Below are positions 1 to 64,000 of a stretch of DNA of 64,000 nt, one piece after another; the stretch's first letter is position 1; each line of letters starts with the position of its first letter. A model generated the notes under the pieces. It was not told the DNA's origin. It ran no database searches and saw only the letters and a program-made list of their open reading frames with translations. The DNA comes from Chryseobacterium gleum (lineage in GTDB: Bacteria; Bacteroidota; Bacteroidia; Flavobacteriales; BACL11): contig CAMBDW010000005.1 in assembly GCA_945865535.1 (NCBI GenBank), positions 1 to 64,000 on the forward strand, written 5' to 3'. Position numbers and translations under genes: made by a program.

Positions 1-36
1 GGATGGCAGAAGTATGAAACAAGAAGCCAAAATTAT

Positions 37-1296
37 TCATGTAGTTCCTCGCCCAAGAAATTTTCCTAAATAAATACTCAGAGGAATATTAATGGTCATA
101 GAAATTAGTGATGTAATCAATTGTAACTTTATTTTACCAACCCCATTAATAAAATTCACATAAATCATATTAAAGGTCACTAAAAGTACAAAAAGTGCCA
201 TTGCCATAGATAATTGCAATGGCACCAATACTTTATCACCAACCCAAAACTGATAAAACCAGTCTGCTAAAAAGACCATCCCAATAAGACAAACAGGAAT
301 AAGCATCCATAATTTTTGAATATTGGACACGGATTTTTTAATCCATTCAAAATCTTTTTTGGCATACGCCTCAGTAAATGAAGACCAGTAAGGGGTAATT
401 ATTATTGAATAAGCCATGGTAACAATAGAAAAATACTTGAATGCAATATTGTATGGTACTACCTCTTCGGGTCCAAAAAGTTTACTTATAATAAAGTTAT
501 CAGTTGAAAATAGCACCATTGCCGCAATTTGTACTACAAAAAACTTAAACCCTAAGCCAGTAATTTCCTTTAAATATTCTTTTTCCCAAAGAGAGAATTT
601 GGGTTTAAATTCCTTAAAAGTTGTATTAAATGCAAAAATATTCATCCCAATTAAAATTAAAACCGGCAAGGCCGAGAAAATACTTCCAAAAATGAGTAAA
701 GAACTATGATCTGTTTTTGTCAATCCCCAAATAGCCAATAAAGATAACGCCTGCCCAAAAAATTGGATTTTCCCTTCTATAGAATGATTTTGGTCTGCCT
801 GGTATATGCTTGTAATTAATTTAACCACCAATTGAAGTCCAAAAAAGGCAAAAATAATAGGCAATAATAGTGATAGTTCTGCTTGTAAACTTGCATTGGC
901 ATTGAACAATTGTGCCCAATCTATAAATTGGTTTAGCCCAAAAAATACAATAACTAATAATACACTAATACTGCCAATGGTATAGTATGCAGTACTAACA
1001 AATGCCTGAGCATCTTTATAATTTCCAAGTGATTTTGCTTCAGCAAATTTGTTTCTAAGTCCATTGCCCAAACCAATATCAAAAAATGAAAACCAGTATA
1101 TAAATGATGTTAAGACTAGCCATATGCCATAGTTTTCATTATCCAAGTAATTTATAGTAAGTGGCACTAACATAAAATTAGCTATTACACTGCCAATTTT
1201 ATAAAAAGAAGTCCAACCAATATGATTGACAATATTTTTGGTTCGATCACTTTTAATTCCTACTCTATTGTAAATTTTTTGAATTGTCTGCTTCAA
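37..1296 (-). CDS. Wzx-like polysaccharide flippase, probably truncated by an in-frame TGA
   Basis: This is a multi-pass inner-membrane protein of the MATE/MVF-type polysaccharide export superfamily, expected to flip lipid-linked repeat units across the membrane. The N-terminal part (residues about 24-75, with the motif FDIGLGNGLRN) is typical of Bacteroidota Wzx-like proteins, and many hydrophobic helices follow. At 419 residues it is shorter than the roughly 450-500 usual for the family. The start is TTG at 1296; no ATG lies between the gpsA stop and the first helix, and the frame upstream is closed by a TAA at the position of the gpsA stop. It ends LGRGTT-TGA, yet the same frame continues after the stop to the window edge as IILASCFILLPS, a good helix continuation. 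A Gly codon GGA changed to TGA would explain this. It is the most distal visible gene of the operon, 21 bases after gpsA. Confidence 0.8.
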   Translation of the reverse strand: MKQTIQKIYNRVGIKSDRTKNIVNHIGWTSFYKIGSVIANFMLVPLTINYLDNENYGIWLVLTSFIYWFSFFDIGLGNGLRNKFAEAKSLGNYKDAQAFVSTAYYTIGSISVLLVIVFFGLNQFIDWAQLFNANASLQAELSLLLPIIFAFFGLQLVVKLITSIYQADQNHSIEGKIQFFGQALSLLAIWGLTKTDHSSLLIFGSIFSALPVLILIGMNIFAFNTTFKEFKPKFSLWEKEYLKEITGLGFKFFVVQIAAMVLFSTDNFIISKLFGPEEVVPYNIAFKYFSIVTMAYSIIITPYWSSFTEAYAKKDFEWIKKSVSNIQKLWMLIPVCLIGMVFLADWFYQFWVGDKVLVPLQLSMAMALFVLLVTFNMIYVNFINGVGKIKLQLITSLISMTINIPLSIYLGKFLGRGTT

Positions 1297-1317
1297 TGAT
1301 TCTATTGTATTAAAAAG

Positions 1318-2307
1318 TTATTCATTATTTAATGCAAATTTCATATTACTATTGGAAAATTTAAACTCTAAATCCTTTTCTTGATTCAAAAAGTAACTGT
1401 ATAATTTATTAAAAATTGGCAATTCTTTTTCATGCCTTTCATCTAGTAAATCATGAAACATTTCAATTGCATTCAGTCCTTCTAATATCACTGAATTGGA
1501 TTTATAATCAGCATTAAAAAATCCTTTTCCAATGAGTAAGCCTAAAGTTCTATTTCTGCTTAAATCATTTAAAGATGTCAAACACAAATCTCCAAAACCA
1601 CAAGCTAAAAACAAAGTATCTTCAGATCCTCCTAATGATCTTAAAAGAACTCTAACTTCAGAAAAAGATTTTGTCAAAATCATAAAACGAGTATTAGGAG
1701 AGTTGTATTTTGCATCTACAACACCAAGAACAAGTGCGTAAATATTTTTAAGTACACTCAGCAGCTCAACCCCTCTAATGTCAGTAGTGCAGTCAATATG
1801 CAATGCCGTATTTTTTACAATAGCGTTTACCGTATTATACTGCTCGGTTGTTGTATAACCAAGAGTTAGCAGAGTATCTGCATGTTCCATCACCTCAACA
1901 GCAAAGGAAGGGCCTTTAAGAGTCACCACATTACTGATGCCTAATTCCTTTTGAATACTCTCCACAATAGTTACTCCTCCAGCAAGTAGCCCTTTTGATA
2001 AGTTAACCAATAAAACATCCTCTTTAAAGTAAGGCTTAAGAGTTGTTACGTTTTCTATAATTACAGTAGATGGAAGTGCGATAAAAATAACAGCCGCTCT
2101 TGTTAGATCATTCTTATCAGAAGTTGCTTTTAAATGCTTGGTAAGATGCTTATTTGGAAAACAAGATTTATTCGTGTTTTGAGTATTAATCTCATCAACT
2201 TTTTTCTGATTCCTAGAGTATAGTAATACTTTATTAGAAGTGTTTACCGAAAGTTCATTTGCAATAGCAGTACCAAAAGTACCTGCACCAAGTACAATAA
2301 TATTCAT
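1318..2307 (-). CDS. gpsA: NAD(P)-dependent glycerol-3-phosphate dehydrogenase
   Basis: GpsA reduces dihydroxyacetone phosphate to sn-glycerol-3-phosphate in the cytoplasm, normally for phospholipid synthesis. The sequence shows the N-terminal Rossmann glycine motif GAGTFGTA (residues 7-14), the family motif GPSFAVE (132-138), the catalytic lysine context LKN (K187) and the C-terminal substrate-binding RNRTLG (251-256). Its length of 329 residues fits the family (about 330-340). It is 18 bases downstream of the dehydratase gene and co-oriented with the polysaccharide operon, an unusual place for a housekeeping gpsA. It is also fairly divergent: the segment before K187 reads ELLSVLKN rather than the common ELGGALKN. 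It may be the only gpsA, or a paralogue supplying glycerol phosphate for glycan decoration; the window cannot decide. Confidence 0.88.
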   Translation of the reverse strand: MNIIVLGAGTFGTAIANELSVNTSNKVLLYSRNQKKVDEINTQNTNKSCFPNKHLTKHLKATSDKNDLTRAAVIFIALPSTVIIENVTTLKPYFKEDVLLVNLSKGLLAGGVTIVESIQKELGISNVVTLKGPSFAVEVMEHADTLLTLGYTTTEQYNTVNAIVKNTALHIDCTTDIRGVELLSVLKNIYALVLGVVDAKYNSPNTRFMILTKSFSEVRVLLRSLGGSEDTLFLACGFGDLCLTSLNDLSRNRTLGLLIGKGFFNADYKSNSVILEGLNAIEMFHDLLDERHEKELPIFNKLYSYFLNQEKDLEFKFSNSNMKFALNNE

Positions 2308-2325
2308 AACTCAAAAATAAAAGGT

Positions 2326-4179
2326 TTAAGCTACTTCTGATCTATAGCCATCAATATATTTCAACAAGAGTTCTTTAACAACCCTTTCATCCTGATTTTC
2401 TCTAGCTGATTTAATAACCTCCACGCAATGCGACACTTCATCAAAGGATAATTTACTTTCTTTTGCTTGCATAATTCTTGGGTGTTCTGACTGAACAACA
2501 TTACTGCCAATTAAAAGTTCTTCATATAGTTTTTCTCCTGGACGCAATCCTGTAAAGTCAATTCTAATATCCCCATCCGGATTTTCATTATCAATAGGTG
2601 TTAAACCGCTTAAATGAATCATTTTATATGCTAAATCAATAATTTTTATCGGTTCGCCCATATCCAACACAAAAACATCACCTCCCTTAGCCATTGCTCC
2701 AGATTGCAAGACCAATTCAACTGCCTCAGGTATTGACATAAAGTACCTAGTAATATTTCTATGGGTTACTGTAACAGGACCACCTGCTTTAATTTGATTT
2801 CTAAAAAGAGGAACAACTGAGCCTGCAGACTCCAATACATTGCCAAAACGAACCATTGAGAAACAACATTTACTTTTATCCGAAAATGCTTGCAATATAA
2901 GTTCTGACATACGCTTAGAAGCGCCCATAACATTAGTTGGTCTTACGGCTTTATCAGTAGATACCAATACCATATTTGCGACTTCTAACTCATCAGCTAA
3001 TCTTGCTATATTATAAGTTCCTATTACATTATTATAAGTTCCTGATATTATATTCATCTCAACCATTGGTACGTGCTTGTAGGCTGCCGCATGATAAATC
3101 GTTTGAATGTTATTTTGGGCCATAATTTGTTTTAACTGATGGTAATTTGTAACCGTACATAAAGATGGTATAATCTCAATAGAAAAGCCTTTACTAGCTA
3201 ATTCCAAATGAATATTATACAAATTGAATTCTGAGTTATCCATCAGTACTACTTTCTTTGGTGAAAGCTTCATTACCTGCCTTGAAAGCTCAGATCCAAT
3301 ACTACCCCCAGCACCAGTAATTAATATGTTTTTACCTGAAATATTTCTTTCTAATAAACTTTGATTGGGCTCCACCGAATCTCTACCTAAAATATCAGCT
3401 ACTTCAACATGTTTAATAGCATCTAAATTAACAATCCCATTCACAATTTTATCCAATGATGGCAGTACTTTTACTTCTAATGGATACTTTGTTAGTCTTT
3501 TAAGAATTTGGGTTCTTTGTTTCTCACTTACTGATGGAACTGCTAAAAGCAATACTTTTGCGTCTTTTTTCTTTATTAAAAAATCTATTTTATCAAACGG
3601 AAATACTTCTAAATAATTAAGAATGGTGCCTTGTTTTTCCTTATCATCATCAATAAAAGCAATTGGGGCATAAACCGTACTTTTTTTAAGACTTTCTACC
3701 AACTGAACTCCAGCATTACCTGCGCCATAAATTAGTGTTTGTTTTCTAGAATTTATAAAACTATCCCATGAGTAAAGATATCCTTTGAACAAAAACCTTG
3801 AAGCTATTACAGCTATATTTACTATAAACCAGAATATAGGCAAAACTGATCTTGGTAGATTTGGTTCTCTAAAAAACCACATCAAAAACCCAACAATTAA
3901 ACAGGCTATTGTAGTTGCTTGGAAAGTTGTAGTTATTACTTTTATACCCATGTACTGGAGAACTGCTCTATAAAGACCCAGCTTAACAAATAATGGAATC
4001 ATAATACCAGGAATTGCTATAAACAGCCACCATGAAGGATAAATATATTCTGTTGGGAATGGCTCTCCAATCCTTAAAACAAAGGCTAACCACAATGCAA
4101 AAAGTAAAGTAGCGACATCTACAAACAACATGATAATTTGCTTGTAGATTCTTTCCAGATTCTGAAGTCTAAACTTCAT
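2326..4179 (-). CDS. PglF/CapD/WbpM-like membrane UDP-sugar 4,6-dehydratase
   Basis: Membrane-anchored nucleotide-sugar dehydratase, probably converting UDP-GlcNAc to the 4-keto-6-deoxy sugar that starts bacillosamine- or quinovosamine-type sugar synthesis. Four hydrophobic helices fill residues about 13-130. A first Rossmann-like domain carries GAGNAG (152-157), and the catalytic short-chain dehydrogenase domain carries GAGGSIG (289-295). The segment STDKAVRPTNVMGASKR (407-423) has the Met-Lys form typical of WbpM/PglF rather than YxxxK. The C-terminal part has GLRPGEKLYEELL. The length of 617 residues matches the long form. Its 5' end overlaps the stop of the aminotransferase gene by 11 bases, which implies translational coupling of dehydratase and transaminase acting on the same intermediate. 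Confidence 0.9.
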   Translation of the reverse strand: MKFRLQNLERIYKQIIMLFVDVATLLFALWLAFVLRIGEPFPTEYIYPSWWLFIAIPGIMIPLFVKLGLYRAVLQYMGIKVITTTFQATTIACLIVGFLMWFFREPNLPRSVLPIFWFIVNIAVIASRFLFKGYLYSWDSFINSRKQTLIYGAGNAGVQLVESLKKSTVYAPIAFIDDDKEKQGTILNYLEVFPFDKIDFLIKKKDAKVLLLAVPSVSEKQRTQILKRLTKYPLEVKVLPSLDKIVNGIVNLDAIKHVEVADILGRDSVEPNQSLLERNISGKNILITGAGGSIGSELSRQVMKLSPKKVVLMDNSEFNLYNIHLELASKGFSIEIIPSLCTVTNYHQLKQIMAQNNIQTIYHAAAYKHVPMVEMNIISGTYNNVIGTYNIARLADELEVANMVLVSTDKAVRPTNVMGASKRMSELILQAFSDKSKCCFSMVRFGNVLESAGSVVPLFRNQIKAGGPVTVTHRNITRYFMSIPEAVELVLQSGAMAKGGDVFVLDMGEPIKIIDLAYKMIHLSGLTPIDNENPDGDIRIDFTGLRPGEKLYEELLIGSNVVQSEHPRIMQAKESKLSFDEVSHCVEVIKSARENQDERVVKELLLKYIDGYRSEVA

Positions 4180-5302
4180 ATAATTCTTTTACTTTCTTTA
4201 CAATTCTTTTCAAATCTTCTGTAGTCATAGCTGTGCCTGAAGGCAAACAAAGTCCTCTATTAAACAAATCCTCAGAAACTCCATTTACATATGATTTACA
4301 GTCTTTAAAAACAGGCTGCAAATGCATTGGCTTCCATAAAGGACGGCTTTCGATATTGTCTTTTTCCAGATGTAAACGCAATTGCTCTCCATCTATTGTG
4401 CTATTTTTGTCAAGCAAAATTGTAGTCAGCCAATAATTTGAAAAACTCGGCTCAAGCTCTTCTAAAAATGTAATTTCTTTAATCATTGAAAGTTCATTTT
4501 TATAAAAGTTGAAAATTTCTCTTTTTCTAGTAACTCTTTCAGTAAGAACCTCTAACTGCCCTACTCCAATTGCCGCACAAACATTGCTCATTCTGTAATT
4601 ATAACCAACCTCTGAATGCTCATAATGAGGAGCCTCATCTCTTGCTTGAGTGGCCAAAAACTTAGCTTTCTCGATAAGCTTCTTATTTTTGCAAACTAAA
4701 GCCCCTCCCCCTGATGTGGTAATGATTTTATTTCCATTAAAAGAATAAATTCCAAAATCAGCAAAAGTGCCTAATTGTTGATTTTTATATTTGGAACCAA
4801 GAGCTTCTGCCGCATCTTCAATTAGAGGTATCTCAAAGCTATTAGCAACTGCAATTATTTCATCCAATTTAGCCGGCATTCCATACAAATGAACCAAAAT
4901 AATTGCCTTTGGTTTTTTATTATTCTTTATCCCATCTTTGATTGCTTTAGTCAAAAGTTCAGGACACATATTCCAACTTTCTTTATCACTATCAATAAAA
5001 ATAGGATTTGCCCCTAAATATTTAATAGGATTTACAGAGGCTGAAAATGTAAAGGAAGAGCATATCACATTATCATTTTTTTGAACTCCAGCTAAAATTA
5101 AGGCCAAATGAATTGCTGCCGTTCCACTACTTAAAGCTGCAATATTAAAGTTTTGAGATAACTTAGAAAGCTCTTGTTCAAAATTACTAATATGAGGTCC
5201 AACAGGAGCTATCCAATTGGCATCAAAAGCTTCTTTCACTAACTCTCTTTCTCTACCTCCCATATGAGGAGGTGATAACCATATTTTTTTGTTTTCTTTC
5301 AC
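4169..5302 (-). CDS. PglE-like DegT/DnrJ/EryC1 sugar aminotransferase
   Basis: PLP-dependent transaminase expected to aminate the 4-keto sugar made by the neighbouring dehydratase, giving a UDP-4-amino-sugar. The N-terminal LSPPHMGGRE (9-18) and NWIAPVGP (29-36) are characteristic of the PglE/PseC-like branch. PLP-binding features are SSGTAAIH (58-65), the EDAAEALGS segment (162-170) with the aspartate that contacts the pyridine nitrogen, and the Schiff-base lysine K192 in SFNGNK followed by TTSGGG. The 377-residue length is normal. The start is GTG at 5302, overlapping the TAG of the upstream glycosyl-1-phosphate transferase gene by one base (TAGTG). No acetyltransferase (PglD) is present in the visible operon, so whether the product is di-N-acetylbacillosamine is unproven. 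Confidence 0.88.
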   Translation of the reverse strand: MKENKKIWLSPPHMGGRERELVKEAFDANWIAPVGPHISNFEQELSKLSQNFNIAALSSGTAAIHLALILAGVQKNDNVICSSFTFSASVNPIKYLGANPIFIDSDKESWNMCPELLTKAIKDGIKNNKKPKAIILVHLYGMPAKLDEIIAVANSFEIPLIEDAAEALGSKYKNQQLGTFADFGIYSFNGNKIITTSGGGALVCKNKKLIEKAKFLATQARDEAPHYEHSEVGYNYRMSNVCAAIGVGQLEVLTERVTRKREIFNFYKNELSMIKEITFLEELEPSFSNYWLTTILLDKNSTIDGEQLRLHLEKDNIESRPLWKPMHLQPVFKDCKSYVNGVSEDLFNRGLCLPSGTAMTTEDLKRIVKKVKELYEV

Positions 5303-5886
5303 TAATAAGAAGTCCTAAAAATTGTCGCAAATATAATCTTAATGTCAAGCCAAATGCTTTGATTATTATAATACTCTAAATTTATCCTAACCTTGTCAGG
5401 ATACATCACCTCGTCATTATATACTTTTGGATTTTTTTGCTTAGCTAAAATTTCTTCTTCATTTGAATATTTTAAACTTGCTGGACCCGTAATTCCTGGT
5501 CTTAATTCTAAAATATTTCTATCCTCTCCAACTAATTTATCTGAATAACCTGGGACATCTGGTCTGGGACCAACCAAACTCATATGCCCAAGCAACACAT
5601 TTATTAGTTCTGGTAATTCATCTAATTTATACCTTCTCAGAAAAACCCCTATTTTGGTTACTCTAATATCTCCTTTTATAGAAATTGTACTACTGGACTC
5701 CTGAGTAACAAACATTGATCTAAACTTAATCATTTTAAATATTTTTCCGTCTTTACCTACTCTTTCCTGAATAAAAAAAACCGGTCCTTTTGAAGTACTT
5801 TTAATCAAAATTGATAGCAAAAAAAATAAGGGAAATAAAATAATTACAGCTAAAATCGAAAACAATAAATCCATTGTTCTTTTCAT
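5302..5886 (-). CDS. PglC-like initiating phosphoglycosyl transferase
   Basis: Monotopic phosphoglycosyl transferase that transfers a sugar-1-phosphate from a UDP-sugar to undecaprenyl phosphate, the first membrane step of glycan repeat assembly. It has one N-terminal re-entrant hydrophobic segment (residues 6-28), then KFRSM (54-58), the catalytic Asp-Glu dyad in KLDELPEL (D89, E90) and LVGPRPD (104-110). At 194 residues it is the short PglC type, lacking the large N-terminal membrane domain of WbaP or WcaJ. Together with the downstream aminotransferase and dehydratase it makes a PglC-PglE-PglF-like trio, which suggests the first sugar is bacillosamine-like. Its ATG overlaps the TGA of the upstream glycosyltransferase gene (ATGA). 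Confidence 0.9.
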
Positions 5887-6635
5887 AATATTCTTTTCTT
5901 AATTGCATTAAAAGTATAATTTAAAAAACACCAAGTACTATAGAAAAAAGACAGCTTTTCAATTTCTCTATATACTTTCCAAACATCCTTTGCTGCACGC
6001 AATTTACTAGAAGTATTAGAATTTGAAACAACTCTATATTGAGCTAGATTCTCATCTATTCCATATCCATGAAATCCTCTTTTCATAATTAAGAGCCAAA
6101 GCGCCATATCATGTGAAGATCGAATATTCGGCATTTCAAAATTTCCTGTTTTCTCTCTATCTATTACAACCGTTAAACAACCAATTATTGTATTTTTCAA
6201 ATAGGAAGAGTAAGTCATAATACTAGGTGCTTTTACAACTGAAAATAACTTATTCCCATCTTCTGAAATGGGCTGATAATTGGTAAAAGAAAAGGCAATA
6301 TCCTTTTCTTGCATAAAGTAAATTTGAGCTTCTAATTTTGTAGGCATCCATAAATCATCTGAATCTAAAAAGGCTATATATTTTCCTTTAGCTTTTGAAA
6401 TTGCAATATTCCTAGCTTTCGCAGCGCCAATGTTTTTATCTAAAAAAATTGTTTTAATTCTTGTGTCATTTTCAGATAAGACAGTTATTTTCTCTTTGGA
6501 ATTATCAGTAGAAAAATCATCTACAATAATCATCTCCCAATTAGTATAGGTTTGAGCAAGTACTGAGTTTATACAGTCCTCAATAAATTTTGAAGCATTA
6601 TAAGCAGGAGTTATTATGGATACAAGACTATTCAC
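5883..6635 (-). CDS. GT2-family glycosyltransferase
   Basis: Inverting GT-A-fold glycosyltransferase, probably adding one sugar of the repeat unit on the cytoplasmic face. The N-terminal segment VSIITPAYNASKFIEDCINS is the classic GT2 opening. The nucleotide-binding aspartates are IIVDD (36-40), and the metal-binding motif is FLDSDDLW (89-96, Asp-x-Asp form). GAAKARNIAI (70-79) lies between them as expected. At 250 residues it is a compact enzyme with no obvious transmembrane segment. The start is GTG at 6635, inside the last codons of the preceding gene (8-base overlap). The sugar donor and acceptor cannot be read from the sequence. Confidence 0.9.
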   Translation of the reverse strand: MNSLVSIITPAYNASKFIEDCINSVLAQTYTNWEMIIVDDFSTDNSKEKITVLSENDTRIKTIFLDKNIGAAKARNIAISKAKGKYIAFLDSDDLWMPTKLEAQIYFMQEKDIAFSFTNYQPISEDGNKLFSVVKAPSIMTYSSYLKNTIIGCLTVVIDREKTGNFEMPNIRSSHDMALWLLIMKRGFHGYGIDENLAQYRVVSNSNTSSKLRAAKDVWKVYREIEKLSFFYSTWCFLNYTFNAIKKRIL

Positions 6636-7455
6636 ACTTATTTAATCTGTGATATTGTTCCTGCTTTAAAACGACGCCTATCTTATGTAATAATTTATTA
6701 CTACTTCTAATAATTAGAAAACGAAATGGGTATAACATAAAAACAATAACCCTAATCATGGGGTGATATTGAATATGCAATTTACAATACGCCTTTCTAA
6801 ATTTAAATTTCTCAATCAAAAATGTTTGCGTATTAGTTGCATGTAAAATACTTCTAGTCCCTTCATTAACATATAATAATTTTCTTTCTTTTAAATAATA
6901 ACAATTCATAGTGTAGTAAAGAACATAACTGGAATATTTTTTTAAATAATCAACATGGAACTTTATTGTAGAATAATAACATTGATTAGCTATTATTTTA
7001 TTTTGACTATAAGCTATTAGTAAATTATCTTCCTTATTAAACACACCCCAAAATTCCCACAACTCATCTAACTTCTCAATATCATCTAAAAATTCATTAC
7101 AAGTCATAGGCTTATTTATTGTATAATACCTTTTAAAAGCAGATGAATATACAGAGTAGCCACTTTCTAACATTTCTTTTTTGCTAATTTTTCTTACTTC
7201 TAATTCTTTAAATCCTCTCCTTATCTTACTTCTTGTGTTAACGCTATATTCTTCTAACTCTAAATTCTTATCATTTATCAAATACCAAAAGCTTGACTTT
7301 TTGCTTCTATCAAATTCTGTTATCCATCTAGCAAAAAAAGCGCGTTCTTGTTTTATTTTTTGTTTTATTAAAATTGAATCTATTGCAATCTCAATATGCG
7401 GTGGGTGGTCTGGAATCAAAGCTCCATTATATTTTTTCCAATTCTGCAATTTCAA
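6628..7455 (-). CDS. FemAB/GNAT-like acyltransferase candidate in polysaccharide operon
   Basis: I do not recognise a named family with certainty. The segment RSKIRRGFKELEVRKI (75-90) resembles the basic helix and turn of FemAB/GNAT-fold acyl- or aminoacyl-transferases. Other fold-like features are the aromatic-rich SFWYLI (55-60), a YSQNKIIANQCYYSTIKFH strand pair, and a C-terminal basic tail. These support an N-acyltransferase fold acting on a lipid-linked or amino sugar, which is inference. The start is TTG at 7455, overlapping the TGA of the upstream gene (TTGA); no internal ATG precedes residue 95, so TTG is the only reasonable start. The protein is 275 residues with no signal peptide and one weakly hydrophobic stretch near residues 230-250. 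Acylation of a 4-amino sugar made by the PglE-like enzyme is one possible role. Confidence 0.5.
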   Translation of the reverse strand: MKLQNWKKYNGALIPDHPPHIEIAIDSILIKQKIKQERAFFARWITEFDRSKKSSFWYLINDKNLELEEYSVNTRSKIRRGFKELEVRKISKKEMLESGYSVYSSAFKRYYTINKPMTCNEFLDDIEKLDELWEFWGVFNKEDNLLIAYSQNKIIANQCYYSTIKFHVDYLKKYSSYVLYYTMNCYYLKERKLLYVNEGTRSILHATNTQTFLIEKFKFRKAYCKLHIQYHPMIRVIVFMLYPFRFLIIRSSNKLLHKIGVVLKQEQYHRLNKCE

Positions 7456-8186
7456 TATATCTTATGAATAATGTATGTTAAAAAATCAAACTGTAAGTCA
7501 CGCACCTTATATATTAAGGTGTCTAGTGGTTTAAGTGAATCTCTATTATCAGAAATTGAAAAACCCAGTCGCTTTAATTTATTTTTAGCTAATGGATTCC
7601 ACATTCCTTTAACAATACCATTAACAAAAGGTATCACATTACTTCTTGTTGAATAAAAATCATTGTACTTATACGATCTGACATTGCCATTTCTTTCAAA
7701 TTCCCAAGCATCCTCTTCCTTTTCCAATAATTCAAGTAAAATATTCTTATTCCAAAACGACCATATAGCAGAGTTCTTATATTTTGTATGATTTGATTTT
7801 TTAAAAATTAAGTTATCAACTCTCTTGCCTATTGAAATAGAACGATAAAACTGTAAATAGTTAAATTTACTTTCGATAGAACGTTTCATTAATTGTTTAA
7901 TAAGTTGATTATCTACCTTAGCTGTTAGAAACAAATCATCAAAAGTTAATAGTACATACTGCTGATTAATTTTTTTTAAACTTTTAATTAAATTATCTGA
8001 CCAAGATAGTTCATCTCCAATAACTAATGAAATAAATATTTGACTATCGATTTTTTTATGATGGGTACTTAAATAAATTGGAAAATCAATATCATTCCAA
8101 TACTTAAGATAGGTGTGCTCTAAAGGTCTCCATAAATCCTCTGAATTATCATAAGTTGATATCAATAGCGCAATACTACTACTCAT
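7452..8186 (-). CDS. Glycosyltransferase-like protein of capsule loci, family uncertain
   Basis: A 244-residue soluble protein that opens with a GT-A-like strand (IALLISTYDNSEDLW), followed by WSDNL (62-66) and LLTFDDLFL (79-87), whose Asp pair could hold the metal and nucleotide. A later WEFE (161-164) is also typical of the uncharacterised glycosyltransferase-like proteins often annotated hypothetical in capsule and O-antigen clusters. A role in adding a sugar to the repeat unit is inferred from these features and the operon. ATG at 8186 overlaps the end of the polymerase gene by 8 bases, and its TGA overlaps the TTG of the next gene. No membrane segment or signal peptide is visible. Confidence 0.55.
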   Translation of the reverse strand: MSSSIALLISTYDNSEDLWRPLEHTYLKYWNDIDFPIYLSTHHKKIDSQIFISLVIGDELSWSDNLIKSLKKINQQYVLLTFDDLFLTAKVDNQLIKQLMKRSIESKFNYLQFYRSISIGKRVDNLIFKKSNHTKYKNSAIWSFWNKNILLELLEKEEDAWEFERNGNVRSYKYNDFYSTRSNVIPFVNGIVKGMWNPLAKNKLKRLGFSISDNRDSLKPLDTLIYKVRDLQFDFLTYIIHKIY

Positions 8187-9405
8187 CTCTAATTATTATT
8201 AAAGGGTTATGTATAAGAATAAACGAAATAATAATAAAAAGTAATCTAGAGTCATTTAACATACCGCTTACTAAGGAATTTAAAAAGAAGAATAGAAATA
8301 AGTAAAATAAAAGTGGATAAAATGAAGTTTTATCGTTTTTATACTCAATCATTTTATGATAACTCAAGTGAAATACATACAGAAATAACAATAATAATAC
8401 TAATACCGTTGGGATTCCATACTCGCAAGCTACTTCTAAGACTAAATTATGAGGATATTCTAATGGCATTAAATGAGTGGGGCTTAATTTATTTGTAATC
8501 ACTTGCCAATTACCAGCTCCAACACCTAGAGGATAGTTCTGCAAGAGAAGAAATGATCCAATTGCTAAGTTGGTACGAGTACTTGTTGATTGTTTGCTTC
8601 CTCCCTTTTTTGAAATATTCATAAATACTCTTTTCGAATTCCCAAGTTTAGCGATTTGTTTCTCTACTCCAGAAAAGACAAGAACTGATATCAATAAAAA
8701 TACTCCTAAACTTATTCTTACAATTACTCTATTAAAGTTCAAAAATACATACACAAAAGCAGTTAAAAAAAGTCCTAATATGGGGCCTCTACTACCAGTT
8801 GCTAATGCCAAAATGAAAAAGATTAATATGAGTGAGTATTTATATATATATTTAATTTTTACAGGAAGAAATAAGAGCGTGATTATTCCAAAACCCATCC
8901 ATCTTGCAAAAACTATAGGGCCGCCTCCTAAGACAGTCATTCTACCATCAGCTCTTTCAGTAATGGATGGACCAAAAAAAGAGAGTAATGCCAACAAACA
9001 TGTAACTGCTAGCAGGATATAGAAAGTATTTAACACATCTTTTCTTTCATATTTTTCAGCAATAACTACTGAAATAGGAATTACTATTAGCCAGAAGTTT
9101 ATAGCTTTCTCAAATCCATAATCCGTAACATCAAAAACAAGCCATAAAATAGGAGTCATTAAAAGTGCCAATAAATAAAACGAATAAAATAATACTTTTG
9201 ATTTGGAAAGAATAGTTTTCTTAATTGAAAACAACATAAAAATAACTGACACCAAATAAATAACACTAAGAAAAATTCCTAGATTTATATCAGCAATTTC
9301 TAGTCTTTCATCATAAACTCTTCCAATGGCTAATAATGCACATGAAAAAAACAAAAAAATCCATGAATTAATTGTTTTATCTGACATATCTATAGTATTT
9401 AACAT
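8179..9405 (-). CDS. Wzy/WaaL-type O-antigen polymerase or ligase
   Basis: Polytopic inner-membrane protein with roughly ten hydrophobic helices. TGSRGP (203-208) followed by a large periplasmic loop is the O-antigen ligase/polymerase signature. The loop ends in YPLGVGAGNW (291-300) and EYPHNLVLEVACEYG (316-330), the conserved His-Asn of that domain. In this operon, polymerisation of flipped repeat units (Wzy) is more likely than ligation because a Wzz-like gene and flippases are co-transcribed; the sequence alone does not separate the two. The first ATG (9405) overlaps the flippase gene by 29 bases. A second in-frame ATG at 9387 (MSDKTINSW) would shorten the overlap to 11 and is an equally plausible start. 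Confidence 0.82.
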   Translation of the reverse strand: MLNTIDMSDKTINSWIFLFFSCALLAIGRVYDERLEIADINLGIFLSVIYLVSVIFMLFSIKKTILSKSKVLFYSFYLLALLMTPILWLVFDVTDYGFEKAINFWLIVIPISVVIAEKYERKDVLNTFYILLAVTCLLALLSFFGPSITERADGRMTVLGGGPIVFARWMGFGIITLLFLPVKIKYIYKYSLILIFFILALATGSRGPILGLFLTAFVYVFLNFNRVIVRISLGVFLLISVLVFSGVEKQIAKLGNSKRVFMNISKKGGSKQSTSTRTNLAIGSFLLLQNYPLGVGAGNWQVITNKLSPTHLMPLEYPHNLVLEVACEYGIPTVLVLLLLFLYVFHLSYHKMIEYKNDKTSFYPLLFYLFLFFFLNSLVSGMLNDSRLLFIIISFILIHNPLIIIRDE

Positions 9406-10648
9406 ACGAAAACAATGAAAGAATAAAATAGAGCGCTGATAAACTATACATCATAATTAATGATTGACTTTTAGCACTGCTTGGGGAAAACTGAAAATAT
9501 GCAATAATCAATCCAATACTAATCAAAAAAAGAAGTGCTATATTTTTACTTGATAAATTAAGATATTCTTGAGGAAGCGAAAAAAAGGGTTGAAATAAAG
9601 CAGATGCCAAAAAAATCAACACAAAACTAAAACTTAAGTCTTTGGCGTAAGCCAAAGTCGCCAGTGTATCCTCTAAAGTAAAAGCACCTCTTTGAAAAAT
9701 AAATTGAATAATCTCAAAGCCAAACGTATTAATTACAAATACTAAGCCCAATCCTAAGATCAATGCAGTAAAACCTGAAAATAAAACTAAACGTATATCT
9801 TTTTTGATTGATAGTCTTCTTAATACAATAGTATTTAAATTCAGTACAACTGCTGTAAGTAATACATTTAATAAAACAACTGAATAATTAAAAAACGTAA
9901 TATTATTCCCATCATCAAGCCCTGCAACAAACCTAGATAGAAGCATAATAATATTTGCAAAATTGCCTAAGAGCAATAATGAAATATTGAAATCTTTAAT
10001 TCCAAATTCAACATCTTTACCTTTCTGCTCTCTAAACATTGGAAACAAATAGATATAAAATAAGCTCAACAAGCCTAATAATCGACTAATAGCAATTCCT
10101 ATCACCCCAAATAATAAAGATAATGGATACAATATAAGTGTAGATATAAACATATCCATTGTAGTAGCAATAGAATGCTTTTTAAATTGCCCTTTCCCTT
10201 GCATAATTACAAGAAAAATTGCGTTATAGAAGTTTATAGATAAAATTATCCCCAATAATAAAGACAAGAAAATAAAGGTCCAAAAATATTCTGGATTTAT
10301 ATAAAGTATAATGGGTATTTGGATCAATTGACTCAAAATAAATAATCCTAACATAATCTTTTGAGAAAACTTGAATATATTAACTAAAGAAATATCATCA
10401 TTTGAAGAATATAATTTTGAAAATTTAGACAATAAACTTGCCTGCATTGCATTTCCTTGAGTTAAGTCTGAAAATAACTCTGATACCGTTTTTAGTAATA
10501 AGAAATTAGCATATAAAACAGAAGATCCAAAAATGGATGCTAAAATAATTTCTCGTACAAATCCAAATCCTTTCTTTATAATATTTGCACAAAACATATA
10601 CCAAAAATCAAATGAAGATTTTGATAGAAGAATACTTTTAATAGACAT
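9377..10648 (-). CDS. MurJ/MviN-like flippase in polysaccharide operon
   Basis: Multi-pass inner-membrane protein of the MVF superfamily. The N-terminal segment GFGFVREIILASIFGSS is the MurJ-type first helix and loop, and a later IFQRGAFT segment (about residues 310-320) matches the FxRGxF element conserved in MurJ homologues. The 423-residue length is shorter than housekeeping MurJ (about 500 or more) and hydrophobic helices run nearly throughout. Its place between ugd and the polymerase suggests export of a lipid-linked polysaccharide unit rather than lipid II. It is the second flippase-like gene of the operon besides the Wzx-like gene at the window edge. The ATG at 10648 lies 6 bases after the ugd stop. 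Confidence 0.75.
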   Translation of the reverse strand: MSIKSILLSKSSFDFWYMFCANIIKKGFGFVREIILASIFGSSVLYANFLLLKTVSELFSDLTQGNAMQASLLSKFSKLYSSNDDISLVNIFKFSQKIMLGLFILSQLIQIPIILYINPEYFWTFIFLSLLLGIILSINFYNAIFLVIMQGKGQFKKHSIATTMDMFISTLILYPLSLLFGVIGIAISRLLGLLSLFYIYLFPMFREQKGKDVEFGIKDFNISLLLLGNFANIIMLLSRFVAGLDDGNNITFFNYSVVLLNVLLTAVVLNLNTIVLRRLSIKKDIRLVLFSGFTALILGLGLVFVINTFGFEIIQFIFQRGAFTLEDTLATLAYAKDLSFSFVLIFLASALFQPFFSLPQEYLNLSSKNIALLFLISIGLIIAYFQFSPSSAKSQSLIMMYSLSALYFILSLFSYVKYYRYVR

Positions 10649-10654
10649 GCATCC

Positions 10655-11977
10655 CTATGCTTTTACACCAATTTGCATGTACTTAAAACCCTTGCTTTGA
10701 ACAAAATCTGATTTAAACTGATTTCTACCATCAATAAATAAGTTGCCTTTCATTTTTGATCGCATTAAATCAAAATCAGGGCTTCTAAATTCTTTCCACT
10801 CAGTAACTAATATGAGTACATCAGCAGCCTCTAAGGCAGTATATTTATCATTACAATAATTCACAGAAAAACCTTTTAAGTAAAATTGAGCTTCATGTAT
10901 TGCTTTTGGATCATAAGCATTTACTTTTCCTCCTGCCTTAATAATTGATTTAATTAGATTTAAAGACGGAGCTTCTCTCACGTCATCAGTTTCTGGCTTA
11001 AATGAGAGTCCCCATACGGCAATTTTCTTGCCTTTAAGATCTGTTCCTAATTGGCTAGTTAATTTTGAAAATAACACTTCCTTTTGTGCTTGATTAACTT
11101 TCTCAACAGCGCTTATTAAATTGGGAGTATAGCCGTGATTATTTGCAATATTTATTAATGCCTGAACATCTTTTGGAAAACAACTTCCTCCATAACCACA
11201 GCCAGGATAAATAAACTTGTATCCAATTCTTTGATCACTACCGATACCTTTTCGAACTTGATTTACATCTGCACCAACACGCTCGCAGATATTAGAAATC
11301 TCATTAATAAAAGAAATCTTGGTAGCAAGCATAGCATTAGCAGCATATTTAGTCATTTCTGCCGATCTTATATCCATAGCAATAAACCTATCACTACTAA
11401 CCGTAAACGGAGCATATAAATTTTTCATCAATTCCAAAGAACTATCATCATTGGCCCCAACAACAACCCTATCAGGATGCATGAAATCTTGAATTGCAGC
11501 TCCTTCCTTTAAGAATTCTGGATTAGAAACAACATCAAATGTTAATTTTGATCCTCTCAGATCAAGTTCTTTTTGAATAGTTGCTCTTACTGTATCAGCA
11601 GTTCCAATTGGAACCGTTGACTTATCCACAACTATAAGATGATGACTCATATTTGCTCCAATAGATTTAGCTACTTGCAAAACATATTTAAGATCGGCTG
11701 AACCATCATCACCCATAGGAGTTCCAACAGCAATAAATACAACTTCTGCCCCCTCTAAAGATTCTTTAGTATTGGTTGTAAATTTTAGAGTTCCCTTCTT
11801 TTGATTGTCTAAAACTAGGGCAGATAATCCTGGCTCGTATATTGGAACAATACCTTTTATTAATTGCGAGATCTTTTCAGCATCAATATCAATACAAATA
11901 ACATTATTTCCCATTTCGGCAAAGCAAGCTGCCGCAACCAAGCCTACATATCCAGAGCCTATTATCCCAACTTTCAT
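10655..11977 (-). CDS. ugd: UDP-glucose 6-dehydrogenase
   Basis: Oxidises UDP-glucose to UDP-glucuronate in two NAD-dependent steps, supplying an acidic sugar for the surface polysaccharide. The N-terminal Rossmann motif GSGYVGLVAAACFAE (7-21) and D30 bind NAD. The catalytic cysteine is C266 in GCGYGGSCFPKD (259-270). VSNPEFLKEG (150-159) and the C-terminal GLSFKPETDDVREAPS segment complete the family pattern. Length is 440 residues, as usual. UDP-GlcNAc or UDP-ManNAc dehydrogenases share the fold, but the motif set and length fit UDP-glucose best. It begins 2 bases after the stop of the Wzz-like gene. Confidence 0.93.
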   Translation of the reverse strand: MKVGIIGSGYVGLVAAACFAEMGNNVICIDIDAEKISQLIKGIVPIYEPGLSALVLDNQKKGTLKFTTNTKESLEGAEVVFIAVGTPMGDDGSADLKYVLQVAKSIGANMSHHLIVVDKSTVPIGTADTVRATIQKELDLRGSKLTFDVVSNPEFLKEGAAIQDFMHPDRVVVGANDDSSLELMKNLYAPFTVSSDRFIAMDIRSAEMTKYAANAMLATKISFINEISNICERVGADVNQVRKGIGSDQRIGYKFIYPGCGYGGSCFPKDVQALINIANNHGYTPNLISAVEKVNQAQKEVLFSKLTSQLGTDLKGKKIAVWGLSFKPETDDVREAPSLNLIKSIIKAGGKVNAYDPKAIHEAQFYLKGFSVNYCNDKYTALEAADVLILVTEWKEFRSPDFDLMRSKMKGNLFIDGRNQFKSDFVQSKGFKYMQIGVKA

Positions 11978-11979
11978 AT

Positions 11980-12813
11980 TTACTTAACTTCTTTTATTAA
12001 TGCAACTAGTAGGCCAATAAAATAACATATTAGCCCTGCTAATAGACTCCAAACTAATATATCGTCCTCTTTTTGCTCCACATTTGCAAATTTTTGTACA
12101 TAAACCAAGGGTTTTAATAATGCTTGATTCATTTTGATTTCTTCTCTTAAATGGCTCAATGATACAATTTGATTACTAAGTTCTTTCCCTTCTTTTCCAC
12201 TGATAATATTTACTGAGCTAACATCCAAATTATTTTTTGCCCCTTCAATTCTTATATTTCCAAGCAATTGAATTTCATTTTCAATATTACTGATAAGATT
12301 AACATTAGACTCTAGATATTTTTCATGATAATTTCTTACAAAATCATTATTTTCGAAATAATATATTAACCCATTCTGAATATCAGAGAGTTTAGTGTTA
12401 TCATATACAATCAATAGAATCTCAAATTTATTAAGAGCATAGAATTTTTCCTCCATATCTTGTTGATACAACTGCTCAGCTTCAATTTTTTTGATAGTTC
12501 TTGCGGTTTTACTATCAATCCCAAGAACTTTTGAAAGTTGATTAAACTCTTTATTTTCAATATTTATTTGCAAATGATTAATCAAATCAATAGCAGTTCT
12601 TTGGCTTAAATCTTCAATCTGTTCTTGTCTTTCATATTCAGAGATACCAGACATACAAATTGCCTTTGTTTCATAATAAGGAGTTTTAAACTTCTGAAAT
12701 AATATTACAGAGAGCACTCCAATAGCAATAAAAATTAGAATGAATTTCTTATTTCTACTATTAAACTTTACAAAGTTTGAAAAAAGTGCACTTAAATTTA
12801 ATTCTTCAGTCAT
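11980..12813 (-). CDS. Wzz-like polysaccharide chain-length determinant
   Basis: Inner-membrane co-polymerase candidate. A short cytoplasmic N-terminus leads to a first membrane helix (about residues 23-41 from the ATG), a long periplasmic part rich in charged helices, and a second helix near the C-terminus (WSLLAGLICYFIGLLVALI) with a short tail. This two-helix topology with a coiled periplasmic domain is that of Wzz proteins, which set polymer length together with Wzy. There is no C-terminal tyrosine kinase domain. I take the ATG at 12813 as the start; a TTG 21 bases upstream in frame is possible. It is the first gene of the polysaccharide operon, with a promoter-like element about 50 bases upstream. 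Confidence 0.72.
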   Translation of the reverse strand: MTEELNLSALFSNFVKFNSRNKKFILIFIAIGVLSVILFQKFKTPYYETKAICMSGISEYERQEQIEDLSQRTAIDLINHLQINIENKEFNQLSKVLGIDSKTARTIKKIEAEQLYQQDMEEKFYALNKFEILLIVYDNTKLSDIQNGLIYYFENNDFVRNYHEKYLESNVNLISNIENEIQLLGNIRIEGAKNNLDVSSVNIISGKEGKELSNQIVSLSHLREEIKMNQALLKPLVYVQKFANVEQKEDDILVWSLLAGLICYFIGLLVALIKEVK

Positions 12814-12863
12814 TTTTTTATTTATAATTTCCAAGAGGATTCATTGTAAATCCCTTTAATTTT

Positions 12864-12871
12864 CAAAAATA
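12864..12871 (-). promoter_or_regulatory. Putative -7 promoter element of the polysaccharide operon
   Basis: On the minus strand this reads TATTTTTG, a full match to the Bacteroidota -7 consensus TAnnTTTG, placing transcription start about 45 bases upstream of the first operon gene. I see no good -33 TTTG at the usual 19-21 base spacing, so this is tentative. The rest of the 250-base intergenic stretch up to gldN shows only the gldN terminator. Confidence 0.35.
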
Positions 12872-13017
12872 CAAGTTTTCTATTTGATATCTTATAAAAT
12901 TAGCAATAGAATCCTTGAATAAATTTCTGTTATGCTTAAAGAGTAATCATTGCATCACATTTAGCCCCGCTATCAAACGATAGATAGATAAAATTATTGC
13001 TATTTAAAGGGCATATA

Positions 13018-13045
13018 ACAAAAAAGCCCCAAATAAGGGGCTTTC
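13018..13045 (-). terminator. Rho-independent terminator after gldN
   Basis: On the minus strand the stem AAAGCCCC, loop TTATTT and stem GGGGCTTT are followed by further T residues. The eight-base-pair GC-containing hairpin starts about 20 bases after the gldN stop. It separates the type IX secretion operon from the polysaccharide operon, which therefore needs its own promoter. Confidence 0.9.
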
Positions 13046-13064
13046 TTTTATTTTAAAATTACTA

Positions 13065-13973
13065 TTAATACTCCCACAAATCATGCTCGGTATTAAATAT
13101 ATCAGCCTTAATACTTTCGGCTTCTAACAAGGCATCAAGACCTATCATATATTTATTAAGTTCTCTATCATACACATTTCCTTCTTTCACAATTGTAGAA
13201 CTAAACATTCTTTTTAGGAAAATATCTTCAAATGTTTTATTTTCGGCTTCATTCTTAACAAAGTTAAATGATTGAGCATTTTTTAAAACCTGCCTTGCTT
13301 CTGGAAAATAAAACCAACATATTGGACGTGATTCACCATTTAGTAGTCCTGTAAATTCATCTCTAAGATCTGCAATAGGGCATAATCCAATTATTCTAAC
13401 ATCCATCACCGATCTTTGTTTATCGAAAAACCATTGTTCTTTAACTTGCCATTTTTTAATATCAGCCTGATTTAATCCATTTTTTCTTTGTGATGGTCCG
13501 AAAACTATATTTCCGTTTAAATCTAGAGAATCTTCAGCAAAATCATTTAATAAAGGTACCGCAAACTCAGCACCTTCAACAGCTTTTATCAAATCTGTTG
13601 CAGTCATTTGATTTTGAAATTCATCATCCTTCTCTGCACTAAATGCTCGAATTGAAATCTCTCCATTTCCTGTAGCAGCATTGTAAAGTACTTTAAATAA
13701 ATTATTTCGATCAACGGTTTTGATAGAACCAACTTCCTGAGGATGATAAAGAGGATGGTTTATCTTTTGCCTTAAATCAATCTCTCTCCATATTTTCCTT
13801 GACCACATAACATCTGCTTCTCTTAGATTAGGTAAAGCAACTACTTCCTTTTCTGTATGTTGTTTTCTTTCATACACGTTATTCATTTTATACGGATCAT
13901 TTTCTAAAATATCTTGAGAAAAAGATAAACTGTACATAAGAACTGCTAATAATGTTAAATTATATTCTTTCAT
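13065..13973 (-). CDS. gldN: Type IX secretion/gliding protein GldN
   Basis: GldN (PorN) is a periplasmic component that works with the lipoprotein GldK in the ring of the type IX secretion system under the outer membrane. The 302-residue protein begins with a signal peptide (hydrophobic residues 5-18, cleavage probably near SFSQ-D). The mature part contains VMWSRKIWREIDLRQKINHPLY (in pieces, residues about 54-76), a hallmark of GldN/PorN, and the later LCPIADLRDE and ICWFYFPEARQVL segments. It is the last gene of porP-gldKLMN, 16 bases after gldM, and is followed by a strong terminator. Confidence 0.95.
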   Translation of the reverse strand: MKEYNLTLLAVLMYSLSFSQDILENDPYKMNNVYERKQHTEKEVVALPNLREADVMWSRKIWREIDLRQKINHPLYHPQEVGSIKTVDRNNLFKVLYNAATGNGEISIRAFSAEKDDEFQNQMTATDLIKAVEGAEFAVPLLNDFAEDSLDLNGNIVFGPSQRKNGLNQADIKKWQVKEQWFFDKQRSVMDVRIIGLCPIADLRDEFTGLLNGESRPICWFYFPEARQVLKNAQSFNFVKNEAENKTFEDIFLKRMFSSTIVKEGNVYDRELNKYMIGLDALLEAESIKADIFNTEHDLWEY

Positions 13974-13989
13974 ATTTTTTTAATTTTTT

Positions 13990-15696
13990 TTAATTTTTTA
14001 TTGTATAAACTACATCACCTAAATCTCTTGCCCCACTTACTCCTGTTCTTGTTGCTTTTATATCTGTAAAAGATACTGTACTCCCAACTACAGCGTTATT
14101 AATAGCATCCAGTACTTGGTCAGTAAATCTCGTTCCTTTTACTTCAATTGGAAATGAACCTTTTGGACTTGTGTAATTCATTCTATAAGATACAATTTTA
14201 AAAGATAGTGCATTTCTATCAAAATAAAAATCTTTCATCTCAGCTATAAGCATTTGCGCTGCTTTCAATTCTCCCTTTGACACAGCTTTATTTTCTATTT
14301 TAGCTGCTTTAGGAATAGGAGCAGGAACATCTTTAACTTTAAAATCTACAGAACCCATTAATTTTCTTTTCCCATCAACAGTAACATATAAATCAACAAC
14401 TGGAGAATTCTTATCATCTCGTTTTGTTGGATTTACTATCCATTGTCCATTATTTTTATCAACAACTCTAATAGTGCCATTTTTAGTTTCAGCTGTAACT
14501 TGAGCAGCAGAATAACCAGCAACCGCTACTTTTATAGGATTATCAACTGCCACATACAAAACATTCATATTTGTTGGTGATGCTACAGCTTGCTTTGAAG
14601 CAACTAAATACTCTCCCTTAAAAGGATAAAATTTAGGCCCTTGTTCTGTTTGTAGTTTTATTATTCCACCCCATTTCTTAGGTCCTTCTCCAGATGTTCT
14701 TGTTTGAAACACTCCTACTCCGTTTTGAACATCTATTTTTGTGCCTCCACTAGGCTTATCGTTTATAGTATCATACCCTCCTATATAAATCTCTGGATTT
14801 TGATTCTTATTCATTGCTGTGATAAATATATCCGCTTCAAAAACATCTCCACTCAATACAAAATTAGACTGAGGGATTGCTACACCTTTTGCATCATCAA
14901 ATTTTAATGTTTTTGCATCAATATCTCGTTTTAAATATTCTATCATATCCGCTTCAAGATTTCTCAAATCTGACTGTATTTTGGATAGAATTGTTAAAGC
15001 ACCAACAGAGGGCATATCCACAAAATTATATGTTTCCCAATTTTCTAATTTCTTTCCTTTTCCTCTGTTAGACACATCACAAGCCAAATTAATATTATCA
15101 ATTAAAGTCTGATTATCACCAGCTAAACCAATCAAAAAATCTCTATATTCTTCTATTTGTTTTTTTAATACTGAAGCTCTCTTATCTTTTTCAAGGGTAT
15201 TTGGATAAAATAAGTCTCCTGCAGCGTCTCTGTTTTCTTTATTGTATAAATAAGCAATAGGCAAACGCTTTTGCGCATCACTTAATTCACTGAATTTTTT
15301 ACCTTCAATTACTTTTTCTTCTAAAGGTTTACCCTCTTCATCTAAAACATCTTTAGCGCTTCCTAAATATACTTTTCCTTTATCAGCTTTGCTTACCAAA
15401 TCATACTTCATTTCTTGAATATACAAGACAGTTGCATCAACTTTAGTTTTTACAGAATAAGCTTGATCCCTAACCTTTTGAAATTTCTCAGGATTATTTG
15501 CTACTGCATTATCAAAATCAGCATAAGTAGACCCATTTTTTAAACTAAAATTAGTAGTTGTTCGTTCAATACCTTTATTTACCTCAAAAAAGGAATTAAG
15601 TACCTCTTTAGATACGTTTAGTGCAAGTAGGGCCGTAAGCACTAAATACATCATATTAATCATCTTCTGCCTTGGCGTTAATTTACCTGCTGCCAT
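13990..15696 (-). CDS. gldM: Type IX secretion/gliding motor protein GldM
   Basis: GldM (PorM) is the long periplasmic arm of the GldLM motor that uses the proton-motive force to power type IX secretion and gliding. The N-terminus MAAGKLTPRQKMINMMYLVL is the conserved cytoplasmic tail and start of the single membrane helix (residues about 13-30). The rest (about 535 residues) is a chain of periplasmic beta-rich domains that reach to the GldKN ring. At 568 residues it is somewhat longer than the well-studied homologues of about 515. The C-terminal part with KGTRFTDQVLDAI is the family-typical last domain. It lies 31 bases after gldL. Confidence 0.96.
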   Translation of the reverse strand: MAAGKLTPRQKMINMMYLVLTALLALNVSKEVLNSFFEVNKGIERTTTNFSLKNGSTYADFDNAVANNPEKFQKVRDQAYSVKTKVDATVLYIQEMKYDLVSKADKGKVYLGSAKDVLDEEGKPLEEKVIEGKKFSELSDAQKRLPIAYLYNKENRDAAGDLFYPNTLEKDKRASVLKKQIEEYRDFLIGLAGDNQTLIDNINLACDVSNRGKGKKLENWETYNFVDMPSVGALTILSKIQSDLRNLEADMIEYLKRDIDAKTLKFDDAKGVAIPQSNFVLSGDVFEADIFITAMNKNQNPEIYIGGYDTINDKPSGGTKIDVQNGVGVFQTRTSGEGPKKWGGIIKLQTEQGPKFYPFKGEYLVASKQAVASPTNMNVLYVAVDNPIKVAVAGYSAAQVTAETKNGTIRVVDKNNGQWIVNPTKRDDKNSPVVDLYVTVDGKRKLMGSVDFKVKDVPAPIPKAAKIENKAVSKGELKAAQMLIAEMKDFYFDRNALSFKIVSYRMNYTSPKGSFPIEVKGTRFTDQVLDAINNAVVGSTVSFTDIKATRTGVSGARDLGDVVYTIKN

Positions 15697-15727
15697 ATTT
15701 TATATGTATTTTTTAAATGATTAAAAA

Positions 15728-16387
15728 TTATCTATTAGGATTCATAGCGTTAAGCATATTGCTATATACTTTATTCAACTGCTCTAAGTTATCCGCTAGG
15801 CTACTAACTTGTTCTTGGAACTTTTTAGAATCATCTACTGAAGATTGTAAATTTTGTAGAAATAAATTAGTTGCTTCCATTTGCTGATTAGAAGCTTGTA
15901 ATTGTAATTCATATAGAGAATTTAAAGCGTTCATATTTTTTACTCCTTCTTGAATTTGTGAATTGTACTCAGAAATACCTGAAGCAGCAGCAATTGTTTC
16001 ATTTAATTTTTTTGTCGATTCCCCAAACGATCTTAGCCCTTCATTTAAACTCTCAATTAATGCATTATCAATCTTAGCTTTTGCTAAAGCATCATCTAAT
16101 AATTGAGCAGGTCTTTTTGCAGCATTAGGATCTTCCATATTTGCTAGCTCTGGATAAACCAATGTCCAATCTGGTTCAGTAGATTGCTTCTCAAAAGCAG
16201 AGAAAAAGAAAATGATAGCTTCTATTCCTAATCCAGCCATTAACATATATGATGCCCCTGGAAGGTGTTCAATTTTAAATAAAGCTCCTAAAATTACAAC
16301 TGCAGCACCCCAGCCATATAATTTTGGCATCATTGCTTTGTACCATTTTGCTTCCGTTACCCTTTCTAAACTAGCTGTAAAACTCAT
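15728..16387 (-). CDS. gldL: Type IX secretion/gliding motor protein GldL
   Basis: GldL (PorL) is the inner-membrane partner of GldM; the pair forms the proton-driven motor. Two membrane helices are seen, about residues 22-38 (YGWGAAVVILGALFKIEH) and 46-65. The second contains GLGIEAIIF with E56, which aligns with the intramembrane glutamate known to be essential in the Flavobacterium johnsoniae protein. DWTLVYPELA (73-82) follows directly, as in the family. The C-terminal cytoplasmic part (about 85-219) is helical with many Gln, Asn and Leu residues and predicted coiled coil. At 219 residues it is normal in length. Confidence 0.96.
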   Translation of the reverse strand: MSFTASLERVTEAKWYKAMMPKLYGWGAAVVILGALFKIEHLPGASYMLMAGLGIEAIIFFFSAFEKQSTEPDWTLVYPELANMEDPNAAKRPAQLLDDALAKAKIDNALIESLNEGLRSFGESTKKLNETIAAASGISEYNSQIQEGVKNMNALNSLYELQLQASNQQMEATNLFLQNLQSSVDDSKKFQEQVSSLADNLEQLNKVYSNMLNAMNPNR

Positions 16388-16420
16388 TTTTTTAGTTTTT
16401 TTTAATTATTAATTTTATTT

Positions 16421-17722
16421 TTATTCAAAATCTTTCTTATCTCTACCTAAGAAATCAACCGCACATCTAAAGCCTATATATGATTTAGCAGTATCTTGAT
16501 ATTCAAAAGATCTTGTACTTGTTTGTATAAAGTAAGCTATATCTTTCCAAGAACCTCCTCTAATCGATTTCCTTTTCAACACTTCATTATCGTCTTCCTT
16601 AGCATTATAATGGTAATCCATATTCATATCGTGAGAATATGAAAATCCAGACTCATCATAAGCATTTGAAGTCCACTCGGCAACATTTCCTGCCATATCA
16701 TAAAGCCCATATCCATTTGGATTATAAGAAGCTGTTTTGATTGCTTTAAGCCCCCCATCAGCAACATAATTACCTCTTAAAGGTTTAAAATTAGCTAAAA
16801 AACAACCTTGTAAATTTCTAGTATAAGGCCCTCCCCAAGGATAGGGTGAAGCATCCAAGCCTCCTCTTGAAGCATACTCCCACTCTGATTCTGTTGGTAA
16901 TCGAAAATCAGGCAATGTTGGTTGTTTAATTTCTCTTAAAAAAGAGTTCATCATTTTAGTTCTCCAATGAGCAAAAGCAGTTGCTTGTTTCCAATTTATT
17001 CCAACTACAGGATAATCATCAAAAGCAGGGTGCCAAAAATAATTCTTTGTTGTAGGGTCATTAAATGAATACGAATAATCATGAGTCCATGTTAATGTAT
17101 CAGGATAAATATTAAAATCAACATATGACAAAAATCCTCTTCTATCTTTTTCTCTATTAGATTTTACAGCAGCAGATTGTATATCAAGAACTTGATATTT
17201 ATATACAAATTTTCTAGTATCAAATTCTCTTTGGCCATCCAATCTTTCATTCTCGGGCAAAAACATTTCTTCTTGTTCAAGAATTTCTCTTACCTTTGGA
17301 TCATCCCATCTAATTTTTTTTGTCCAATCAATTCTATACACACCAGTACCTGTTTCGTCAGTATAATTCATAACTTCAGTTCCATATTCCGTTGCTCCAT
17401 TCGCAATTAAGTACTGCCTAAGTATGGAATCTCTCACCCAATTGGTAAACTGTCGATACTCATTATTAGTAATCTCTGTCTCATCCATATAAAACGCCCC
17501 AACGGAAACTGTTTTTGATTGAGAAACATTGGCAAAAGGAACATCCTGATCAGATGGTCCCATATTATAACTACCTTGAGGAATAAACACCATGCCATAA
17601 GGATCAGTTGGATTCCAAATTTGTCTATTTTCAACTCCAATTAATTCGCCATTACCAGAACCTCCGCAAGCACTTAATAATGCTACTACTGAACTTAATA
17701 CAATTATTTTTTTCATATTCAT
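16421..17722 (-). CDS. gldK: Type IX secretion/gliding lipoprotein GldK
   Basis: GldK (PorK) is an outer-membrane lipoprotein facing the periplasm that forms large rings with GldN. The signal peptide ends in the lipobox LLSAC (C19). The mature protein has the formylglycine-generating-enzyme-like (sulfatase-modifying factor) fold, seen in MVFIPQGSYNMGPSD near residue 45, FRLPTESEWEYASRGG, GLYDMAGNVAEWTSNAY and the C-terminal RGGSWKD...IGFRCA. In GldK this fold is structural; no enzymatic role is established. Length is 433 residues. The first ATG (17722) is followed by another at codon 3, so the exact start is uncertain by two codons. It lies 37 bases after porP. Confidence 0.95.
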   Translation of the reverse strand: MNMKKIIVLSSVVALLSACGGSGNGELIGVENRQIWNPTDPYGMVFIPQGSYNMGPSDQDVPFANVSQSKTVSVGAFYMDETEITNNEYRQFTNWVRDSILRQYLIANGATEYGTEVMNYTDETGTGVYRIDWTKKIRWDDPKVREILEQEEMFLPENERLDGQREFDTRKFVYKYQVLDIQSAAVKSNREKDRRGFLSYVDFNIYPDTLTWTHDYSYSFNDPTTKNYFWHPAFDDYPVVGINWKQATAFAHWRTKMMNSFLREIKQPTLPDFRLPTESEWEYASRGGLDASPYPWGGPYTRNLQGCFLANFKPLRGNYVADGGLKAIKTASYNPNGYGLYDMAGNVAEWTSNAYDESGFSYSHDMNMDYHYNAKEDDNEVLKRKSIRGGSWKDIAYFIQTSTRSFEYQDTAKSYIGFRCAVDFLGRDKKDFE

Positions 17723-17759
17723 ATTTATTTTATCACCTAAGTGAGTTAAAATCTTGTTT

Positions 17760-18680
17760 TTATAAGAATCTAGGATTCTTGTATTTTGATATTGCTTTAT
17801 TTGTTTTTATTTTAAAATTATAACCTAACATAACCTCTAATGAATTGCTCATTGGGTTTCCCATAGTAACATCATAACCTACGCCAAATCTTAAATCTTT
17901 AGTAATATCCAGCCCTGCTAACAATATCAAACCTTCATCTAACCTGTAACTAACGCCACCCCACATTTGATTATTGTTTAGATTGGTATATATTAGATTT
18001 GTATTAATATCTAATTGAGATGTTGCCCCATCAGATTTTAAGTAAATAGAAGGATTTAAAGAAAACTCAGAATTTATTTCATGATAATATCCTGATATTA
18101 AAAAATAATGTCTAGCTAAAGGATACTGTTTTCCATCACTCCAATCAACTACTGGCTCTGTCATATGTGCAGATGACAAACCAATATAGATATCTTGAGT
18201 ATTAAAATAAACTCCTGCGCCTAAATCTAACTTAGACCCCTGTACACTGCCAGTAGGAATAGCATTATCTCCTGGCTGAGCATACTGAAAATTAGAACCA
18301 TCAACACCACTTTGAAACATTCCAACAGACATACCCATACCTATTTGACCAACTCCCAACTCGGTACGATAAGCATAAGAAGCTTGTAATCCTAAATTAC
18401 TAAATTCAGCAATTGCGTCTTTTACAATATTAAGACCTAAACCTCCATTTAGAAAAGGAATTTCAGCATCAATACTAAAGTTTTGAGTTGAAGGAGCTCC
18501 TTCAAATCCCATCCATTGTGATCTGTGCAAAACCGAAGTAGCAATTACGCCTCTACTTCCTGCAAAACCAGGATTATTAGCTAATTTATTAAACATATTC
18601 TGACTAAACTGAGGGTCTTGTTGAGCCGAAACCCTAACTACTGATAGCAAAGCTAATAACAATACCAATATTCTGTTCAT
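17760..18680 (-). CDS. porP: PorP/SprF-family type IX secretion outer-membrane protein
   Basis: The N-terminal signal peptide (cleavage near VSA-QQ) is followed by QDPQFSQNMFNKLANNPGFAGS, a strong signature of the PorP/SprF family. The rest is rich in alternating hydrophobic strands ending in aromatic residues, consistent with an outer-membrane beta-barrel. PorP in Porphyromonas is needed for type IX secretion, and SprF supports secretion of the adhesin SprB. Its place directly before gldK reproduces the porPKLMN order of Porphyromonas rather than the stand-alone gldKLMN of Flavobacterium. A 130-base gap upstream probably holds the operon promoter; the best -7-like sequence I see there is TATTTTAG, one base off consensus, with no clear -33 element. 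Confidence 0.92.
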   Translation of the reverse strand: MNRILVLLLALLSVVRVSAQQDPQFSQNMFNKLANNPGFAGSRGVIATSVLHRSQWMGFEGAPSTQNFSIDAEIPFLNGGLGLNIVKDAIAEFSNLGLQASYAYRTELGVGQIGMGMSVGMFQSGVDGSNFQYAQPGDNAIPTGSVQGSKLDLGAGVYFNTQDIYIGLSSAHMTEPVVDWSDGKQYPLARHYFLISGYYHEINSEFSLNPSIYLKSDGATSQLDINTNLIYTNLNNNQMWGGVSYRLDEGLILLAGLDITKDLRFGVGYDVTMGNPMSNSLEVMLGYNFKIKTNKAISKYKNPRFL

Positions 18681-18810
18681 CTAATAATTTTCTCTAAAAA
18701 AAATTCGGCGCTAAAATAAACAATTTTTAAGACTTTGACATAAAGCCAGAAGAACATCTTATTTTTTTTTAAATAAAATTACTTCAAATAATTGTTTTTC
18801 AAATAGTTTG

Positions 18811-19971
18811 CTAGAGAAATTTATTTAACGTTTTTAGCCATCTTTCAGGAATTTCTCCTTGATTTGCTATTTCGTAGTCTCTATATGAGCAAGCAACATA
18901 ATAATTTTGGAGTTCTTTAACTCCTTCTTTTCTGAAAGGCACTCCTATCCACCATCTACCGCTACTTTGACTTTTATAAAAGGTAATTTCATTTTTACCA
19001 TCTTCAAAAGCTACTGTATATTTTGTGCAATCTTTCATATTCGGATTCAACTCATTTTTTCTGATTTTATACCCATCAACAAAATACCAAAGCATCTCTG
19101 CGAGCAAATAAGCCGTCTGATTGTTTACATCTAAATCCTGATTATACTCAAATAAACCAACTGCTGTAATTTTATCGCTAACACCGGCATAACGCATAAT
19201 TTTACAAACATCTTCACCATTTAATCCATTGGGTGACGAATAAACATTAGCACCTGCGTATGCGTGCTGAATAGCTGAAATATCAAAACTTAAAAAATCA
19301 GTATTTCTCATAATTGGTTCCGCCTCATTAAAATTAGCTTTTAACTCACCTAGGCGGATGGTGTCGAAATTCATTGCTTGCAACATATCATTAGCAATAC
19401 TGGAAACAAAGTAAGACTGATAACCTAAATTTGTATAGTGAAAAAGATGACTCGGTTTGTGAGAAATAATCTTTCCTAAATGAGAAAAGGAAGCTAAATT
19501 ATCATCTTCTAAACCAATATCAAACTTGCTATCTACTGCTGTTAAAGTGATAAATTTATCCAATGAAGCATACGCTTTATAAATTGCATAACTCAAATCA
19601 TGTCCACCACCAATTATAAATGGAATAGTTCCATTATGCAAAAGCTCCTCACAAACTTCCTGGATAATTTTAAAAGACTCCTTTCTAGTGGGCATTAGCT
19701 GCAAAGTGCCCAAATCCGCAATTCTAGGCAAATTCTCATGATGAAAGCAGTAAAATGAAGCTCTTATTTTACAATCAGACTCTGATGCAGAATTTTTAGA
19801 TCCCTCATATTCTGGAACATTAAAAATTGCTATTTCGGCAAATTTTACATCCGGAAAAAAATCCTCAGTATGAGTTTCAATGCCTCTACCAATCTGAGTG
19901 GTTTCCCACCTATTTTTATCAGCATATAAATCTGAATTTACTTGATTAAAATAGGACTGAATAGGCTTCAT
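18811..19971 (-). CDS. Arginase/formimidoylglutamase-fold protein with degraded metal site
   Basis: The overall pattern is that of ureohydrolases (arginase, agmatinase, formimidoylglutamase): GGGHD (121-125), a DxHxD-like segment and an SxDxD-like segment in the right order. However, the second motif reads DSKFD (147-151, His replaced by K149), and the third reads SFDIS (228-232, second Asp replaced by S232). Two of the usual Mn ligands are therefore missing, so hydrolysis of formimidoylglutamate or arginine is doubtful and the protein may be a structural or regulatory pseudoenzyme. Length is 386 residues, with about 50 more at the N-terminus than arginases. The ATG overlaps the topA stop by one base (TAATG). 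Such genes are, as I recall, common next to topA and type IX genes in Bacteroidota. Confidence 0.82.
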   Translation of the reverse strand: MKPIQSYFNQVNSDLYADKNRWETTQIGRGIETHTEDFFPDVKFAEIAIFNVPEYEGSKNSASESDCKIRASFYCFHHENLPRIADLGTLQLMPTRKESFKIIQEVCEELLHNGTIPFIIGGGHDLSYAIYKAYASLDKFITLTAVDSKFDIGLEDDNLASFSHLGKIISHKPSHLFHYTNLGYQSYFVSSIANDMLQAMNFDTIRLGELKANFNEAEPIMRNTDFLSFDISAIQHAYAGANVYSSPNGLNGEDVCKIMRYAGVSDKITAVGLFEYNQDLDVNNQTAYLLAEMLWYFVDGYKIRKNELNPNMKDCTKYTVAFEDGKNEITFYKSQSSGRWWIGVPFRKEGVKELQNYYVACSYRDYEIANQGEIPERWLKTLNKFL

Positions 19972-22307
19972 TATTTCTTTTTAAATCTAGATTTTTGCTC
20001 TGGTTGATTTTCCCATAAAGTAATACACTCCTCTCTTGTTAAATCTTTTGGATCAGTTCCTTTTGGAATTTTCACATTTATCTTTTTTGCCTTTGCAGGG
20101 CTTACCTGAATAAACGGACCATATCTTCCATTAAGCACTTGAATTAAAGGATTGCCTTCAAAATTAGTAATTAATCTATCATTATCTGCCTGAAATTTAA
20201 TTTTTATTAACTCTATCGATCTCTCTAGGCTAATTGTTAAAGGATCTTCTTCATCTGTTTTTTTGATAGATGTAAATTGTCCATCATATCTTAAATACGG
20301 TCCAAATCTACCTACTGAAGCTACAATTTCTTTTCCTTCCCACTCGCCAACTGTTCTAGGAAGCTTAAATAGATTCATTGCATCTTCCAATGTAATTGTT
20401 TGGATTGTTTGTCCTTGAATTAAAGAAGCAAATTGTGGTTTTGGTCCATTGTCATCCTCTTGCTTTTCTCCAATTTGAACCATAGGACCAAAAGGACCTA
20501 TTCGAGCAAAAACTTTATTTCCAGTTGCCGGATCAATACCTAATTCTCTTTCTCCTGAAGCTTTTCCAACACTACCAATTACATCCTCTACTTTTGTATG
20601 AAATCCTGAGTAAAAAGAAGCAATCATTTGATTCCAAACTTTTTTTCCTTCAGCAATTTCATCAAATTCAGTTTCTACAGATGCCGTAAAACTATAATCC
20701 ATTATCTCTGAAAAATGAGTTACTAAGAAATCGGTAACTACAACACCAACATCTGTTGGAAAAAGTTTTTTATTTTCAGCTCCAGTAATTGAAGTTTTAT
20801 CTGATTTTGTAAGATTTCCATCTTTTAAAGTTATTAATTGAGAAATACGCTCCACTCCATCACGATTTTCATTTTCAATATAGCCTCTCTTTTGTATAGT
20901 AGTAATTGTAGCAGCATAAGTTGAAGGCCTTCCAATTCCTAATTCCTCCATCTTTTTTACTAAACTCGCCTCAGCATATCTTGCTGGCGGACGAGAAAAT
21001 TGTTCAGAAGCAACAGCTTCAGATAGTTCTAATGCCTCTTCTAACGCAAGTTTAGGCAGCATTGCCTCTTGCTCCTCATTATAATCATCCTTTCCTTCTA
21101 AATACACTTTCATGAAACCTTCAAAAGTAATCACCTCTCCTTTTGCTATAAACTGTTCATCTGTATTTGATAAATTGATTTTAACAGTAGTTCTATCAAA
21201 CTGAGCCTCTGTCATTTGAGACGCAATAGTTCTTTTCCAAATCAAATCATACAATCTTTGATGAGAGCTATCGCCATCAACCGTTTTATTATTCATATAA
21301 GAAGGTCTGATTGCCTCATGAGCTTCTTGCGCACCCTTCGCTTTATTAGTATAAACTCTTCTTTGAGAATACTCCTTTCCGTACAGAGATGAAATTGCTT
21401 GCTCTGCTGCAGCCAATGCGTCATTAGATAAATTTACGCTATCGGTTCTCATATAAGTTATTTTACCTGCCTCATATAATTTTTGAGCCACTATCATAGT
21501 TTGATTCACAGAAAAACCAAGTTTACGAGATGCTTCTTGCTGCAAAGTAGAAGTTGTAAATGGAGCAACAGGTGATTTTTTAGCTGGATACTGCTCTAAA
21601 GATCCTACTGAAAAAGTAGCATCTTTACACTTTTGCATAAATGCATAAGCATCTTCATTATTATCAAATTTTTGAGGCAATTCAGCCTTTACCACTTTTC
21701 CCTCCAAATTAAGCAAAAATGCCACAACTTTATAAGATGAAACGGAAGTAAAATGAGTAATTTCATTTTCACGCTCAACAATTAAACGAACAGCAACCGA
21801 TTGTACACGACCAGCTGAAAGCCCATGCTTTACTTTTCTCCAAAGAACAGGTGAAAGCTCAAATCCTACCAATCTGTCCAATACACGTCTTGCCTGCTGA
21901 GCGTTTACTAAATTAGTATTTAAAACTCTTGGATTTTCCACAGCATGAGTAATTGCTTTTTTTGTGATTTCATGAAAAACAATTCTTTTAGTAGTACTCG
22001 CATCTAATTTTAAAGCTTCTGTCAGATGCCAAGCAATAGCCTCTCCCTCTCGATCCTCATCAGTTGCGAGCCAAACAGTTTCCGCTTTTTTTGCAATACT
22101 TCTTAAATGACTAACAACTTTTGTTTTATCTTCTGATATAACATAATTAGGGGTAAAACCATTTGCAATATCAATAGCCATTCCTCCTTTTTTAGGCAAG
22201 TCTCTAATATGTCCAATACTAGATTCTACAACAAAATCATTGCCTAAAAATCCTTGAATAATTTTCTTTTTTGCTGGGGATTCAACAATTACTAAGTTTT
22301 TTGCCAT
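19971..22307 (-). CDS. topA: DNA topoisomerase I
   Basis: Type IA topoisomerase that relaxes negative supercoils by cutting one strand. The Toprim domain begins with LVIVESPAKKKII (5-17) and carries the metal-binding DEDREGEAIAWH (83-94). The active-site tyrosine is Y285 in ITYMRTDSVNLS. The cap and gate region has ARRVLDRLVGFELSP (139-153) and SAGRVQSVAVRLIVERE. The C-terminus has TopA repeat domains with FGPYLRYDG and RYGPFIQVSP and a basic tail, but no tetracysteine zinc fingers. At 778 residues it is slightly shorter than many Bacteroidota homologues. It is transcribed divergently from miaB and heads a short topA-arginase-like unit. Confidence 0.97.
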   Translation of the reverse strand: MAKNLVIVESPAKKKIIQGFLGNDFVVESSIGHIRDLPKKGGMAIDIANGFTPNYVISEDKTKVVSHLRSIAKKAETVWLATDEDREGEAIAWHLTEALKLDASTTKRIVFHEITKKAITHAVENPRVLNTNLVNAQQARRVLDRLVGFELSPVLWRKVKHGLSAGRVQSVAVRLIVERENEITHFTSVSSYKVVAFLLNLEGKVVKAELPQKFDNNEDAYAFMQKCKDATFSVGSLEQYPAKKSPVAPFTTSTLQQEASRKLGFSVNQTMIVAQKLYEAGKITYMRTDSVNLSNDALAAAEQAISSLYGKEYSQRRVYTNKAKGAQEAHEAIRPSYMNNKTVDGDSSHQRLYDLIWKRTIASQMTEAQFDRTTVKINLSNTDEQFIAKGEVITFEGFMKVYLEGKDDYNEEQEAMLPKLALEEALELSEAVASEQFSRPPARYAEASLVKKMEELGIGRPSTYAATITTIQKRGYIENENRDGVERISQLITLKDGNLTKSDKTSITGAENKKLFPTDVGVVVTDFLVTHFSEIMDYSFTASVETEFDEIAEGKKVWNQMIASFYSGFHTKVEDVIGSVGKASGERELGIDPATGNKVFARIGPFGPMVQIGEKQEDDNGPKPQFASLIQGQTIQTITLEDAMNLFKLPRTVGEWEGKEIVASVGRFGPYLRYDGQFTSIKKTDEEDPLTISLERSIELIKIKFQADNDRLITNFEGNPLIQVLNGRYGPFIQVSPAKAKKINVKIPKGTDPKDLTREECITLWENQPEQKSRFKKK

Positions 22308-22372
22308 AAGTTTTATTGTTAGAAATTTTTGGCAAATAAAAAACTTTTTTTAAATAAAGCCACAAAAATTAA

Positions 22373-22431
22373 TGACAGTTTGTATTATATTATTATAATA
22401 TAAGTAAAATGAAGTACTGTCATATTGTCAG
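22373..22431. promoter_or_regulatory. TGTC/GACA half-sites in the topA-miaB divergent region
   Basis: Three copies of a six-base element lie upstream of miaB: TGACAG at 22373, CTGTCA at 22417 and TGTCAG at 22426. The last two form a TGTCA direct repeat with 9-base phase. The same half-site recurs upstream of groES. They may be operator or enhancer sites, perhaps for the sigma-54 activator encoded just downstream, but this is inference from pattern only. Confidence 0.35.
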
Positions 22432-22438
22432 TTTTTAT

Positions 22439-22446
22439 TATTTTTG
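22439..22446 (+). promoter_or_regulatory. -7 promoter element of miaB operon
   Basis: TATTTTTG followed by CA is a full match to the Bacteroidota -7 consensus TAnnTTTG, 15 bases before the miaB ATG. A weak -33 (CTG at 22417, 19 bases spacing) is the only partner seen. The implied leader is under 15 bases. Confidence 0.55.
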
Positions 22447-22461
22447 CACTTTAAAAAGGCA

Positions 22462-23907
22462 ATGAGTACAAAAGAATTTTTAGTAAATAAAATTGATGAA
22501 AGCAAACAAGGAGAGGTTTTGCAATTATCTAAAAACAAAAAAACAAGCCGCAAAATGTATATTGAAAGTTACGGTTGTCAAATGAATTTTTCAGATAGCG
22601 AAATTGTTGCCTCTATACTTACTGGTGAAGGTTTTTCTACAACAAAAGATATTACTATTGCAGATTTAGTATTTGTAAATACTTGCTCAATTAGAGAGAA
22701 AGCAGAGCTTACAGTTCGTAAACGATTAGAATTCTATAATTCAATAAAAAGAGACAAAAATCCAAAAATGTTAGTTGGAGTTTTAGGTTGTATGGCTGAA
22801 AGATTAAAAGAGACATTTTTAGAAGAAGAAAAATTAGTCGATATTGTTGTAGGTCCTGACTCTTATAGAGATTTGCCAAACCTAATAAAAGAAGTAGAAG
22901 ATGGGAAAAAAGCAGTAAATGTTATCCTCTCACTAGAAGAAACATATGCCGATATCAACCCCGTAAGATTAGGAGGAAACGGTGTTACTGCATTTGTATC
23001 AATCACTAGAGGATGCGATAATATGTGTTCTTTTTGTGTAGTACCTTTTACTAGGGGAAGAGAAAGAAGCAGAGATCCTAAAAGTATTCTAAAAGAATGT
23101 ACGGAATTATTTAATAATGGGTATAGAGAAATTACTTTACTCGGGCAAAATGTAGATTCTTATCTTTGGTATGGTGGAGGGGCAAAAAAAGACTTTAAAA
23201 AAGCAAATTCTCAAGCACAAAAAAATAGCTTAAAATTTGCTGATTTACTTGATCAAGTAGCGCAAATAAATCCTTTTTTAAGAATACGGTTTTCTACATC
23301 AAATCCTCAAGACATGGGTATGGATGTAATTGATACGATAACTAAACACGATAATATTTGCAAATACATTCATCTTCCAGTACAATCTGGAAGTAGCAGA
23401 GTGCTAAAGTTAATGAATAGAGGATATACTAAAGAAGAGTACATCAAACTAATTGACAATATAAAAGAAAGAATTCCTAATTGCGCTATTTCAATGGATA
23501 TGATTGTAGGTTTCTGCTCAGAAACAGAAGAAGATCATCAGCAAACATTAGCGTTGATGGATTATGTAAAATATGATTTCGGATATATGTTTAAATATTC
23601 TGAACGGCCAAACACCCCTGCTGCACGAATGGAAGATGATACACCAGAAGAAATAAAACAAAGACGGCTTGCTGAAATTATTGAAAAGCAACAAGCCCAT
23701 TCTTTTTTACACATGAAAGAGAAAGTTGGAAAAACTTTAGAAGTACTTATTGAAGGTGTTTCTAAAAAATCAAACCAACATTTTTATGGAAGAACAACTT
23801 ATAATTCAGCTGTAATTTTTGAAAAAGGCAAGCATAAACTCGGTGATTATGTAATGGTGAAAATTGAAGATTGCACTTCTGCAACTTTAAAAGGAAAAGT
23901 AATTTAA
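22462..23907 (+). CDS. miaB: tRNA-2-methylthio-N6-isopentenyladenosine synthase
   Basis: Radical-SAM methylthiotransferase that adds the 2-methylthio group to i6A37 of tRNAs. The N-terminal UPF0004 domain has [15 protein letters not shown] with the first cluster cysteine, and further cysteines in [10 protein letters not shown] and [10 protein letters not shown]. The radical-SAM CxxxCxxC is [25 protein letters not shown] domain closes the protein (from about residue 415). I chose ATG 22462 rather than the in-frame TTG at 22444, because the TTG is part of the -7 promoter box; this gives 481 residues. It is the first gene of a run that continues with the sigma-54 activator 2 bases after its stop. 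Confidence 0.96.
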
Positions 23908-23909
23908 TT

Positions 23910-25085
23910 ATGAATGCAGAGCAGGCAAAACAAAGATTTGGCATTATAGGAAACAGTCCTAAATTAGAGCGCGCTATTGATGTTTGCTTACAAGTGGCTC
24001 CAACTGATATTTCAATTTTAGTTGTTGGAGAAAGTGGTACGGGTAAGGAAAGTATTCCTAAAATTATCCATCAAAATAGTAAGCGAAAACACAATCCGTA
24101 CATTGCCGTAAATTGCGGAGCGATACCGGAAGGAACTATAGATTCTGAACTTTTTGGGCATGAAAAAGGATCCTTTACTGGCGCACACGAAAGTAGAAAA
24201 GGATATTTTGAAGCTGCTGATGGAGGTACTATATTTTTAGATGAAGTTGGAGAATTACCGATTGCATCACAAGCCAGATTATTAAGGGTTTTAGAAAATG
24301 GAGAAATCATAAAAGTAGGATCATCAAAAGCACAAAAAATTGATGTGAGAATAATTGCGGCAACAAATATAAACTTGCTACAAGCAATAGCAAATGGAAA
24401 ATTTAGAGAAGACTTGTATTACCGTTTAAATACCATTAGCATTAATTTGCCAGCACTAAGAGATAGAGGAGATGATATTAACCTTCTTTTTAGAAAATTT
24501 GCTGCTGATTTTGCGGATCAATACAACACTCCTCCTATCCGACTAACTGATGATGCATTACATGTTCTACAAAACTATAATTGGCCTGGAAATATTAGGC
24601 AATTAAGAAATTTTGTAGCCCAATTATCAGTAATTGAAACCGAAAGAATGGTAAGTTCTGAGAAACTACAAGCTCAGTTACCAAATATTGCCACTAGTGG
24701 CATTGTAAAGTATGAAGACAAAAATAAAGCTGATTTATCAGAAAGAGAAATCCTTTACAAAGTGCTTTTTGATATGAAAAGAGACCTTACCGAACTTAAA
24801 AAGATTACTTTTGACTTGATCCAAAAAGAAGGAAGTACTGAGATTATGCAATCCGTAAATCCAACAATTTTTAATAACACTGAAGAGGATGGCATCATGA
24901 TAAATCAAGCAAAGGAACCCAGAACTATTAATATTGAGGAATCCTTGTCCTTATTTGAACAAGAAAAAAAATTGATTGAAAAATCATTAGTAAAACACAA
25001 AGGAAAAAGAAAAAATGCGGCTGCCGAACTAGGAATATCAGAGAGAACACTATATCGTAAATTAAAAGAACTGGGATTAGAATGA
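23910..25085 (+). CDS. Sigma-54-dependent transcriptional activator without sensor domain
   Basis: AAA+ enhancer-binding protein that remodels RNA polymerase-sigma-54 at -24/-12 promoters. Residues 1-30 are a short N-terminus with no receiver, PAS or GAF domain, as in PspF. The AAA+ domain has Walker A GESGTGKE (40-47), the sigma-54 contact loop GSFTGA (87-92, Ser for the usual Ala) and Walker B GTIFLDE (106-112). About 100 residues of low similarity follow, then a Fis-type helix-turn-helix in the last 30 residues ([19 protein letters not shown]). The ATG at 23910 is chosen over a TTG inside miaB. The stop TGA overlaps the lptE ATG (ATGA). The nearest sigma-54-like promoter in the window is upstream of groES, 1.6 kb downstream. 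Confidence 0.93.
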
Positions 25086-25579
25086 AACAAATTTTCAGCA
25101 TAGTATTAGCAAGTATTTTTATGACTTCTTGCGGAATTTACTCCTTTACAGGAGCTTCCATCCCAACTGAAGCTAAAACGGTATCTGTTGCTTATTTTAC
25201 AACAACTGCAACTAATTCGCCATCCTCATTAAACCAAACAATTACTGAGGGCTTAAAAGATCTTTTTCTATCTCAAACCAATCTTGACTTAACAGAGTTA
25301 GAAGGAGATCTTAGTTTTAGTGGTCAAATAACTAAATATCAGCTAAGTCCAATGGCAATACAAGCCAATGAAACTGCTGGGCAAAATCGCTTAACAATAG
25401 ACATAAAAGTAAAATACACCAATAGTTTTGATGACAAACAAAATTTTGAAAGTACTTTTAGTCGTTATCGTGATTTTAGCAGCTCGCAAAACTTAGCTGA
25501 TGTAGAAATTGTTTTGATTGAAGAAATCACTAAAGAGCTTTTAGAAGATGTGTTTAACAAAGCATTTGTAAACTGGTAA
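25082..25579 (+). CDS. lptE: LptE-family LPS-assembly lipoprotein
   Basis: Outer-membrane lipoprotein that plugs the LptD barrel and assists LPS delivery to the cell surface. The signal peptide ends in the lipobox FMTSC (C17), followed by [11 protein letters not shown], a form typical of Bacteroidota LptE. The 165-residue length is normal, and the mature part alternates strands and two helices as in the family. It is translationally coupled to the sigma-54 activator upstream (ATGA) and overlaps the next gene by one base (TAATG), so it is firmly part of the miaB-secG run. lptB lies elsewhere in the window, at about 50.2 kb. Confidence 0.87.
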
Positions 25580-26250
25580 TGAATACTGAAAAAATCATAG
25601 CATTAATTAACGCTCCTCAAAACATTTTAAGTTTAGATGTTACTAATTTAGACAGCCTGATTTTAAAACATCCTTATTTTCAAAGCGGGCAATTATTACT
25701 TGCCAAAGGATTACTGAATACTGATAGTATACGCTACAACCAACAATTAAAAAAAGCTGCTGCTTATTCCTTAGATAGAAAGAAACTTTTTAGCCTAATT
25801 ACTTTAAACAAAATCAGCAAAACTGAAGCTATAGTTATTAAAGAGTTACAAGCAGAATCAATAGAAGAAAAATTAGAGCTTGGTAAGCCTTTGGCATTTA
25901 ACGAAAGTGAAAATCACTCATTTTCTGAATGGCTAACATTATTAAATGTTAAAAAAATTGAAAGAAAAGAAAATCAAAATGAAGTGAGCTTAATAGATAA
26001 TTTCTTGGAAAAAGAAGTAAAAATAAGCAAGCCTAAAAAAGAAGCTTTTTTTAACCCAATAGATGTTGCTAAGGAAAGTTTAATTGAAAATGATGATTTA
26101 GTTACTCCTACTTTAGCAAAGGTTTATTTGGAGCAAGGGCATTACGAAAAGGCTATTTCCGCTTATGAAAAATTAATTTTGAAATATCCGGAAAAAAGTA
26201 CTTTCTTTGCAGCCCAAATAAAATTGATTAGTAAATTAAATAATAAATAA
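25579..26250 (+). CDS. Uncharacterised TPR-like protein between lptE and secG
   Basis: A 223-residue protein without signal peptide or membrane helix, rich in Lys, Glu and Leu. The last 45 residues (TPTLAKVYLEQGHYEKAISAYEKLILKYPEKS) form a clear single tetratricopeptide repeat. The N-terminal part has HPYFQSGQLLLAKGLL, which looks like an additional helical hairpin. The function is unknown. Its overlap with lptE (TAATG) and the 1-base gap before secG suggest a cytoplasmic partner of envelope biogenesis or secretion; this is inference. I recall similar proteins in the same position in other Bacteroidota. Confidence 0.8.
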   Translation: MNTEKIIALINAPQNILSLDVTNLDSLILKHPYFQSGQLLLAKGLLNTDSIRYNQQLKKAAAYSLDRKKLFSLITLNKISKTEAIVIKELQAESIEEKLELGKPLAFNESENHSFSEWLTLLNVKKIERKENQNEVSLIDNFLEKEVKISKPKKEAFFNPIDVAKESLIENDDLVTPTLAKVYLEQGHYEKAISAYEKLILKYPEKSTFFAAQIKLISKLNNK

Positions 26251-26251
26251 A

Positions 26252-26581
26252 ATGTATACTGTTTTTGCAATCTTAATTATCATCACTTCTATACTATTAG
26301 TATTGGTTGTTTTAGTTCAAAACCCTAAAGGAGGAGGGTTGTCCTCATCATTTGGAGGAGGTGCTGGAAACCAAATTATGGGAGCTAAAAAAACAACTGA
26401 TTTTTTAGAAAAAGCTACATGGACTCTAGCGATTGCATTAATTGTTTTGTCATTAGCGTCTAACTTTGCTATTCCAAGACAAAAAACTGACGAGCCGACT
26501 GATATGAAAGCGCAAGAACAAATTGATGATGCTGTTATTCCTAACTTGCCAGCTGCTCCTACTGCTCCCGCTGCTGAATAA
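26252..26581 (+). CDS. secG: Preprotein translocase subunit SecG
   Basis: Small membrane subunit of the SecYEG channel. Two hydrophobic helices (about residues 2-22 and 52-72) flank the conserved loop VLVQNPKGGGLSSSFGG and GAGNQIMGAKKTTDFLEKATW. The C-terminus has a short acidic and Ala/Pro-rich tail. At 109 residues it is typical. It begins 1 base after the TPR-like gene and ends the run that starts at miaB; a 126-base regulatory gap separates it from groES. Confidence 0.95.
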   Translation: MYTVFAILIIITSILLVLVVLVQNPKGGGLSSSFGGGAGNQIMGAKKTTDFLEKATWTLAIALIVLSLASNFAIPRQKTDEPTDMKAQEQIDDAVIPNLPAAPTAPAAE

Positions 26582-26586
26582 TTTAC

Positions 26587-26621
26587 GACAAATTTGCCTG
26601 TCTTATAAATTTGTCTGACAG
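26587..26621. promoter_or_regulatory. Inverted repeats with TGTC/GACA half-sites upstream of groES
   Basis: A perfect inverted repeat GACAAATTT / AAATTTGTC (26587-26595 and 26607-26615, 11-base loop) overlaps a second palindrome TGTC-T-GACA (26612-26620). A further CTGTC lies at 26598. The group is centred about 75 bases upstream of the predicted sigma-54 start, the usual distance for an enhancer. It could alternatively be a weak secG terminator, though no U-run follows. Confidence 0.45.
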
Positions 26622-26651
26622 AATTTCATTTATTAAGGAGTCAAATTAGTA

Positions 26652-26667
26652 TGGCACAGTTTGTGCA
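26652..26667 (+). promoter_or_regulatory. Sigma-54-type -24/-12 promoter of groESL
   Basis: TGGCACAGTTTGTGCA has GG and GC exactly 10 bases apart and matches the consensus TGGCACG-N4-TTGCA at all but two positions. The predicted start is near 26677, about 30 bases before the groES ATG. I found no TAnnTTTG box closer to groES. Sigma-54 control of groESL fits the activator gene located upstream on the same strand. Confidence 0.65.
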
Positions 26668-26707
26668 ATAGTATATAATCAGAATTAACAATTTAAATTT
26701 AAAAACT

Positions 26708-26989
26708 ATGTCAAAAATTAACATTACCCCTTTAGCTGATAGAGTAATCATACAGCAGGCTGAAGCGGAAACAACAACAGCATCAGGAATTATTATCCCA
26801 GATACTGCACAGGAAAAACCACAAAAAGGAACTGTTATAGCAGTAGGCAAAGGAGCAAAAGACAATCCTATGACTGTAAAAGCTGGAGATACTGTACTTT
26901 ACGGTAAATATGCTGGAACTGAATTAAAACATAACGGATCAGACTATATGATTATGAAAGAGTCTGACATTTTAGCAATCATTAAATAA
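26708..26989 (+). CDS. groES: Co-chaperonin GroES
   Basis: Heptameric lid of the GroEL folding chamber. The 93-residue protein shows the N-terminal ITPLADRVIIQQ, the mobile loop region with ETTTASGIIIPDTAQEKPQKG, and the C-terminal GTELKHNGSDYMIMKESDILAII, all canonical. It is transcribed with groEL, which begins 6 bases after its stop, from a predicted sigma-54-type promoter. Confidence 0.98.
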   Translation: MSKINITPLADRVIIQQAEAETTTASGIIIPDTAQEKPQKGTVIAVGKGAKDNPMTVKAGDTVLYGKYAGTELKHNGSDYMIMKESDILAIIK

Positions 26990-26995
26990 TACTCA

Positions 26996-28624
26996 ATGGC
27001 AAAGAAAATAACATTTAATATAGAATCAAGAGATGCCTTAAAAAGAGGAGTAGACGCCTTAGCAAATGCGGTAAAAGTAACATTAGGTCCTCAAGGAAGA
27101 AATGTAGTAATTGGAAAAAGCTTTGGCGGACCTCAAATTACTAAGGATGGGGTAACCGTTGCAAAAGAAATTGAACTAGAAGATCCAATTGAAAATATGG
27201 GAGCTCAGATGGTAAAAGAAGTAGCCTCTAATACGAATGATTTAGCAGGAGATGGAACCACTACTGCAACAGTACTAGCTCAGGCAATTATCACAGCTGG
27301 ACTTAAAAATGTGGCTGCAGGTGCAAATCCTATGGATGTAAAAAGAGGAATTGACAAAGCGGTAAAAGTTTTAATTACAGATATTCAAGCACAAGCACAA
27401 AAAGTAGGCAATTCTTATGATAAGATTGAACAGATAGCAAGTATTTCTGCTAATAATGATCCTGTAATTGGAGCTCTTATTGCTGAAGCTATGAAAAAAG
27501 TAAAAACGGAAGGAGTAATTACTGTTGAGGAGGCAAAAGGAACGGAAACACATGTTGAAGTTGTAGAGGGAATGCAATTTGATAGAGGATATTTATCCCC
27601 TTATTTTATTACAGATGCAGACAAGATGGAGGCCAATATGGAAAATCCTTATATCTTAATTTATGATAAGAAGATTTCAGCAATGAAAGAGTTACTGCCA
27701 ATACTAGAGCAATCTGCAAAAGCAGGACGCCCTTTAGTTATTATTGCTGAAGATGTTGACGGAGAAGCGCTATCAACATTAGTGGTAAATAAAATAAGAG
27801 GTGCACTAAAAGTTTGTGCCGTAAAGGCTCCTGGATTTGGAGATAGAAGAAAAGCAATGCTGGAGGATATTGCTATTTTAACTAATGGAACTGTTATTTC
27901 AGAAGAAAGAGGATTTAAATTAGAGAGCGCTACTTTAGAAATGTTGGGCTCAAGTGAAAAGGTAACTATAGATAAAGACAATACTACTTTAGTAAATGGC
28001 GCTGGAAAAAGCACTACTATTAAAGCTAGAGTAAACCAAATAAAAGCACAAATTGAAAGTACGACCTCTGACTATGATAAAGAAAAGCTACAAGAAAGAT
28101 TAGCGAAATTAGCCGGTGGGGTTGCAGTTCTTTATGTTGGCGCACCAACTGAGGTGGAAATGAAAGAGAAAAAAGATAGAGTGGAAGATGCATTAGCTGC
28201 AACTCGGGCTGCTATTGAAGAAGGTATTGTGCCTGGCGGTGGAGTTGCAATTGTTAGAGCGACTGATAAATTAGCTAAACTAAAAGGTGATAATGATGAT
28301 GAACAAACGGGAATCAATATTATTACTAGAGCTGCTGAGGAGCCTTTAAGACAAATAGTAGAAAATGCAGGATTGGAAGGAAGTGTAATTGTTGCAAAAG
28401 TGCGTGAAGGAAAAGGAGATTTTGGATTTAATGCCAAAACTGAAGTGTATGAAAACCTTTACAAAGCCGGTGTTATTGATCCCGCAAAAGTAGTGAGAGT
28501 AGCCCTTGAAAATGCTGCCTCAGTTGCGGGAATGCTACTAACTACTGAATGTGTTATTGCTGAAATAAAAGAAAATAATCCTGCTATGCCTGCTATGGGT
28601 GGTGGCATGCCAGGAATGATGTAA
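26996..28624 (+). CDS. groEL: Chaperonin GroEL
   Basis: ATP-driven 14-mer chaperonin for cytoplasmic protein folding. Hallmarks include [20 protein letters not shown] near the N-terminus, the nucleotide-binding [14 protein letters not shown] (residues about 85-98), [16 protein letters not shown], the equatorial [12 protein letters not shown]-like segment (here [12 protein letters not shown]) and a Gly-Met-rich tail ending in GGGMPGMM. At 542 residues it is full length. It is followed by a terminator that also serves the convergent ftsZ. Confidence 0.99.
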
Positions 28625-28646
28625 AATTTGATTTTCTAGTTATTTA

Positions 28647-28682
28647 TAAAAAATCCCTATCAATTCGGTGGGGATTTTTTTT
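28647..28682. terminator. Bidirectional terminator between groEL and ftsZ
   Basis: AAAAAATCCC and GGGATTTTTT form a hairpin with A-tract and T-tract flanks on both strands, 25 bases after the groEL stop and about 60 bases after the ftsZ stop. It can end transcription from both convergent operons. Confidence 0.85.
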
Positions 28683-28740
28683 ATAAAAGCAACAAAAATG
28701 TCTAGCTATAAATTAAATAACAACAATCAATTAGCTATTT

Positions 28741-30396
28741 TTAGTCCACATTATCGTGCAAAAATGAATTGTTTTGCTTTAATTCAATAATATTACTATT
28801 TCCGTTTGTTAAAGTATAAATAGAGACCTCACTTTCTGATGAATGAGTTGGCTCGCTAATCTTTATATTATTACGTTGATATGCCGGAATATCTTCTAAT
28901 GAAGTTAAGCCAGAAGGAGTCCGCAATTGCATAGAGATATTTCTTAATCTTTCTTCTCTTTCTCTAGATTCTATTTTCATTACTTCAGGGGTAACTTGTG
29001 TTGACGAAAAAGTATTTAAGGTTGGTTCTTCTGCCAATTCTTCCCCCAGATCTAAATTCACAATTTGTTGCGGAGCCATAGGCTCTTCATCTAAAATAAT
29101 AGAACTAATCAATGCATCAACTGATTCTTCTATATCAGAAGCATCACCATAATCATTTCCCAAATCAAACACTATCTTTTGGGAAGCATTATCCGCTACA
29201 ACTACTGACTCCATTACTTCTTTGGTAGCAGATTCTGAAGTTTCAGTTTCAGGAAACTCAAAATCTATCTCATCATCTAACAATAAAGTTTGCTGAGAAC
29301 TTTTAAAAGTGTCAGAAGTTGCAATTTTTACTTCATCTTCTCGTTCTATGTCAGCAATAACATCAAAATTATCATCATTTAATTCTACTGTAGTTAGTCC
29401 TTTTGGCTTTTTTCTTTGTTCAAAACCAGTCGCAATCACAGTTACACTAATAGCCATTCCTAACTCAGGATCAATTCCTATACCTTCAATAATATTCACA
29501 TTTCTACCCGCAGCTTCTTGAATCTTATTCTTAATTTTAGCAAGTTCTGACATTTTGATTTCGCCCTCTCCACCACCAGTCACAATTTTTAACAATACTT
29601 GCTGAGCACCAGTAATATCGTTGTCATTTAAAAGAGGAGAATCTAAGGCTTCAATTACTGCTTCAATTGCTCTATTTTCTCCTTCTACTTTTGCTTGGCC
29701 CATAACTGCGGTACCACTATTTTGTAATACATTTCTAGCATCATTTAAATCAATATTAACTAGTAAATGTTGTGAGATAATCTCAGCAATTCCCTTAGTT
29801 GCTGTATTTAAAACCTCATTCGCTTTTGCAAATGCAGCAGTAAAAGTTAAATCTCCATACACTTCTATTAATTTTTCATTATTAATAACTAAAAGGGTAT
29901 CTACATACTTCTTGAGCTCCGCAATTCCTTCATCAGCATATTGCTTTCTGTAACCGCCTTCTGTGGAAAAAGGGATAGTAACTACACCCACAGTTAAGAT
30001 TCCTTTTTCTCGTGCAATTTCTGCAATAACAGGCGCCGCTCCAGTACCAGTACCGCCTCCCATTCCAGCAGTAATAAATAACATCTTAGTATTGGCATCT
30101 AAAAGCTCAGTTATTCTATCTGCACTTTCCTCAGCAGCTCTTCTTCCAATATCTGGGTTAGAACCTGCTCCTAGTCCTTCTGTTAAATCAATTCCTAACT
30201 GAATTTTAATTGGAACTGGACTTGCCTCAAGAGCTTGAACATCTGTGTTACAGATTACAAAATCTACTCCTTTAATTCCATGTTCGAACATGTAATTTAC
30301 AGCATTACTACCACCACCACCAATACCCATCACTTTTATTTGTGAAGATTGATTTTTTGGCATTTCAAAATCTATTCCTAAGTCAAGTGCGCTCAT
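28741..30396 (-). CDS. ftsZ: Cell division GTPase FtsZ
   Basis: Tubulin-like GTPase that polymerises into the division ring. The N-terminal half holds IGGGGSNAV (25-33), the signature loop GGGTGTGAAP (113-122), GILTVGVVTIPF and the synergy-loop region NVNIIEGIGIDPEL. The globular domain ends near residue 330 (VIATGFEQRKKP). The remaining 220 residues are an acidic, probably disordered linker, a long tail as often seen in Bacteroidota FtsZ (Escherichia coli has 383 residues in total). It is the last gene of the dcw cluster, 28 bases after ftsA. Confidence 0.98.
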   Translation of the reverse strand: MSALDLGIDFEMPKNQSSQIKVMGIGGGGSNAVNYMFEHGIKGVDFVICNTDVQALEASPVPIKIQLGIDLTEGLGAGSNPDIGRRAAEESADRITELLDANTKMLFITAGMGGGTGTGAAPVIAEIAREKGILTVGVVTIPFSTEGGYRKQYADEGIAELKKYVDTLLVINNEKLIEVYGDLTFTAAFAKANEVLNTATKGIAEIISQHLLVNIDLNDARNVLQNSGTAVMGQAKVEGENRAIEAVIEALDSPLLNDNDITGAQQVLLKIVTGGGEGEIKMSELAKIKNKIQEAAGRNVNIIEGIGIDPELGMAISVTVIATGFEQRKKPKGLTTVELNDDNFDVIADIEREDEVKIATSDTFKSSQQTLLLDDEIDFEFPETETSESATKEVMESVVVADNASQKIVFDLGNDYGDASDIEESVDALISSIILDEEPMAPQQIVNLDLGEELAEEPTLNTFSSTQVTPEVMKIESREREERLRNISMQLRTPSGLTSLEDIPAYQRNNIKISEPTHSSESEVSIYTLTNGNSNIIELKQNNSFLHDNVD

Positions 30397-30424
30397 ATTT
30401 TTTTAATTTATTAATCCTATTATT

Positions 30425-31750
30425 TTAATGTATATCTTCAGTGAACCAGCCACTAATTCTATCGAGTAATGTCGGTTCCTTTGTTATTTCTGGTTCTCCC
30501 ACTGCTTCTCCCACTAGCTCTTCCACTTCAACATCATTAGCATATCCTTCAACCATTACAAACTCCTCAGGATATTGTTCCATATACTCAAATCCTTTTA
30601 AAACCAAACCAACCCCAGTTGAATAAATTGGACTCACCACCACATCTTTTGATTCTGGACCAAGATGTTCATTAGGATATCCAATTCTTGTTTCCTTACC
30701 GCTAACATAAGCTACTAATTGTTTTAGATTTTTTATTAGTGATCCGCCTCCTGTAATCACAATTCCAGTCATTAACTTATGTTCATACCCAGAAGCTTTT
30801 ATCTCGTGATACACTAAATCAATAATCTCTTTGTACCTAGCCCCAATAATTTCTGATAAATTTCTTACTGCTATTTCTTTAGGGGGCCTTCCTCTTAATC
30901 CAGGTATAGCAACCATTACATTCTCTTGCTCCTGAGTATACATTGCAGACCCAAATTTTACTTTTAAAAGTTCTGCTTGATTTTCTAAAATCTCTAAACC
31001 GCTTTTTATATCCTTTGTAATTACATTGCCTCCAAAAGGAATAACCGCTGTATGTCTAATTATGTTTCCTAAAAATATAGCCACATCCGTAGTTCCTCCT
31101 CCTATATCAACAAGAGCAACTCCTTCACGCAACTCATCTTCATCAAGTGTAGCGACAGCTGATGCAAAGGGTTCTAAAATTAAATCCTTAGGAACTAAAC
31201 CTGCTCTCTCTACACATTTAATAATATTTTTAACAGCGCTAACTTGTGCTGTAATGACATGGAAATTGGCTTCAAGTTTTACCCCAGACATACCTATTGG
31301 ATCTTCAATGCCATCTTCTCCGTCTACTGTATACTCCTGAGGTATTACATGTATTATCTCCTCTCCTGGAATTGTAATCAGCTTAAACATATTGGATTTT
31401 AATTTCTCAATATCTGCTTTAGCAATTTCAGTTTCGGTATTATCTCTAACAATTTCTCCTCTATGTTGCAAGCTCTTAATGTGCTGACCAGCAACACCTA
31501 TAAATACTTCTTTTATTTCTAATCCAGATTTCTTTTTTGCCTCATTTATAGCTATAACTATTGAAGCAACCGTTTTATCAATATTTGAAACAATACCTCT
31601 TGTAACTCCATTAGAAATTGCGTAACCAGTACCCAAAATTTCTAACTTCCCATATTGATTCTTTCTGCCAATTATTACAGATATTTTGGTAGTTCCAATA
31701 TCAAGACCAACCATAATGGCTCCTACAGGTAATTTTTTATCCTCTTCCAT
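30425..31750 (-). CDS. ftsA: Cell division protein FtsA
   Basis: Actin-like ATPase that tethers FtsZ to the membrane. The phosphate-1 motif GLDIGTTKISVIIG lies near the N-terminus, phosphate-2 LVDIGGGTTDVAIF mid-protein, and an adenosine motif MTGIVITGGGSLIKNL toward the C-terminus. The C-terminal LLDRISGWFTEDIH is the amphipathic membrane-targeting helix. I start it at ATG 31750 (441 residues), 5 bases after the ftsQ stop; a TTG start 21 bases upstream would overlap ftsQ and seems less likely. Confidence 0.97.
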   Translation of the reverse strand: MEEDKKLPVGAIMVGLDIGTTKISVIIGRKNQYGKLEILGTGYAISNGVTRGIVSNIDKTVASIVIAINEAKKKSGLEIKEVFIGVAGQHIKSLQHRGEIVRDNTETEIAKADIEKLKSNMFKLITIPGEEIIHVIPQEYTVDGEDGIEDPIGMSGVKLEANFHVITAQVSAVKNIIKCVERAGLVPKDLILEPFASAVATLDEDELREGVALVDIGGGTTDVAIFLGNIIRHTAVIPFGGNVITKDIKSGLEILENQAELLKVKFGSAMYTQEQENVMVAIPGLRGRPPKEIAVRNLSEIIGARYKEIIDLVYHEIKASGYEHKLMTGIVITGGGSLIKNLKQLVAYVSGKETRIGYPNEHLGPESKDVVVSPIYSTGVGLVLKGFEYMEQYPEEFVMVEGYANDVEVEELVGEAVGEPEITKEPTLLDRISGWFTEDIH

Positions 31751-31755
31751 TCTTT

Positions 31756-32475
31756 TTATTTTCTTGTACAAACAATTTGATTGTTAAACTTTAAGTTAAT
31801 ATCAGAATAAGTTTGCCACCCCTTTACGGGCATTGCTACTTTATAAAACTGATATAAATTATCTAGTTTTTCTACTATATTTTCAAAACTTCCAATATTA
31901 ATTTTTTGATTCCCTACTCTAGGAATTAACAATATATCATGGTTCTCAAAATGAATTTGAGTAATTTGTGCACTCCAAAAATCTGATTTATTGATTTCCT
32001 TAATAAATTCATAAATTCCAGCATGATTTTTAGCAGAAATATTGCCTGTAGCCACTACTAGTTTTGGAGTATAATGATCGCATAGTTGCATTTTTTTTCC
32101 AAATTCATCTAAATAATAATCCTCAGTATTACTCTTAACTCTAGCAATCGCTTTCTTTTGTTCAATTAAAACAGCTACTCCTCCCTTTTGGCTTGCAAAT
32201 ACCTCAACTTCTTTAATCACAGGATGAGATTCTAAAAGATTCTCTAATTTTTCTTTGTTAAAATCAATCATTAAAACGCTATCAAAAAGCGTTGATTTCT
32301 CTTTCAAAAAATTCAACACGATTTGTTTATTTACAAAATAATCAGCTGATTCTTTGATTTTTATCTCATTTAAACTGATTTTTTGAGTAGCTTGTCTTGC
32401 ATTAGTAAATACCAATAATACAACGAGCAAAGCAACTGCTAACATCCATTTGAATATGACAAGTACTTTTTTCAT
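31756..32475 (-). CDS. ftsQ: Cell division protein FtsQ/DivIB
   Basis: Bitopic inner-membrane division protein that links early and late divisome proteins through FtsL and FtsB. It has a cytoplasmic KK-containing N-terminus, one membrane helix (residues about 5-24) and a periplasmic part. The POTRA-like region (LNEIKIKESADYFVNKQIVLNFL) and the beta domain (SHPVIKEVEVFASQKGGVAVLIEQKKAIARV) are recognisable but divergent, as usual for Bacteroidota. At 239 residues it is of normal length. Its position between murC and ftsA, with TAATG overlap to murC, supports the call. Confidence 0.88.
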   Translation of the reverse strand: MKKVLVIFKWMLAVALLVVLLVFTNARQATQKISLNEIKIKESADYFVNKQIVLNFLKEKSTLFDSVLMIDFNKEKLENLLESHPVIKEVEVFASQKGGVAVLIEQKKAIARVKSNTEDYYLDEFGKKMQLCDHYTPKLVVATGNISAKNHAGIYEFIKEINKSDFWSAQITQIHFENHDILLIPRVGNQKINIGSFENIVEKLDNLYQFYKVAMPVKGWQTYSDINLKFNNQIVCTRK

Positions 32476-33875
32476 TAGTTGAGCATGTGTTTTATTGGCT
32501 GAACTAAAGTTCCTATATCTCCTGCTCCAAGTGTTAAGAGCACATCTATATGCTTGCTTTCTAAAACTGATAAAAGTTCATCTTTTGAACACAGTTCTTT
32601 TTTAGGGTTATTGCATAAATCTAACAGCATTTGTGAACTAATACCAATAATTGGCTTTTCTCTTGCCGGGTAAATATCTAACAGTATCAAATCATCAGCT
32701 CCTTGTAATGATGTGGCAAACTCATTTGCAAAATCTTTAGTTCTACTAAATAAATGAGGTTGAAAAACCACTAATAATTCTCTTGAAGGATACAATTGCT
32801 TTGTTGCATCAATAGTGGCGCTAACTTCTTCAGGATGATGTGCGTAATCATCAATATAAACCAATTTTTCAGTATCAATATGCTTGTCAAATCTTCTGTT
32901 TATTCCTTTAAAAGTCGCTAATCCCTCTGCAACATCATTGCATGACAATCCTAGATAGCAAGCCACTGCTGAAGCTGCAAGCGCATTACTTATATTATGA
33001 ACTCCGGGCATCTGCAATACAATATCTTTTTGCATTTTTTCAAAAGCCATACCGGGCATAATATCTAATGCTCTCATATCAAAAATCATTTTTCCATTTT
33101 CTACTCTTATATTCTCAGCAATATAATCTGCCTTAGTTTTAGCGGAATAGCTAAGCTTTGCTCCACCATCAGGAATAGGAAAATCAAGAGCTATTGACTC
33201 CTCAACTAACAAAAGTCCTTTTTCTTTTACTTGAGAGGCAAATTGCATAAAAGCTAATTGCAACTCGTTTTCATCTTTATAAATATCCAAATGATCGGCA
33301 CCAACTGAAGTTATAATAGCAACATCCGCATGAATTTGCAAGAATGATCTATCGAACTCATCTGCCTCAACAATTAAAATATTTCCTTGATCAGCCAACA
33401 ACAAATTAGTATTGTAATTACGACTAATCCCTCCTAGAAATGCAGTTGTTTCTTTGCCGGCTTGTTGTAAAATATGAGCCAGCATAGTTGAAGTTGTAGT
33501 TTTTCCATGAGTACCAGCAACTGCAATTGTAAATGATTGTTTGGATATCATCCCCAAAACCTCAGCACGCTTAAAAATCTTAAATCCTTTATCTCTAAAG
33601 AATGAAAGTATTTGATTTTCCACAGGAATCGCTGGTGTATAAATAACCAAAATATCGTTATATCTTGAATTTTTAACCACCTCTGGAATAGCTGAAACCT
33701 CATCAGAATAATGAATATTAATTCCTTCATTTTCTAGTTCAATACACAAATCGGATTTCACTTTATCATAACCACAAACTATTTTCCCTTTGGTATTAAA
33801 ATAACGCGCCAAAGCACTCATTCCGATACCACCAACACCAATCAGGTAAATATGTTTGTATAAATCTAAGTTCAT
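32475..33875 (-). CDS. murC: UDP-N-acetylmuramate-L-alanine ligase
   Basis: ATP-dependent ligase adding L-Ala to UDP-MurNAc in cytoplasmic peptidoglycan precursor synthesis. The N-terminal UDP-binding motif is IGVGGIGMSALA (12-23), the ATP P-loop GTHGKTTT (121-128), and the central domain has VEADEFDRSFL and the HxxRF-type motif INRRFD. FQPHLFSRTKDF is characteristic of MurC. Length is 466 residues. Its ATG overlaps the TGA of murG (ATGA), and its stop overlaps the ftsQ ATG. Confidence 0.98.
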   Translation of the reverse strand: MNLDLYKHIYLIGVGGIGMSALARYFNTKGKIVCGYDKVKSDLCIELENEGINIHYSDEVSAIPEVVKNSRYNDILVIYTPAIPVENQILSFFRDKGFKIFKRAEVLGMISKQSFTIAVAGTHGKTTTSTMLAHILQQAGKETTAFLGGISRNYNTNLLLADQGNILIVEADEFDRSFLQIHADVAIITSVGADHLDIYKDENELQLAFMQFASQVKEKGLLLVEESIALDFPIPDGGAKLSYSAKTKADYIAENIRVENGKMIFDMRALDIMPGMAFEKMQKDIVLQMPGVHNISNALAASAVACYLGLSCNDVAEGLATFKGINRRFDKHIDTEKLVYIDDYAHHPEEVSATIDATKQLYPSRELLVVFQPHLFSRTKDFANEFATSLQGADDLILLDIYPAREKPIIGISSQMLLDLCNNPKKELCSKDELLSVLESKHIDVLLTLGAGDIGTLVQPIKHMLN

Positions 33876-34972
33876 TTTACTAAATCTAATGCGATTTTTG
33901 CAATTCTATCAGCCGCATCTGTTACTGCTATTTTTTTAATATTACTACTTAAAGAGGCTTTTAAATCTTCATTTTCCAATAGCCCTTTAAGAATATTCAC
34001 AAGTTTACAATTTGCCTGAGCGTCCTCTACAAGTAATGCGGCATTCTTATTAACTAAGGATTGTGCATTTTTATATTGGTGGTTTTCAGCAACATTTGGA
34101 GATGGAATTAAAATAATTGGCTTCCCAACACAACAAAGTTCAGAAATTGCAATGGCTCCAGCTCTTGATATAATTACATCAGCAGCAGCATATGCCTTAT
34201 CCATCTCTTTTATAAAAGTATATGCGTTAATGCCCTTTATATTTACATCAGTAATAAATCCACTAGCCTTATGCTGATAAGAAATACCTGTTTGCCATAT
34301 CAGATTTACACCAATATGATTTAACTTCTGAATATTATCTGCAATTGCATTATTAATTGTAAGCGCCCCCAAGCTTCCACCAACAACAAGAACAGTTGGT
34401 TTTGATAAATCAATTTCAAATAACTTTTGACCTTCTTGCCTCTTATTTTTAAAATCTAAAATATCTTCACGAATAGGATTTCCAGTAAACATCAATTTTT
34501 CTGATGGGAAAAATCTTTCCATTTTATCATAAGCCACACAAATTTTCTGTACGTATTTTGCTAAAATTTTATTGGTGATACCTGGATATGAATTTTGTTC
34601 TTGAATAAGAGATGGAATGCCTCTCTTTGATGCCACATACAGTAATGGAGCGCTAGCATAGCCACCCGTACCAATTGCTAAATCTGGTTTAAAATCTTTT
34701 ATTATTTTTTTAGCCTTCAAAATACTATGTGCTACCATAAATGGAAATAATAAATTTCTTTTATCCAAACCTCTTTGCAATCCACTTATCCAAAGTCCTA
34801 TAATTGTATAGCCCTCATTGGGAACTTTCTCCATTTCCATTCTATCCTGAGCTCCAACAAATAAAAACTCAACATCACTGACTTGTTTTTCAATTGCTTT
34901 AGCTATCGCTAGAGCGGGAAATATATGCCCCCCAGTTCCTCCTCCACTAATAACAACTTTAAGCTTTTTCAT
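33872..34972 (-). CDS. murG: UDP-GlcNAc:lipid I GlcNAc transferase
   Basis: Peripheral membrane GT28 enzyme that makes lipid II from lipid I. The N-terminal glycine-rich ISGGGTGGHIFPALAIA (9-25) and the later VVGGSLGAL, the GAIAISELCCVGKPIILIPSP donor-binding segment and HQYKNAQSL are canonical. The protein has 366 residues. Its start overlaps ftsW by 14 bases; the stop is TGA, overlapping murC. Confidence 0.98.
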   Translation of the reverse strand: MKKLKVVISGGGTGGHIFPALAIAKAIEKQVSDVEFLFVGAQDRMEMEKVPNEGYTIIGLWISGLQRGLDKRNLLFPFMVAHSILKAKKIIKDFKPDLAIGTGGYASAPLLYVASKRGIPSLIQEQNSYPGITNKILAKYVQKICVAYDKMERFFPSEKLMFTGNPIREDILDFKNKRQEGQKLFEIDLSKPTVLVVGGSLGALTINNAIADNIQKLNHIGVNLIWQTGISYQHKASGFITDVNIKGINAYTFIKEMDKAYAAADVIISRAGAIAISELCCVGKPIILIPSPNVAENHQYKNAQSLVNKNAALLVEDAQANCKLVNILKGLLENEDLKASLSSNIKKIAVTDAADRIAKIALDLVK

Positions 34973-36092
34973 ATTCTCCTTCTAATGAATTTCTACTTAC
35001 ACTTAAAATAATTCCTAGTGCAATAAAAGTAAAAACTAATGATGTGCCTCCCATACTTATTAATGGCAAAGTTTGTCCAGTAACTGGCATTATACCTACC
35101 GATACCAACATATTAATTAAGGCCTGAAACACCAATGAAAACATCAAGCCAATAACAGTCAAACTACCAAAAATACTTTCGGTTTTTAAAAATATCCTAA
35201 TTGCCCTAAAAAGTAAAATCAGATAAAAAAGTAGTGCTGAAGCCCCTCCAATTAATCCATATTCCTCTAAAATAATTGCAAAAATAAAATCCGATTCGGA
35301 ATAAGGCAAGATACTTCTTTGAGTACTTTTCCCAGGTCCAGCACCAAATAAAGATCCGTTTTGAATGGCGACTAAAGCTTGTGTTTTCTGATAATCCTCA
35401 TCCATTACTTCAGCGTCACTATTAATAAAAAAACTATCAATCCTACTTACCCAAGTTGTAGATCTTGGCATTATTTTTGTTGTTAATTCAGGAATAAATC
35501 TTGCTATACCATAAATTAATCCTGCAGCTAGAAAAGAAATACCCAATACTTTGGCAATAAAATTTAGTTTTATTTTACCAACAAACATCAATACCAAACC
35601 ATTAATAAATACCAATGCTGAAGTAGAAAAATTATTTGGTAATATTAAAGCACAAACTATGACCAAGGGCGCTAATACATACCAAATAAATTCTTTCATG
35701 CCTTCAAGATTATCTCTTTTGATACTTATTTGGCGAGCCATAAAAAGTATAACCGTAAGTTTTGCTATATCAGAGGGTTGAAATTGCAATCCTGCAACAG
35801 TTAGCCATCTTGCTGCGCCATTAACAGACACTCCAATTACTAAAACCATCAGCAATAACCCTAATGACGTAAAATAACCTATCTGACCTAATTTTGCGAA
35901 ATACTTAAAGGGCACTAAATGCACAATATACATAGCAATTAAGCCTATAATTAATTTTATAATATGGCTTGTTAAATCAGCCCAACCAGCAGCAGAATAC
36001 ACTACCATTATTGAAAATATAGAGAGCGCAAAAACTATTATCCAAATGGTTTTATCTCCTTTGAGTGTTATATTTTCAAACATGGAACTCAT
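34959..36092 (-). CDS. ftsW: Septal peptidoglycan glycosyltransferase FtsW
   Basis: SEDS-family polytopic enzyme that polymerises lipid II at the septum with its cognate penicillin-binding protein. About ten hydrophobic helices are visible. Characteristic segments are NGAARWLTVAGLQFQPSDIAKL (in parts; near residues 88-110), the periplasmic ALVAIQNGSLFGAGPGKSTQR, DFIFAIILEEYGLIGG and the C-terminal MPVTGQTLPLISMGGTS. Its 377 residues fit. The ATG at 36092 directly follows the murD stop; a second ATG three codons later is possible. Confidence 0.97.
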   Translation of the reverse strand: MSSMFENITLKGDKTIWIIVFALSIFSIMVVYSAAGWADLTSHIIKLIIGLIAMYIVHLVPFKYFAKLGQIGYFTSLGLLLMVLVIGVSVNGAARWLTVAGLQFQPSDIAKLTVILFMARQISIKRDNLEGMKEFIWYVLAPLVIVCALILPNNFSTSALVFINGLVLMFVGKIKLNFIAKVLGISFLAAGLIYGIARFIPELTTKIMPRSTTWVSRIDSFFINSDAEVMDEDYQKTQALVAIQNGSLFGAGPGKSTQRSILPYSESDFIFAIILEEYGLIGGASALLFYLILLFRAIRIFLKTESIFGSLTVIGLMFSLVFQALINMLVSVGIMPVTGQTLPLISMGGTSLVFTFIALGIILSVSRNSLEGEYEKA

Positions 36093-37412
36093 CTACAAAG
36101 CTCTCACTGCTTTTTTGAATTGAAAACCTCTATCTTCATAATTTGCAAACAAATCAAAACTTGCACAAGCAGGAGATAGCAATACCACCTCACCTTTATT
36201 TGCTAAACTAAACGACTGATTAACAGCCTCACTCATTGATGAGGCCTGCACTATGGTATCTACTTTTCCTTGAAAAGATTTTATAATTTTCTGATTGTTC
36301 TGCCCTAAACAAATAATTGCTTTTACTTTATTTGTAACCATTTCATGCAATTCGAAATAGTCATTCCCTTTATCGACCCCACCAACAATCCAAACTACAT
36401 TCTTTTGCATGCTCTCTAGTGCAAACCAACAAGCATTTACATTTGTTGCTTTGGAATCGTTAATAAAATCAATACCGTGTACAGTAAGTACGTATTCTAA
36501 TCTGTGTTCTACATTCTGGAAATCAAGCATTGATTGTCTGATAAGTACATCTTTTACTTCAAAGACTCTAGCGGCCATTGCGGCAGCCATTGAATTAAAC
36601 ATGTTGTGTTTGCCTTGTAAGGCTAATTCTTGAATTGTCATAGTTTGATTATTTAGTTTAATTATTAATTCGTTATTATTTAAATATCCTCCCTCCTTTT
36701 GTTCGTAGATTAATGAAATTGGAAGTTTTTTTGCTTTTGTTTGTATTGCATTTACAAGTGAATCATCCGCATTATAAATCAGAAAATCAGTTGCCAATTG
36801 ATTTTCAGTAATTCTGAATTTTGATGCTGTATAATTCCCTAACTTGTAATCATATCTGTCTAGGTGATCAGGAGTTACATTTAAAATAATTGCAACATCA
36901 CTTCTAAAATTTTGAATACTATCTAGCTGAAAACTACTCAGCTCCAAAACGATATAATCATAATCTCTTTGGGCAATTGATAATGCAAATCCAACACCTA
37001 CATTTCCTGCAACTAAAACATCATAACCTGCATTTTTAAGCACATGGCCTAAGAGTAAAGTGGTGGTGGTTTTTCCATTACTTCCTGTAATAGCAGCAAT
37101 CTTTGCCTTTGTATATCTAAAAGCTAACTCCACCTCTGATATTACTGGAATACTCTGAAATTTGAGCTTCTGAATTAACTCTACTTTATCGGCAATTCCA
37201 GGACTTTTAACGACCTCATCAGCATTTAAAATCTTATCTAAAGTATGTTTCCCTTCTTCCCAATCAATCTCATTATTTAAAAGGACTTTTTTATTATCAT
37301 CCGTAATTTTTCCTTTATCAGAAACAAAAACATCAAAACCTTTTTTCTTTGCTAAAACAGCCGCACCTACACCACTGATTCCTGCTCCTAATACGACTAT
37401 TCTTTTACTCAT
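36093..37412 (-). CDS. murD: UDP-MurNAc-L-alanine:D-glutamate ligase
   Basis: Third Mur ligase, adding D-Glu. The Rossmann-type N-terminus LGAGISGVGAAVLAK (8-22) binds the UDP substrate, and the P-loop is ITGSNGKTTTT (108-118). LNVTPDHLDRY and INDSKATNVNAC are conserved MurD segments, and LLSPACASFDLFANYEDRG (in part, near the C-terminus) is diagnostic. Length is 439 residues. The ATG overlaps the mraY stop by one base (TAATG). Confidence 0.98.
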   Translation of the reverse strand: MSKRIVVLGAGISGVGAAVLAKKKGFDVFVSDKGKITDDNKKVLLNNEIDWEEGKHTLDKILNADEVVKSPGIADKVELIQKLKFQSIPVISEVELAFRYTKAKIAAITGSNGKTTTTLLLGHVLKNAGYDVLVAGNVGVGFALSIAQRDYDYIVLELSSFQLDSIQNFRSDVAIILNVTPDHLDRYDYKLGNYTASKFRITENQLATDFLIYNADDSLVNAIQTKAKKLPISLIYEQKEGGYLNNNELIIKLNNQTMTIQELALQGKHNMFNSMAAAMAARVFEVKDVLIRQSMLDFQNVEHRLEYVLTVHGIDFINDSKATNVNACWFALESMQKNVVWIVGGVDKGNDYFELHEMVTNKVKAIICLGQNNQKIIKSFQGKVDTIVQASSMSEAVNQSFSLANKGEVVLLSPACASFDLFANYEDRGFQFKKAVRAL

Positions 37413-38626
37413 TATCTTAACTTAAGAGTTACCACAGTTATCACCGCAAGCATGATTCCAACAATCCAAAATCGGGTTACAATTTTACTTTCGTGCATTC
37501 CTAATTTTTGATAATGATGATGCAAAGGAGCCATCTTAAAAATCCGTTTTCCCTCACCAAATTTGTTTTTTGTGTATTTGAAATAGCCAACCTGCATGAT
37601 TACTGATAAACTCTCCACTAAGAAAACCCCACACAATACAGGAATCAATAATTCCTTTCTAATTAAAATAGCTACTACAGCAATAATTCCTCCTAATGCT
37701 AGTGAACCGGTATCACCCATAAAAACCTGAGCGGGATAAGAATTATACCACATAAATCCAACACAGGCACCCACAAAAGCTGACATGTAAATCACCAATT
37801 CTCCTGTATCAGGGATATACATAATATTTAGATAATCAGCCGCAAAAATATTTCCAGACACATAGGCAAAGAGGGCTAAGGTTACCCCAATAATTGCGGA
37901 AATTCCTGTTGCTAGTCCATCAAGTCCATCAGTCATATTTGCCCCATTACTTACAGCAGTAATAATCACCACTACTATTAGTATAAAAAGAATCCAGGAA
38001 TACTCCTTCGCAGCATCTCCCATCCAAGAAGTTAAAGACTGATAATCAAACTCATTATTCTTAAAAAAGGGAGTAGTAGTTTTATATGATTTTTGAGCTA
38101 AATTATCTGATTTAACAAGTTCGGTTTCTGAGGATAAACTCACCTCATCTTTTACAACAATATCCGTATGAAAAACCATTACTAAGCCAACAATTAAACT
38201 GATACCAACTTGTCCTAAAATTTTAAACTTCCCCGCTAAACCTGCTTTATCTTTTTTAAAAACTTTTATATAGTCATCAATAAAACCAATAGCCCCCAAC
38301 CACAGTGTTGAAATAAGCATTATCTGAGTATAAATGTTATCTAATTTGGCAAATAATAGGGTTGGAATTAAAATTGCTGAAAGGATAATAAGCCCTCCCA
38401 TAGTTGGAGTTCCTTTTTTTGCTTCTTCTCCGCTAAGGCCAAGTGTTCTTATTTGCTCTCCAATTTGTTTTCTTTGAATCAATCTGATAATTTTTCCTCC
38501 AAAAACAAGAGAAACTAATAATGAAGTAATTACAGCCATTGCAGCACGAAAAGAAATATATTGAAACAATCCTGATCCAGGAAAATCGTAGGCACTGTGT
38601 AAATAATCGAATAAGTAGTATAACAT
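37412..38626 (-). CDS. mraY: Phospho-MurNAc-pentapeptide transferase
   Basis: Membrane enzyme that links phospho-MurNAc-pentapeptide to undecaprenyl phosphate (lipid I). Conserved loops are [13 protein letters not shown] near residue 71, GFIDDYIKV (catalytic Asp pair), the [10 protein letters not shown] motif, [12 protein letters not shown] and [10 protein letters not shown]. Ten helices are apparent. An insertion of roughly 60 polar residues between the DDYIKV region and the DGLDG motif makes it 404 residues instead of about 360; this insert is frequent in Bacteroidota MraY. It overlaps the murE stop by one base. Confidence 0.98.
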
Positions 38627-40086
38627 TATTTTAAAATTATATTTAGTGATTGTTTTAATTCCTCCATATCATCAAATGGGAATTTTTCACCATTTATTTC
38701 TTGATATTTTTCATGGCCTTTACCAGCAAGTAGAATGATATCATTTTCATTAGCCAATTTTCCGGCTGTCATTATTGCTTGTCTCCTATCAGTAATGACA
38801 AGTACTTTTTTCTTTTGAACTGGAGATAGTCCAGCAATCATATCTTTAATAATATCATCAGGATTTTCTGATCTTGGATTATCGGAAGTAATGATGACTT
38901 GTGTGCTCAAATTACAAGCAACCTGTGCCATTAGTGGACGCTTACTTTTATCTCTATCACCTCCACATCCAACAATAGTAATTAAAGACTCCGAATTGGT
39001 TCTAATTGTATTTATAGTGCTAAGCACATTTTTTAAAGCATCATCAGTATGTGCATAATCAACAATTCCTGTAATAGCATCTTCATTTCTGATAAACTGA
39101 AATCTACCTTCAGCTGCATTCAACATACTTAAAGCAGTGAGCACCTCATAATCTTCAAAATCAAACTGTTTTGCAACAGCATACACTGCAAGGATATTAT
39201 ACGCATTAAAATCGCCAATTAGTTTTACCCAAACATCCACTTTATTGATTTGCAAAAGCATTCCTTCAAACTGATTTTCTAAAACTTTACATCTATAGTT
39301 GGCCAATGATTTTAAAGCATAAGACAACTTCTTTGCTTTAGTCCCTTCAAGCATCTTACTACCATTTTTATCATCTTTATTTACCAGCGCAAAGGCATCT
39401 TTATTTAACGAATCAAAAAAAGATTTCTTTACATCACGATACTCAGAGAATGTATGATGATAATCCAAATGATCTTGTGTGATATTTGTAAACACTCCTC
39501 CAGAAAAGTGTAAACCATTTACCCGCCCTTGGGTAAGAGCATGTGAGCTTACTTCCATAAAACAATAATCACAGCCTTTTTCAATCATTTCATGTAATAA
39601 ATAATTAATTTGCAAAGGATCGGGTGTAGTGTGTGTAGAAGGAATTATTTTATCAAGTATTTTATTCTCAATTGTAGAAAGCATCCCCACTTTATTGTTA
39701 AGTAGTGTAAAAAGTTGATGTAATAAACTGACAATTGTAGTTTTACCATTTGTACCCGTTACACCAACTAATTTAATTCTCTCTGAAGGATTGTTATAGA
39801 AATTGGCTGAAATTACACCTAATGCATTATAAGAATTCGCAACTTGGACATAAGTTATTTTATCATTTAATTGGGATGGTAGTTGCTCAACAATAATTGC
39901 AATTGCGCCTTCTTTTATAGTTTTTTGAATGTATTGGTGTCCATCTGAAATTGTTCCTTTTATCGCAATAAATAATCCTTTTTTCTGAATTTTTCTTGAA
40001 TCAAACTGAACATCAGAAATTTCAATATTAGTTGAACCAATTAGCTTTAAAATATTTACTTTGTACAACAGGTCTTGTAATTTCAT
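38626..40086 (-). CDS. murE: UDP-MurNAc-tripeptide synthetase, meso-DAP type
   Basis: Adds the third amino acid to the peptidoglycan stem. The P-loop is VTGTNGKTT (109-117), the carbamylated-lysine region follows in the STHTTPDPL context (150-158), and [12 protein letters not shown] is conserved. The motif DNPRSENP (402-409) matches the DNPRxEDP-type pattern read as specificity for meso-diaminopimelate. Length is 486 residues. TAATG overlap with ftsI upstream and mraY downstream implies tight coupling. Confidence 0.97.
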
Positions 40087-42188
40087 TATGCTAATTCTAA
40101 TTTAATTACACTTCCTTTTTTGAAATACTCTCCAATTTTAATAGATTGATTCACAACACCTCCTGATCCAGTAACTTTTACCTGAATACCATAGCTTTCC
40201 AAAAGATACAGTGCATCTTTCAAATTTAATCCACTTAAATCTGGCATTATGCCTCTTTGCAAATCCTTTTCAATTTTATTTACCAATAACTTAATCTCTT
40301 TTTCGGAGGTTTGCAAAGGCGTATAAGCTGCTTTGGTTTGCTTATTTGAAGCACTTAAATTCTTCAGCACCAGATTTGATTTTGCTAAATCCCCTTGTTT
40401 TATTTGTGGTAGTTTTATAACACTATCTAAACTAGCTATAGGATTTTGAATATTCATCCCCATAGCGAAAACCTTATCTGCTAATTCTTTAAAAATAGGA
40501 GCGGCAACTGTACCGCCATAAATCTTTCCATTCTTTGGATTATTAATCACAACTATGCAGGAATATTTTGGGTTATCGGCTGGGAAAAATCCTACAAAAG
40601 AAGCTTGATACGTCTTTCCTTCCCCTCCCTTTCTACCAGCATAATTAAGAACAGCTGTTCCTGTTTTGCCTCCAATCTGATATTTATCAGTATAAATATT
40701 TTTTGCCGTCCCTTCTTCAACAACTCCTATTAATAATGGCATAACTTTATCAATCGTGCTTTGAGAACAAATAGAGGGATTAATCACTTCAGGAGATTTT
40801 TTAACTAATTCTCTTCCTTCTGAAACAATTGAAGTGGTAAAAATAGGCTTCATCATCTTACCTCTATTTGCAATTGCATTATAGAAAGTTAGTACATGCA
40901 AAGGAGTTAAAGCCATTTCATAACCTGTTGACATCCAAGGTAATGATAATCCAGACCAACTATTTGAATTAGGGTCCGGCATTTTTAATCCAGCTGGATA
41001 TGGCAACTCAAGCTCCAAAGGAGTGCTTAAGCCCATTTTATAAATTCTATCAGTAAATTCAGAGGGATTCCCCTTGTAACTATTATTAATAATTGTTGAG
41101 ATGCCCACATTTGATGAGATAATAAACGCTTTTTTTATAGATACTCTTCTCAAATTGTGAGGCGAGTCTACCATTACCTTATCATAATATGTTATTCTTC
41201 CTCCATGCAGATCAACTGAATCGGTCACTTCAAATTTTCCATCCTCTAATCCAGCAATTACTGATGCCAACTTAAAAGTTGATCCAGGGGCAACATGCTC
41301 AGCCATAGCATAATTAAACCGCTCACTTACTCTATAAAGCGTATCATTTTGAAGTGTATCTTTTTTTAAATTTGCAATTACTTTTATTGCTCCTGTTGCA
41401 ACCTCCATAAGCACAACACAACCCCATTCAGCATTTTGATTTATCAAAGTTCTTTCTAAAGATTTTTCAGCAACATCCTGCATATCAATATTTATAGTAG
41501 TTACTACATCCTTGCCTGGTTTTGGCATTTTATTACCCTTGGAATCTTGTGAGATCCAAATTCCTTGATCTATTTTTCTTTTAAGATGAGTGCCATCTAT
41601 GCCTGATAAAATTAAATCATACGCTCTTTCAACTCCAACTGGATTTACTTCTCTATGCTCTCCAATTGTTCTGTGGGCTAATTCTCCAAAAGGAGTCTCT
41701 CTATTGGGTCTTTGCTCAGCAATTAAGCCTCCTTTATTCTGATCTAATTTAAGAATGGGAAGCCGCTTTAAGGCAAGTAACTCATTATGATTTACTCTTA
41801 ACTTGAACCTTACATATCTATTCTTTTTTGATTTTTTTGATATCCGCAAAAACTGCTCGTACTCACTAGCAGTTTTATCTCCAAATAAATCAGAAAGCCC
41901 TTTTGAAAGTGCTACAATATCTCTTTCAAATAACTCATAGTCTATCACACTCATATCAAGATAAACATTGTAAAGAGGCATTGATACTGCTAGTAAAGAG
42001 CCGTCATCAGCCAATATATTTCCTCTAGGAGCCTCTACATTAACAAACTTTGGCTGAGAGTTTGTATTAATTGGGATGTCAAATTGTTGAATTTTTACAA
42101 TTTGCGCAATCAGCCCAAAGGAAATAAGCAGCATAAATAGGTACAATCCTATTATTCTAAAATTATTATTTTTTGCTTTCTCTTTCAT
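40086..42188 (-). CDS. ftsI: Division-specific penicillin-binding protein with PASTA domain
   Basis: Class B transpeptidase (PBP3/FtsI type) that cross-links septal peptidoglycan. It has a cytoplasmic N-terminus, one membrane helix (about residues 12-31), and the dimerisation region with APRGNILADDG (53-63). In the transpeptidase domain the active site is S303 in PGSTFK, the SxN motif SSN (358-360) and the KTG motif (508-510). A single PASTA domain occupies the last 55 residues (MPDLSGLNLKDAL to the end). Length is 700 residues, within the Bacteroidota range. Its start overlaps the ftsL stop by one base. Confidence 0.97.
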   Translation of the reverse strand: MKEKAKNNNFRIIGLYLFMLLISFGLIAQIVKIQQFDIPINTNSQPKFVNVEAPRGNILADDGSLLAVSMPLYNVYLDMSVIDYELFERDIVALSKGLSDLFGDKTASEYEQFLRISKKSKKNRYVRFKLRVNHNELLALKRLPILKLDQNKGGLIAEQRPNRETPFGELAHRTIGEHREVNPVGVERAYDLILSGIDGTHLKRKIDQGIWISQDSKGNKMPKPGKDVVTTINIDMQDVAEKSLERTLINQNAEWGCVVLMEVATGAIKVIANLKKDTLQNDTLYRVSERFNYAMAEHVAPGSTFKLASVIAGLEDGKFEVTDSVDLHGGRITYYDKVMVDSPHNLRRVSIKKAFIISSNVGISTIINNSYKGNPSEFTDRIYKMGLSTPLELELPYPAGLKMPDPNSNSWSGLSLPWMSTGYEMALTPLHVLTFYNAIANRGKMMKPIFTTSIVSEGRELVKKSPEVINPSICSQSTIDKVMPLLIGVVEEGTAKNIYTDKYQIGGKTGTAVLNYAGRKGGEGKTYQASFVGFFPADNPKYSCIVVINNPKNGKIYGGTVAAPIFKELADKVFAMGMNIQNPIASLDSVIKLPQIKQGDLAKSNLVLKNLSASNKQTKAAYTPLQTSEKEIKLLVNKIEKDLQRGIMPDLSGLNLKDALYLLESYGIQVKVTGSGGVVNQSIKIGEYFKKGSVIKLELA

Positions 42189-42511
42189 TATTTTTCAATA
42201 ATTTCAGCAGGAGTTAGAGCTGTTTTTAATCCTTGATCTTCAACCAAGATCTCAATAACTGACCTTCTATACATACTCATTAATTCGGATTTTGTGGTAA
42301 TGGAAGTCAGTCTTAAATCTGATATTTCTTTTTCTAGTGCAATAGATTTTTTTAGTAGTCCCTCAGCATTAAAAGAGGATCGAATATTTATCAAACCCAA
42401 AGCCACTATCATCAACAAAAAAGGAATTAATTTTGTGTTACTTTTTTCAGTAATAAATTCGCCCTTTAAAATAGAGCTAAGCGTATTTGAACTATCCTTT
42501 TTAGTTGTCAT
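42188..42511 (-). CDS. ftsL: FtsL-like division protein
   Basis: Small bitopic membrane protein: about 27 cytoplasmic residues, a hydrophobic helix (LIPFLLMIVALGLINI), then a periplasmic helical part with heptad-like spacing (LLKKSIALEKEISDLRLTSITTKSEL). This matches the Bacteroidota FtsL family, which is very divergent from enterobacterial FtsL. The call rests mainly on size, topology and its place between rsmH and ftsI. Its start overlaps the end of rsmH by 11 bases. Confidence 0.85.
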   Translation of the reverse strand: MTTKKDSSNTLSSILKGEFITEKSNTKLIPFLLMIVALGLINIRSSFNAEGLLKKSIALEKEISDLRLTSITTKSELMSMYRRSVIEILVEDQGLKTALTPAEIIEK

Positions 42512-43415
42512 TAATTTTTTCTGCTATCCTTAATTTTGCGCTTCTTGCTCTTGAATTTTCTTTAGTCTCAAGATCAGAAGCCACAATCACTTTGCTATTT
42601 ATTTCTTTTAATTTTTTTATCGGATTACCAAAAAAATCTTGCTCCATTTTTCCTTCAAAATTTCCTTTTTTCATCAAATTTTTAACTAGCCGATCTTCTA
42701 ATGAATGATAGGATAAAACCACTAATCTTCCCTCAAGATTTAACAATTCCTCAGCACTTAATAGCATTTCTTTAAGAGCTGCGATCTCATCATTAACTTC
42801 AATTCTTATGGCCTGAAAAACTCTTGCTAAAAACTGATTCCTAAACTTTTCTGGAGACAAATCACGAATTGCATCTATCAACTCAGTTGTAGTATTAATT
42901 CTAAAAATCTCTCTTGCAATTGCAATTTTATTAGCAATTCTTCTTGAATTTCTTAACTCTCCATATTTAAAAAGCACATTGGCCAAATCTTCTTCCGAAT
43001 AATCATTAATTACATCTTTTGCAGATAAATTAGAATTCATATTCATTCTCATATCAAGCTGACCATCAAACCTTGTAGAAAACCCTCTTTCAGCAACATC
43101 AAATTGATGAGAGGACACCCCTAAGTCTGCAAGCAAGCCATCAATTTTTATTACTCCCTCCATTTTTAAAAAATTCTTGAGATGTCTAAAGTTTGCATTT
43201 ATCAATTTAAAACTGGGTTGATTAATATCATTAGTCTTGGTACTATCATCTTGATCAAAAGCAAATAATTTTCCCCCATTTAATTTACTCAAGATTGATT
43301 TTGAATGTCCACCGCCCCCAAAAGTGACATCAACATAAATTCCTTCTGGCTTAATTTTCAGCCCCTGTATACATTCGTTTAATAATACCGGATTATGATA
43401 GACCATCAGATCCAT
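42501..43415 (-). CDS. rsmH: 16S rRNA (cytosine1402-N4)-methyltransferase
   Basis: SAM-dependent methyltransferase (MraW) acting on C1402 of 16S rRNA in the ribosomal P-site region. Conserved features are YHNPVLLNECI at the N-terminus, the SAM motif VDVTFGGGGHSKSIL (28-42), LADLGVSSHQFD, ERGFSTRFDGQLDMRM and the C-terminal FQAIRIEVNDE and LSYHSLEDRLVKN. Length is 304 residues. Two starts are close: ATG 43415 and ATG 43406 (giving MVYHNPVLL); the second is slightly closer to the common family start. It overlaps the mraZ end in either case. Confidence 0.97.
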   Translation of the reverse strand: MDLMVYHNPVLLNECIQGLKIKPEGIYVDVTFGGGGHSKSILSKLNGGKLFAFDQDDSTKTNDINQPSFKLINANFRHLKNFLKMEGVIKIDGLLADLGVSSHQFDVAERGFSTRFDGQLDMRMNMNSNLSAKDVINDYSEEDLANVLFKYGELRNSRRIANKIAIAREIFRINTTTELIDAIRDLSPEKFRNQFLARVFQAIRIEVNDEIAALKEMLLSAEELLNLEGRLVVLSYHSLEDRLVKNLMKKGNFEGKMEQDFFGNPIKKLKEINSKVIVASDLETKENSRARSAKLRIAEKINDN

Positions 43416-43869
43416 TTACAGCTTGATTCCCCATCACATCTTCAGCTAGACTTCCAAAATCTTTTAATGTTTCAGAAACAGATGATTCATATCTAGTCTT
43501 GTCCCAAATCTCAATCATATTCACTGATGATGAAAGCACAATCTCTTTTTCCAAACCAGCAAACGCTAATAAATCTTTTGGTATAAGAAATCTTCCTGAA
43601 CCATCCACCTCAACAACTTTCAATCCCGCCATGTAAGATCTGATAAAATCGTTGTTCTTTTTCACAAAACGATTCAGTTTATTTACCTGTCCAACAACCT
43701 GATTCCACTCAATCATAGGATGAATCTCCAAGCACTGGTTAAATACCGATCGCTTTATCACAAAGCCTTCATGAATTACTTTCTGCAACTGCTTTTTAAG
43801 TGCATTAGGAAACATAACTCGCCCTTTAGCATCTGCTTTGCATTCGTATGTTCCTATAATGTTAATCAC
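43393..43869 (-). CDS. mraZ: Transcriptional regulator MraZ
   Basis: AbrB-like DNA-binding protein and repressor of the dcw cluster, where it binds phased repeats upstream of its own gene. Two SpoVT/AbrB-type halves are seen: GTYECKADAKGRVMFP (6-21) and the second KVVEVDGSGRFLIPKDLLAFAG. Length is 158 residues. The start is GTG at 43869; no closer ATG exists. It is the first gene of the dcw run, and GTGGGG repeats lie 41-87 bases upstream, exactly where its operator is expected. Confidence 0.96.
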   Translation of the reverse strand: MINIIGTYECKADAKGRVMFPNALKKQLQKVIHEGFVIKRSVFNQCLEIHPMIEWNQVVGQVNKLNRFVKKNNDFIRSYMAGLKVVEVDGSGRFLIPKDLLAFAGLEKEIVLSSSVNMIEIWDKTRYESSVSETLKDFGSLAEDVMGNQAVNGSDGLS

Positions 43870-43909
43870 TATGTTTTGTTTTAAATCTGGGTGCTAATAT
43901 ACGAATAAA

Positions 43910-43956
43910 CCCCACTTTTCCCCACTCTACCCCACTTTGTTAATAACTTTACCCAC
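43910..43956 (-). promoter_or_regulatory. MraZ boxes: phased GTGGGG repeats upstream of mraZ
   Basis: On the minus strand GTGGGG occurs three times with an exact 10-base period (plus-strand CCCCAC at 43910, 43920 and 43930), and a fourth GTGGG lies 21 bases further upstream (43952-43956). MraZ is known to bind TGGGN repeats at 10-base spacing. A -7-like TATATTAG (43894-43901, one base off consensus) lies just downstream, so binding here would cover the -33 region of the dcw promoter. Confidence 0.88.
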
Positions 43957-43989
43957 ATAATTCCATTTATACGCTATTGATTTTGGCCG

Positions 43990-44019
43990 TTGACATTAAT
44001 AAATATTTTCGTTTCTTTG
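43990..44019 (+). promoter_or_regulatory. Putative promoter of the alpha/beta hydrolase gene
   Basis: TTG at 43990-43992 and TTTCTTTG at 44012-44019 are 19 bases apart, the usual Bacteroidota -33/-7 spacing; the -7 element differs from TAnnTTTG at one position. The ATG follows 23 bases later. It is divergent from the mraZ promoter, with the MraZ boxes in between. Confidence 0.45.
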
Positions 44020-44042
44020 TAATCTAAAATCTACAACTACCT

Positions 44043-44795
44043 ATGATTAAAAAAGAAGGAAAGTTTAAATGGCTAGAAGAAGGTACAGGTGGGAAGCCAA
44101 TAATTTTACTTCATGGTTTAATGGGAGGCATTGATAATTTTGGGGAAATGGTTGATTTCATTTCAGCTGAGTACAAGGTTTATGGACTTGACTTAAAACT
44201 TTTTGAAGGACGCTTACTAAAAGTTTCCGTCACATCCTTAAGCGATTACCTACATAAGTTTATGAGGCATCTTAATCTTAAAAGCGCTGTCTTAATAGGA
44301 AATTCTATGGGAGGGCATATTGGGTTGATTTTCGCAAAAGAACATCCAGAAATGGTTGATGGCCTTATTCTAACGGGTAGTTCTGGACTTTATGAAAGCG
44401 CTATGGGCGACTCTTTTCCTAGAAGAGGAGATAAAGACTACATCCGAAAAAAAACTGAAGAAGTATTTTATGATCCAAAAGTAGCTACTGATGAGCTAGT
44501 AGATAGTGTTTTTGAAATTGCAACAAATAGAATCTCTACCCTTAAATTATTAGCTTATGCCAAATCTGCAATAAGACATAATATGGCTGAGGACTTGCCT
44601 AATTTGACAATGCCAGTATGTTTAATTTGGGGAGCAGAAGACAAGGTAACTCCACCACACGTTGCTGAGGCATTTCATAAATTATTACCAAACTCTGAGC
44701 TAAATTGGATTTCTTTATGCGGACATGCCCCTATGTGGGAACACCCAAAAAGATTTAGTGAAATTGTACTTCATTTTCTGAAAAACAAATTCTAG
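44043..44795 (+). CDS. Alpha/beta-fold hydrolase
   Basis: Cytoplasmic serine hydrolase of the alpha/beta fold, substrate unknown. The oxyanion loop is LLHGLMGG (residues about 23-30), the nucleophile serine lies in GNSMGG (about 89-94), and the acid Asp in WGAEDKVTPP and the His in CGHAPMWEHP complete the triad. At 250 residues without signal peptide, it resembles the esterase, lipase and MhpC-like groups. It is divergent from mraZ and probably co-transcribed with ysxC, 7 bases downstream. Confidence 0.9.
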   Translation: MIKKEGKFKWLEEGTGGKPIILLHGLMGGIDNFGEMVDFISAEYKVYGLDLKLFEGRLLKVSVTSLSDYLHKFMRHLNLKSAVLIGNSMGGHIGLIFAKEHPEMVDGLILTGSSGLYESAMGDSFPRRGDKDYIRKKTEEVFYDPKVATDELVDSVFEIATNRISTLKLLAYAKSAIRHNMAEDLPNLTMPVCLIWGAEDKVTPPHVAEAFHKLLPNSELNWISLCGHAPMWEHPKRFSEIVLHFLKNKF

Positions 44796-44802
44796 AAAAT
44801 TT

Positions 44803-45417
44803 ATGACAATTAAAACTGCAGAATTTGTAATTAGCAATACTGATTACAAAAGATGTCCGTCACCACAAATGGCTGAATATGCTTTTATTGGCAGGTCGAA
44901 TGTTGGAAAATCATCTTTAATAAATGCTTTGGTTAACAACAAAAACTTAGCCAAAACATCAGCAAGACCTGGAAAAACACAATTAATAAATCATTTTTTA
45001 ATAAATAAAACATGGTACTTGGTTGACTTGCCAGGATACGGATTTGCGAAAATATCTAAAGAAAAAAGAGCTGAATTTCATGATATGATAAGCGAATATT
45101 TATTAAATAGAACAAACCTTATGTGTCTTTTTGTTTTGATAGACAGCCGTCATAATCCACAAGCAATTGATCAAGAATTCATCCAATGGCTTGCTGAAAA
45201 CGAAATTCCTTTTGTGCTGGTTTTTACAAAAACAGATAAACTAGGAAAAACTGTACTTTTGAAAAATATTGAGGAGTATAAATTAGAACTGCTAAAACAG
45301 TGGGAGGAACTTCCTAAGATATTTATCACCTCAGCAGAAAAGAAAACAGGACTAAGTGAAATTACAACATATATTGAGCAACTGAATCCTCAGTTTAAAG
45401 AAATAACTACCCCTTAA
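44803..45417 (+). CDS. ysxC: Ribosome biogenesis GTPase YsxC/EngB
   Basis: Small GTPase required for assembly of the large ribosomal subunit. G-motifs are GRSNVGKSSLINAL (G1), SARPGKTQ (G2), DLPGYGFA (G3), FTKTDK (G4) and ITSAEKKTG (G5). Its 204 residues fit. Its 3' end overlaps the 3' end of the convergent gldC by 11 bases. Confidence 0.97.
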   Translation: MTIKTAEFVISNTDYKRCPSPQMAEYAFIGRSNVGKSSLINALVNNKNLAKTSARPGKTQLINHFLINKTWYLVDLPGYGFAKISKEKRAEFHDMISEYLLNRTNLMCLFVLIDSRHNPQAIDQEFIQWLAENEIPFVLVFTKTDKLGKTVLLKNIEEYKLELLKQWEELPKIFITSAEKKTGLSEITTYIEQLNPQFKEITTP

Positions 45418-45730
45418 TCTTTGTTTCCTGGGCAAAAAACTCACAATAATCTCTTAAAGCACCTGCAAGCTTATCCTGTCCTGTGGCTTTTTCCAAAGAA
45501 GTAGCCATGGCTATCATTGTTTGATGATACATAATAAACATCTCATGTATAGGCATATCTTTTGTCCATAAATCAATTCGTAAAGTTTCTTTTGTTTTTG
45601 CTGCCCAAGCCGATATCATTAACGCTTTAATATTACCCTCATTTGCAACGCCATCACTTGCATCCATTTTGATGTTTACTGGTAAGTGATTTTCATCCAA
45701 CTCAACTTCAAATTTTAAGCTCTTTTTCAT
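45407..45730 (-). CDS. gldC: Gliding motility protein GldC
   Basis: Small soluble protein (107 residues) first found beside gldB in gliding Bacteroidota, where it enhances but is not essential for gliding. The sequence has the family pattern SLKFEVELDENHLPVNIKMDASD (in part) and the C-terminal half KDMPIHEMFIMYHQTMIAMA with KLAGALRDYCEFFAQ. No signal peptide is seen, so a cytoplasmic location is likely. It starts 6 bases after the gldB stop, and its end overlaps ysxC on the opposite strand. Confidence 0.93.
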   Translation of the reverse strand: MKKSLKFEVELDENHLPVNIKMDASDGVANEGNIKALMISAWAAKTKETLRIDLWTKDMPIHEMFIMYHQTMIAMATSLEKATGQDKLAGALRDYCEFFAQETKIKG

Positions 45731-45736
45731 TATTTT

Positions 45737-46783
45737 TTATTTAGTTGGTTTGTATTTTGATTGCTGCAAAAAATCCTTTGAATCAGTCAAATACATCAAT
45801 TCTTCTATATCAATTTTATTATTTTCCATGTACTCAGAGACCATTTTATACCCAATAAAATAAGCAACTCTTCCAGGAGCTTCTTTTGGCATTCCTTTTG
45901 CAAATGGAGCATAATTAACGAATGATCTAAATTCACTTTCTTTATTTGAAAAAAGCAAATCCTCCTGAACAAAATATTCCCAAATACTTGCTTCATTTTC
46001 TTCTACCCAAGCCATTTGCTCCCCAGTGAAACGAAACTTGTCTTCTACTGCTAATTCAGGCAACATTTTATCTAAAAAATACATCATTTTTCCTTTATAG
46101 ATTATTTGTGACAATAAGTCTCTACCGCCAAGGTATTTTTGAAAATGCTCATTAAACCAGACCTCCATCACATTAGAAGAAATAAATCTTTTTTGCTTTT
46201 GAAACCTTAAATATTCAGGATCTCTTAAATATTGATAAAACTTACTGTTTTCTCCTAAGAAATTTTCTAAACCTATTGCAATATTATTATCATAAGTAAC
46301 CACTCCATAATTAAAGCCTCCAAAAAAAGTAGTTATATCAGGTATAGGATAAGATGGAAAATCGGCAGCAAACTGACCAAAAGCCAACTCTAAATCATTT
46401 TGTATAACAGAGAAATCCGAAAATAAAAGAGCTGTAGAATCGTAAGCTTCACGCAAATCTTTATTTTGAGTAAAAGCTAGTAATTCATTATAATATTGTG
46501 CTTTATCCTTTTGAGATATTTGGAGTATTTGGACTGCAAAAACTTCAGGAAAAGTCCCAAATTCCTTATCCCATTTGTTTGATTTTTCAATAATATTCTT
46601 TGTGTTTATTGTAAACAACTCCTTTTCAAATCTATTTACTTTTAACGCTACTCTTTCGGCTTTATCAAAAATTCTATTGACTTTTAAAACTTCTTTTTCA
46701 ACTTTATTTAAAGATGGTAAAATAAAAATAAGTGCTACAATTAAAATAATGGCCGCCAAAAGAAATAAGACTATTCGTTTCAT
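45737..46783 (-). CDS. gldB: Gliding motility protein GldB, lacking a lipobox cysteine
   Basis: GldB is an essential gliding protein that is a lipoprotein in Flavobacterium johnsoniae. Here the N-terminus is RIVLFLLAAIILIVALIFIL, a long uninterrupted helix with no cysteine in or after it, so the protein seems anchored by a membrane helix instead. The remainder fits GldB: NKWDKEFGTFPEVFAVQILQ, DFPSYPIPDITTFFGGFNYGVV and GKMMYFLDKMLPE are conserved segments. Length is 348 residues. It is divergent from nadE with overlapping promoters, and its -7 box sits 4 bases before the ATG. Confidence 0.9.
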   Translation of the reverse strand: MKRIVLFLLAAIILIVALIFILPSLNKVEKEVLKVNRIFDKAERVALKVNRFEKELFTINTKNIIEKSNKWDKEFGTFPEVFAVQILQISQKDKAQYYNELLAFTQNKDLREAYDSTALLFSDFSVIQNDLELAFGQFAADFPSYPIPDITTFFGGFNYGVVTYDNNIAIGLENFLGENSKFYQYLRDPEYLRFQKQKRFISSNVMEVWFNEHFQKYLGGRDLLSQIIYKGKMMYFLDKMLPELAVEDKFRFTGEQMAWVEENEASIWEYFVQEDLLFSNKESEFRSFVNYAPFAKGMPKEAPGRVAYFIGYKMVSEYMENNKIDIEELMYLTDSKDFLQQSKYKPTK

Positions 46784-46787
46784 AGAG

Positions 46788-46820
46788 CAAAAGTAATAAG
46801 TTTTGACTTACATTTGCAAA
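46788..46820 (-). promoter_or_regulatory. Promoter of gldB-gldC
   Basis: On the minus strand TTTG (46820-46817) and TACTTTTG (46795-46788) are 21 bases apart and match both Bacteroidota consensus elements. The ATG of gldB begins 4 bases after the -7 box, so the message would have almost no leader. Confidence 0.7.
46809..46816 (+). promoter_or_regulatory. -7 promoter element of nadE
   Basis: TACATTTG followed by CA is a full match to TAnnTTTG, 9 bases before the nadE ATG. It shares the TTTGCAAA palindrome (46813-46820) with the -33 box of the divergent gldB promoter. No clear -33 for this strand is seen. Confidence 0.55.
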
Positions 46821-46825
46821 CAATT

Positions 46826-47596
46826 ATGCAAACAACAGCCGTAATTACTCACATATCAAATTGGCTTAAAGAGTATGCTAATTCATCCCGTTCTAATGGT
46901 TTTGTAATTGGAATTTCTGGAGGAATTGATTCAGCAGTAGCCTCTGTTTTGGCAGCCAAAACTGGTTTACCTTTAATCTGTTTGGAGATGCCTATTCATC
47001 AAAACAAAATACAAGTTGAAAGAGGATTAAAACACATTAAGTGGCTCAAAGAAAATTTTTCGAATGTAAGTTCAATGGAGGTGGAACTCACTTCCATTTT
47101 TGATGAATTTATTACAAAACTACCCTCTGACAATAGGAACGAACTCGCCTTAGCAAATACTAGGGCAAGACTAAGGATGACTACTTTATATTATTTTGCT
47201 CAGGCCAATAACTCTCTTGTTTTAGGAACTGGAAATAAAGTGGAAGATTTTGGAATTGGATTTTTTACAAAATATGGTGATGGCGGAGTAGATATTAGCC
47301 CAATTGCTGATTTGTTAAAATCTGAAGTTTATGCTCTTGGTAAGGAACTAGGGGTAAATAATGATATTTTAATTGCCCCTCCTACTGATGGGCTCTGGGA
47401 AAATGGCAAAACGGATGAACAGCAGATTGGAGCTACTTACCCAGAATTAGAATGGGCAATGGATTTTAATGGCGATAAAAATTCATTATCAGAAAGGGAG
47501 AAAGAAGTACTCCAAATTTATACCAAACTTAATCATAAAAACCAACATAAAATGATCAAAATTCCAATTTGCATCATACCTAAACAGCTTAAATAA
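46826..47596 (+). CDS. nadE: NAD synthetase
   Basis: Converts deamido-NAD to NAD with ATP and ammonia in the cytoplasm. The PP-loop is ISGGIDSAVAS (30-40); NTRARLRMTTLYYFAQ and LGTGNKVEDFGIGFFTKYGDGGVDISPIADL (in parts) are the conserved NadE segments. At 256 residues it is the short form without a glutaminase domain, so it depends on free ammonia. I use ATG 46826, since the in-frame TTG at 46814 is part of the promoter box. Its neighbourhood with gldB and gldC is the one known in other gliding Bacteroidota. Confidence 0.95.
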   Translation: MQTTAVITHISNWLKEYANSSRSNGFVIGISGGIDSAVASVLAAKTGLPLICLEMPIHQNKIQVERGLKHIKWLKENFSNVSSMEVELTSIFDEFITKLPSDNRNELALANTRARLRMTTLYYFAQANNSLVLGTGNKVEDFGIGFFTKYGDGGVDISPIADLLKSEVYALGKELGVNNDILIAPPTDGLWENGKTDEQQIGATYPELEWAMDFNGDKNSLSEREKEVLQIYTKLNHKNQHKMIKIPICIIPKQLK

Positions 47597-47694
47597 TTTT
47601 TAGCAATAGTAATTCTGATTGGTAAAAATCAAAACGCACCTAAAAGCGCTTTGGCAAAATAGCGGAGCAAGCGTTTAAATAACTAACCCCCAGT

Positions 47695-49230
47695 TTATTT
47701 TTTTAACCTACCCTTTACAAAACTTACTATCAAAAGCATAGCGGCAATAAACACAGAAATCCTGCCGATATAATCACCAAAATTTGCATAAAAAGTAGTA
47801 GTATTATTTAAATTTATTGTGGCTTTTAAGCAAACTGCTTCATCCCAATTAGTTTGTTGCAACACCTCTCCTTTAGCATTTATAACACATGAAATACCTG
47901 TATTTGCCGAGCGGACAATGGATTTTCTTTGCTCAATGGCTCTTAATCTGGCATATTGAAAATGTTGCTTATAACCTGCCGTATTTTTCCACCAACCATC
48001 ATTAGTGATTATTGCCAATAAATTTGTTTTACCTAAGTTCATTTCTCCATAAACACTCTCATAACAAATAAGTGGCGAAACCACATTTTCATCAGCTAAA
48101 AATGAATTAAGATAATTTTCACTACCAAGAGAACCACTTGTTCCTCCTAAATTAACAGCCAATTTTGCTAGAGGATCGAGTAAAGCAGGAAAAGGCATCT
48201 TTTCCGCCCCTGGAACTAATTTAGTTTTGTGATACACCTGAACATCTCCGCTATCAGGAATAAAAACTGCAGCATTATATACATCATAAAAGATATTTTC
48301 ATCTCTTAGCTCTCTAGCAGTATTTGTTTTCTTATCTGCATGACCAAACATTTTAAAAGTAGTTGCCCCAACCAAAATATTCAAATTAGGAAACTCCCTT
48401 TGCAGTTCTCTAAAAACCCTTACGCTATAACTAACTTCCAACTTATTTTCCCAAATATCTTCTAAAAGTGCGGTTTCAGGCCCAACTAAAAGCTCAGTTT
48501 CTTTTGTTAACTTTGTTTTTGCCAATGAAATAAAATCATCTAATTGCTCCTCATATCCTTTGCTGAATTTATCAATATATGGATCGACATTGGGCTGCAC
48601 AATCAATACATTGATGCTTTTTTTATTTTCTTCTTTAAAATTAAAATAGCTATAAAAAGAAATCCCCATTGGAAGCAATAGCACCAATATTGGAAATAAG
48701 ATTGCTTTCTTTTTATCCTGTTTTTGATACGCTCTAAATAACAATAGATTTATCAAAATAATCCAAAGAGATCCTCCTAAAAATCCAGTAAACTCATACC
48801 ACTGAACTACTGAAGGTGAATTTGCAAATGCATTTCCTAAAGTAAGCCATGGCCAAGACAAATCCCAATTTAAGTGCAAATATTCCATGGATATCCATAG
48901 CACAATAAAAGAGAAATACCCCAATCTATTTGAAGTTGCCTTTTTTATTTTATGAAAGACCCAAAAAGCTGTTGCCATTAAAGTAGCATTCACAAAAAAT
49001 GCTGCAATTGCTCCAAAAAGGGTTGCATGATATACCCAGTAAGTAGTAATAGCATTAAATATAAAAAATGCTAAAAAAGAATACCAAAAAACTTGTTTGC
49101 CCTTCTCAGAGTTTTTCTCTACAATAAACAAAGGAATAAAAGCAATAAAAACCAATGGAAATACTCCAATTGATGGCCAAGAAAATGCCAACAATAATCC
49201 ACTTAATAAGGCTAAAAATAATTTATTCAT
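47695..49230 (-). CDS. lnt: Apolipoprotein N-acyltransferase
   Basis: Inner-membrane enzyme that adds the third acyl chain to lipoproteins. About seven N-terminal helices are followed by the nitrilase-like periplasmic domain. The catalytic triad candidates are Glu in LLVGPETALLE, Lys in YHKTKLVPGAE and Cys in PLICYESVYGE. The start MNKLFLALLSGLLLAFSWPS (ATG 49230, 511 residues) resembles the usual Lnt opening; an ATG at 49251 and a TTG at 49263 are also in frame. It acts on lipoproteins such as GldK and LptE encoded nearby. About 100 bases to nadE at its 3' end hold no clear terminator. Confidence 0.95.
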   Translation of the reverse strand: MNKLFLALLSGLLLAFSWPSIGVFPLVFIAFIPLFIVEKNSEKGKQVFWYSFLAFFIFNAITTYWVYHATLFGAIAAFFVNATLMATAFWVFHKIKKATSNRLGYFSFIVLWISMEYLHLNWDLSWPWLTLGNAFANSPSVVQWYEFTGFLGGSLWIILINLLLFRAYQKQDKKKAILFPILVLLLPMGISFYSYFNFKEENKKSINVLIVQPNVDPYIDKFSKGYEEQLDDFISLAKTKLTKETELLVGPETALLEDIWENKLEVSYSVRVFRELQREFPNLNILVGATTFKMFGHADKKTNTARELRDENIFYDVYNAAVFIPDSGDVQVYHKTKLVPGAEKMPFPALLDPLAKLAVNLGGTSGSLGSENYLNSFLADENVVSPLICYESVYGEMNLGKTNLLAIITNDGWWKNTAGYKQHFQYARLRAIEQRKSIVRSANTGISCVINAKGEVLQQTNWDEAVCLKATINLNNTTTFYANFGDYIGRISVFIAAMLLIVSFVKGRLKK

Positions 49231-49250
49231 ACTCTTTACAAATATTATCA

Positions 49251-49258
49251 TATTTTTG
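49251..49258 (+). promoter_or_regulatory. -7 promoter element of pssA
   Basis: TATTTTTG followed by C matches TAnnTTTG fully, with only 5 bases between it and the pssA ATG. It lies in the 33-base divergent gap between lnt and pssA. No convincing -33 element. Confidence 0.5.
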
Positions 49259-49263
49259 CTCAA

Positions 49264-49986
49264 ATGAATGCAATAAAAAGAAATATCCCAAATTTTATTA
49301 CTCTAGCAAACTTAACTTGTGGTCTGTTTGCCATCATTTTTGCTTTTAAGGGAAACCTAACAACAGCCTCACTTTGTATATTTTTAGGTGCTTTTTTAGA
49401 TTTTTTTGACGGACTTGCAGCGCGACTTTTAAAAATAAGTGGAGAGTTTGGCAAACAACTTGATTCCATGGCTGATATGGTTACTTTTGGAGTAGCTCCA
49501 GGTTTTATTCTTTTTCATTTTATGTTCTACCTAAATAATGATTTGATTTTTCGTCATTCCATGCAAAATAATAGTTTCTTTTTTCCTGCATCATTAGCGC
49601 TTTTAATTCCAATTTTTTCAGCTTACCGTTTGGCTAATTTCAATATTGACTCTAGGCAAACGGATTCATTTATTGGCTTGCCAACGCCTGCATTAGCTAT
49701 TTTTATTGCGGCAATTCCTCATATTGATTTTAATAGATTTCCTATGTTTACCGATATGCAATTACTTACAGTGCTTGCAGTAATAATGCCAATACTATTG
49801 GTAGTAGAAATGCCTTTATTTTCATTAAAATTCAGCAAGAATGAAAGTATTTTGTCTAGAGTAAATATCTTTAGGATTTCACTTATTTTAGCTGCCCTTG
49901 TATTATTCTTGCTATTTGAGTTTGCTGCCATTCCATTTATTGTAATTTTATACCTGATTTTATCACTCTTAAATAATATATTGTAA
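49264..49986 (+). CDS. pssA: CDP-diacylglycerol-serine O-phosphatidyltransferase
   Basis: CDP-alcohol phosphatidyltransferase making phosphatidylserine, the precursor of phosphatidylethanolamine. The active-site pattern D-G-x2-A-R-x8-G-x3-D-x3-D is seen in FDGLAARLLKISGEFGKQLDSMADM (in parts, about residues 48-72). Six to eight helices span the protein; its 240 residues fit bacterial type II PssA. The related phosphatidylglycerophosphate synthase is an alternative, but the N-terminal NFITLANLTCGLFAIIFAF and the following VTFGVAPGFI favour PssA. It is followed 2 bases later by purS. Confidence 0.92.
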   Translation: MNAIKRNIPNFITLANLTCGLFAIIFAFKGNLTTASLCIFLGAFLDFFDGLAARLLKISGEFGKQLDSMADMVTFGVAPGFILFHFMFYLNNDLIFRHSMQNNSFFFPASLALLIPIFSAYRLANFNIDSRQTDSFIGLPTPALAIFIAAIPHIDFNRFPMFTDMQLLTVLAVIMPILLVVEMPLFSLKFSKNESILSRVNIFRISLILAALVLFLLFEFAAIPFIVILYLILSLLNNIL

Positions 49987-49988
49987 TT

Positions 49989-50240
49989 ATGAAGTTCACT
50001 GCAGAAATAGATGTAATGCCACTTAAATCGCTATTAGATCCACAAGGAAAAGCCGTAAGCGCAAGTATGGGAAATGTTGGTTTATCTGAAATTGAAAATG
50101 TAAGAATCGGTAAACATATTACATTAGAAATTGAGGCAGAAAACAAAGAAATAGCTTCAAAAAAAGTTGATGAGGCTTGTAAAAAAATGCTTTGCAATCA
50201 AATTATGGAATCTTACGAATTTACTATAAAAGCAGTATAA
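49989..50240 (+). CDS. purS: Phosphoribosylformylglycinamidine synthase subunit PurS
   Basis: Small (83 residues) structural subunit that bridges PurL and PurQ in the fourth step of purine synthesis. The pattern AEIDVMPLKSLLDPQGKAV and NVRIGKHITLEIEAEN, then KKMLCNQIMESYEF, is the PurS family form. purL and purQ are not in the window. The gene abuts the convergent lptB: their stop codons are adjacent with no bases between. Confidence 0.93.
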   Translation: MKFTAEIDVMPLKSLLDPQGKAVSASMGNVGLSEIENVRIGKHITLEIEAENKEIASKKVDEACKKMLCNQIMESYEFTIKAV

Positions 50241-50966
50241 TTACCTTCTAAGTTCAAAATTCTTACCTAGATATACTTTTCGAACCTGCTCATCTGATGC
50301 AAGTTCCTCTGCAGTACCTTGTTTTAATATTTTTCCTTCAAATAAAAGGTAGGCTCTATCGGTAATATTTAAAGTCTCGTGCACATTATGATCGGTAATC
50401 AATATCCCGATATTCTTGTTCTTTAATGCAGCAACTATCTCTTGAATATCTTCAACAGCAATAGGATCAACACCAGCAAATGGTTCGTCTAATAATATGA
50501 ACTTTGGATTAGTAGCCAAAGCCCTAGCAATTTCAGTTCTTCTTCTTTCTCCACCTGAAAGTAAACCTCCTTTGTTTTTACGAACTCCTTGCAAGCCAAA
50601 CTCATTCAATAAAGATTCGCATTTTTTATGCCGATCTTCTTTTGACAAATTAGTCATTTCTAATACCGACAAAAGATTGTCCTCAACACTCATTGTTCTA
50701 AAAACTGATGCTTCTTGAGCTAAATATCCAACCCCCATTTGAGCCCGCTTATACATAGGTAATTTAGTTATGTTTACATCATCTAAATATACATTTCCTC
50801 CATGAGGTTTTACCAAACCAACCATCATGTAAAAAGAGGTAGTTTTTCCTGCTCCATTGGGGCCTAAAAGTCCAACAATTTCTCCTTGTTTTACCTCAAC
50901 AGAAACACCATTAACAACCGCTCTTTTTCCATAGTATTTTACAATATTATCGGCTCTTAAAATCAT
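50241..50966 (-). CDS. lptB: LPS export ABC transporter ATPase LptB
   Basis: Cytoplasmic ATPase powering LPS extraction from the inner membrane with LptFG. Walker [18 protein letters not shown] (33-49), signature [16 protein letters not shown], Walker [14 protein letters not shown] and the [10 protein letters not shown] switch histidine are all present. These forms, with FAGVDPIAV, are specific to LptB. Length is 241 residues. It overlaps the end of tatC by 4 bases. lptE is at about 25.1 kb. Confidence 0.97.
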
Positions 50967-51775
50967 GCTGTATTCTTTTTTTGATTTTTAATAACTCTTG
51001 CTGATATTTTTATGCTTATTTCATAAAGCACAATTAAGGGCAATGATACTAAAATTTGTGAAGTAACATCTGGAGGGGTGATAATAGCTGCCAAAATAAG
51101 TATTACCACTATTGCGTGTTTACGATAAACGCGCATAAACTCAGGTGTCAGCAAGCCAATCTTAGTTAAGAAATACACCAATATAGGTAACTCAAAAATT
51201 ATTCCATTTGCAAAACTAACAGTTGTAACTGTGGATATAAATGAACTTAACGTTATCTGATTAGCAACAGTACTGCTTACTTGATAGGATCCTAAGAAGT
51301 TTACCGATAATGGAGCAATTACATAATAGCCAAACAAAACACCAAGCAGAAATAAAACAGAACTGAAAAAAACAATTCCTCTTGCCATTGTGCTTTCATT
51401 AACATGTAAAGCCGGGCGAATAAAACGCCAAAACTCCCAAAAAACATATGGAAAAGCTACTATAAAACCTGCAAAAATAGAAGTAGTAACATGAGTAGAA
51501 AACTGCCCACTCATAGTAATATTCATTAAAGTAAAAGGAGATTCTTTAAGGCAAAGAGCATCTTCTAATCCTAAATATTGAGATATTGCACAAAGAGCTT
51601 TATAAGTTGGGAAGTTAGGGTCTTTAGGACCTAAAAGAATTACATCAAAAACGATATCTTTAAATATAAAGGCAATGATTGCAAAAAATAATACAGCTAT
51701 AACTGATCGTATTAAGTGCCATCTGAATATTTCCAAATGATCTAAAAAAGACATTTCTTTGTCCTGATTACTCAT
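50963..51775 (-). CDS. tatC: Twin-arginine translocase subunit TatC
   Basis: Polytopic receptor of the Tat pathway for folded proteins. The N-terminus [16 protein letters not shown] is the conserved cytoplasmic signal-peptide-binding region. [15 protein letters not shown] and the C-terminal helices with [26 protein letters not shown] (in parts) match TatC. Length is 270 residues with a longer first periplasmic loop containing [14 protein letters not shown]. Its ATG overlaps the kdsD stop by one base. tatA is not in the window. Confidence 0.96.
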
Positions 51776-52740
51776 TATAGAATCCCCTCTTTTAATAGTT
51801 CATGGATATGTACAATTCCAACATAAACATCCTTGTCCATCACAATTATTTGGCTAATATTATTGTTTTCCATAATTTGTAATGCATCATAAGCCAAACC
51901 ATTAACAGCAATTGTTTTTGGATTTGAACTCATAATATCTTTTGCTGATAAATTGGAGAAAGCAATTCCTTTTTCTAACATTCTTCTCAAATCTCCATCA
52001 GTAATAATACCTTCTAATTTTTCATTTTTAAGGACAGCTGTAGCTCCTAATCTTTTTTGAGAAATCTCAATAATTACTTCATTAATAGTTGCATTTACAT
52101 CAACTTTAGGATTACTGTTATCTGATAAAATATCCGCTAATTTTAAATACAGTCTTTTTCCAAGAGTACCTCCTGGATGAAAACGAGCAAAATCTTTATC
52201 CGAAAAATCTTTACACGCTAATAAACTAACAGCAATAGCATCTCCCATTACAAGTTGAGCCGTAGTGGAGGATGTTGGGGCTAAATTATTTGGACATGCT
52301 TCTTTATCCACACTTACGTCTAATGTAAAATCAGATTCTTTTGCTAAAAAAGATTTTGGATTTCCTGTTAATGCAATAATCTTATTGCCCATACTTTTAA
52401 TAAACGGGACAAGTACTTTAACCTCAGGGGTATTTCCACTTTTCGAAATACAAATTACCACATCTCCATCTTGAATATTGCCTAAATCGCCATGTATTGC
52501 ATCAGCAGCATGTAGGAAAACAGCTGGTTGTCCTGTAGAATTAAATGTAGCAACCATCTTACTTGCAATATTAGCACTCTTGCCAATCCCAGCAACTATC
52601 AGTCGTCCTTTTGTGTTAATAATCAAATTGATAACACTTACAAAATCATCATTAATACTGCTCTCAAGTTTTGCTATTGCAGCTAATTCTAAAGCAATTG
52701 TTTCTTTTGCAATTTTTTTTATCTCGGATGAGGATTTCAT
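51775..52740 (-). CDS. kdsD: Arabinose-5-phosphate isomerase KdsD/KpsF
   Basis: Interconverts ribulose-5-phosphate and arabinose-5-phosphate, the first step to Kdo for LPS. The N-terminal SIS domain has GIGKSANIASKMVATFNSTG and CISKSGNTPEV; the HPGGTLGKRLYLKLADIL link is diagnostic, and two CBS domains follow. I start it at the ATG at 52740 (MKSSSEIKK, 322 codons with stop); a longer reading from upstream has a poor hydrophobic start and would run through the promoter box. With lptB and tatC it forms one minus-strand unit, which groups two LPS-related genes. Confidence 0.95.
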   Translation of the reverse strand: MKSSSEIKKIAKETIALELAAIAKLESSINDDFVSVINLIINTKGRLIVAGIGKSANIASKMVATFNSTGQPAVFLHAADAIHGDLGNIQDGDVVICISKSGNTPEVKVLVPFIKSMGNKIIALTGNPKSFLAKESDFTLDVSVDKEACPNNLAPTSSTTAQLVMGDAIAVSLLACKDFSDKDFARFHPGGTLGKRLYLKLADILSDNSNPKVDVNATINEVIIEISQKRLGATAVLKNEKLEGIITDGDLRRMLEKGIAFSNLSAKDIMSSNPKTIAVNGLAYDALQIMENNNISQIIVMDKDVYVGIVHIHELLKEGIL

Positions 52741-52776
52741 AAAATAAAATAGTATTTTCGTGTAAAAAACCAAAAA

Positions 52777-52784
52777 CAAAAGTA
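52777..52784 (-). promoter_or_regulatory. -7 promoter element of kdsD-tatC-lptB
   Basis: On the minus strand TACTTTTG is a full match to TAnnTTTG, 36 bases before the kdsD ATG, in the short divergent gap to recQ. No clear -33 partner. Confidence 0.5.
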
Positions 52785-52802
52785 TCACATTTTTATAATT
52801 TA

Positions 52803-54986
52803 ATGAGCATTTCAACACAAACACTACACAAACAACTTAAGGATATCTTTGGCTACAATAGTTTTAGAGCAGACCAAGAAGAAATAATCATGAATCTTCT
52901 TGATGGCAATGATTCCATGGTAATTATGCCAACTGGAGGAGGAAAATCAATGTGCTATCAATTACCTGCGCTTCTCTCAGAGGGTTGTGCTATTATAGTT
53001 TCTCCTTTAATAGCACTTATGAAAAATCAAGTTGATGTACTCAGAGGCCATTATAACAATGAGAGTATCGCCCATGTCCTCAACTCATCATTATCAAAAA
53101 CAGAAACTGCACAGGTTAAAAAAGATATTACCAGTGGAAAAACCAAACTACTCTATGTCGCTCCTGAATCATTAGTAAAAACTGAGAATACTGATTTCTT
53201 TAAAGCTGCTAAAGTTTCATTCTATGCAATTGATGAGGCTCACTGCATCTCTGAGTGGGGACATGATTTTAGACCAGAATACCGAAAACTTAGGCAAATT
53301 ATAAATGCTATTGGCAAAGCTCCTATTATTGCCCTTACAGCTACTGCAACACCTAAAGTTAGACAAGACATTATAAAAAACCTTCAAATTGATAAAGGAA
53401 AATTATTTCTTGATTCATTTAATAGAAGCAATCTTTTTTATGAAATTCAACCCAAAAAAGATGTTGCCAAGCAAATCATACAGTATATAAACAATCGAAA
53501 AGGAGAATCAGGAGTTATTTACTGCTTAAGCAGAAAAAAAGTAGAAGAAATAGCCGAGATTTTACAAATTAATGGAATAAATGCCTTACCTTATCATGCT
53601 GGGCTAGATTCAAAAAAGAGAGTTGAGCATCAAGATGCATTTTTAATGGATGATTGTGCTGTAATGGTAGCTACAATTGCTTTTGGTATGGGAATTGATA
53701 AACCAGATATTAGATTTGTAATACACCATGATATACCTAAAAGTTTAGAAGGGTATTATCAAGAAACTGGAAGGGCTGGAAGAGATGGAGGAAAAGGGGA
53801 CTTGATTACTTTTTATGATTATAAAGACATTGAAAAGTTAGAAAACTTCTTGCAAGGAAAGCCTGTTGCAGAGCAAGAAGTTGGTCGTTTGCTTATTATG
53901 GAAACCATCGCCTTCTCCGAAACCTCTATGTGTAGAAGAAAGTACCTTCTTTATTATTTTGGAGAAGAATTTGATGCTCAAAATTGCAATGAAATGTGTG
54001 ATAATTGCAAAAATCCTAAACCAAAAATTGAAGGAAAACAATACGTAAAACTATTATTAGACGCTATTGAAGGTTCACATGAAAGATTCAAGCCAAAAGA
54101 ATTAGCAAAAATAATGATGGGAGAAAGCAATTCTCTTATCAAACAAAACATACACCAATTAGAAGATGTTTTTGGTAGTGGGGATGAAAAATCACTAAGC
54201 TTTTGGCATGCAGTAATTCGTCAGGCCTATGTAAAAAAATTAATCATAAAAGAGATTGAAAGTTACGGTATCGTTAAATTAACTGATGCAGGGCGAGAAT
54301 TCATGAAAACCCCTTATAGTTTTGAAATCATGCTAGATCATGAATATGACGAAACTTCAGAAACAGAATCTGGAGGAGAAAAAGCAGCAGCAGCAGATGA
54401 GGTGCTATTTAATATTCTAAAAGATATAAGAAAGAAATTGGCGAAAGAAATTGGACTTCCTCCAGCAATTATTTTTACTGAACCCTCACTCATTGATATG
54501 GCAAATCACTATCCAATTAATATGGAAGAAATGTCAAAAATTCAAGGAGTTGGGATTGGAAAAGCCAAAAAATATGGTAAAAACTTTATTGAGGAAATCA
54601 GTAAATATGTTGAAGAAAATGAAATTATAAGACCTCAAGATTTTTCAGTTAGAACTATAGCCAACAAATCCTCAAGTAAAATCTATATCATTCAGTCATT
54701 GGACAAAAAACTGGCTATTGATGATATTGCAAATGGCAAAGGATTGTCTAGTGATGAATTACTTGAAGAAATGGAAGAAATTGTAGAGGCAGGAACTCGG
54801 CTTAATCTTGATCACATTATATTAGACATGATAGATCAAGAGGAGCGAGAAGAAATTCATAACTTTTTTAAAGAAACTGAAAAGTTTTCATTTGATGAGG
54901 CAAGAGTTGAGTTTGAAGAAAAAGTATTTTCTGATGATGAAATTAGACTTTTAAGAATTGATTTTATTTCTCAAGTAGCGAATTAG
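52803..54986 (+). CDS. recQ: ATP-dependent DNA helicase RecQ
   Basis: 3'-5' helicase of recombination and repair. The superfamily 2 core has motif I MPTGGGKSMCYQLPA, the DEAH box IDEAHCISEWGHDFRPEYR, motif III ALTATATPKVR, and motifs V and VI ATIAFGMGIDKPDIRFV and YYQETGRAGRDG. The RecQ-specific zinc site has cysteines in CRRKYLLYYFGE and CNEMCDNC. A winged-helix domain and an HRDC domain (KIQGVGIGKAKKYG) follow, then about 130 extra C-terminal residues resembling an additional helix-turn-helix. Length is 727 residues. ATG at 52803. Confidence 0.97.
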   Translation: MSISTQTLHKQLKDIFGYNSFRADQEEIIMNLLDGNDSMVIMPTGGGKSMCYQLPALLSEGCAIIVSPLIALMKNQVDVLRGHYNNESIAHVLNSSLSKTETAQVKKDITSGKTKLLYVAPESLVKTENTDFFKAAKVSFYAIDEAHCISEWGHDFRPEYRKLRQIINAIGKAPIIALTATATPKVRQDIIKNLQIDKGKLFLDSFNRSNLFYEIQPKKDVAKQIIQYINNRKGESGVIYCLSRKKVEEIAEILQINGINALPYHAGLDSKKRVEHQDAFLMDDCAVMVATIAFGMGIDKPDIRFVIHHDIPKSLEGYYQETGRAGRDGGKGDLITFYDYKDIEKLENFLQGKPVAEQEVGRLLIMETIAFSETSMCRRKYLLYYFGEEFDAQNCNEMCDNCKNPKPKIEGKQYVKLLLDAIEGSHERFKPKELAKIMMGESNSLIKQNIHQLEDVFGSGDEKSLSFWHAVIRQAYVKKLIIKEIESYGIVKLTDAGREFMKTPYSFEIMLDHEYDETSETESGGEKAAAADEVLFNILKDIRKKLAKEIGLPPAIIFTEPSLIDMANHYPINMEEMSKIQGVGIGKAKKYGKNFIEEISKYVEENEIIRPQDFSVRTIANKSSSKIYIIQSLDKKLAIDDIANGKGLSSDELLEEMEEIVEAGTRLNLDHIILDMIDQEEREEIHNFFKETEKFSFDEARVEFEEKVFSDDEIRLLRIDFISQVAN

Positions 54987-54991
54987 AAGCA

Positions 54992-55507
54992 ATGAAAACT
55001 TTAATTTTATCAAGTTCCTTATCTAAAAATTCACGCTCCTTTATTCTATGTAATGAAGTTTCAAAAAGCCTCTCAAAAAAAGGTGTTGACTGTACTATTG
55101 TAGATGCAAGATATATTCCAATGCGTCCTAAACACTATGAACTCACTTCTGAAATGGAGGCTTTTGCTGATCAGATAAAAGAAACTGACAACATAATTAT
55201 TGGCATGGGAGTCCATTGTTATAGCGTAAATGATTCTTTAAAAATATTATTAGATACGTGTTTTTCAAATGCTACAGCAAAATTCTATGGAATATTATGT
55301 GCCGCAGGAGGAGAGAGAAGTTATTTATCTACTATGCATCTAACTCAAATATGCATGAACGAATGGCGGATGATCCAATTGCCAAGAATAGTCTATGCAA
55401 CCGGCAAAGATTTTAAAGAAGATTGCATCTTATCAACTGAATTATTGGAAAGAATAGCCCTTTTTTCAGAAGAATTCCACTCAATAGGTAATAAATTATT
55501 GGCCTAA
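54992..55507 (+). CDS. NAD(P)H-dependent flavodoxin-fold oxidoreductase
   Basis: A 171-residue protein of the NADPH-dependent FMN reductase / flavodoxin-like group. The N-terminal phosphate-binding loop for FMN is LSSSLSKNSRSFILC, DARYIPMRP follows the second strand, and IIIGMGVHCYSVNDSLKILLDTC is the third. CAAGGERSYLST is the flavin-edge loop. The substrate is unknown. It starts 5 bases after recQ and is probably co-transcribed. Its stop overlaps the stop of the convergent amidohydrolase gene by 3 bases (CTAA). Confidence 0.8.
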   Translation: MKTLILSSSLSKNSRSFILCNEVSKSLSKKGVDCTIVDARYIPMRPKHYELTSEMEAFADQIKETDNIIIGMGVHCYSVNDSLKILLDTCFSNATAKFYGILCAAGGERSYLSTMHLTQICMNEWRMIQLPRIVYATGKDFKEDCILSTELLERIALFSEEFHSIGNKLLA

Positions 55508-56673
55508 TTTTTAATAGCTAAATAAGCCATAAGTCCCATCCCAATTTTTAAAGCATTCTCATCAATATCAAAACGAGAAGTATGTAATCCGTATGTAATT
55601 CCTTTTGAGCTATTAGCCGTACCTAAGCGGTAAAAACAAGAAGGAACTTCATTACAATAATATGCAAAATCCTCTGCTGTCATCCTTAGAGAAAGATCAA
55701 GTACGTTCTCTTTCCCCATATATTCTTTAGCATAAGTAATGGCCTTATTTGTTAATGCTTCATCATTATGTAAAGATGGATATCCTCTAAAAACCTGAAA
55801 ATTGATATCAAGAGCACATTCTTTGGCAATCTTATTTGCAATTTCTTGCATTTGCAAATGTGCTGAACTTCTAAACTCTTCATCAATGGTTCGGAAAGTT
55901 CCTTTTAGCTCAACTTCATTTGGAATTACATTACAATATCCATTTGCCTCTACAAAACCTATTGCAAAAACAGCAGGAATATTACGATAAGACAAAAAAT
56001 GATCATCTAAACAAGTAATTAATTTTGCTGCAGCAATGATAGGACTATTGTAAGTTTCTGGTAGTGCTGCATGGCCACCAAAACCAGTAATAGTTATGTG
56101 AATCTCATCAGCTGACGCCATGTATTTGCCAGGGCAGAAACCAACTTTTCCTACTTCTAAATCAGGGAATACGTGTTGCCCAAACATTTTTTGAACTTTT
56201 GGATTCTCCAAAACTCCTTCCTTTATCATTTGCTGTGCTCCTCCAGGATATTGCTCTTCAGCTGGCTGAAAGATAAATTTTATACTCCCCTCCCATTCTT
56301 TGCTTAAAGCATCTAATATTTTCACAGCACCTAACAAAGAGGCCGTATGAGCATCATGCCCACAAGCATGCATTACTCCTTTATTTTGAGAACAATATTC
56401 AACATTATTCTCTTCAATAATTGGCAAAGCATCAAAATCAGCACGCAAAGCAAGTGTTTTTGAATTTGGATTATTACCTTCCAATAAAACTACTATAGCG
56501 GTATCTGCAATATTCTCAGTAAAAGGAATTTTCCAACTCTTTAAAATAGATTTTATATAAGCTGAAGTCTCATGTTCCTTAAACGAAAGCTCAGGATTTT
56601 TATGAATATGCCTTCTAATAGCAACAACATCATCAAAAATATTTTCGGCTAATTCTTTAATCTTTTGTATCAT
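55504..56673 (-). CDS. M20D-family amidohydrolase
   Basis: Zinc-dependent hydrolase of the N-acyl-L-amino-acid / hippurate type, releasing amino acids from N-acyl forms in the cytoplasm. RRHIHKNPELSFKEHETSAYI opens the family. The metal ligands are in HACGHDAHTASLLG, FQPAEEQYPGGA and the C-terminal RMTAEDFAYYCNEVPSCF; the dimerisation domain lies between (HAALPETYNSPI). Length is 389 residues. A divergent 177-base gap separates it from the MBL-fold gene. Confidence 0.92.
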   Translation of the reverse strand: MIQKIKELAENIFDDVVAIRRHIHKNPELSFKEHETSAYIKSILKSWKIPFTENIADTAIVVLLEGNNPNSKTLALRADFDALPIIEENNVEYCSQNKGVMHACGHDAHTASLLGAVKILDALSKEWEGSIKFIFQPAEEQYPGGAQQMIKEGVLENPKVQKMFGQHVFPDLEVGKVGFCPGKYMASADEIHITITGFGGHAALPETYNSPIIAAAKLITCLDDHFLSYRNIPAVFAIGFVEANGYCNVIPNEVELKGTFRTIDEEFRSSAHLQMQEIANKIAKECALDINFQVFRGYPSLHNDEALTNKAITYAKEYMGKENVLDLSLRMTAEDFAYYCNEVPSCFYRLGTANSSKGITYGLHTSRFDIDENALKIGMGLMAYLAIKN

Positions 56674-56743
56674 TTTGAAAAGCTAAGTTGTATCGCACCT
56701 ATTTGTATAAATATTAAACAAAAAAATTAAACTATTTATAGTA

Positions 56744-56751
56744 CAAATGTA
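56744..56751 (-). promoter_or_regulatory. -7 promoter element of the amidohydrolase gene
   Basis: On the minus strand TACATTTG matches TAnnTTTG fully, about 70 bases before the ATG. No -33 partner at the usual distance. Confidence 0.4.
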
Positions 56752-56810
56752 AAAAAGGAATTGTCAGTAAAGGCATGCTAAAAGAGATAATTTTATATTA
56801 CTAATTAACA

Positions 56811-56818
56811 TACATTTG
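56811..56818 (+). promoter_or_regulatory. -7 promoter element of the MBL-fold gene
   Basis: TACATTTG followed by CA is a full match to TAnnTTTG, 32 bases before the ATG at 56851. Confidence 0.5.
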
Positions 56819-56850
56819 CAACTCACAAAAAGCAGAAAGCAGAAAAAATC

Positions 56851-57489
56851 ATGAAGATTAAATCCTTTACCTTTAATCCTTTTCAAGAAAATACTTATGT
56901 CATTTATGATGAAACTAAAGAATGTATCATTATTGACCCTGGATGCTATACTAATGAGGAAAAAAAGATACTGAATCAATTTATAATTAATGAAGAACTA
57001 AAACCTGTAAAACTCATTAATACTCATTGCCATATTGATCATATACTAGGAAATAAATTTACCAGCGAGCAGTGGGACATACAATTATACATGCATAAAG
57101 AAGATTTGCCTCTGCTGGAGAATGCAGCCAAAATTGGAAAAATGTATGATTTGGAAAATTATGAAGGATCTCCTTATCCAAAACATTTTTTAGATCAGGG
57201 GGATACACTTACTTTTGGAAAAAGTAGTTTTGAAATTCTATTTACTCCGGGTCATGCTCCTGGACATATTTGCCTTTACAGCAAAGAAAATAATTTACTT
57301 ATAGCTGGGGATCTTATTTTTCAAAGAAGTATAGGGCGTACTGATTTGCCAGGTGGAGATTACGACACTTTAATTCAAAGCATAATTGGCAAACTATTTC
57401 CATTGCCCAACGAAACACAAATATTTTGTGGACACGGACCTACTACCAATTTAGGATATGAAAAAGAAAACAATCCCTTTTTACAGTAA
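56851..57489 (+). CDS. MBL-fold metallo-hydrolase (glyoxalase II-like)
   Basis: A 212-residue metallo-beta-lactamase-fold enzyme. The metal motif is INTHCHIDHILGN (THxHxDH form), with further ligands in FTPGHAPGHICLY, AGDLIFQRSIGRTDLPGGD and the final CGHGPTTNLGYEK. This is the pattern of the YcbL-like glyoxalase II group, which hydrolyses thioesters; the substrate is not shown. The ATG follows a full -7 box by 32 bases. Confidence 0.92.
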   Translation: MKIKSFTFNPFQENTYVIYDETKECIIIDPGCYTNEEKKILNQFIINEELKPVKLINTHCHIDHILGNKFTSEQWDIQLYMHKEDLPLLENAAKIGKMYDLENYEGSPYPKHFLDQGDTLTFGKSSFEILFTPGHAPGHICLYSKENNLLIAGDLIFQRSIGRTDLPGGDYDTLIQSIIGKLFPLPNETQIFCGHGPTTNLGYEKENNPFLQ

Positions 57490-57517
57490 GAAATAGCTAA
57501 GAAATCCCTTTCTAAAA

Positions 57518-58732
57518 TTATTTTTTTCTTTCATAATCTTTTATCAAAAGAGAATACATAAAAACCCCAAAAGCATACAAAACAGCAGTTATATAAAAAA
57601 TATGAGCATAAGGCAATCCTTCTGCTTTTAAGAATCTAAATATTTGCGAACTGAAAAACCAACTCCCACTCCATATAGCAGCTATAATTGCGCTTAACAT
57701 TTCTTGATTTTTTGCTCCTACATAATTCATAGTAAGTTCAGAAGTCATAGGAGCAGCCATATTCATTAAGGGTGTGCGCACCCAATAACACATTATTGCT
57801 AAAGGAAGTCCCCACCAGTAATCCTTAAAAAACTCAGTTGTAGCTAATGCAACTAAAGCGATAACAGCAATCGTTTGAACATAAGTTATTCCTTTTTGGA
57901 ACCCCAACTTACTTTTTAAATTAGGCACTAATAATGATAAAATAGCCACTAAAATACTTGCAATTCCTCCTATAACAGCAAATCCTGAAGAATCTATTTG
58001 AAAATTATGAAAGAAAAATAAGTTAATAAATGGAATGGTTAATCCAGCTCCAACTGCAATAATTAAAGTTGGAACAATGGCTTTCATAAGCAAAACCCAA
58101 TCATAGGATTTCCATTGCAAGCGTTCTTTAACAGACTCTACCACATCCACCTTCATTTTTAATACATAATACACTCCTATAAAGCCAAGAATTGATATTC
58201 CAAGTAATATCTTACCTTCATCAAATTCTCTCATAAATTGACCAGCACCAAAAATGATGAATCCACTAAAAATAGTCCCAAAACTATTAGTGGCGTAGTT
58301 TAATGAAATAGCATGTGATTGATTTTCAATAATTGTATTGCGCATTAAATAAGGTAAAGAACATACTTGGAATAACGTAAATACAACCCCCCAAAGGATA
58401 AATAATGCAGGCAAATACTGATACCAACCATAGTGCACCAAAAGAATAAGTACAATAGCAACTATTGGGACTCCCAATCCACCTATCATAAAAAAAGGTT
58501 TGAGAGGTTTTCCTTTTATATAAATTCCCAAAGGAAATGCCAATAACATAACCGCTAAAAAACGATAGGAAATAAAATTAGCTATTTCAGGATCAGAAAA
58601 ACCCTTTTTTGCCAAATAGATGTTTAAAATTAAGAAAAAAGCGGCACCAATTAATTGAATAAAAAATTCTGCTTTTATCATTAAAAGAACATGTTCTTCT
58701 AATTGCAAGTATCGCTTAATAACTTTTTTCAA
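57518..58732 (-). CDS. MFS transporter
   Basis: Twelve-helix major facilitator superfamily protein of 404 residues. The loop after the second helix and similar motifs are weak, but helix spacing and the central cytoplasmic loop (KMKVDVVESVKERLQWKSYDW) fit. The substrate is unknown. It is the last gene of the serS-TPR-DUF4286-MFS run, 17 bases after the DUF4286 gene. It is convergent with the MBL-fold gene, 28 bases apart, with no strong terminator between. Confidence 0.82.
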   Translation of the reverse strand: MKKVIKRYLQLEEHVLLMIKAEFFIQLIGAAFFLILNIYLAKKGFSDPEIANFISYRFLAVMLLAFPLGIYIKGKPLKPFFMIGGLGVPIVAIVLILLVHYGWYQYLPALFILWGVVFTLFQVCSLPYLMRNTIIENQSHAISLNYATNSFGTIFSGFIIFGAGQFMREFDEGKILLGISILGFIGVYYVLKMKVDVVESVKERLQWKSYDWVLLMKAIVPTLIIAVGAGLTIPFINLFFFHNFQIDSSGFAVIGGIASILVAILSLLVPNLKSKLGFQKGITYVQTIAVIALVALATTEFFKDYWWGLPLAIMCYWVRTPLMNMAAPMTSELTMNYVGAKNQEMLSAIIAAIWSGSWFFSSQIFRFLKAEGLPYAHIFYITAVLYAFGVFMYSLLIKDYERKK

Positions 58733-58749
58733 ATCAAATCATGTGTCTC

Positions 58750-59058
58750 TTAGAACTCCTCTATCACCTCCATAATAGTGCGAAAGGCAACTGCTTTATC
58801 GCCATAACGGGCTATATGTTTTTGTTGCAACTCAGGAGAGAATTTGATTTGATAGTGATGTAAATCCTTCATGCTGGAGCAGGAGTAAGCAATAGCAAAA
58901 GTATTATTACTATCCCCCTGGGCAATAACTCGATTTATTTGAGCTTTATTAAAAACGCCACAAGCCATCACCTCAGGAATATGCTCCGTTTTCATCCAAT
59001 TTAACCAATCGGCTTTAATACTTTCTTCAACACTTACAGTAACATTATAAATTATCAT
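58750..59058 (-). CDS. DUF4286-family small protein
   Basis: A 102-residue protein with the opening MIIYNVTVSVEESIKADWLNWMKTEHIPEVM and FAIAYSCSSMKDLHHYQI, which matches the DUF4286 family, a dimeric ferredoxin-like alpha/beta barrel fold of unknown role common in Bacteroidota. There is no signal peptide. Its ATG overlaps the stop of the TPR gene by one base. Confidence 0.88.
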   Translation of the reverse strand: MIIYNVTVSVEESIKADWLNWMKTEHIPEVMACGVFNKAQINRVIAQGDSNNTFAIAYSCSSMKDLHHYQIKFSPELQQKHIARYGDKAVAFRTIMEVIEEF

Positions 59059-60860
59059 TACTCGTCTTTTAAATTATCTCCTCTTAAATCTCTGAATCGT
59101 TTTCGCGATTCTGCAACATAAATACTACTGTTGTGCTCTAATAAAATTTGCTCATATAATTTCATGGCTTTTTCAGAATCTTTTAAAATAGTATCATATA
59201 TTTTTGCTCTTTTGTAAAGAGCATCATCAGCCAAAATATCATAACTCCAATCTGCTTCTATTTTTTCATAATTAGCTAAAGCGTCTTCAACTTTTCCATT
59301 ATTCAAATAAATAGCTGCCTTTCTCATATAAATTTCATCTGATAATGAATGTCCTGGAAATGCAATTAATACTGAATCGTATTTTAGTATTGCCTCATCA
59401 TATTTTTGTTGATAATGAAGCAAATCAGCATTGGCAAAAACGCGCATTGAGATTTCAGTAGTATCTAAATTAAAATTATCAGTTATTAATAATGACAACT
59501 CCATTGCATTATTAGCAATCAGCTTAGATGTAGATGCTTTCAAAGTTCCCAATTGTGCTTGTGCCCACTGAAAATCACCTTGGTAATAAGATATTTTAGC
59601 TATTCTTAACTTAGCTTCATGCCCTATAGGATGTTCTTTAAGATCTTTCTCAACTTGAGCGTAATATAACATTGACTCCCAAATATCTCCTTGTAACAAT
59701 AACACATCCGCATACTCCATTTTACATTCTGCCAAGTCATAATTATCAATCCCCGGAATTCCCATAGCATCCTGAAGCAAACTCTCAGCAGCTGTTAGAT
59801 CATGCAAATAAAAAGCTTTAAAATGTGCGTAATTAGATAAAAGAATAACAGTCTCCTTTTTTATGCCTAAATCAGTTACTATTTTTTTATACTCTTTATC
59901 TAAAATGCTCACATCCTGATTTTTAATAGTCATACTTTTAGTTAAAGCATATAACTTATTGATATTAGCCTCAACAAAAAGAGGGTTTTGTTTTCCCTTT
60001 GCAATCACATAATCATAAGCATCTACAGCTAACTCAAAATATTCTTTATCTAAGAAGGACTCTGCTAAATCATACACTGCTTCTCCATCTGAAATTATTC
60101 GTTTATCCAAAGCTTTAGCCTGAATCAATGCCATATTAAACTGATGATTTTGCATAAAAAGCCAAATTAACATTTCTGTGAAATCTGTTCTTTGCTGTTC
60201 GACTCTCACTTTTAGTAATAATAATTTCTTTACTAACTCATAATTCTTATCACTTTTAATCCCATCATTATCCAAAAATCTTTGGATTTGAGATGTAACC
60301 ATTTGCTTTTGTCCAGGATTTCTCTCCATCTCATCTAAATACTCTTTAATCATCAAGTCTACCTCTTCAATTTTTGCGAAAAGTTGTGCTTTTTCCATCC
60401 CAAAATTATTCTGGGGATTTATTTTTTCAGATAATTTATACAAATCAAGAGCTTTTTGATAGATTTCATGTCTAGTAAAAGTATTGGCTAAATTTATTGT
60501 TTGTGAGCGCTCTCCATCAAATTTTTTGAGAAGTAGCCCGTAAGCAATATCTGCTTTTTTAATATTCCCAGATTTTTCTTGAGCAATTATAACTCCCAAT
60601 TGATAGTGTAATTCTTTAGGATATTTTTTAACCAGTTTCTTAGCTAAATCTTCTGCTTGCTTATATTTCTCCAATTTTAAAAGAGAAGTATAGTAAGGCT
60701 CGTAATAAGCTACTGAAAAATGGGAATTCATCAACTCCTCATATAGAGCAATTGCTTTTTCATATTCTCCATTAATATAATACTGATATGCTATTTGCTG
60801 ATTACTTTGCTGGGAAAAAGCAAGAGTAGAAATTAGTAAAAATACTACTAGTAAACGCAT
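59058..60860 (-). CDS. Exported tetratricopeptide-repeat protein
   Basis: A 600-residue protein with an N-terminal signal peptide (RLLVVFLLISTLAFSQQ) and many TPR-like helical pairs. The first is AYQYYINGEYEKAIALYEELM, and others include ALYKRAKIYDTILKDSEKAMKLYEQIL near the end. TPR solenoids serve as protein scaffolds; a periplasmic or outer-membrane-associated role is likely but unknown. It follows serS directly (start at 60860, serS stop at 60861), and it overlaps the DUF4286 gene. Confidence 0.85.
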   Translation of the reverse strand: MRLLVVFLLISTLAFSQQSNQQIAYQYYINGEYEKAIALYEELMNSHFSVAYYEPYYTSLLKLEKYKQAEDLAKKLVKKYPKELHYQLGVIIAQEKSGNIKKADIAYGLLLKKFDGERSQTINLANTFTRHEIYQKALDLYKLSEKINPQNNFGMEKAQLFAKIEEVDLMIKEYLDEMERNPGQKQMVTSQIQRFLDNDGIKSDKNYELVKKLLLLKVRVEQQRTDFTEMLIWLFMQNHQFNMALIQAKALDKRIISDGEAVYDLAESFLDKEYFELAVDAYDYVIAKGKQNPLFVEANINKLYALTKSMTIKNQDVSILDKEYKKIVTDLGIKKETVILLSNYAHFKAFYLHDLTAAESLLQDAMGIPGIDNYDLAECKMEYADVLLLQGDIWESMLYYAQVEKDLKEHPIGHEAKLRIAKISYYQGDFQWAQAQLGTLKASTSKLIANNAMELSLLITDNFNLDTTEISMRVFANADLLHYQQKYDEAILKYDSVLIAFPGHSLSDEIYMRKAAIYLNNGKVEDALANYEKIEADWSYDILADDALYKRAKIYDTILKDSEKAMKLYEQILLEHNSSIYVAESRKRFRDLRGDNLKDE

Positions 60861-62126
60861 TTATTTTATAATATCAAATCCTGTATAAGGCTGTAATGCC
60901 TTTGGTATTTTTACTCCATCAGGAGTTTGATTGTTCTCAATAAGAGCAGCATAAATTCTTGGCAAAGCTAAAGCACTTCCATTTAAAGTATGACAAAGCT
61001 GAGTCTTGCCATTTTCATCTTTATATCTTAACTTTAATCGATTCGCTTGATAACTTTCAAAATTAGAAACGGAACTTACCTCTAGCCATTTTTCTTGACC
61101 CGCTGAATATACTTCAAAATCAAAAGTAAGTGAAGAAGTAAAACTTAAATCGCCACCACACAATTGCAATATTCTGTAAGGCAATTCCAATTCATCTAAA
61201 ATACTGGCAACATGATTAACCATAGCATCCAAAGTCTCGTACGATTTTTCAGGATGCTGAATCTGAACAATTTCTACTTTATCAAATTGATGCAATCGAT
61301 TTAAACCCCTTACATCTTTACCGTATGAACCTGCTTCACGCCTAAAACAAGGAGTATAGGCCGTACATTTAATTGGGAAATCTTTTACAATTACATCTCT
61401 AAAAAAGTTAGTTACCGGAACCTCAGCTGTTGGTATTAAATATAAATCATCCTCAGTTACATGATACATTTGCCCTTCTTTGTCTGGCAACTGCCCTGTA
61501 CCAAATCCTGAAGCTGCATTTACTAAATGAGGAGGCAAATATTCCGTATAACCTGCAGCAATATTTTTATCTAAAAAATAAGCAATTAATGCTCTTTGTA
61601 ATCTTGCTCCTTTATTAGTATAAACAGGAAAGCCTGCCCCAGAAATTTTATTTCCTAATTCAAAATCAATTAAACTATACTTAGAAGTTAATTCCCAATG
61701 GGGCTTAGCTCCAGACATTAAAGTAGGAATTTTTCCTGATTCTTTAATTGTTATATTATCAGTATCGGACTTACCTGCATGAACTGAAGAATGTGGAATA
61801 TTTGGAATTTGGACTAAAATATTTTGAATCTCGTTTTCTAATTCTGCTTGTTTGTGTTGCAGTGCTTTTGATTCTTCTTTAATACGTGATGATTCTTCTT
61901 TCAGAGCATTTGCTTCTTGCGACTTACCCCTTTTGTACAGTTCTCCAATTTGGATTGCCAATTGATTTCCTTTAGCTAAAAATTCGTCTGCCTTTTGCTG
62001 AGTTGATTTTCTTTCATCATCTAAAGAAATTACAGCATTGAATAGCTCAGTGGCATCCATATTTTTTACTTTTAATAAAGTAATATAGGCTTCTTTATTA
62101 TCTCTTATCTTATTTATATGTAACAT
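60861..62126 (-). CDS. serS: Seryl-tRNA synthetase
   Basis: Class II aminoacyl-tRNA synthetase charging tRNA-Ser. The N-terminal coiled-coil arm (residues about 27-100, rich in Glu, Lys and Ala) holds the tRNA. The catalytic core has motif 2 TPCFRREAGSYGKDVRGLNRLHQF (in parts) and motif 3 around SSVSNFESYQANRLKLRY; TAEVPVTNF binds serine. Length is 421 residues. It is preceded by the rpmA terminator and a full -7 box and heads a four-gene run. Confidence 0.98.
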   Translation of the reverse strand: MLHINKIRDNKEAYITLLKVKNMDATELFNAVISLDDERKSTQQKADEFLAKGNQLAIQIGELYKRGKSQEANALKEESSRIKEESKALQHKQAELENEIQNILVQIPNIPHSSVHAGKSDTDNITIKESGKIPTLMSGAKPHWELTSKYSLIDFELGNKISGAGFPVYTNKGARLQRALIAYFLDKNIAAGYTEYLPPHLVNAASGFGTGQLPDKEGQMYHVTEDDLYLIPTAEVPVTNFFRDVIVKDFPIKCTAYTPCFRREAGSYGKDVRGLNRLHQFDKVEIVQIQHPEKSYETLDAMVNHVASILDELELPYRILQLCGGDLSFTSSLTFDFEVYSAGQEKWLEVSSVSNFESYQANRLKLRYKDENGKTQLCHTLNGSALALPRIYAALIENNQTPDGVKIPKALQPYTGFDIIK

Positions 62127-62152
62127 CTTCTTATTTTACTTGGAATGAGGAA

Positions 62153-62160
62153 CAAATATA
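62153..62160 (-). promoter_or_regulatory. -7 promoter element of serS
   Basis: On the minus strand TATATTTG matches TAnnTTTG fully, 26 bases before the serS ATG and directly after the rpmA terminator. Confidence 0.5.
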
Positions 62161-62164
62161 AATA

Positions 62165-62194
62165 AAAAAACTCCTGATTGCTCAAGAGTTTTTT
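62165..62194 (-). terminator. Terminator after rpmA
   Basis: AAAAAACTC and GAGTTTTTT flank TGA / TCA stem bases with one mismatch and a 4-base loop; T-runs occur on both strands. It lies 25 bases after the rpmA stop. Confidence 0.8.
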
Positions 62195-62218
62195 ATAAAA
62201 TATAAATTACCGCAATCC

Positions 62219-62470
62219 TTAGTTTTCTACTGATACATAGGATCTGTTATTTCTCTTTTTAGTAAATTTTACGGTACCAGCAGCTAGCGCAAATAAGGTA
62301 TGATCTTTTCCAATCCCAACATTTTCGCCTGGATTATGTACAGTCCCTCTTTGTCTTACAATAATATTACCTGCAATAATTTCTTGTCCTCCAAAGATTT
62401 TAACACCTAATCGTTTGCTTTTCGAGTCTCTACCATTTTTCGAACTACCCGCTCCTTTTTTATGTGCCAT
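62219..62470 (-). CDS. rpmA: 50S ribosomal protein L27
   Basis: Component of the large subunit near the peptidyl-transferase centre. The 83-residue sequence starts [22 protein letters not shown], followed by [21 protein letters not shown] and [15 protein letters not shown]. The N-terminal end is the mature form, with no cleavable Firmicutes-type extension. It is 26 bases after rplU, the usual rplU-rpmA pair. Confidence 0.98.
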
Positions 62471-62496
62471 TTTATTAAGTTTTTAAAAGTTCTTAA

Positions 62497-62955
62497 TTAT
62501 TTATTCTCTTTTTTAACAGCTGGCTTTTTAGCAGCAGTTTTAGTTACTAGTGCTTTTTCAGCATCTGGCTTTTTAGCTACTGGTGCTTTTTCAACAACTG
62601 GTTTAGCTTCCTTTTTTGGTCCAACTTCTTTTGTTACAGAAGCATTTTCATCAATTTTCAGAATTTCTATTTTAGTTAAATACTGTCTGTGACCATTTTT
62701 AACTTTATATCCTTTTCTTCTTTTCTTTTTAAAGACAATTACTTTATCGCCTTTGAGGTGCTCAAGTACTTTTGCAGTTACCTTAGCTCCTTTTATAACT
62801 GGGGCGCCAACATTTATTTTACCAGCATTATCCATCAAAAGAACTTTATCAAAATCAACTTTTGATCCTTCTTTTGCTTCTAATCTGTGTACAAATATCT
62901 GTTGATCTTGTTCAATTTTGAATTGTTGCCCTGATATCTCAACTATTGCGTACAT
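62497..62955 (-). CDS. rplU: 50S ribosomal protein L21 with Lys/Ala-rich tail
   Basis: Large-subunit protein binding 23S rRNA. The core (residues 1-103) has MYAIVEISGQQFKIEQDQ, VDFDKVLLMDN and KKRRKGYKVKNGHRQYLTKIEI, as in all L21. A further 50-residue tail of Lys, Ala, Pro and Val repeats (KKPVVEKAP-like, about residues 115-152) extends it to 152 residues; such a tail occurs in several Bacteroidota L21. It starts from a good promoter about 30 bases upstream. Confidence 0.97.
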   Translation of the reverse strand: MYAIVEISGQQFKIEQDQQIFVHRLEAKEGSKVDFDKVLLMDNAGKINVGAPVIKGAKVTAKVLEHLKGDKVIVFKKKRRKGYKVKNGHRQYLTKIEILKIDENASVTKEVGPKKEAKPVVEKAPVAKKPDAEKALVTKTAAKKPAVKKENK

Positions 62956-62981
62956 TATTATTTATTTTAAAAAATGGATTG

Positions 62982-63011
62982 CAAAAGTAAACAATCTAAT
63001 AAAACAAACAA
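62982..63011 (-). promoter_or_regulatory. Promoter of rplU-rpmA
   Basis: On the minus strand TTG (63011-63009) and TACTTTTG (62989-62982) are 19 bases apart and match the Bacteroidota -33 and -7 elements. The leader to the rplU ATG is about 20 bases. Confidence 0.7.
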
Positions 63012-63082
63012 GAATTTAATTGCTTTTTTTGAATGACTACATTTCTATAAAACATTCTATGCTATTATCTCGTTAAAAAGAC

Positions 63083-63090
63083 TAAATTTG
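63083..63090 (+). promoter_or_regulatory. -7 promoter element of the metalloprotease gene
   Basis: TAAATTTG followed by C matches TAnnTTTG fully, 21 bases before the ATG. No -33 partner is evident. Confidence 0.5.
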
Positions 63091-63111
63091 CCTTTGAAAA
63101 CTAATTTTGTT

Positions 63112-64000
63112 ATGATAAAAAAAATAGCTACTTTAATACTAATAGCTTCCACTTCTATTAATGCTCAAGAAAGATGCGGAACTGAAGCAATTACCAAGCG
63201 TAGGATGGAAATTTATCCTGAGTACCGAATTGCAAGAGAAAAAGTAAATGTTCAAACTGAACAAAGGATTGGAAATCACCCTAATTATAGTGAAAAAACA
63301 ATTATCACTATTCCAGTTGTAGTACATGTGGTTTGGAATACAAGTGCTCAAAACATCTCTGATGCCCAAATACAATCCCAAATAGATGTACTAAATAAAG
63401 ATTATAGAAGAACAAATATTGATGTAATAAACACCCCTAGTGTTTGGCAAGCCATAGCTGCAGATTGTGAAATTGAATTTTGTCTTGCTACAACTGATCC
63501 AAACGGACAGCCAACAACAGGAATTACCCGAACCCAAACTACTCATGGCCCTTTTGGAATGGAAAGCGATATACATACTTCTTCTTTGGGTGGTAAAGAT
63601 GACTGGCCAAATGATGATTATTTAAATATTTGGGTGTGTAATATTAGTAGCGGGCTTTTAGGTTATGCAACTCCACCGAGCAATTGGATTGGAGATGGTG
63701 ATGGGCTTGTAATTGGATACAAATATTTTGGAACAACTGGGACGCTTTCACCTCCATTTAATAAAGGAAGAACTGCCACGCATGAATTAGGCCACTGGCT
63801 CAATTTAGATCATCTTTGGGGAGCTTGGGGGAGTTGTGGTAACGATCAAGTTAGTGATACTCCTAAACAAGAAACAGAAAATTATTCATGTCCTGGATTT
63901 CCTTTAAATATAAATGCTTGCAGCACAACAAATGCGAATGGCGATATGTTTATGAATTACATGGATTACACCAATGATGCTTGTATGAATCTATTCACTG
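63112..64000 (+). CDS. Secreted M43 (pappalysin-like) metalloprotease, 3' end beyond the window
   Basis: Open frame from ATG 63112 to the window end (296 codons seen, no stop). A signal peptide (residues 1-18, cleavage near INA-QE) is followed by a propeptide-like part. VVVHVVWN (70-76) and ISDAQIQSQIDVLNKDYRR (82-100) are the family opening, and the zinc motif is HELGHWLNLDH (224-234, HExxHxxxxxH). The Met-turn follows in MFMNYMDY (279-286). Cysteines C243, C260 and C270 suggest disulfides. The family is peptidase M43 and extracellular. In Bacteroidota such proteases often carry a C-terminal type IX sorting domain, which would lie beyond the window. The gene faces the divergent rplU promoter. 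Confidence 0.93.
   Translation, partial: MIKKIATLILIASTSINAQERCGTEAITKRRMEIYPEYRIAREKVNVQTEQRIGNHPNYSEKTIITIPVVVHVVWNTSAQNISDAQIQSQIDVLNKDYRRTNIDVINTPSVWQAIAADCEIEFCLATTDPNGQPTTGITRTQTTHGPFGMESDIHTSSLGGKDDWPNDDYLNIWVCNISSGLLGYATPPSNWIGDGDGLVIGYKYFGTTGTLSPPFNKGRTATHELGHWLNLDHLWGAWGSCGNDQVSDTPKQETENYSCPGFPLNINACSTTNANGDMFMNYMDYTNDACMNLFT

Follow-up and report, generated by a model that had tools for sequence, protein, structure and literature searches.

The gene for a Wzx-like flippase at the very start of contig C5 is interrupted by an in-frame TGA at 37..39 on the minus strand, and sequence comparison confirms that this codon falls within what reads as the homologous C-terminal tail of the protein. 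The window, i.e. the whole 64,000-nucleotide stretch of DNA that was analysed, shares its base 1 with base 1 of C5, so the end of the contig cuts the flippase gene as well. It is established that the tail is homologous, that the stop lies in a glycine column, that the contig ends here and that the flippase body is intact. As to the origin of the stop, we slightly prefer an edge artefact, namely an error, or a base from a minority strain, among the final 39 bases of the contig, and give this reading an even chance; a real and recent nonsense mutation, leaving the flippase without its last transmembrane helix, comes somewhat short of even. The earlier note had left the choice between a nonsense mutation and a sequencing error, and we retain both.

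The interrupted frame and its homologues

The flippase body occupies 40..1296 on the minus strand (419 codons, with a TTG start proposed at 1296). Its frame closes with ...LGRGTT-TGA at 37-39 and then reads IILASCFILLPS to base 1, and by homology fit the 12 codons at 1..36 (minus strand) are assigned to the rest of the C-terminal helix, which the contig end truncates. The earlier note had described a frame cut by TGA with a natural continuation, and the sequence is exactly so. The 12-residue fit, which was scored against nine homologues only, reached 21.1 over the homologous columns of these relatives, and none of the 60,994 stop-free 12-codon stretches on both window strands, 11,184 hydrophobic ones included, fitted as well. 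When the last 72 residues of a homologue were compared with the whole genome, the sole match was C5:10-150 on the minus strand (E 6e-16), with '1 TGA' inside it. The codon-usage score of the tail is poor (-0.38 vs 0.22 for the flippase body, and -0.52 and -0.11 when the same bases are read in the other two frames); this atypical usage counts against the observation, but 12 codons are too few to weigh much.

The comparison set consists of 19 distinct homologues with 32-72% identity to the flippase, made up of hits with an E value of 1e-60 or lower from a search of 395 genomes in the order, eight genome-collection loci and L003. L116 is the window itself and L120 duplicates L003, so neither was counted, and eight weaker matches (E 1e-5 to 1e-3) were left out of the alignment; the same-genus genome G001 gave no match to the flippase. 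In good agreement with the earlier expectation of a glycine at the stop, the stop column holds Gly in 18 of the 19 homologues and Ser in the remaining one (L124). Relatives ending naturally at the same place, which the earlier note had named as a refutation, did not appear: each of the 19 extends 30-34 residues past this column, and no internal stop was found in any homologue retrieved. The open frame of the window gene stops about 35 residues early.

The body itself scores over the Pfam cut-offs for both MatE (41.7 bits, cut-off 24.9; 1.2e-10) and Polysacc_synt (38.6 bits, cut-off 28.2; 1.1e-9), as a polysaccharide flippase of the MOP superfamily does, and is 72% identical to L114 and 66% identical to L013. 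The gene product is Wzx-like and is predicted to flip undecaprenyl-linked sugar units. It keeps 19 of the 19 columns that are invariant across all 19 homologues and 49 of the 50 that are invariant in a closer set (n = 13), and the 419-residue body therefore carries no older decay. Since the body is intact at its invariant columns, the stop would be either very young or not there.

The gene forms the end of a surface-polysaccharide cluster, where its neighbours include an epimerase/dehydratase, an aminotransferase, a sugar transferase, a GT2 glycosyltransferase, a Wzy-like protein and a UDP-sugar dehydrogenase. A second multi-helix protein of the cluster (9377-10648, minus strand), which by eye we take to be MurJ/Wzx-like, has no match in Pfam, NCBIfam or the PDB sequences, and two adjacent ORFs of 275 and 244 aa (6628-8186, minus strand) have no Pfam match.

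Decoding of TGA and phase variation

A rival reading is that TGA is read through, whether because the codon is reassigned across the genome, because a suppressor tRNA decodes it or because selenocysteine is inserted. The glycine in the stop column speaks for this, as does the stop usage of the window: among 53 ORFs (the 55 listed minus the antisense 8570-9022 and the open-ended 63088-63999) TAA is used 37 times, TAG 10 times and TGA, the rarest, six times, the flippase included. Against it, five other ORFs end in TGA, each of which by its coordinates overlaps an adjacent ORF by 4 bases, and their continuations all reach a further stop within 30 codons. Furthermore, release factor 2 (prfB) is present over cut-off, and none of the 30 tRNA loci called by ARAGORN has a UCA anticodon, while the anticodon loop of one more locus, the 31st, which was read by Rfam only, shows none either (32 tRNA matches in all, two of them uncalled by ARAGORN and one of these two read by Rfam). 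No selB scores over cut-off in the genome, which holds weaker elongation-factor-like matches only, and the other homologues found have no internal stop. With TGA ending five other ORFs, with prfB in the genome and with no tRNA found to carry a UCA anticodon, both recoding and selenocysteine are unlikely, in line with the earlier view of TGA as a normal stop here; we reject these mechanisms together with a suppressor tRNA on the TGA-ended ORFs, prfB, the anticodons and selB, and regard readthrough as a whole as very improbable.

Two side observations concern tRNA genes. A tRNA-like element at C13:41189-41262 of this genome, G000 (L139:190-263), has a low score of 30.2 bits, just over the cut-off of 29, and no ARAGORN call. 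Separately, several contig ends of G000 lie in or near tRNA genes.

The part of the earlier note that did not hold up is phase-variation-like loss of function. Surface-polysaccharide loci of Bacteroidota are often phase variable, and this favours switching of the flippase. However, searches around the stop found no slippage-prone tract, no usable inverted repeat and no tandem repeat, the one tandem repeat detected being a weak 22-base one at 949-970. Inverted repeats of 14-37 nt did turn up, but their arms are imperfect (70-93% complementary), they resemble what chance would produce in AT-rich DNA, and in no case does the stop lie at an arm. The difference, moreover, amounts to one codon, and we know of no switching device that acts through an isolated substitution. 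Phase variation by repeats or inversion is accordingly rejected for want of a signature in these searches, and we give switching hardly any weight. The earlier interpretation thus stands in part: the continuation, the glycine, the normal use of TGA and the choice between mutation and error are supported, and phase variation is not.

The contig edge and the last helix

In the preferred reading, an edge artefact, the flippase gene continues beyond the end of C5, and one lone TGA codon lies 36 bases inside the edge. The codon would most likely stem from a read error that escaped correction, or from a base contributed by a minority strain, close to a contig end at which coverage may have run out or at which the assembly graph, in a surface-polysaccharide locus that varies between strains, may have branched. 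In the cell the gene would in that case encode an ordinary flippase with all 12 helices, and we infer that the TGA base is not the true base of the population.

Several properties of the assembly (a 1.51 Mb draft in 30 contigs, estimated to be 94% complete) bear on this reading. Exactly 149 bases are common to two contig ends in six pairs (genome G000, ends L054-L113), which we read as the mark left by a graph assembler at branch points. None of the other 59 contig ends overlaps the C5 start head to tail by as much as 16 bases, and the start is therefore a dead end or its neighbour is absent from the bin. The distance from the stop to the edge of C5, 39 bases at most, is shorter than the 149-base overlap, and support is often weakest in the last bases of a contig. 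Artefact is further favoured by the intact flippase body and by a search of the whole genome assembly, other contigs included, in which the rest of the C-terminal tail was not found.

Against an artefact stand the other contig ends. A survey of all 60 ends, based on a coding score and admitting frames of 100 codons or more, shows long coding-like frames in the edge region at 14 ends, 10 open to the edge and four stopping within 150 bases. Because the C5 start alone among those four has a stop-free continuation after the stop, the assembly gives no visible sign that edge errors are common. Graph assemblers, in addition, normally trim short erroneous tips.

What a real nonsense mutation would remove can be read from a model of the homologue L013 (pLDDT 84.7), which stands in for the window protein. 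It has the MOP fold and matches MATE, WzxE and MurJ structures, with a TM of 0.77 by target to WzxE 9g9p_A. The glycine of the stop column is residue 416 of 450 in L013 and the last helix of the model spans 413-440, and a protein ending there would therefore lack the last helix and the tail, nearly all of the helix being lost. For P. aeruginosa Wzx, 12 transmembrane segments have been mapped (PMC3412221); in the window protein the open frame ends where the last helix begins, and the contig end cuts the gene anyway. Loss of this helix would be expected to inactivate the flippase. With a truncated and probably inactive protein, the polysaccharide would stay unexported or another flippase would take over, and such a loss can be favoured, e.g. 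by phages that use the polysaccharide.

A recent nonsense mutation is consistent with the otherwise clean frame around the stop. The same genome encodes four other Polysacc_synt proteins, all without internal stops, so the loss could be tolerated. On the other side, a single codon is its only support, there is no second lesion in the body, and the position within 39 bases of a contig end would be a coincidence. A further variant, in which the TGA is real and fixed, the body stays under selection and an 11-helix protein or low-level readthrough is functional and tunes polysaccharide export, strikes us as far-fetched.

Relation to known flippases and pseudogenes

Both leading readings are ordinary, and a literature search found no paper on this flippase gene. 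Reads are needed before an apparent pseudogene at a contig edge is counted as a gene loss. A real stop would leave the strain minus one of at least five Polysacc_synt-type proteins (the window flippase included), an ordinary event in surface-polysaccharide loci. The case differs from nonsense pseudogenes of such loci in that its stop sits at a contig edge and is known only from the assembly, and resembles them in that a single in-frame stop interrupts a flippase gene that is intact elsewhere.

Compared with the Wzx and WzxE flippases of the MOP superfamily, which act on O-units and lipid III, the window gene is unlike in its shortened open frame, in a family profile that has no match among solved-structure sequences at E 0.1, and in a score of 29 of 300 bits for NCBIfam WZX_like, far under cut-off. 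It is like them in its joint Polysacc_synt and MatE matches, in the structures that the model of its homologue resembles, WzxE 9g9p_A among them, and in its place among surface-polysaccharide genes.
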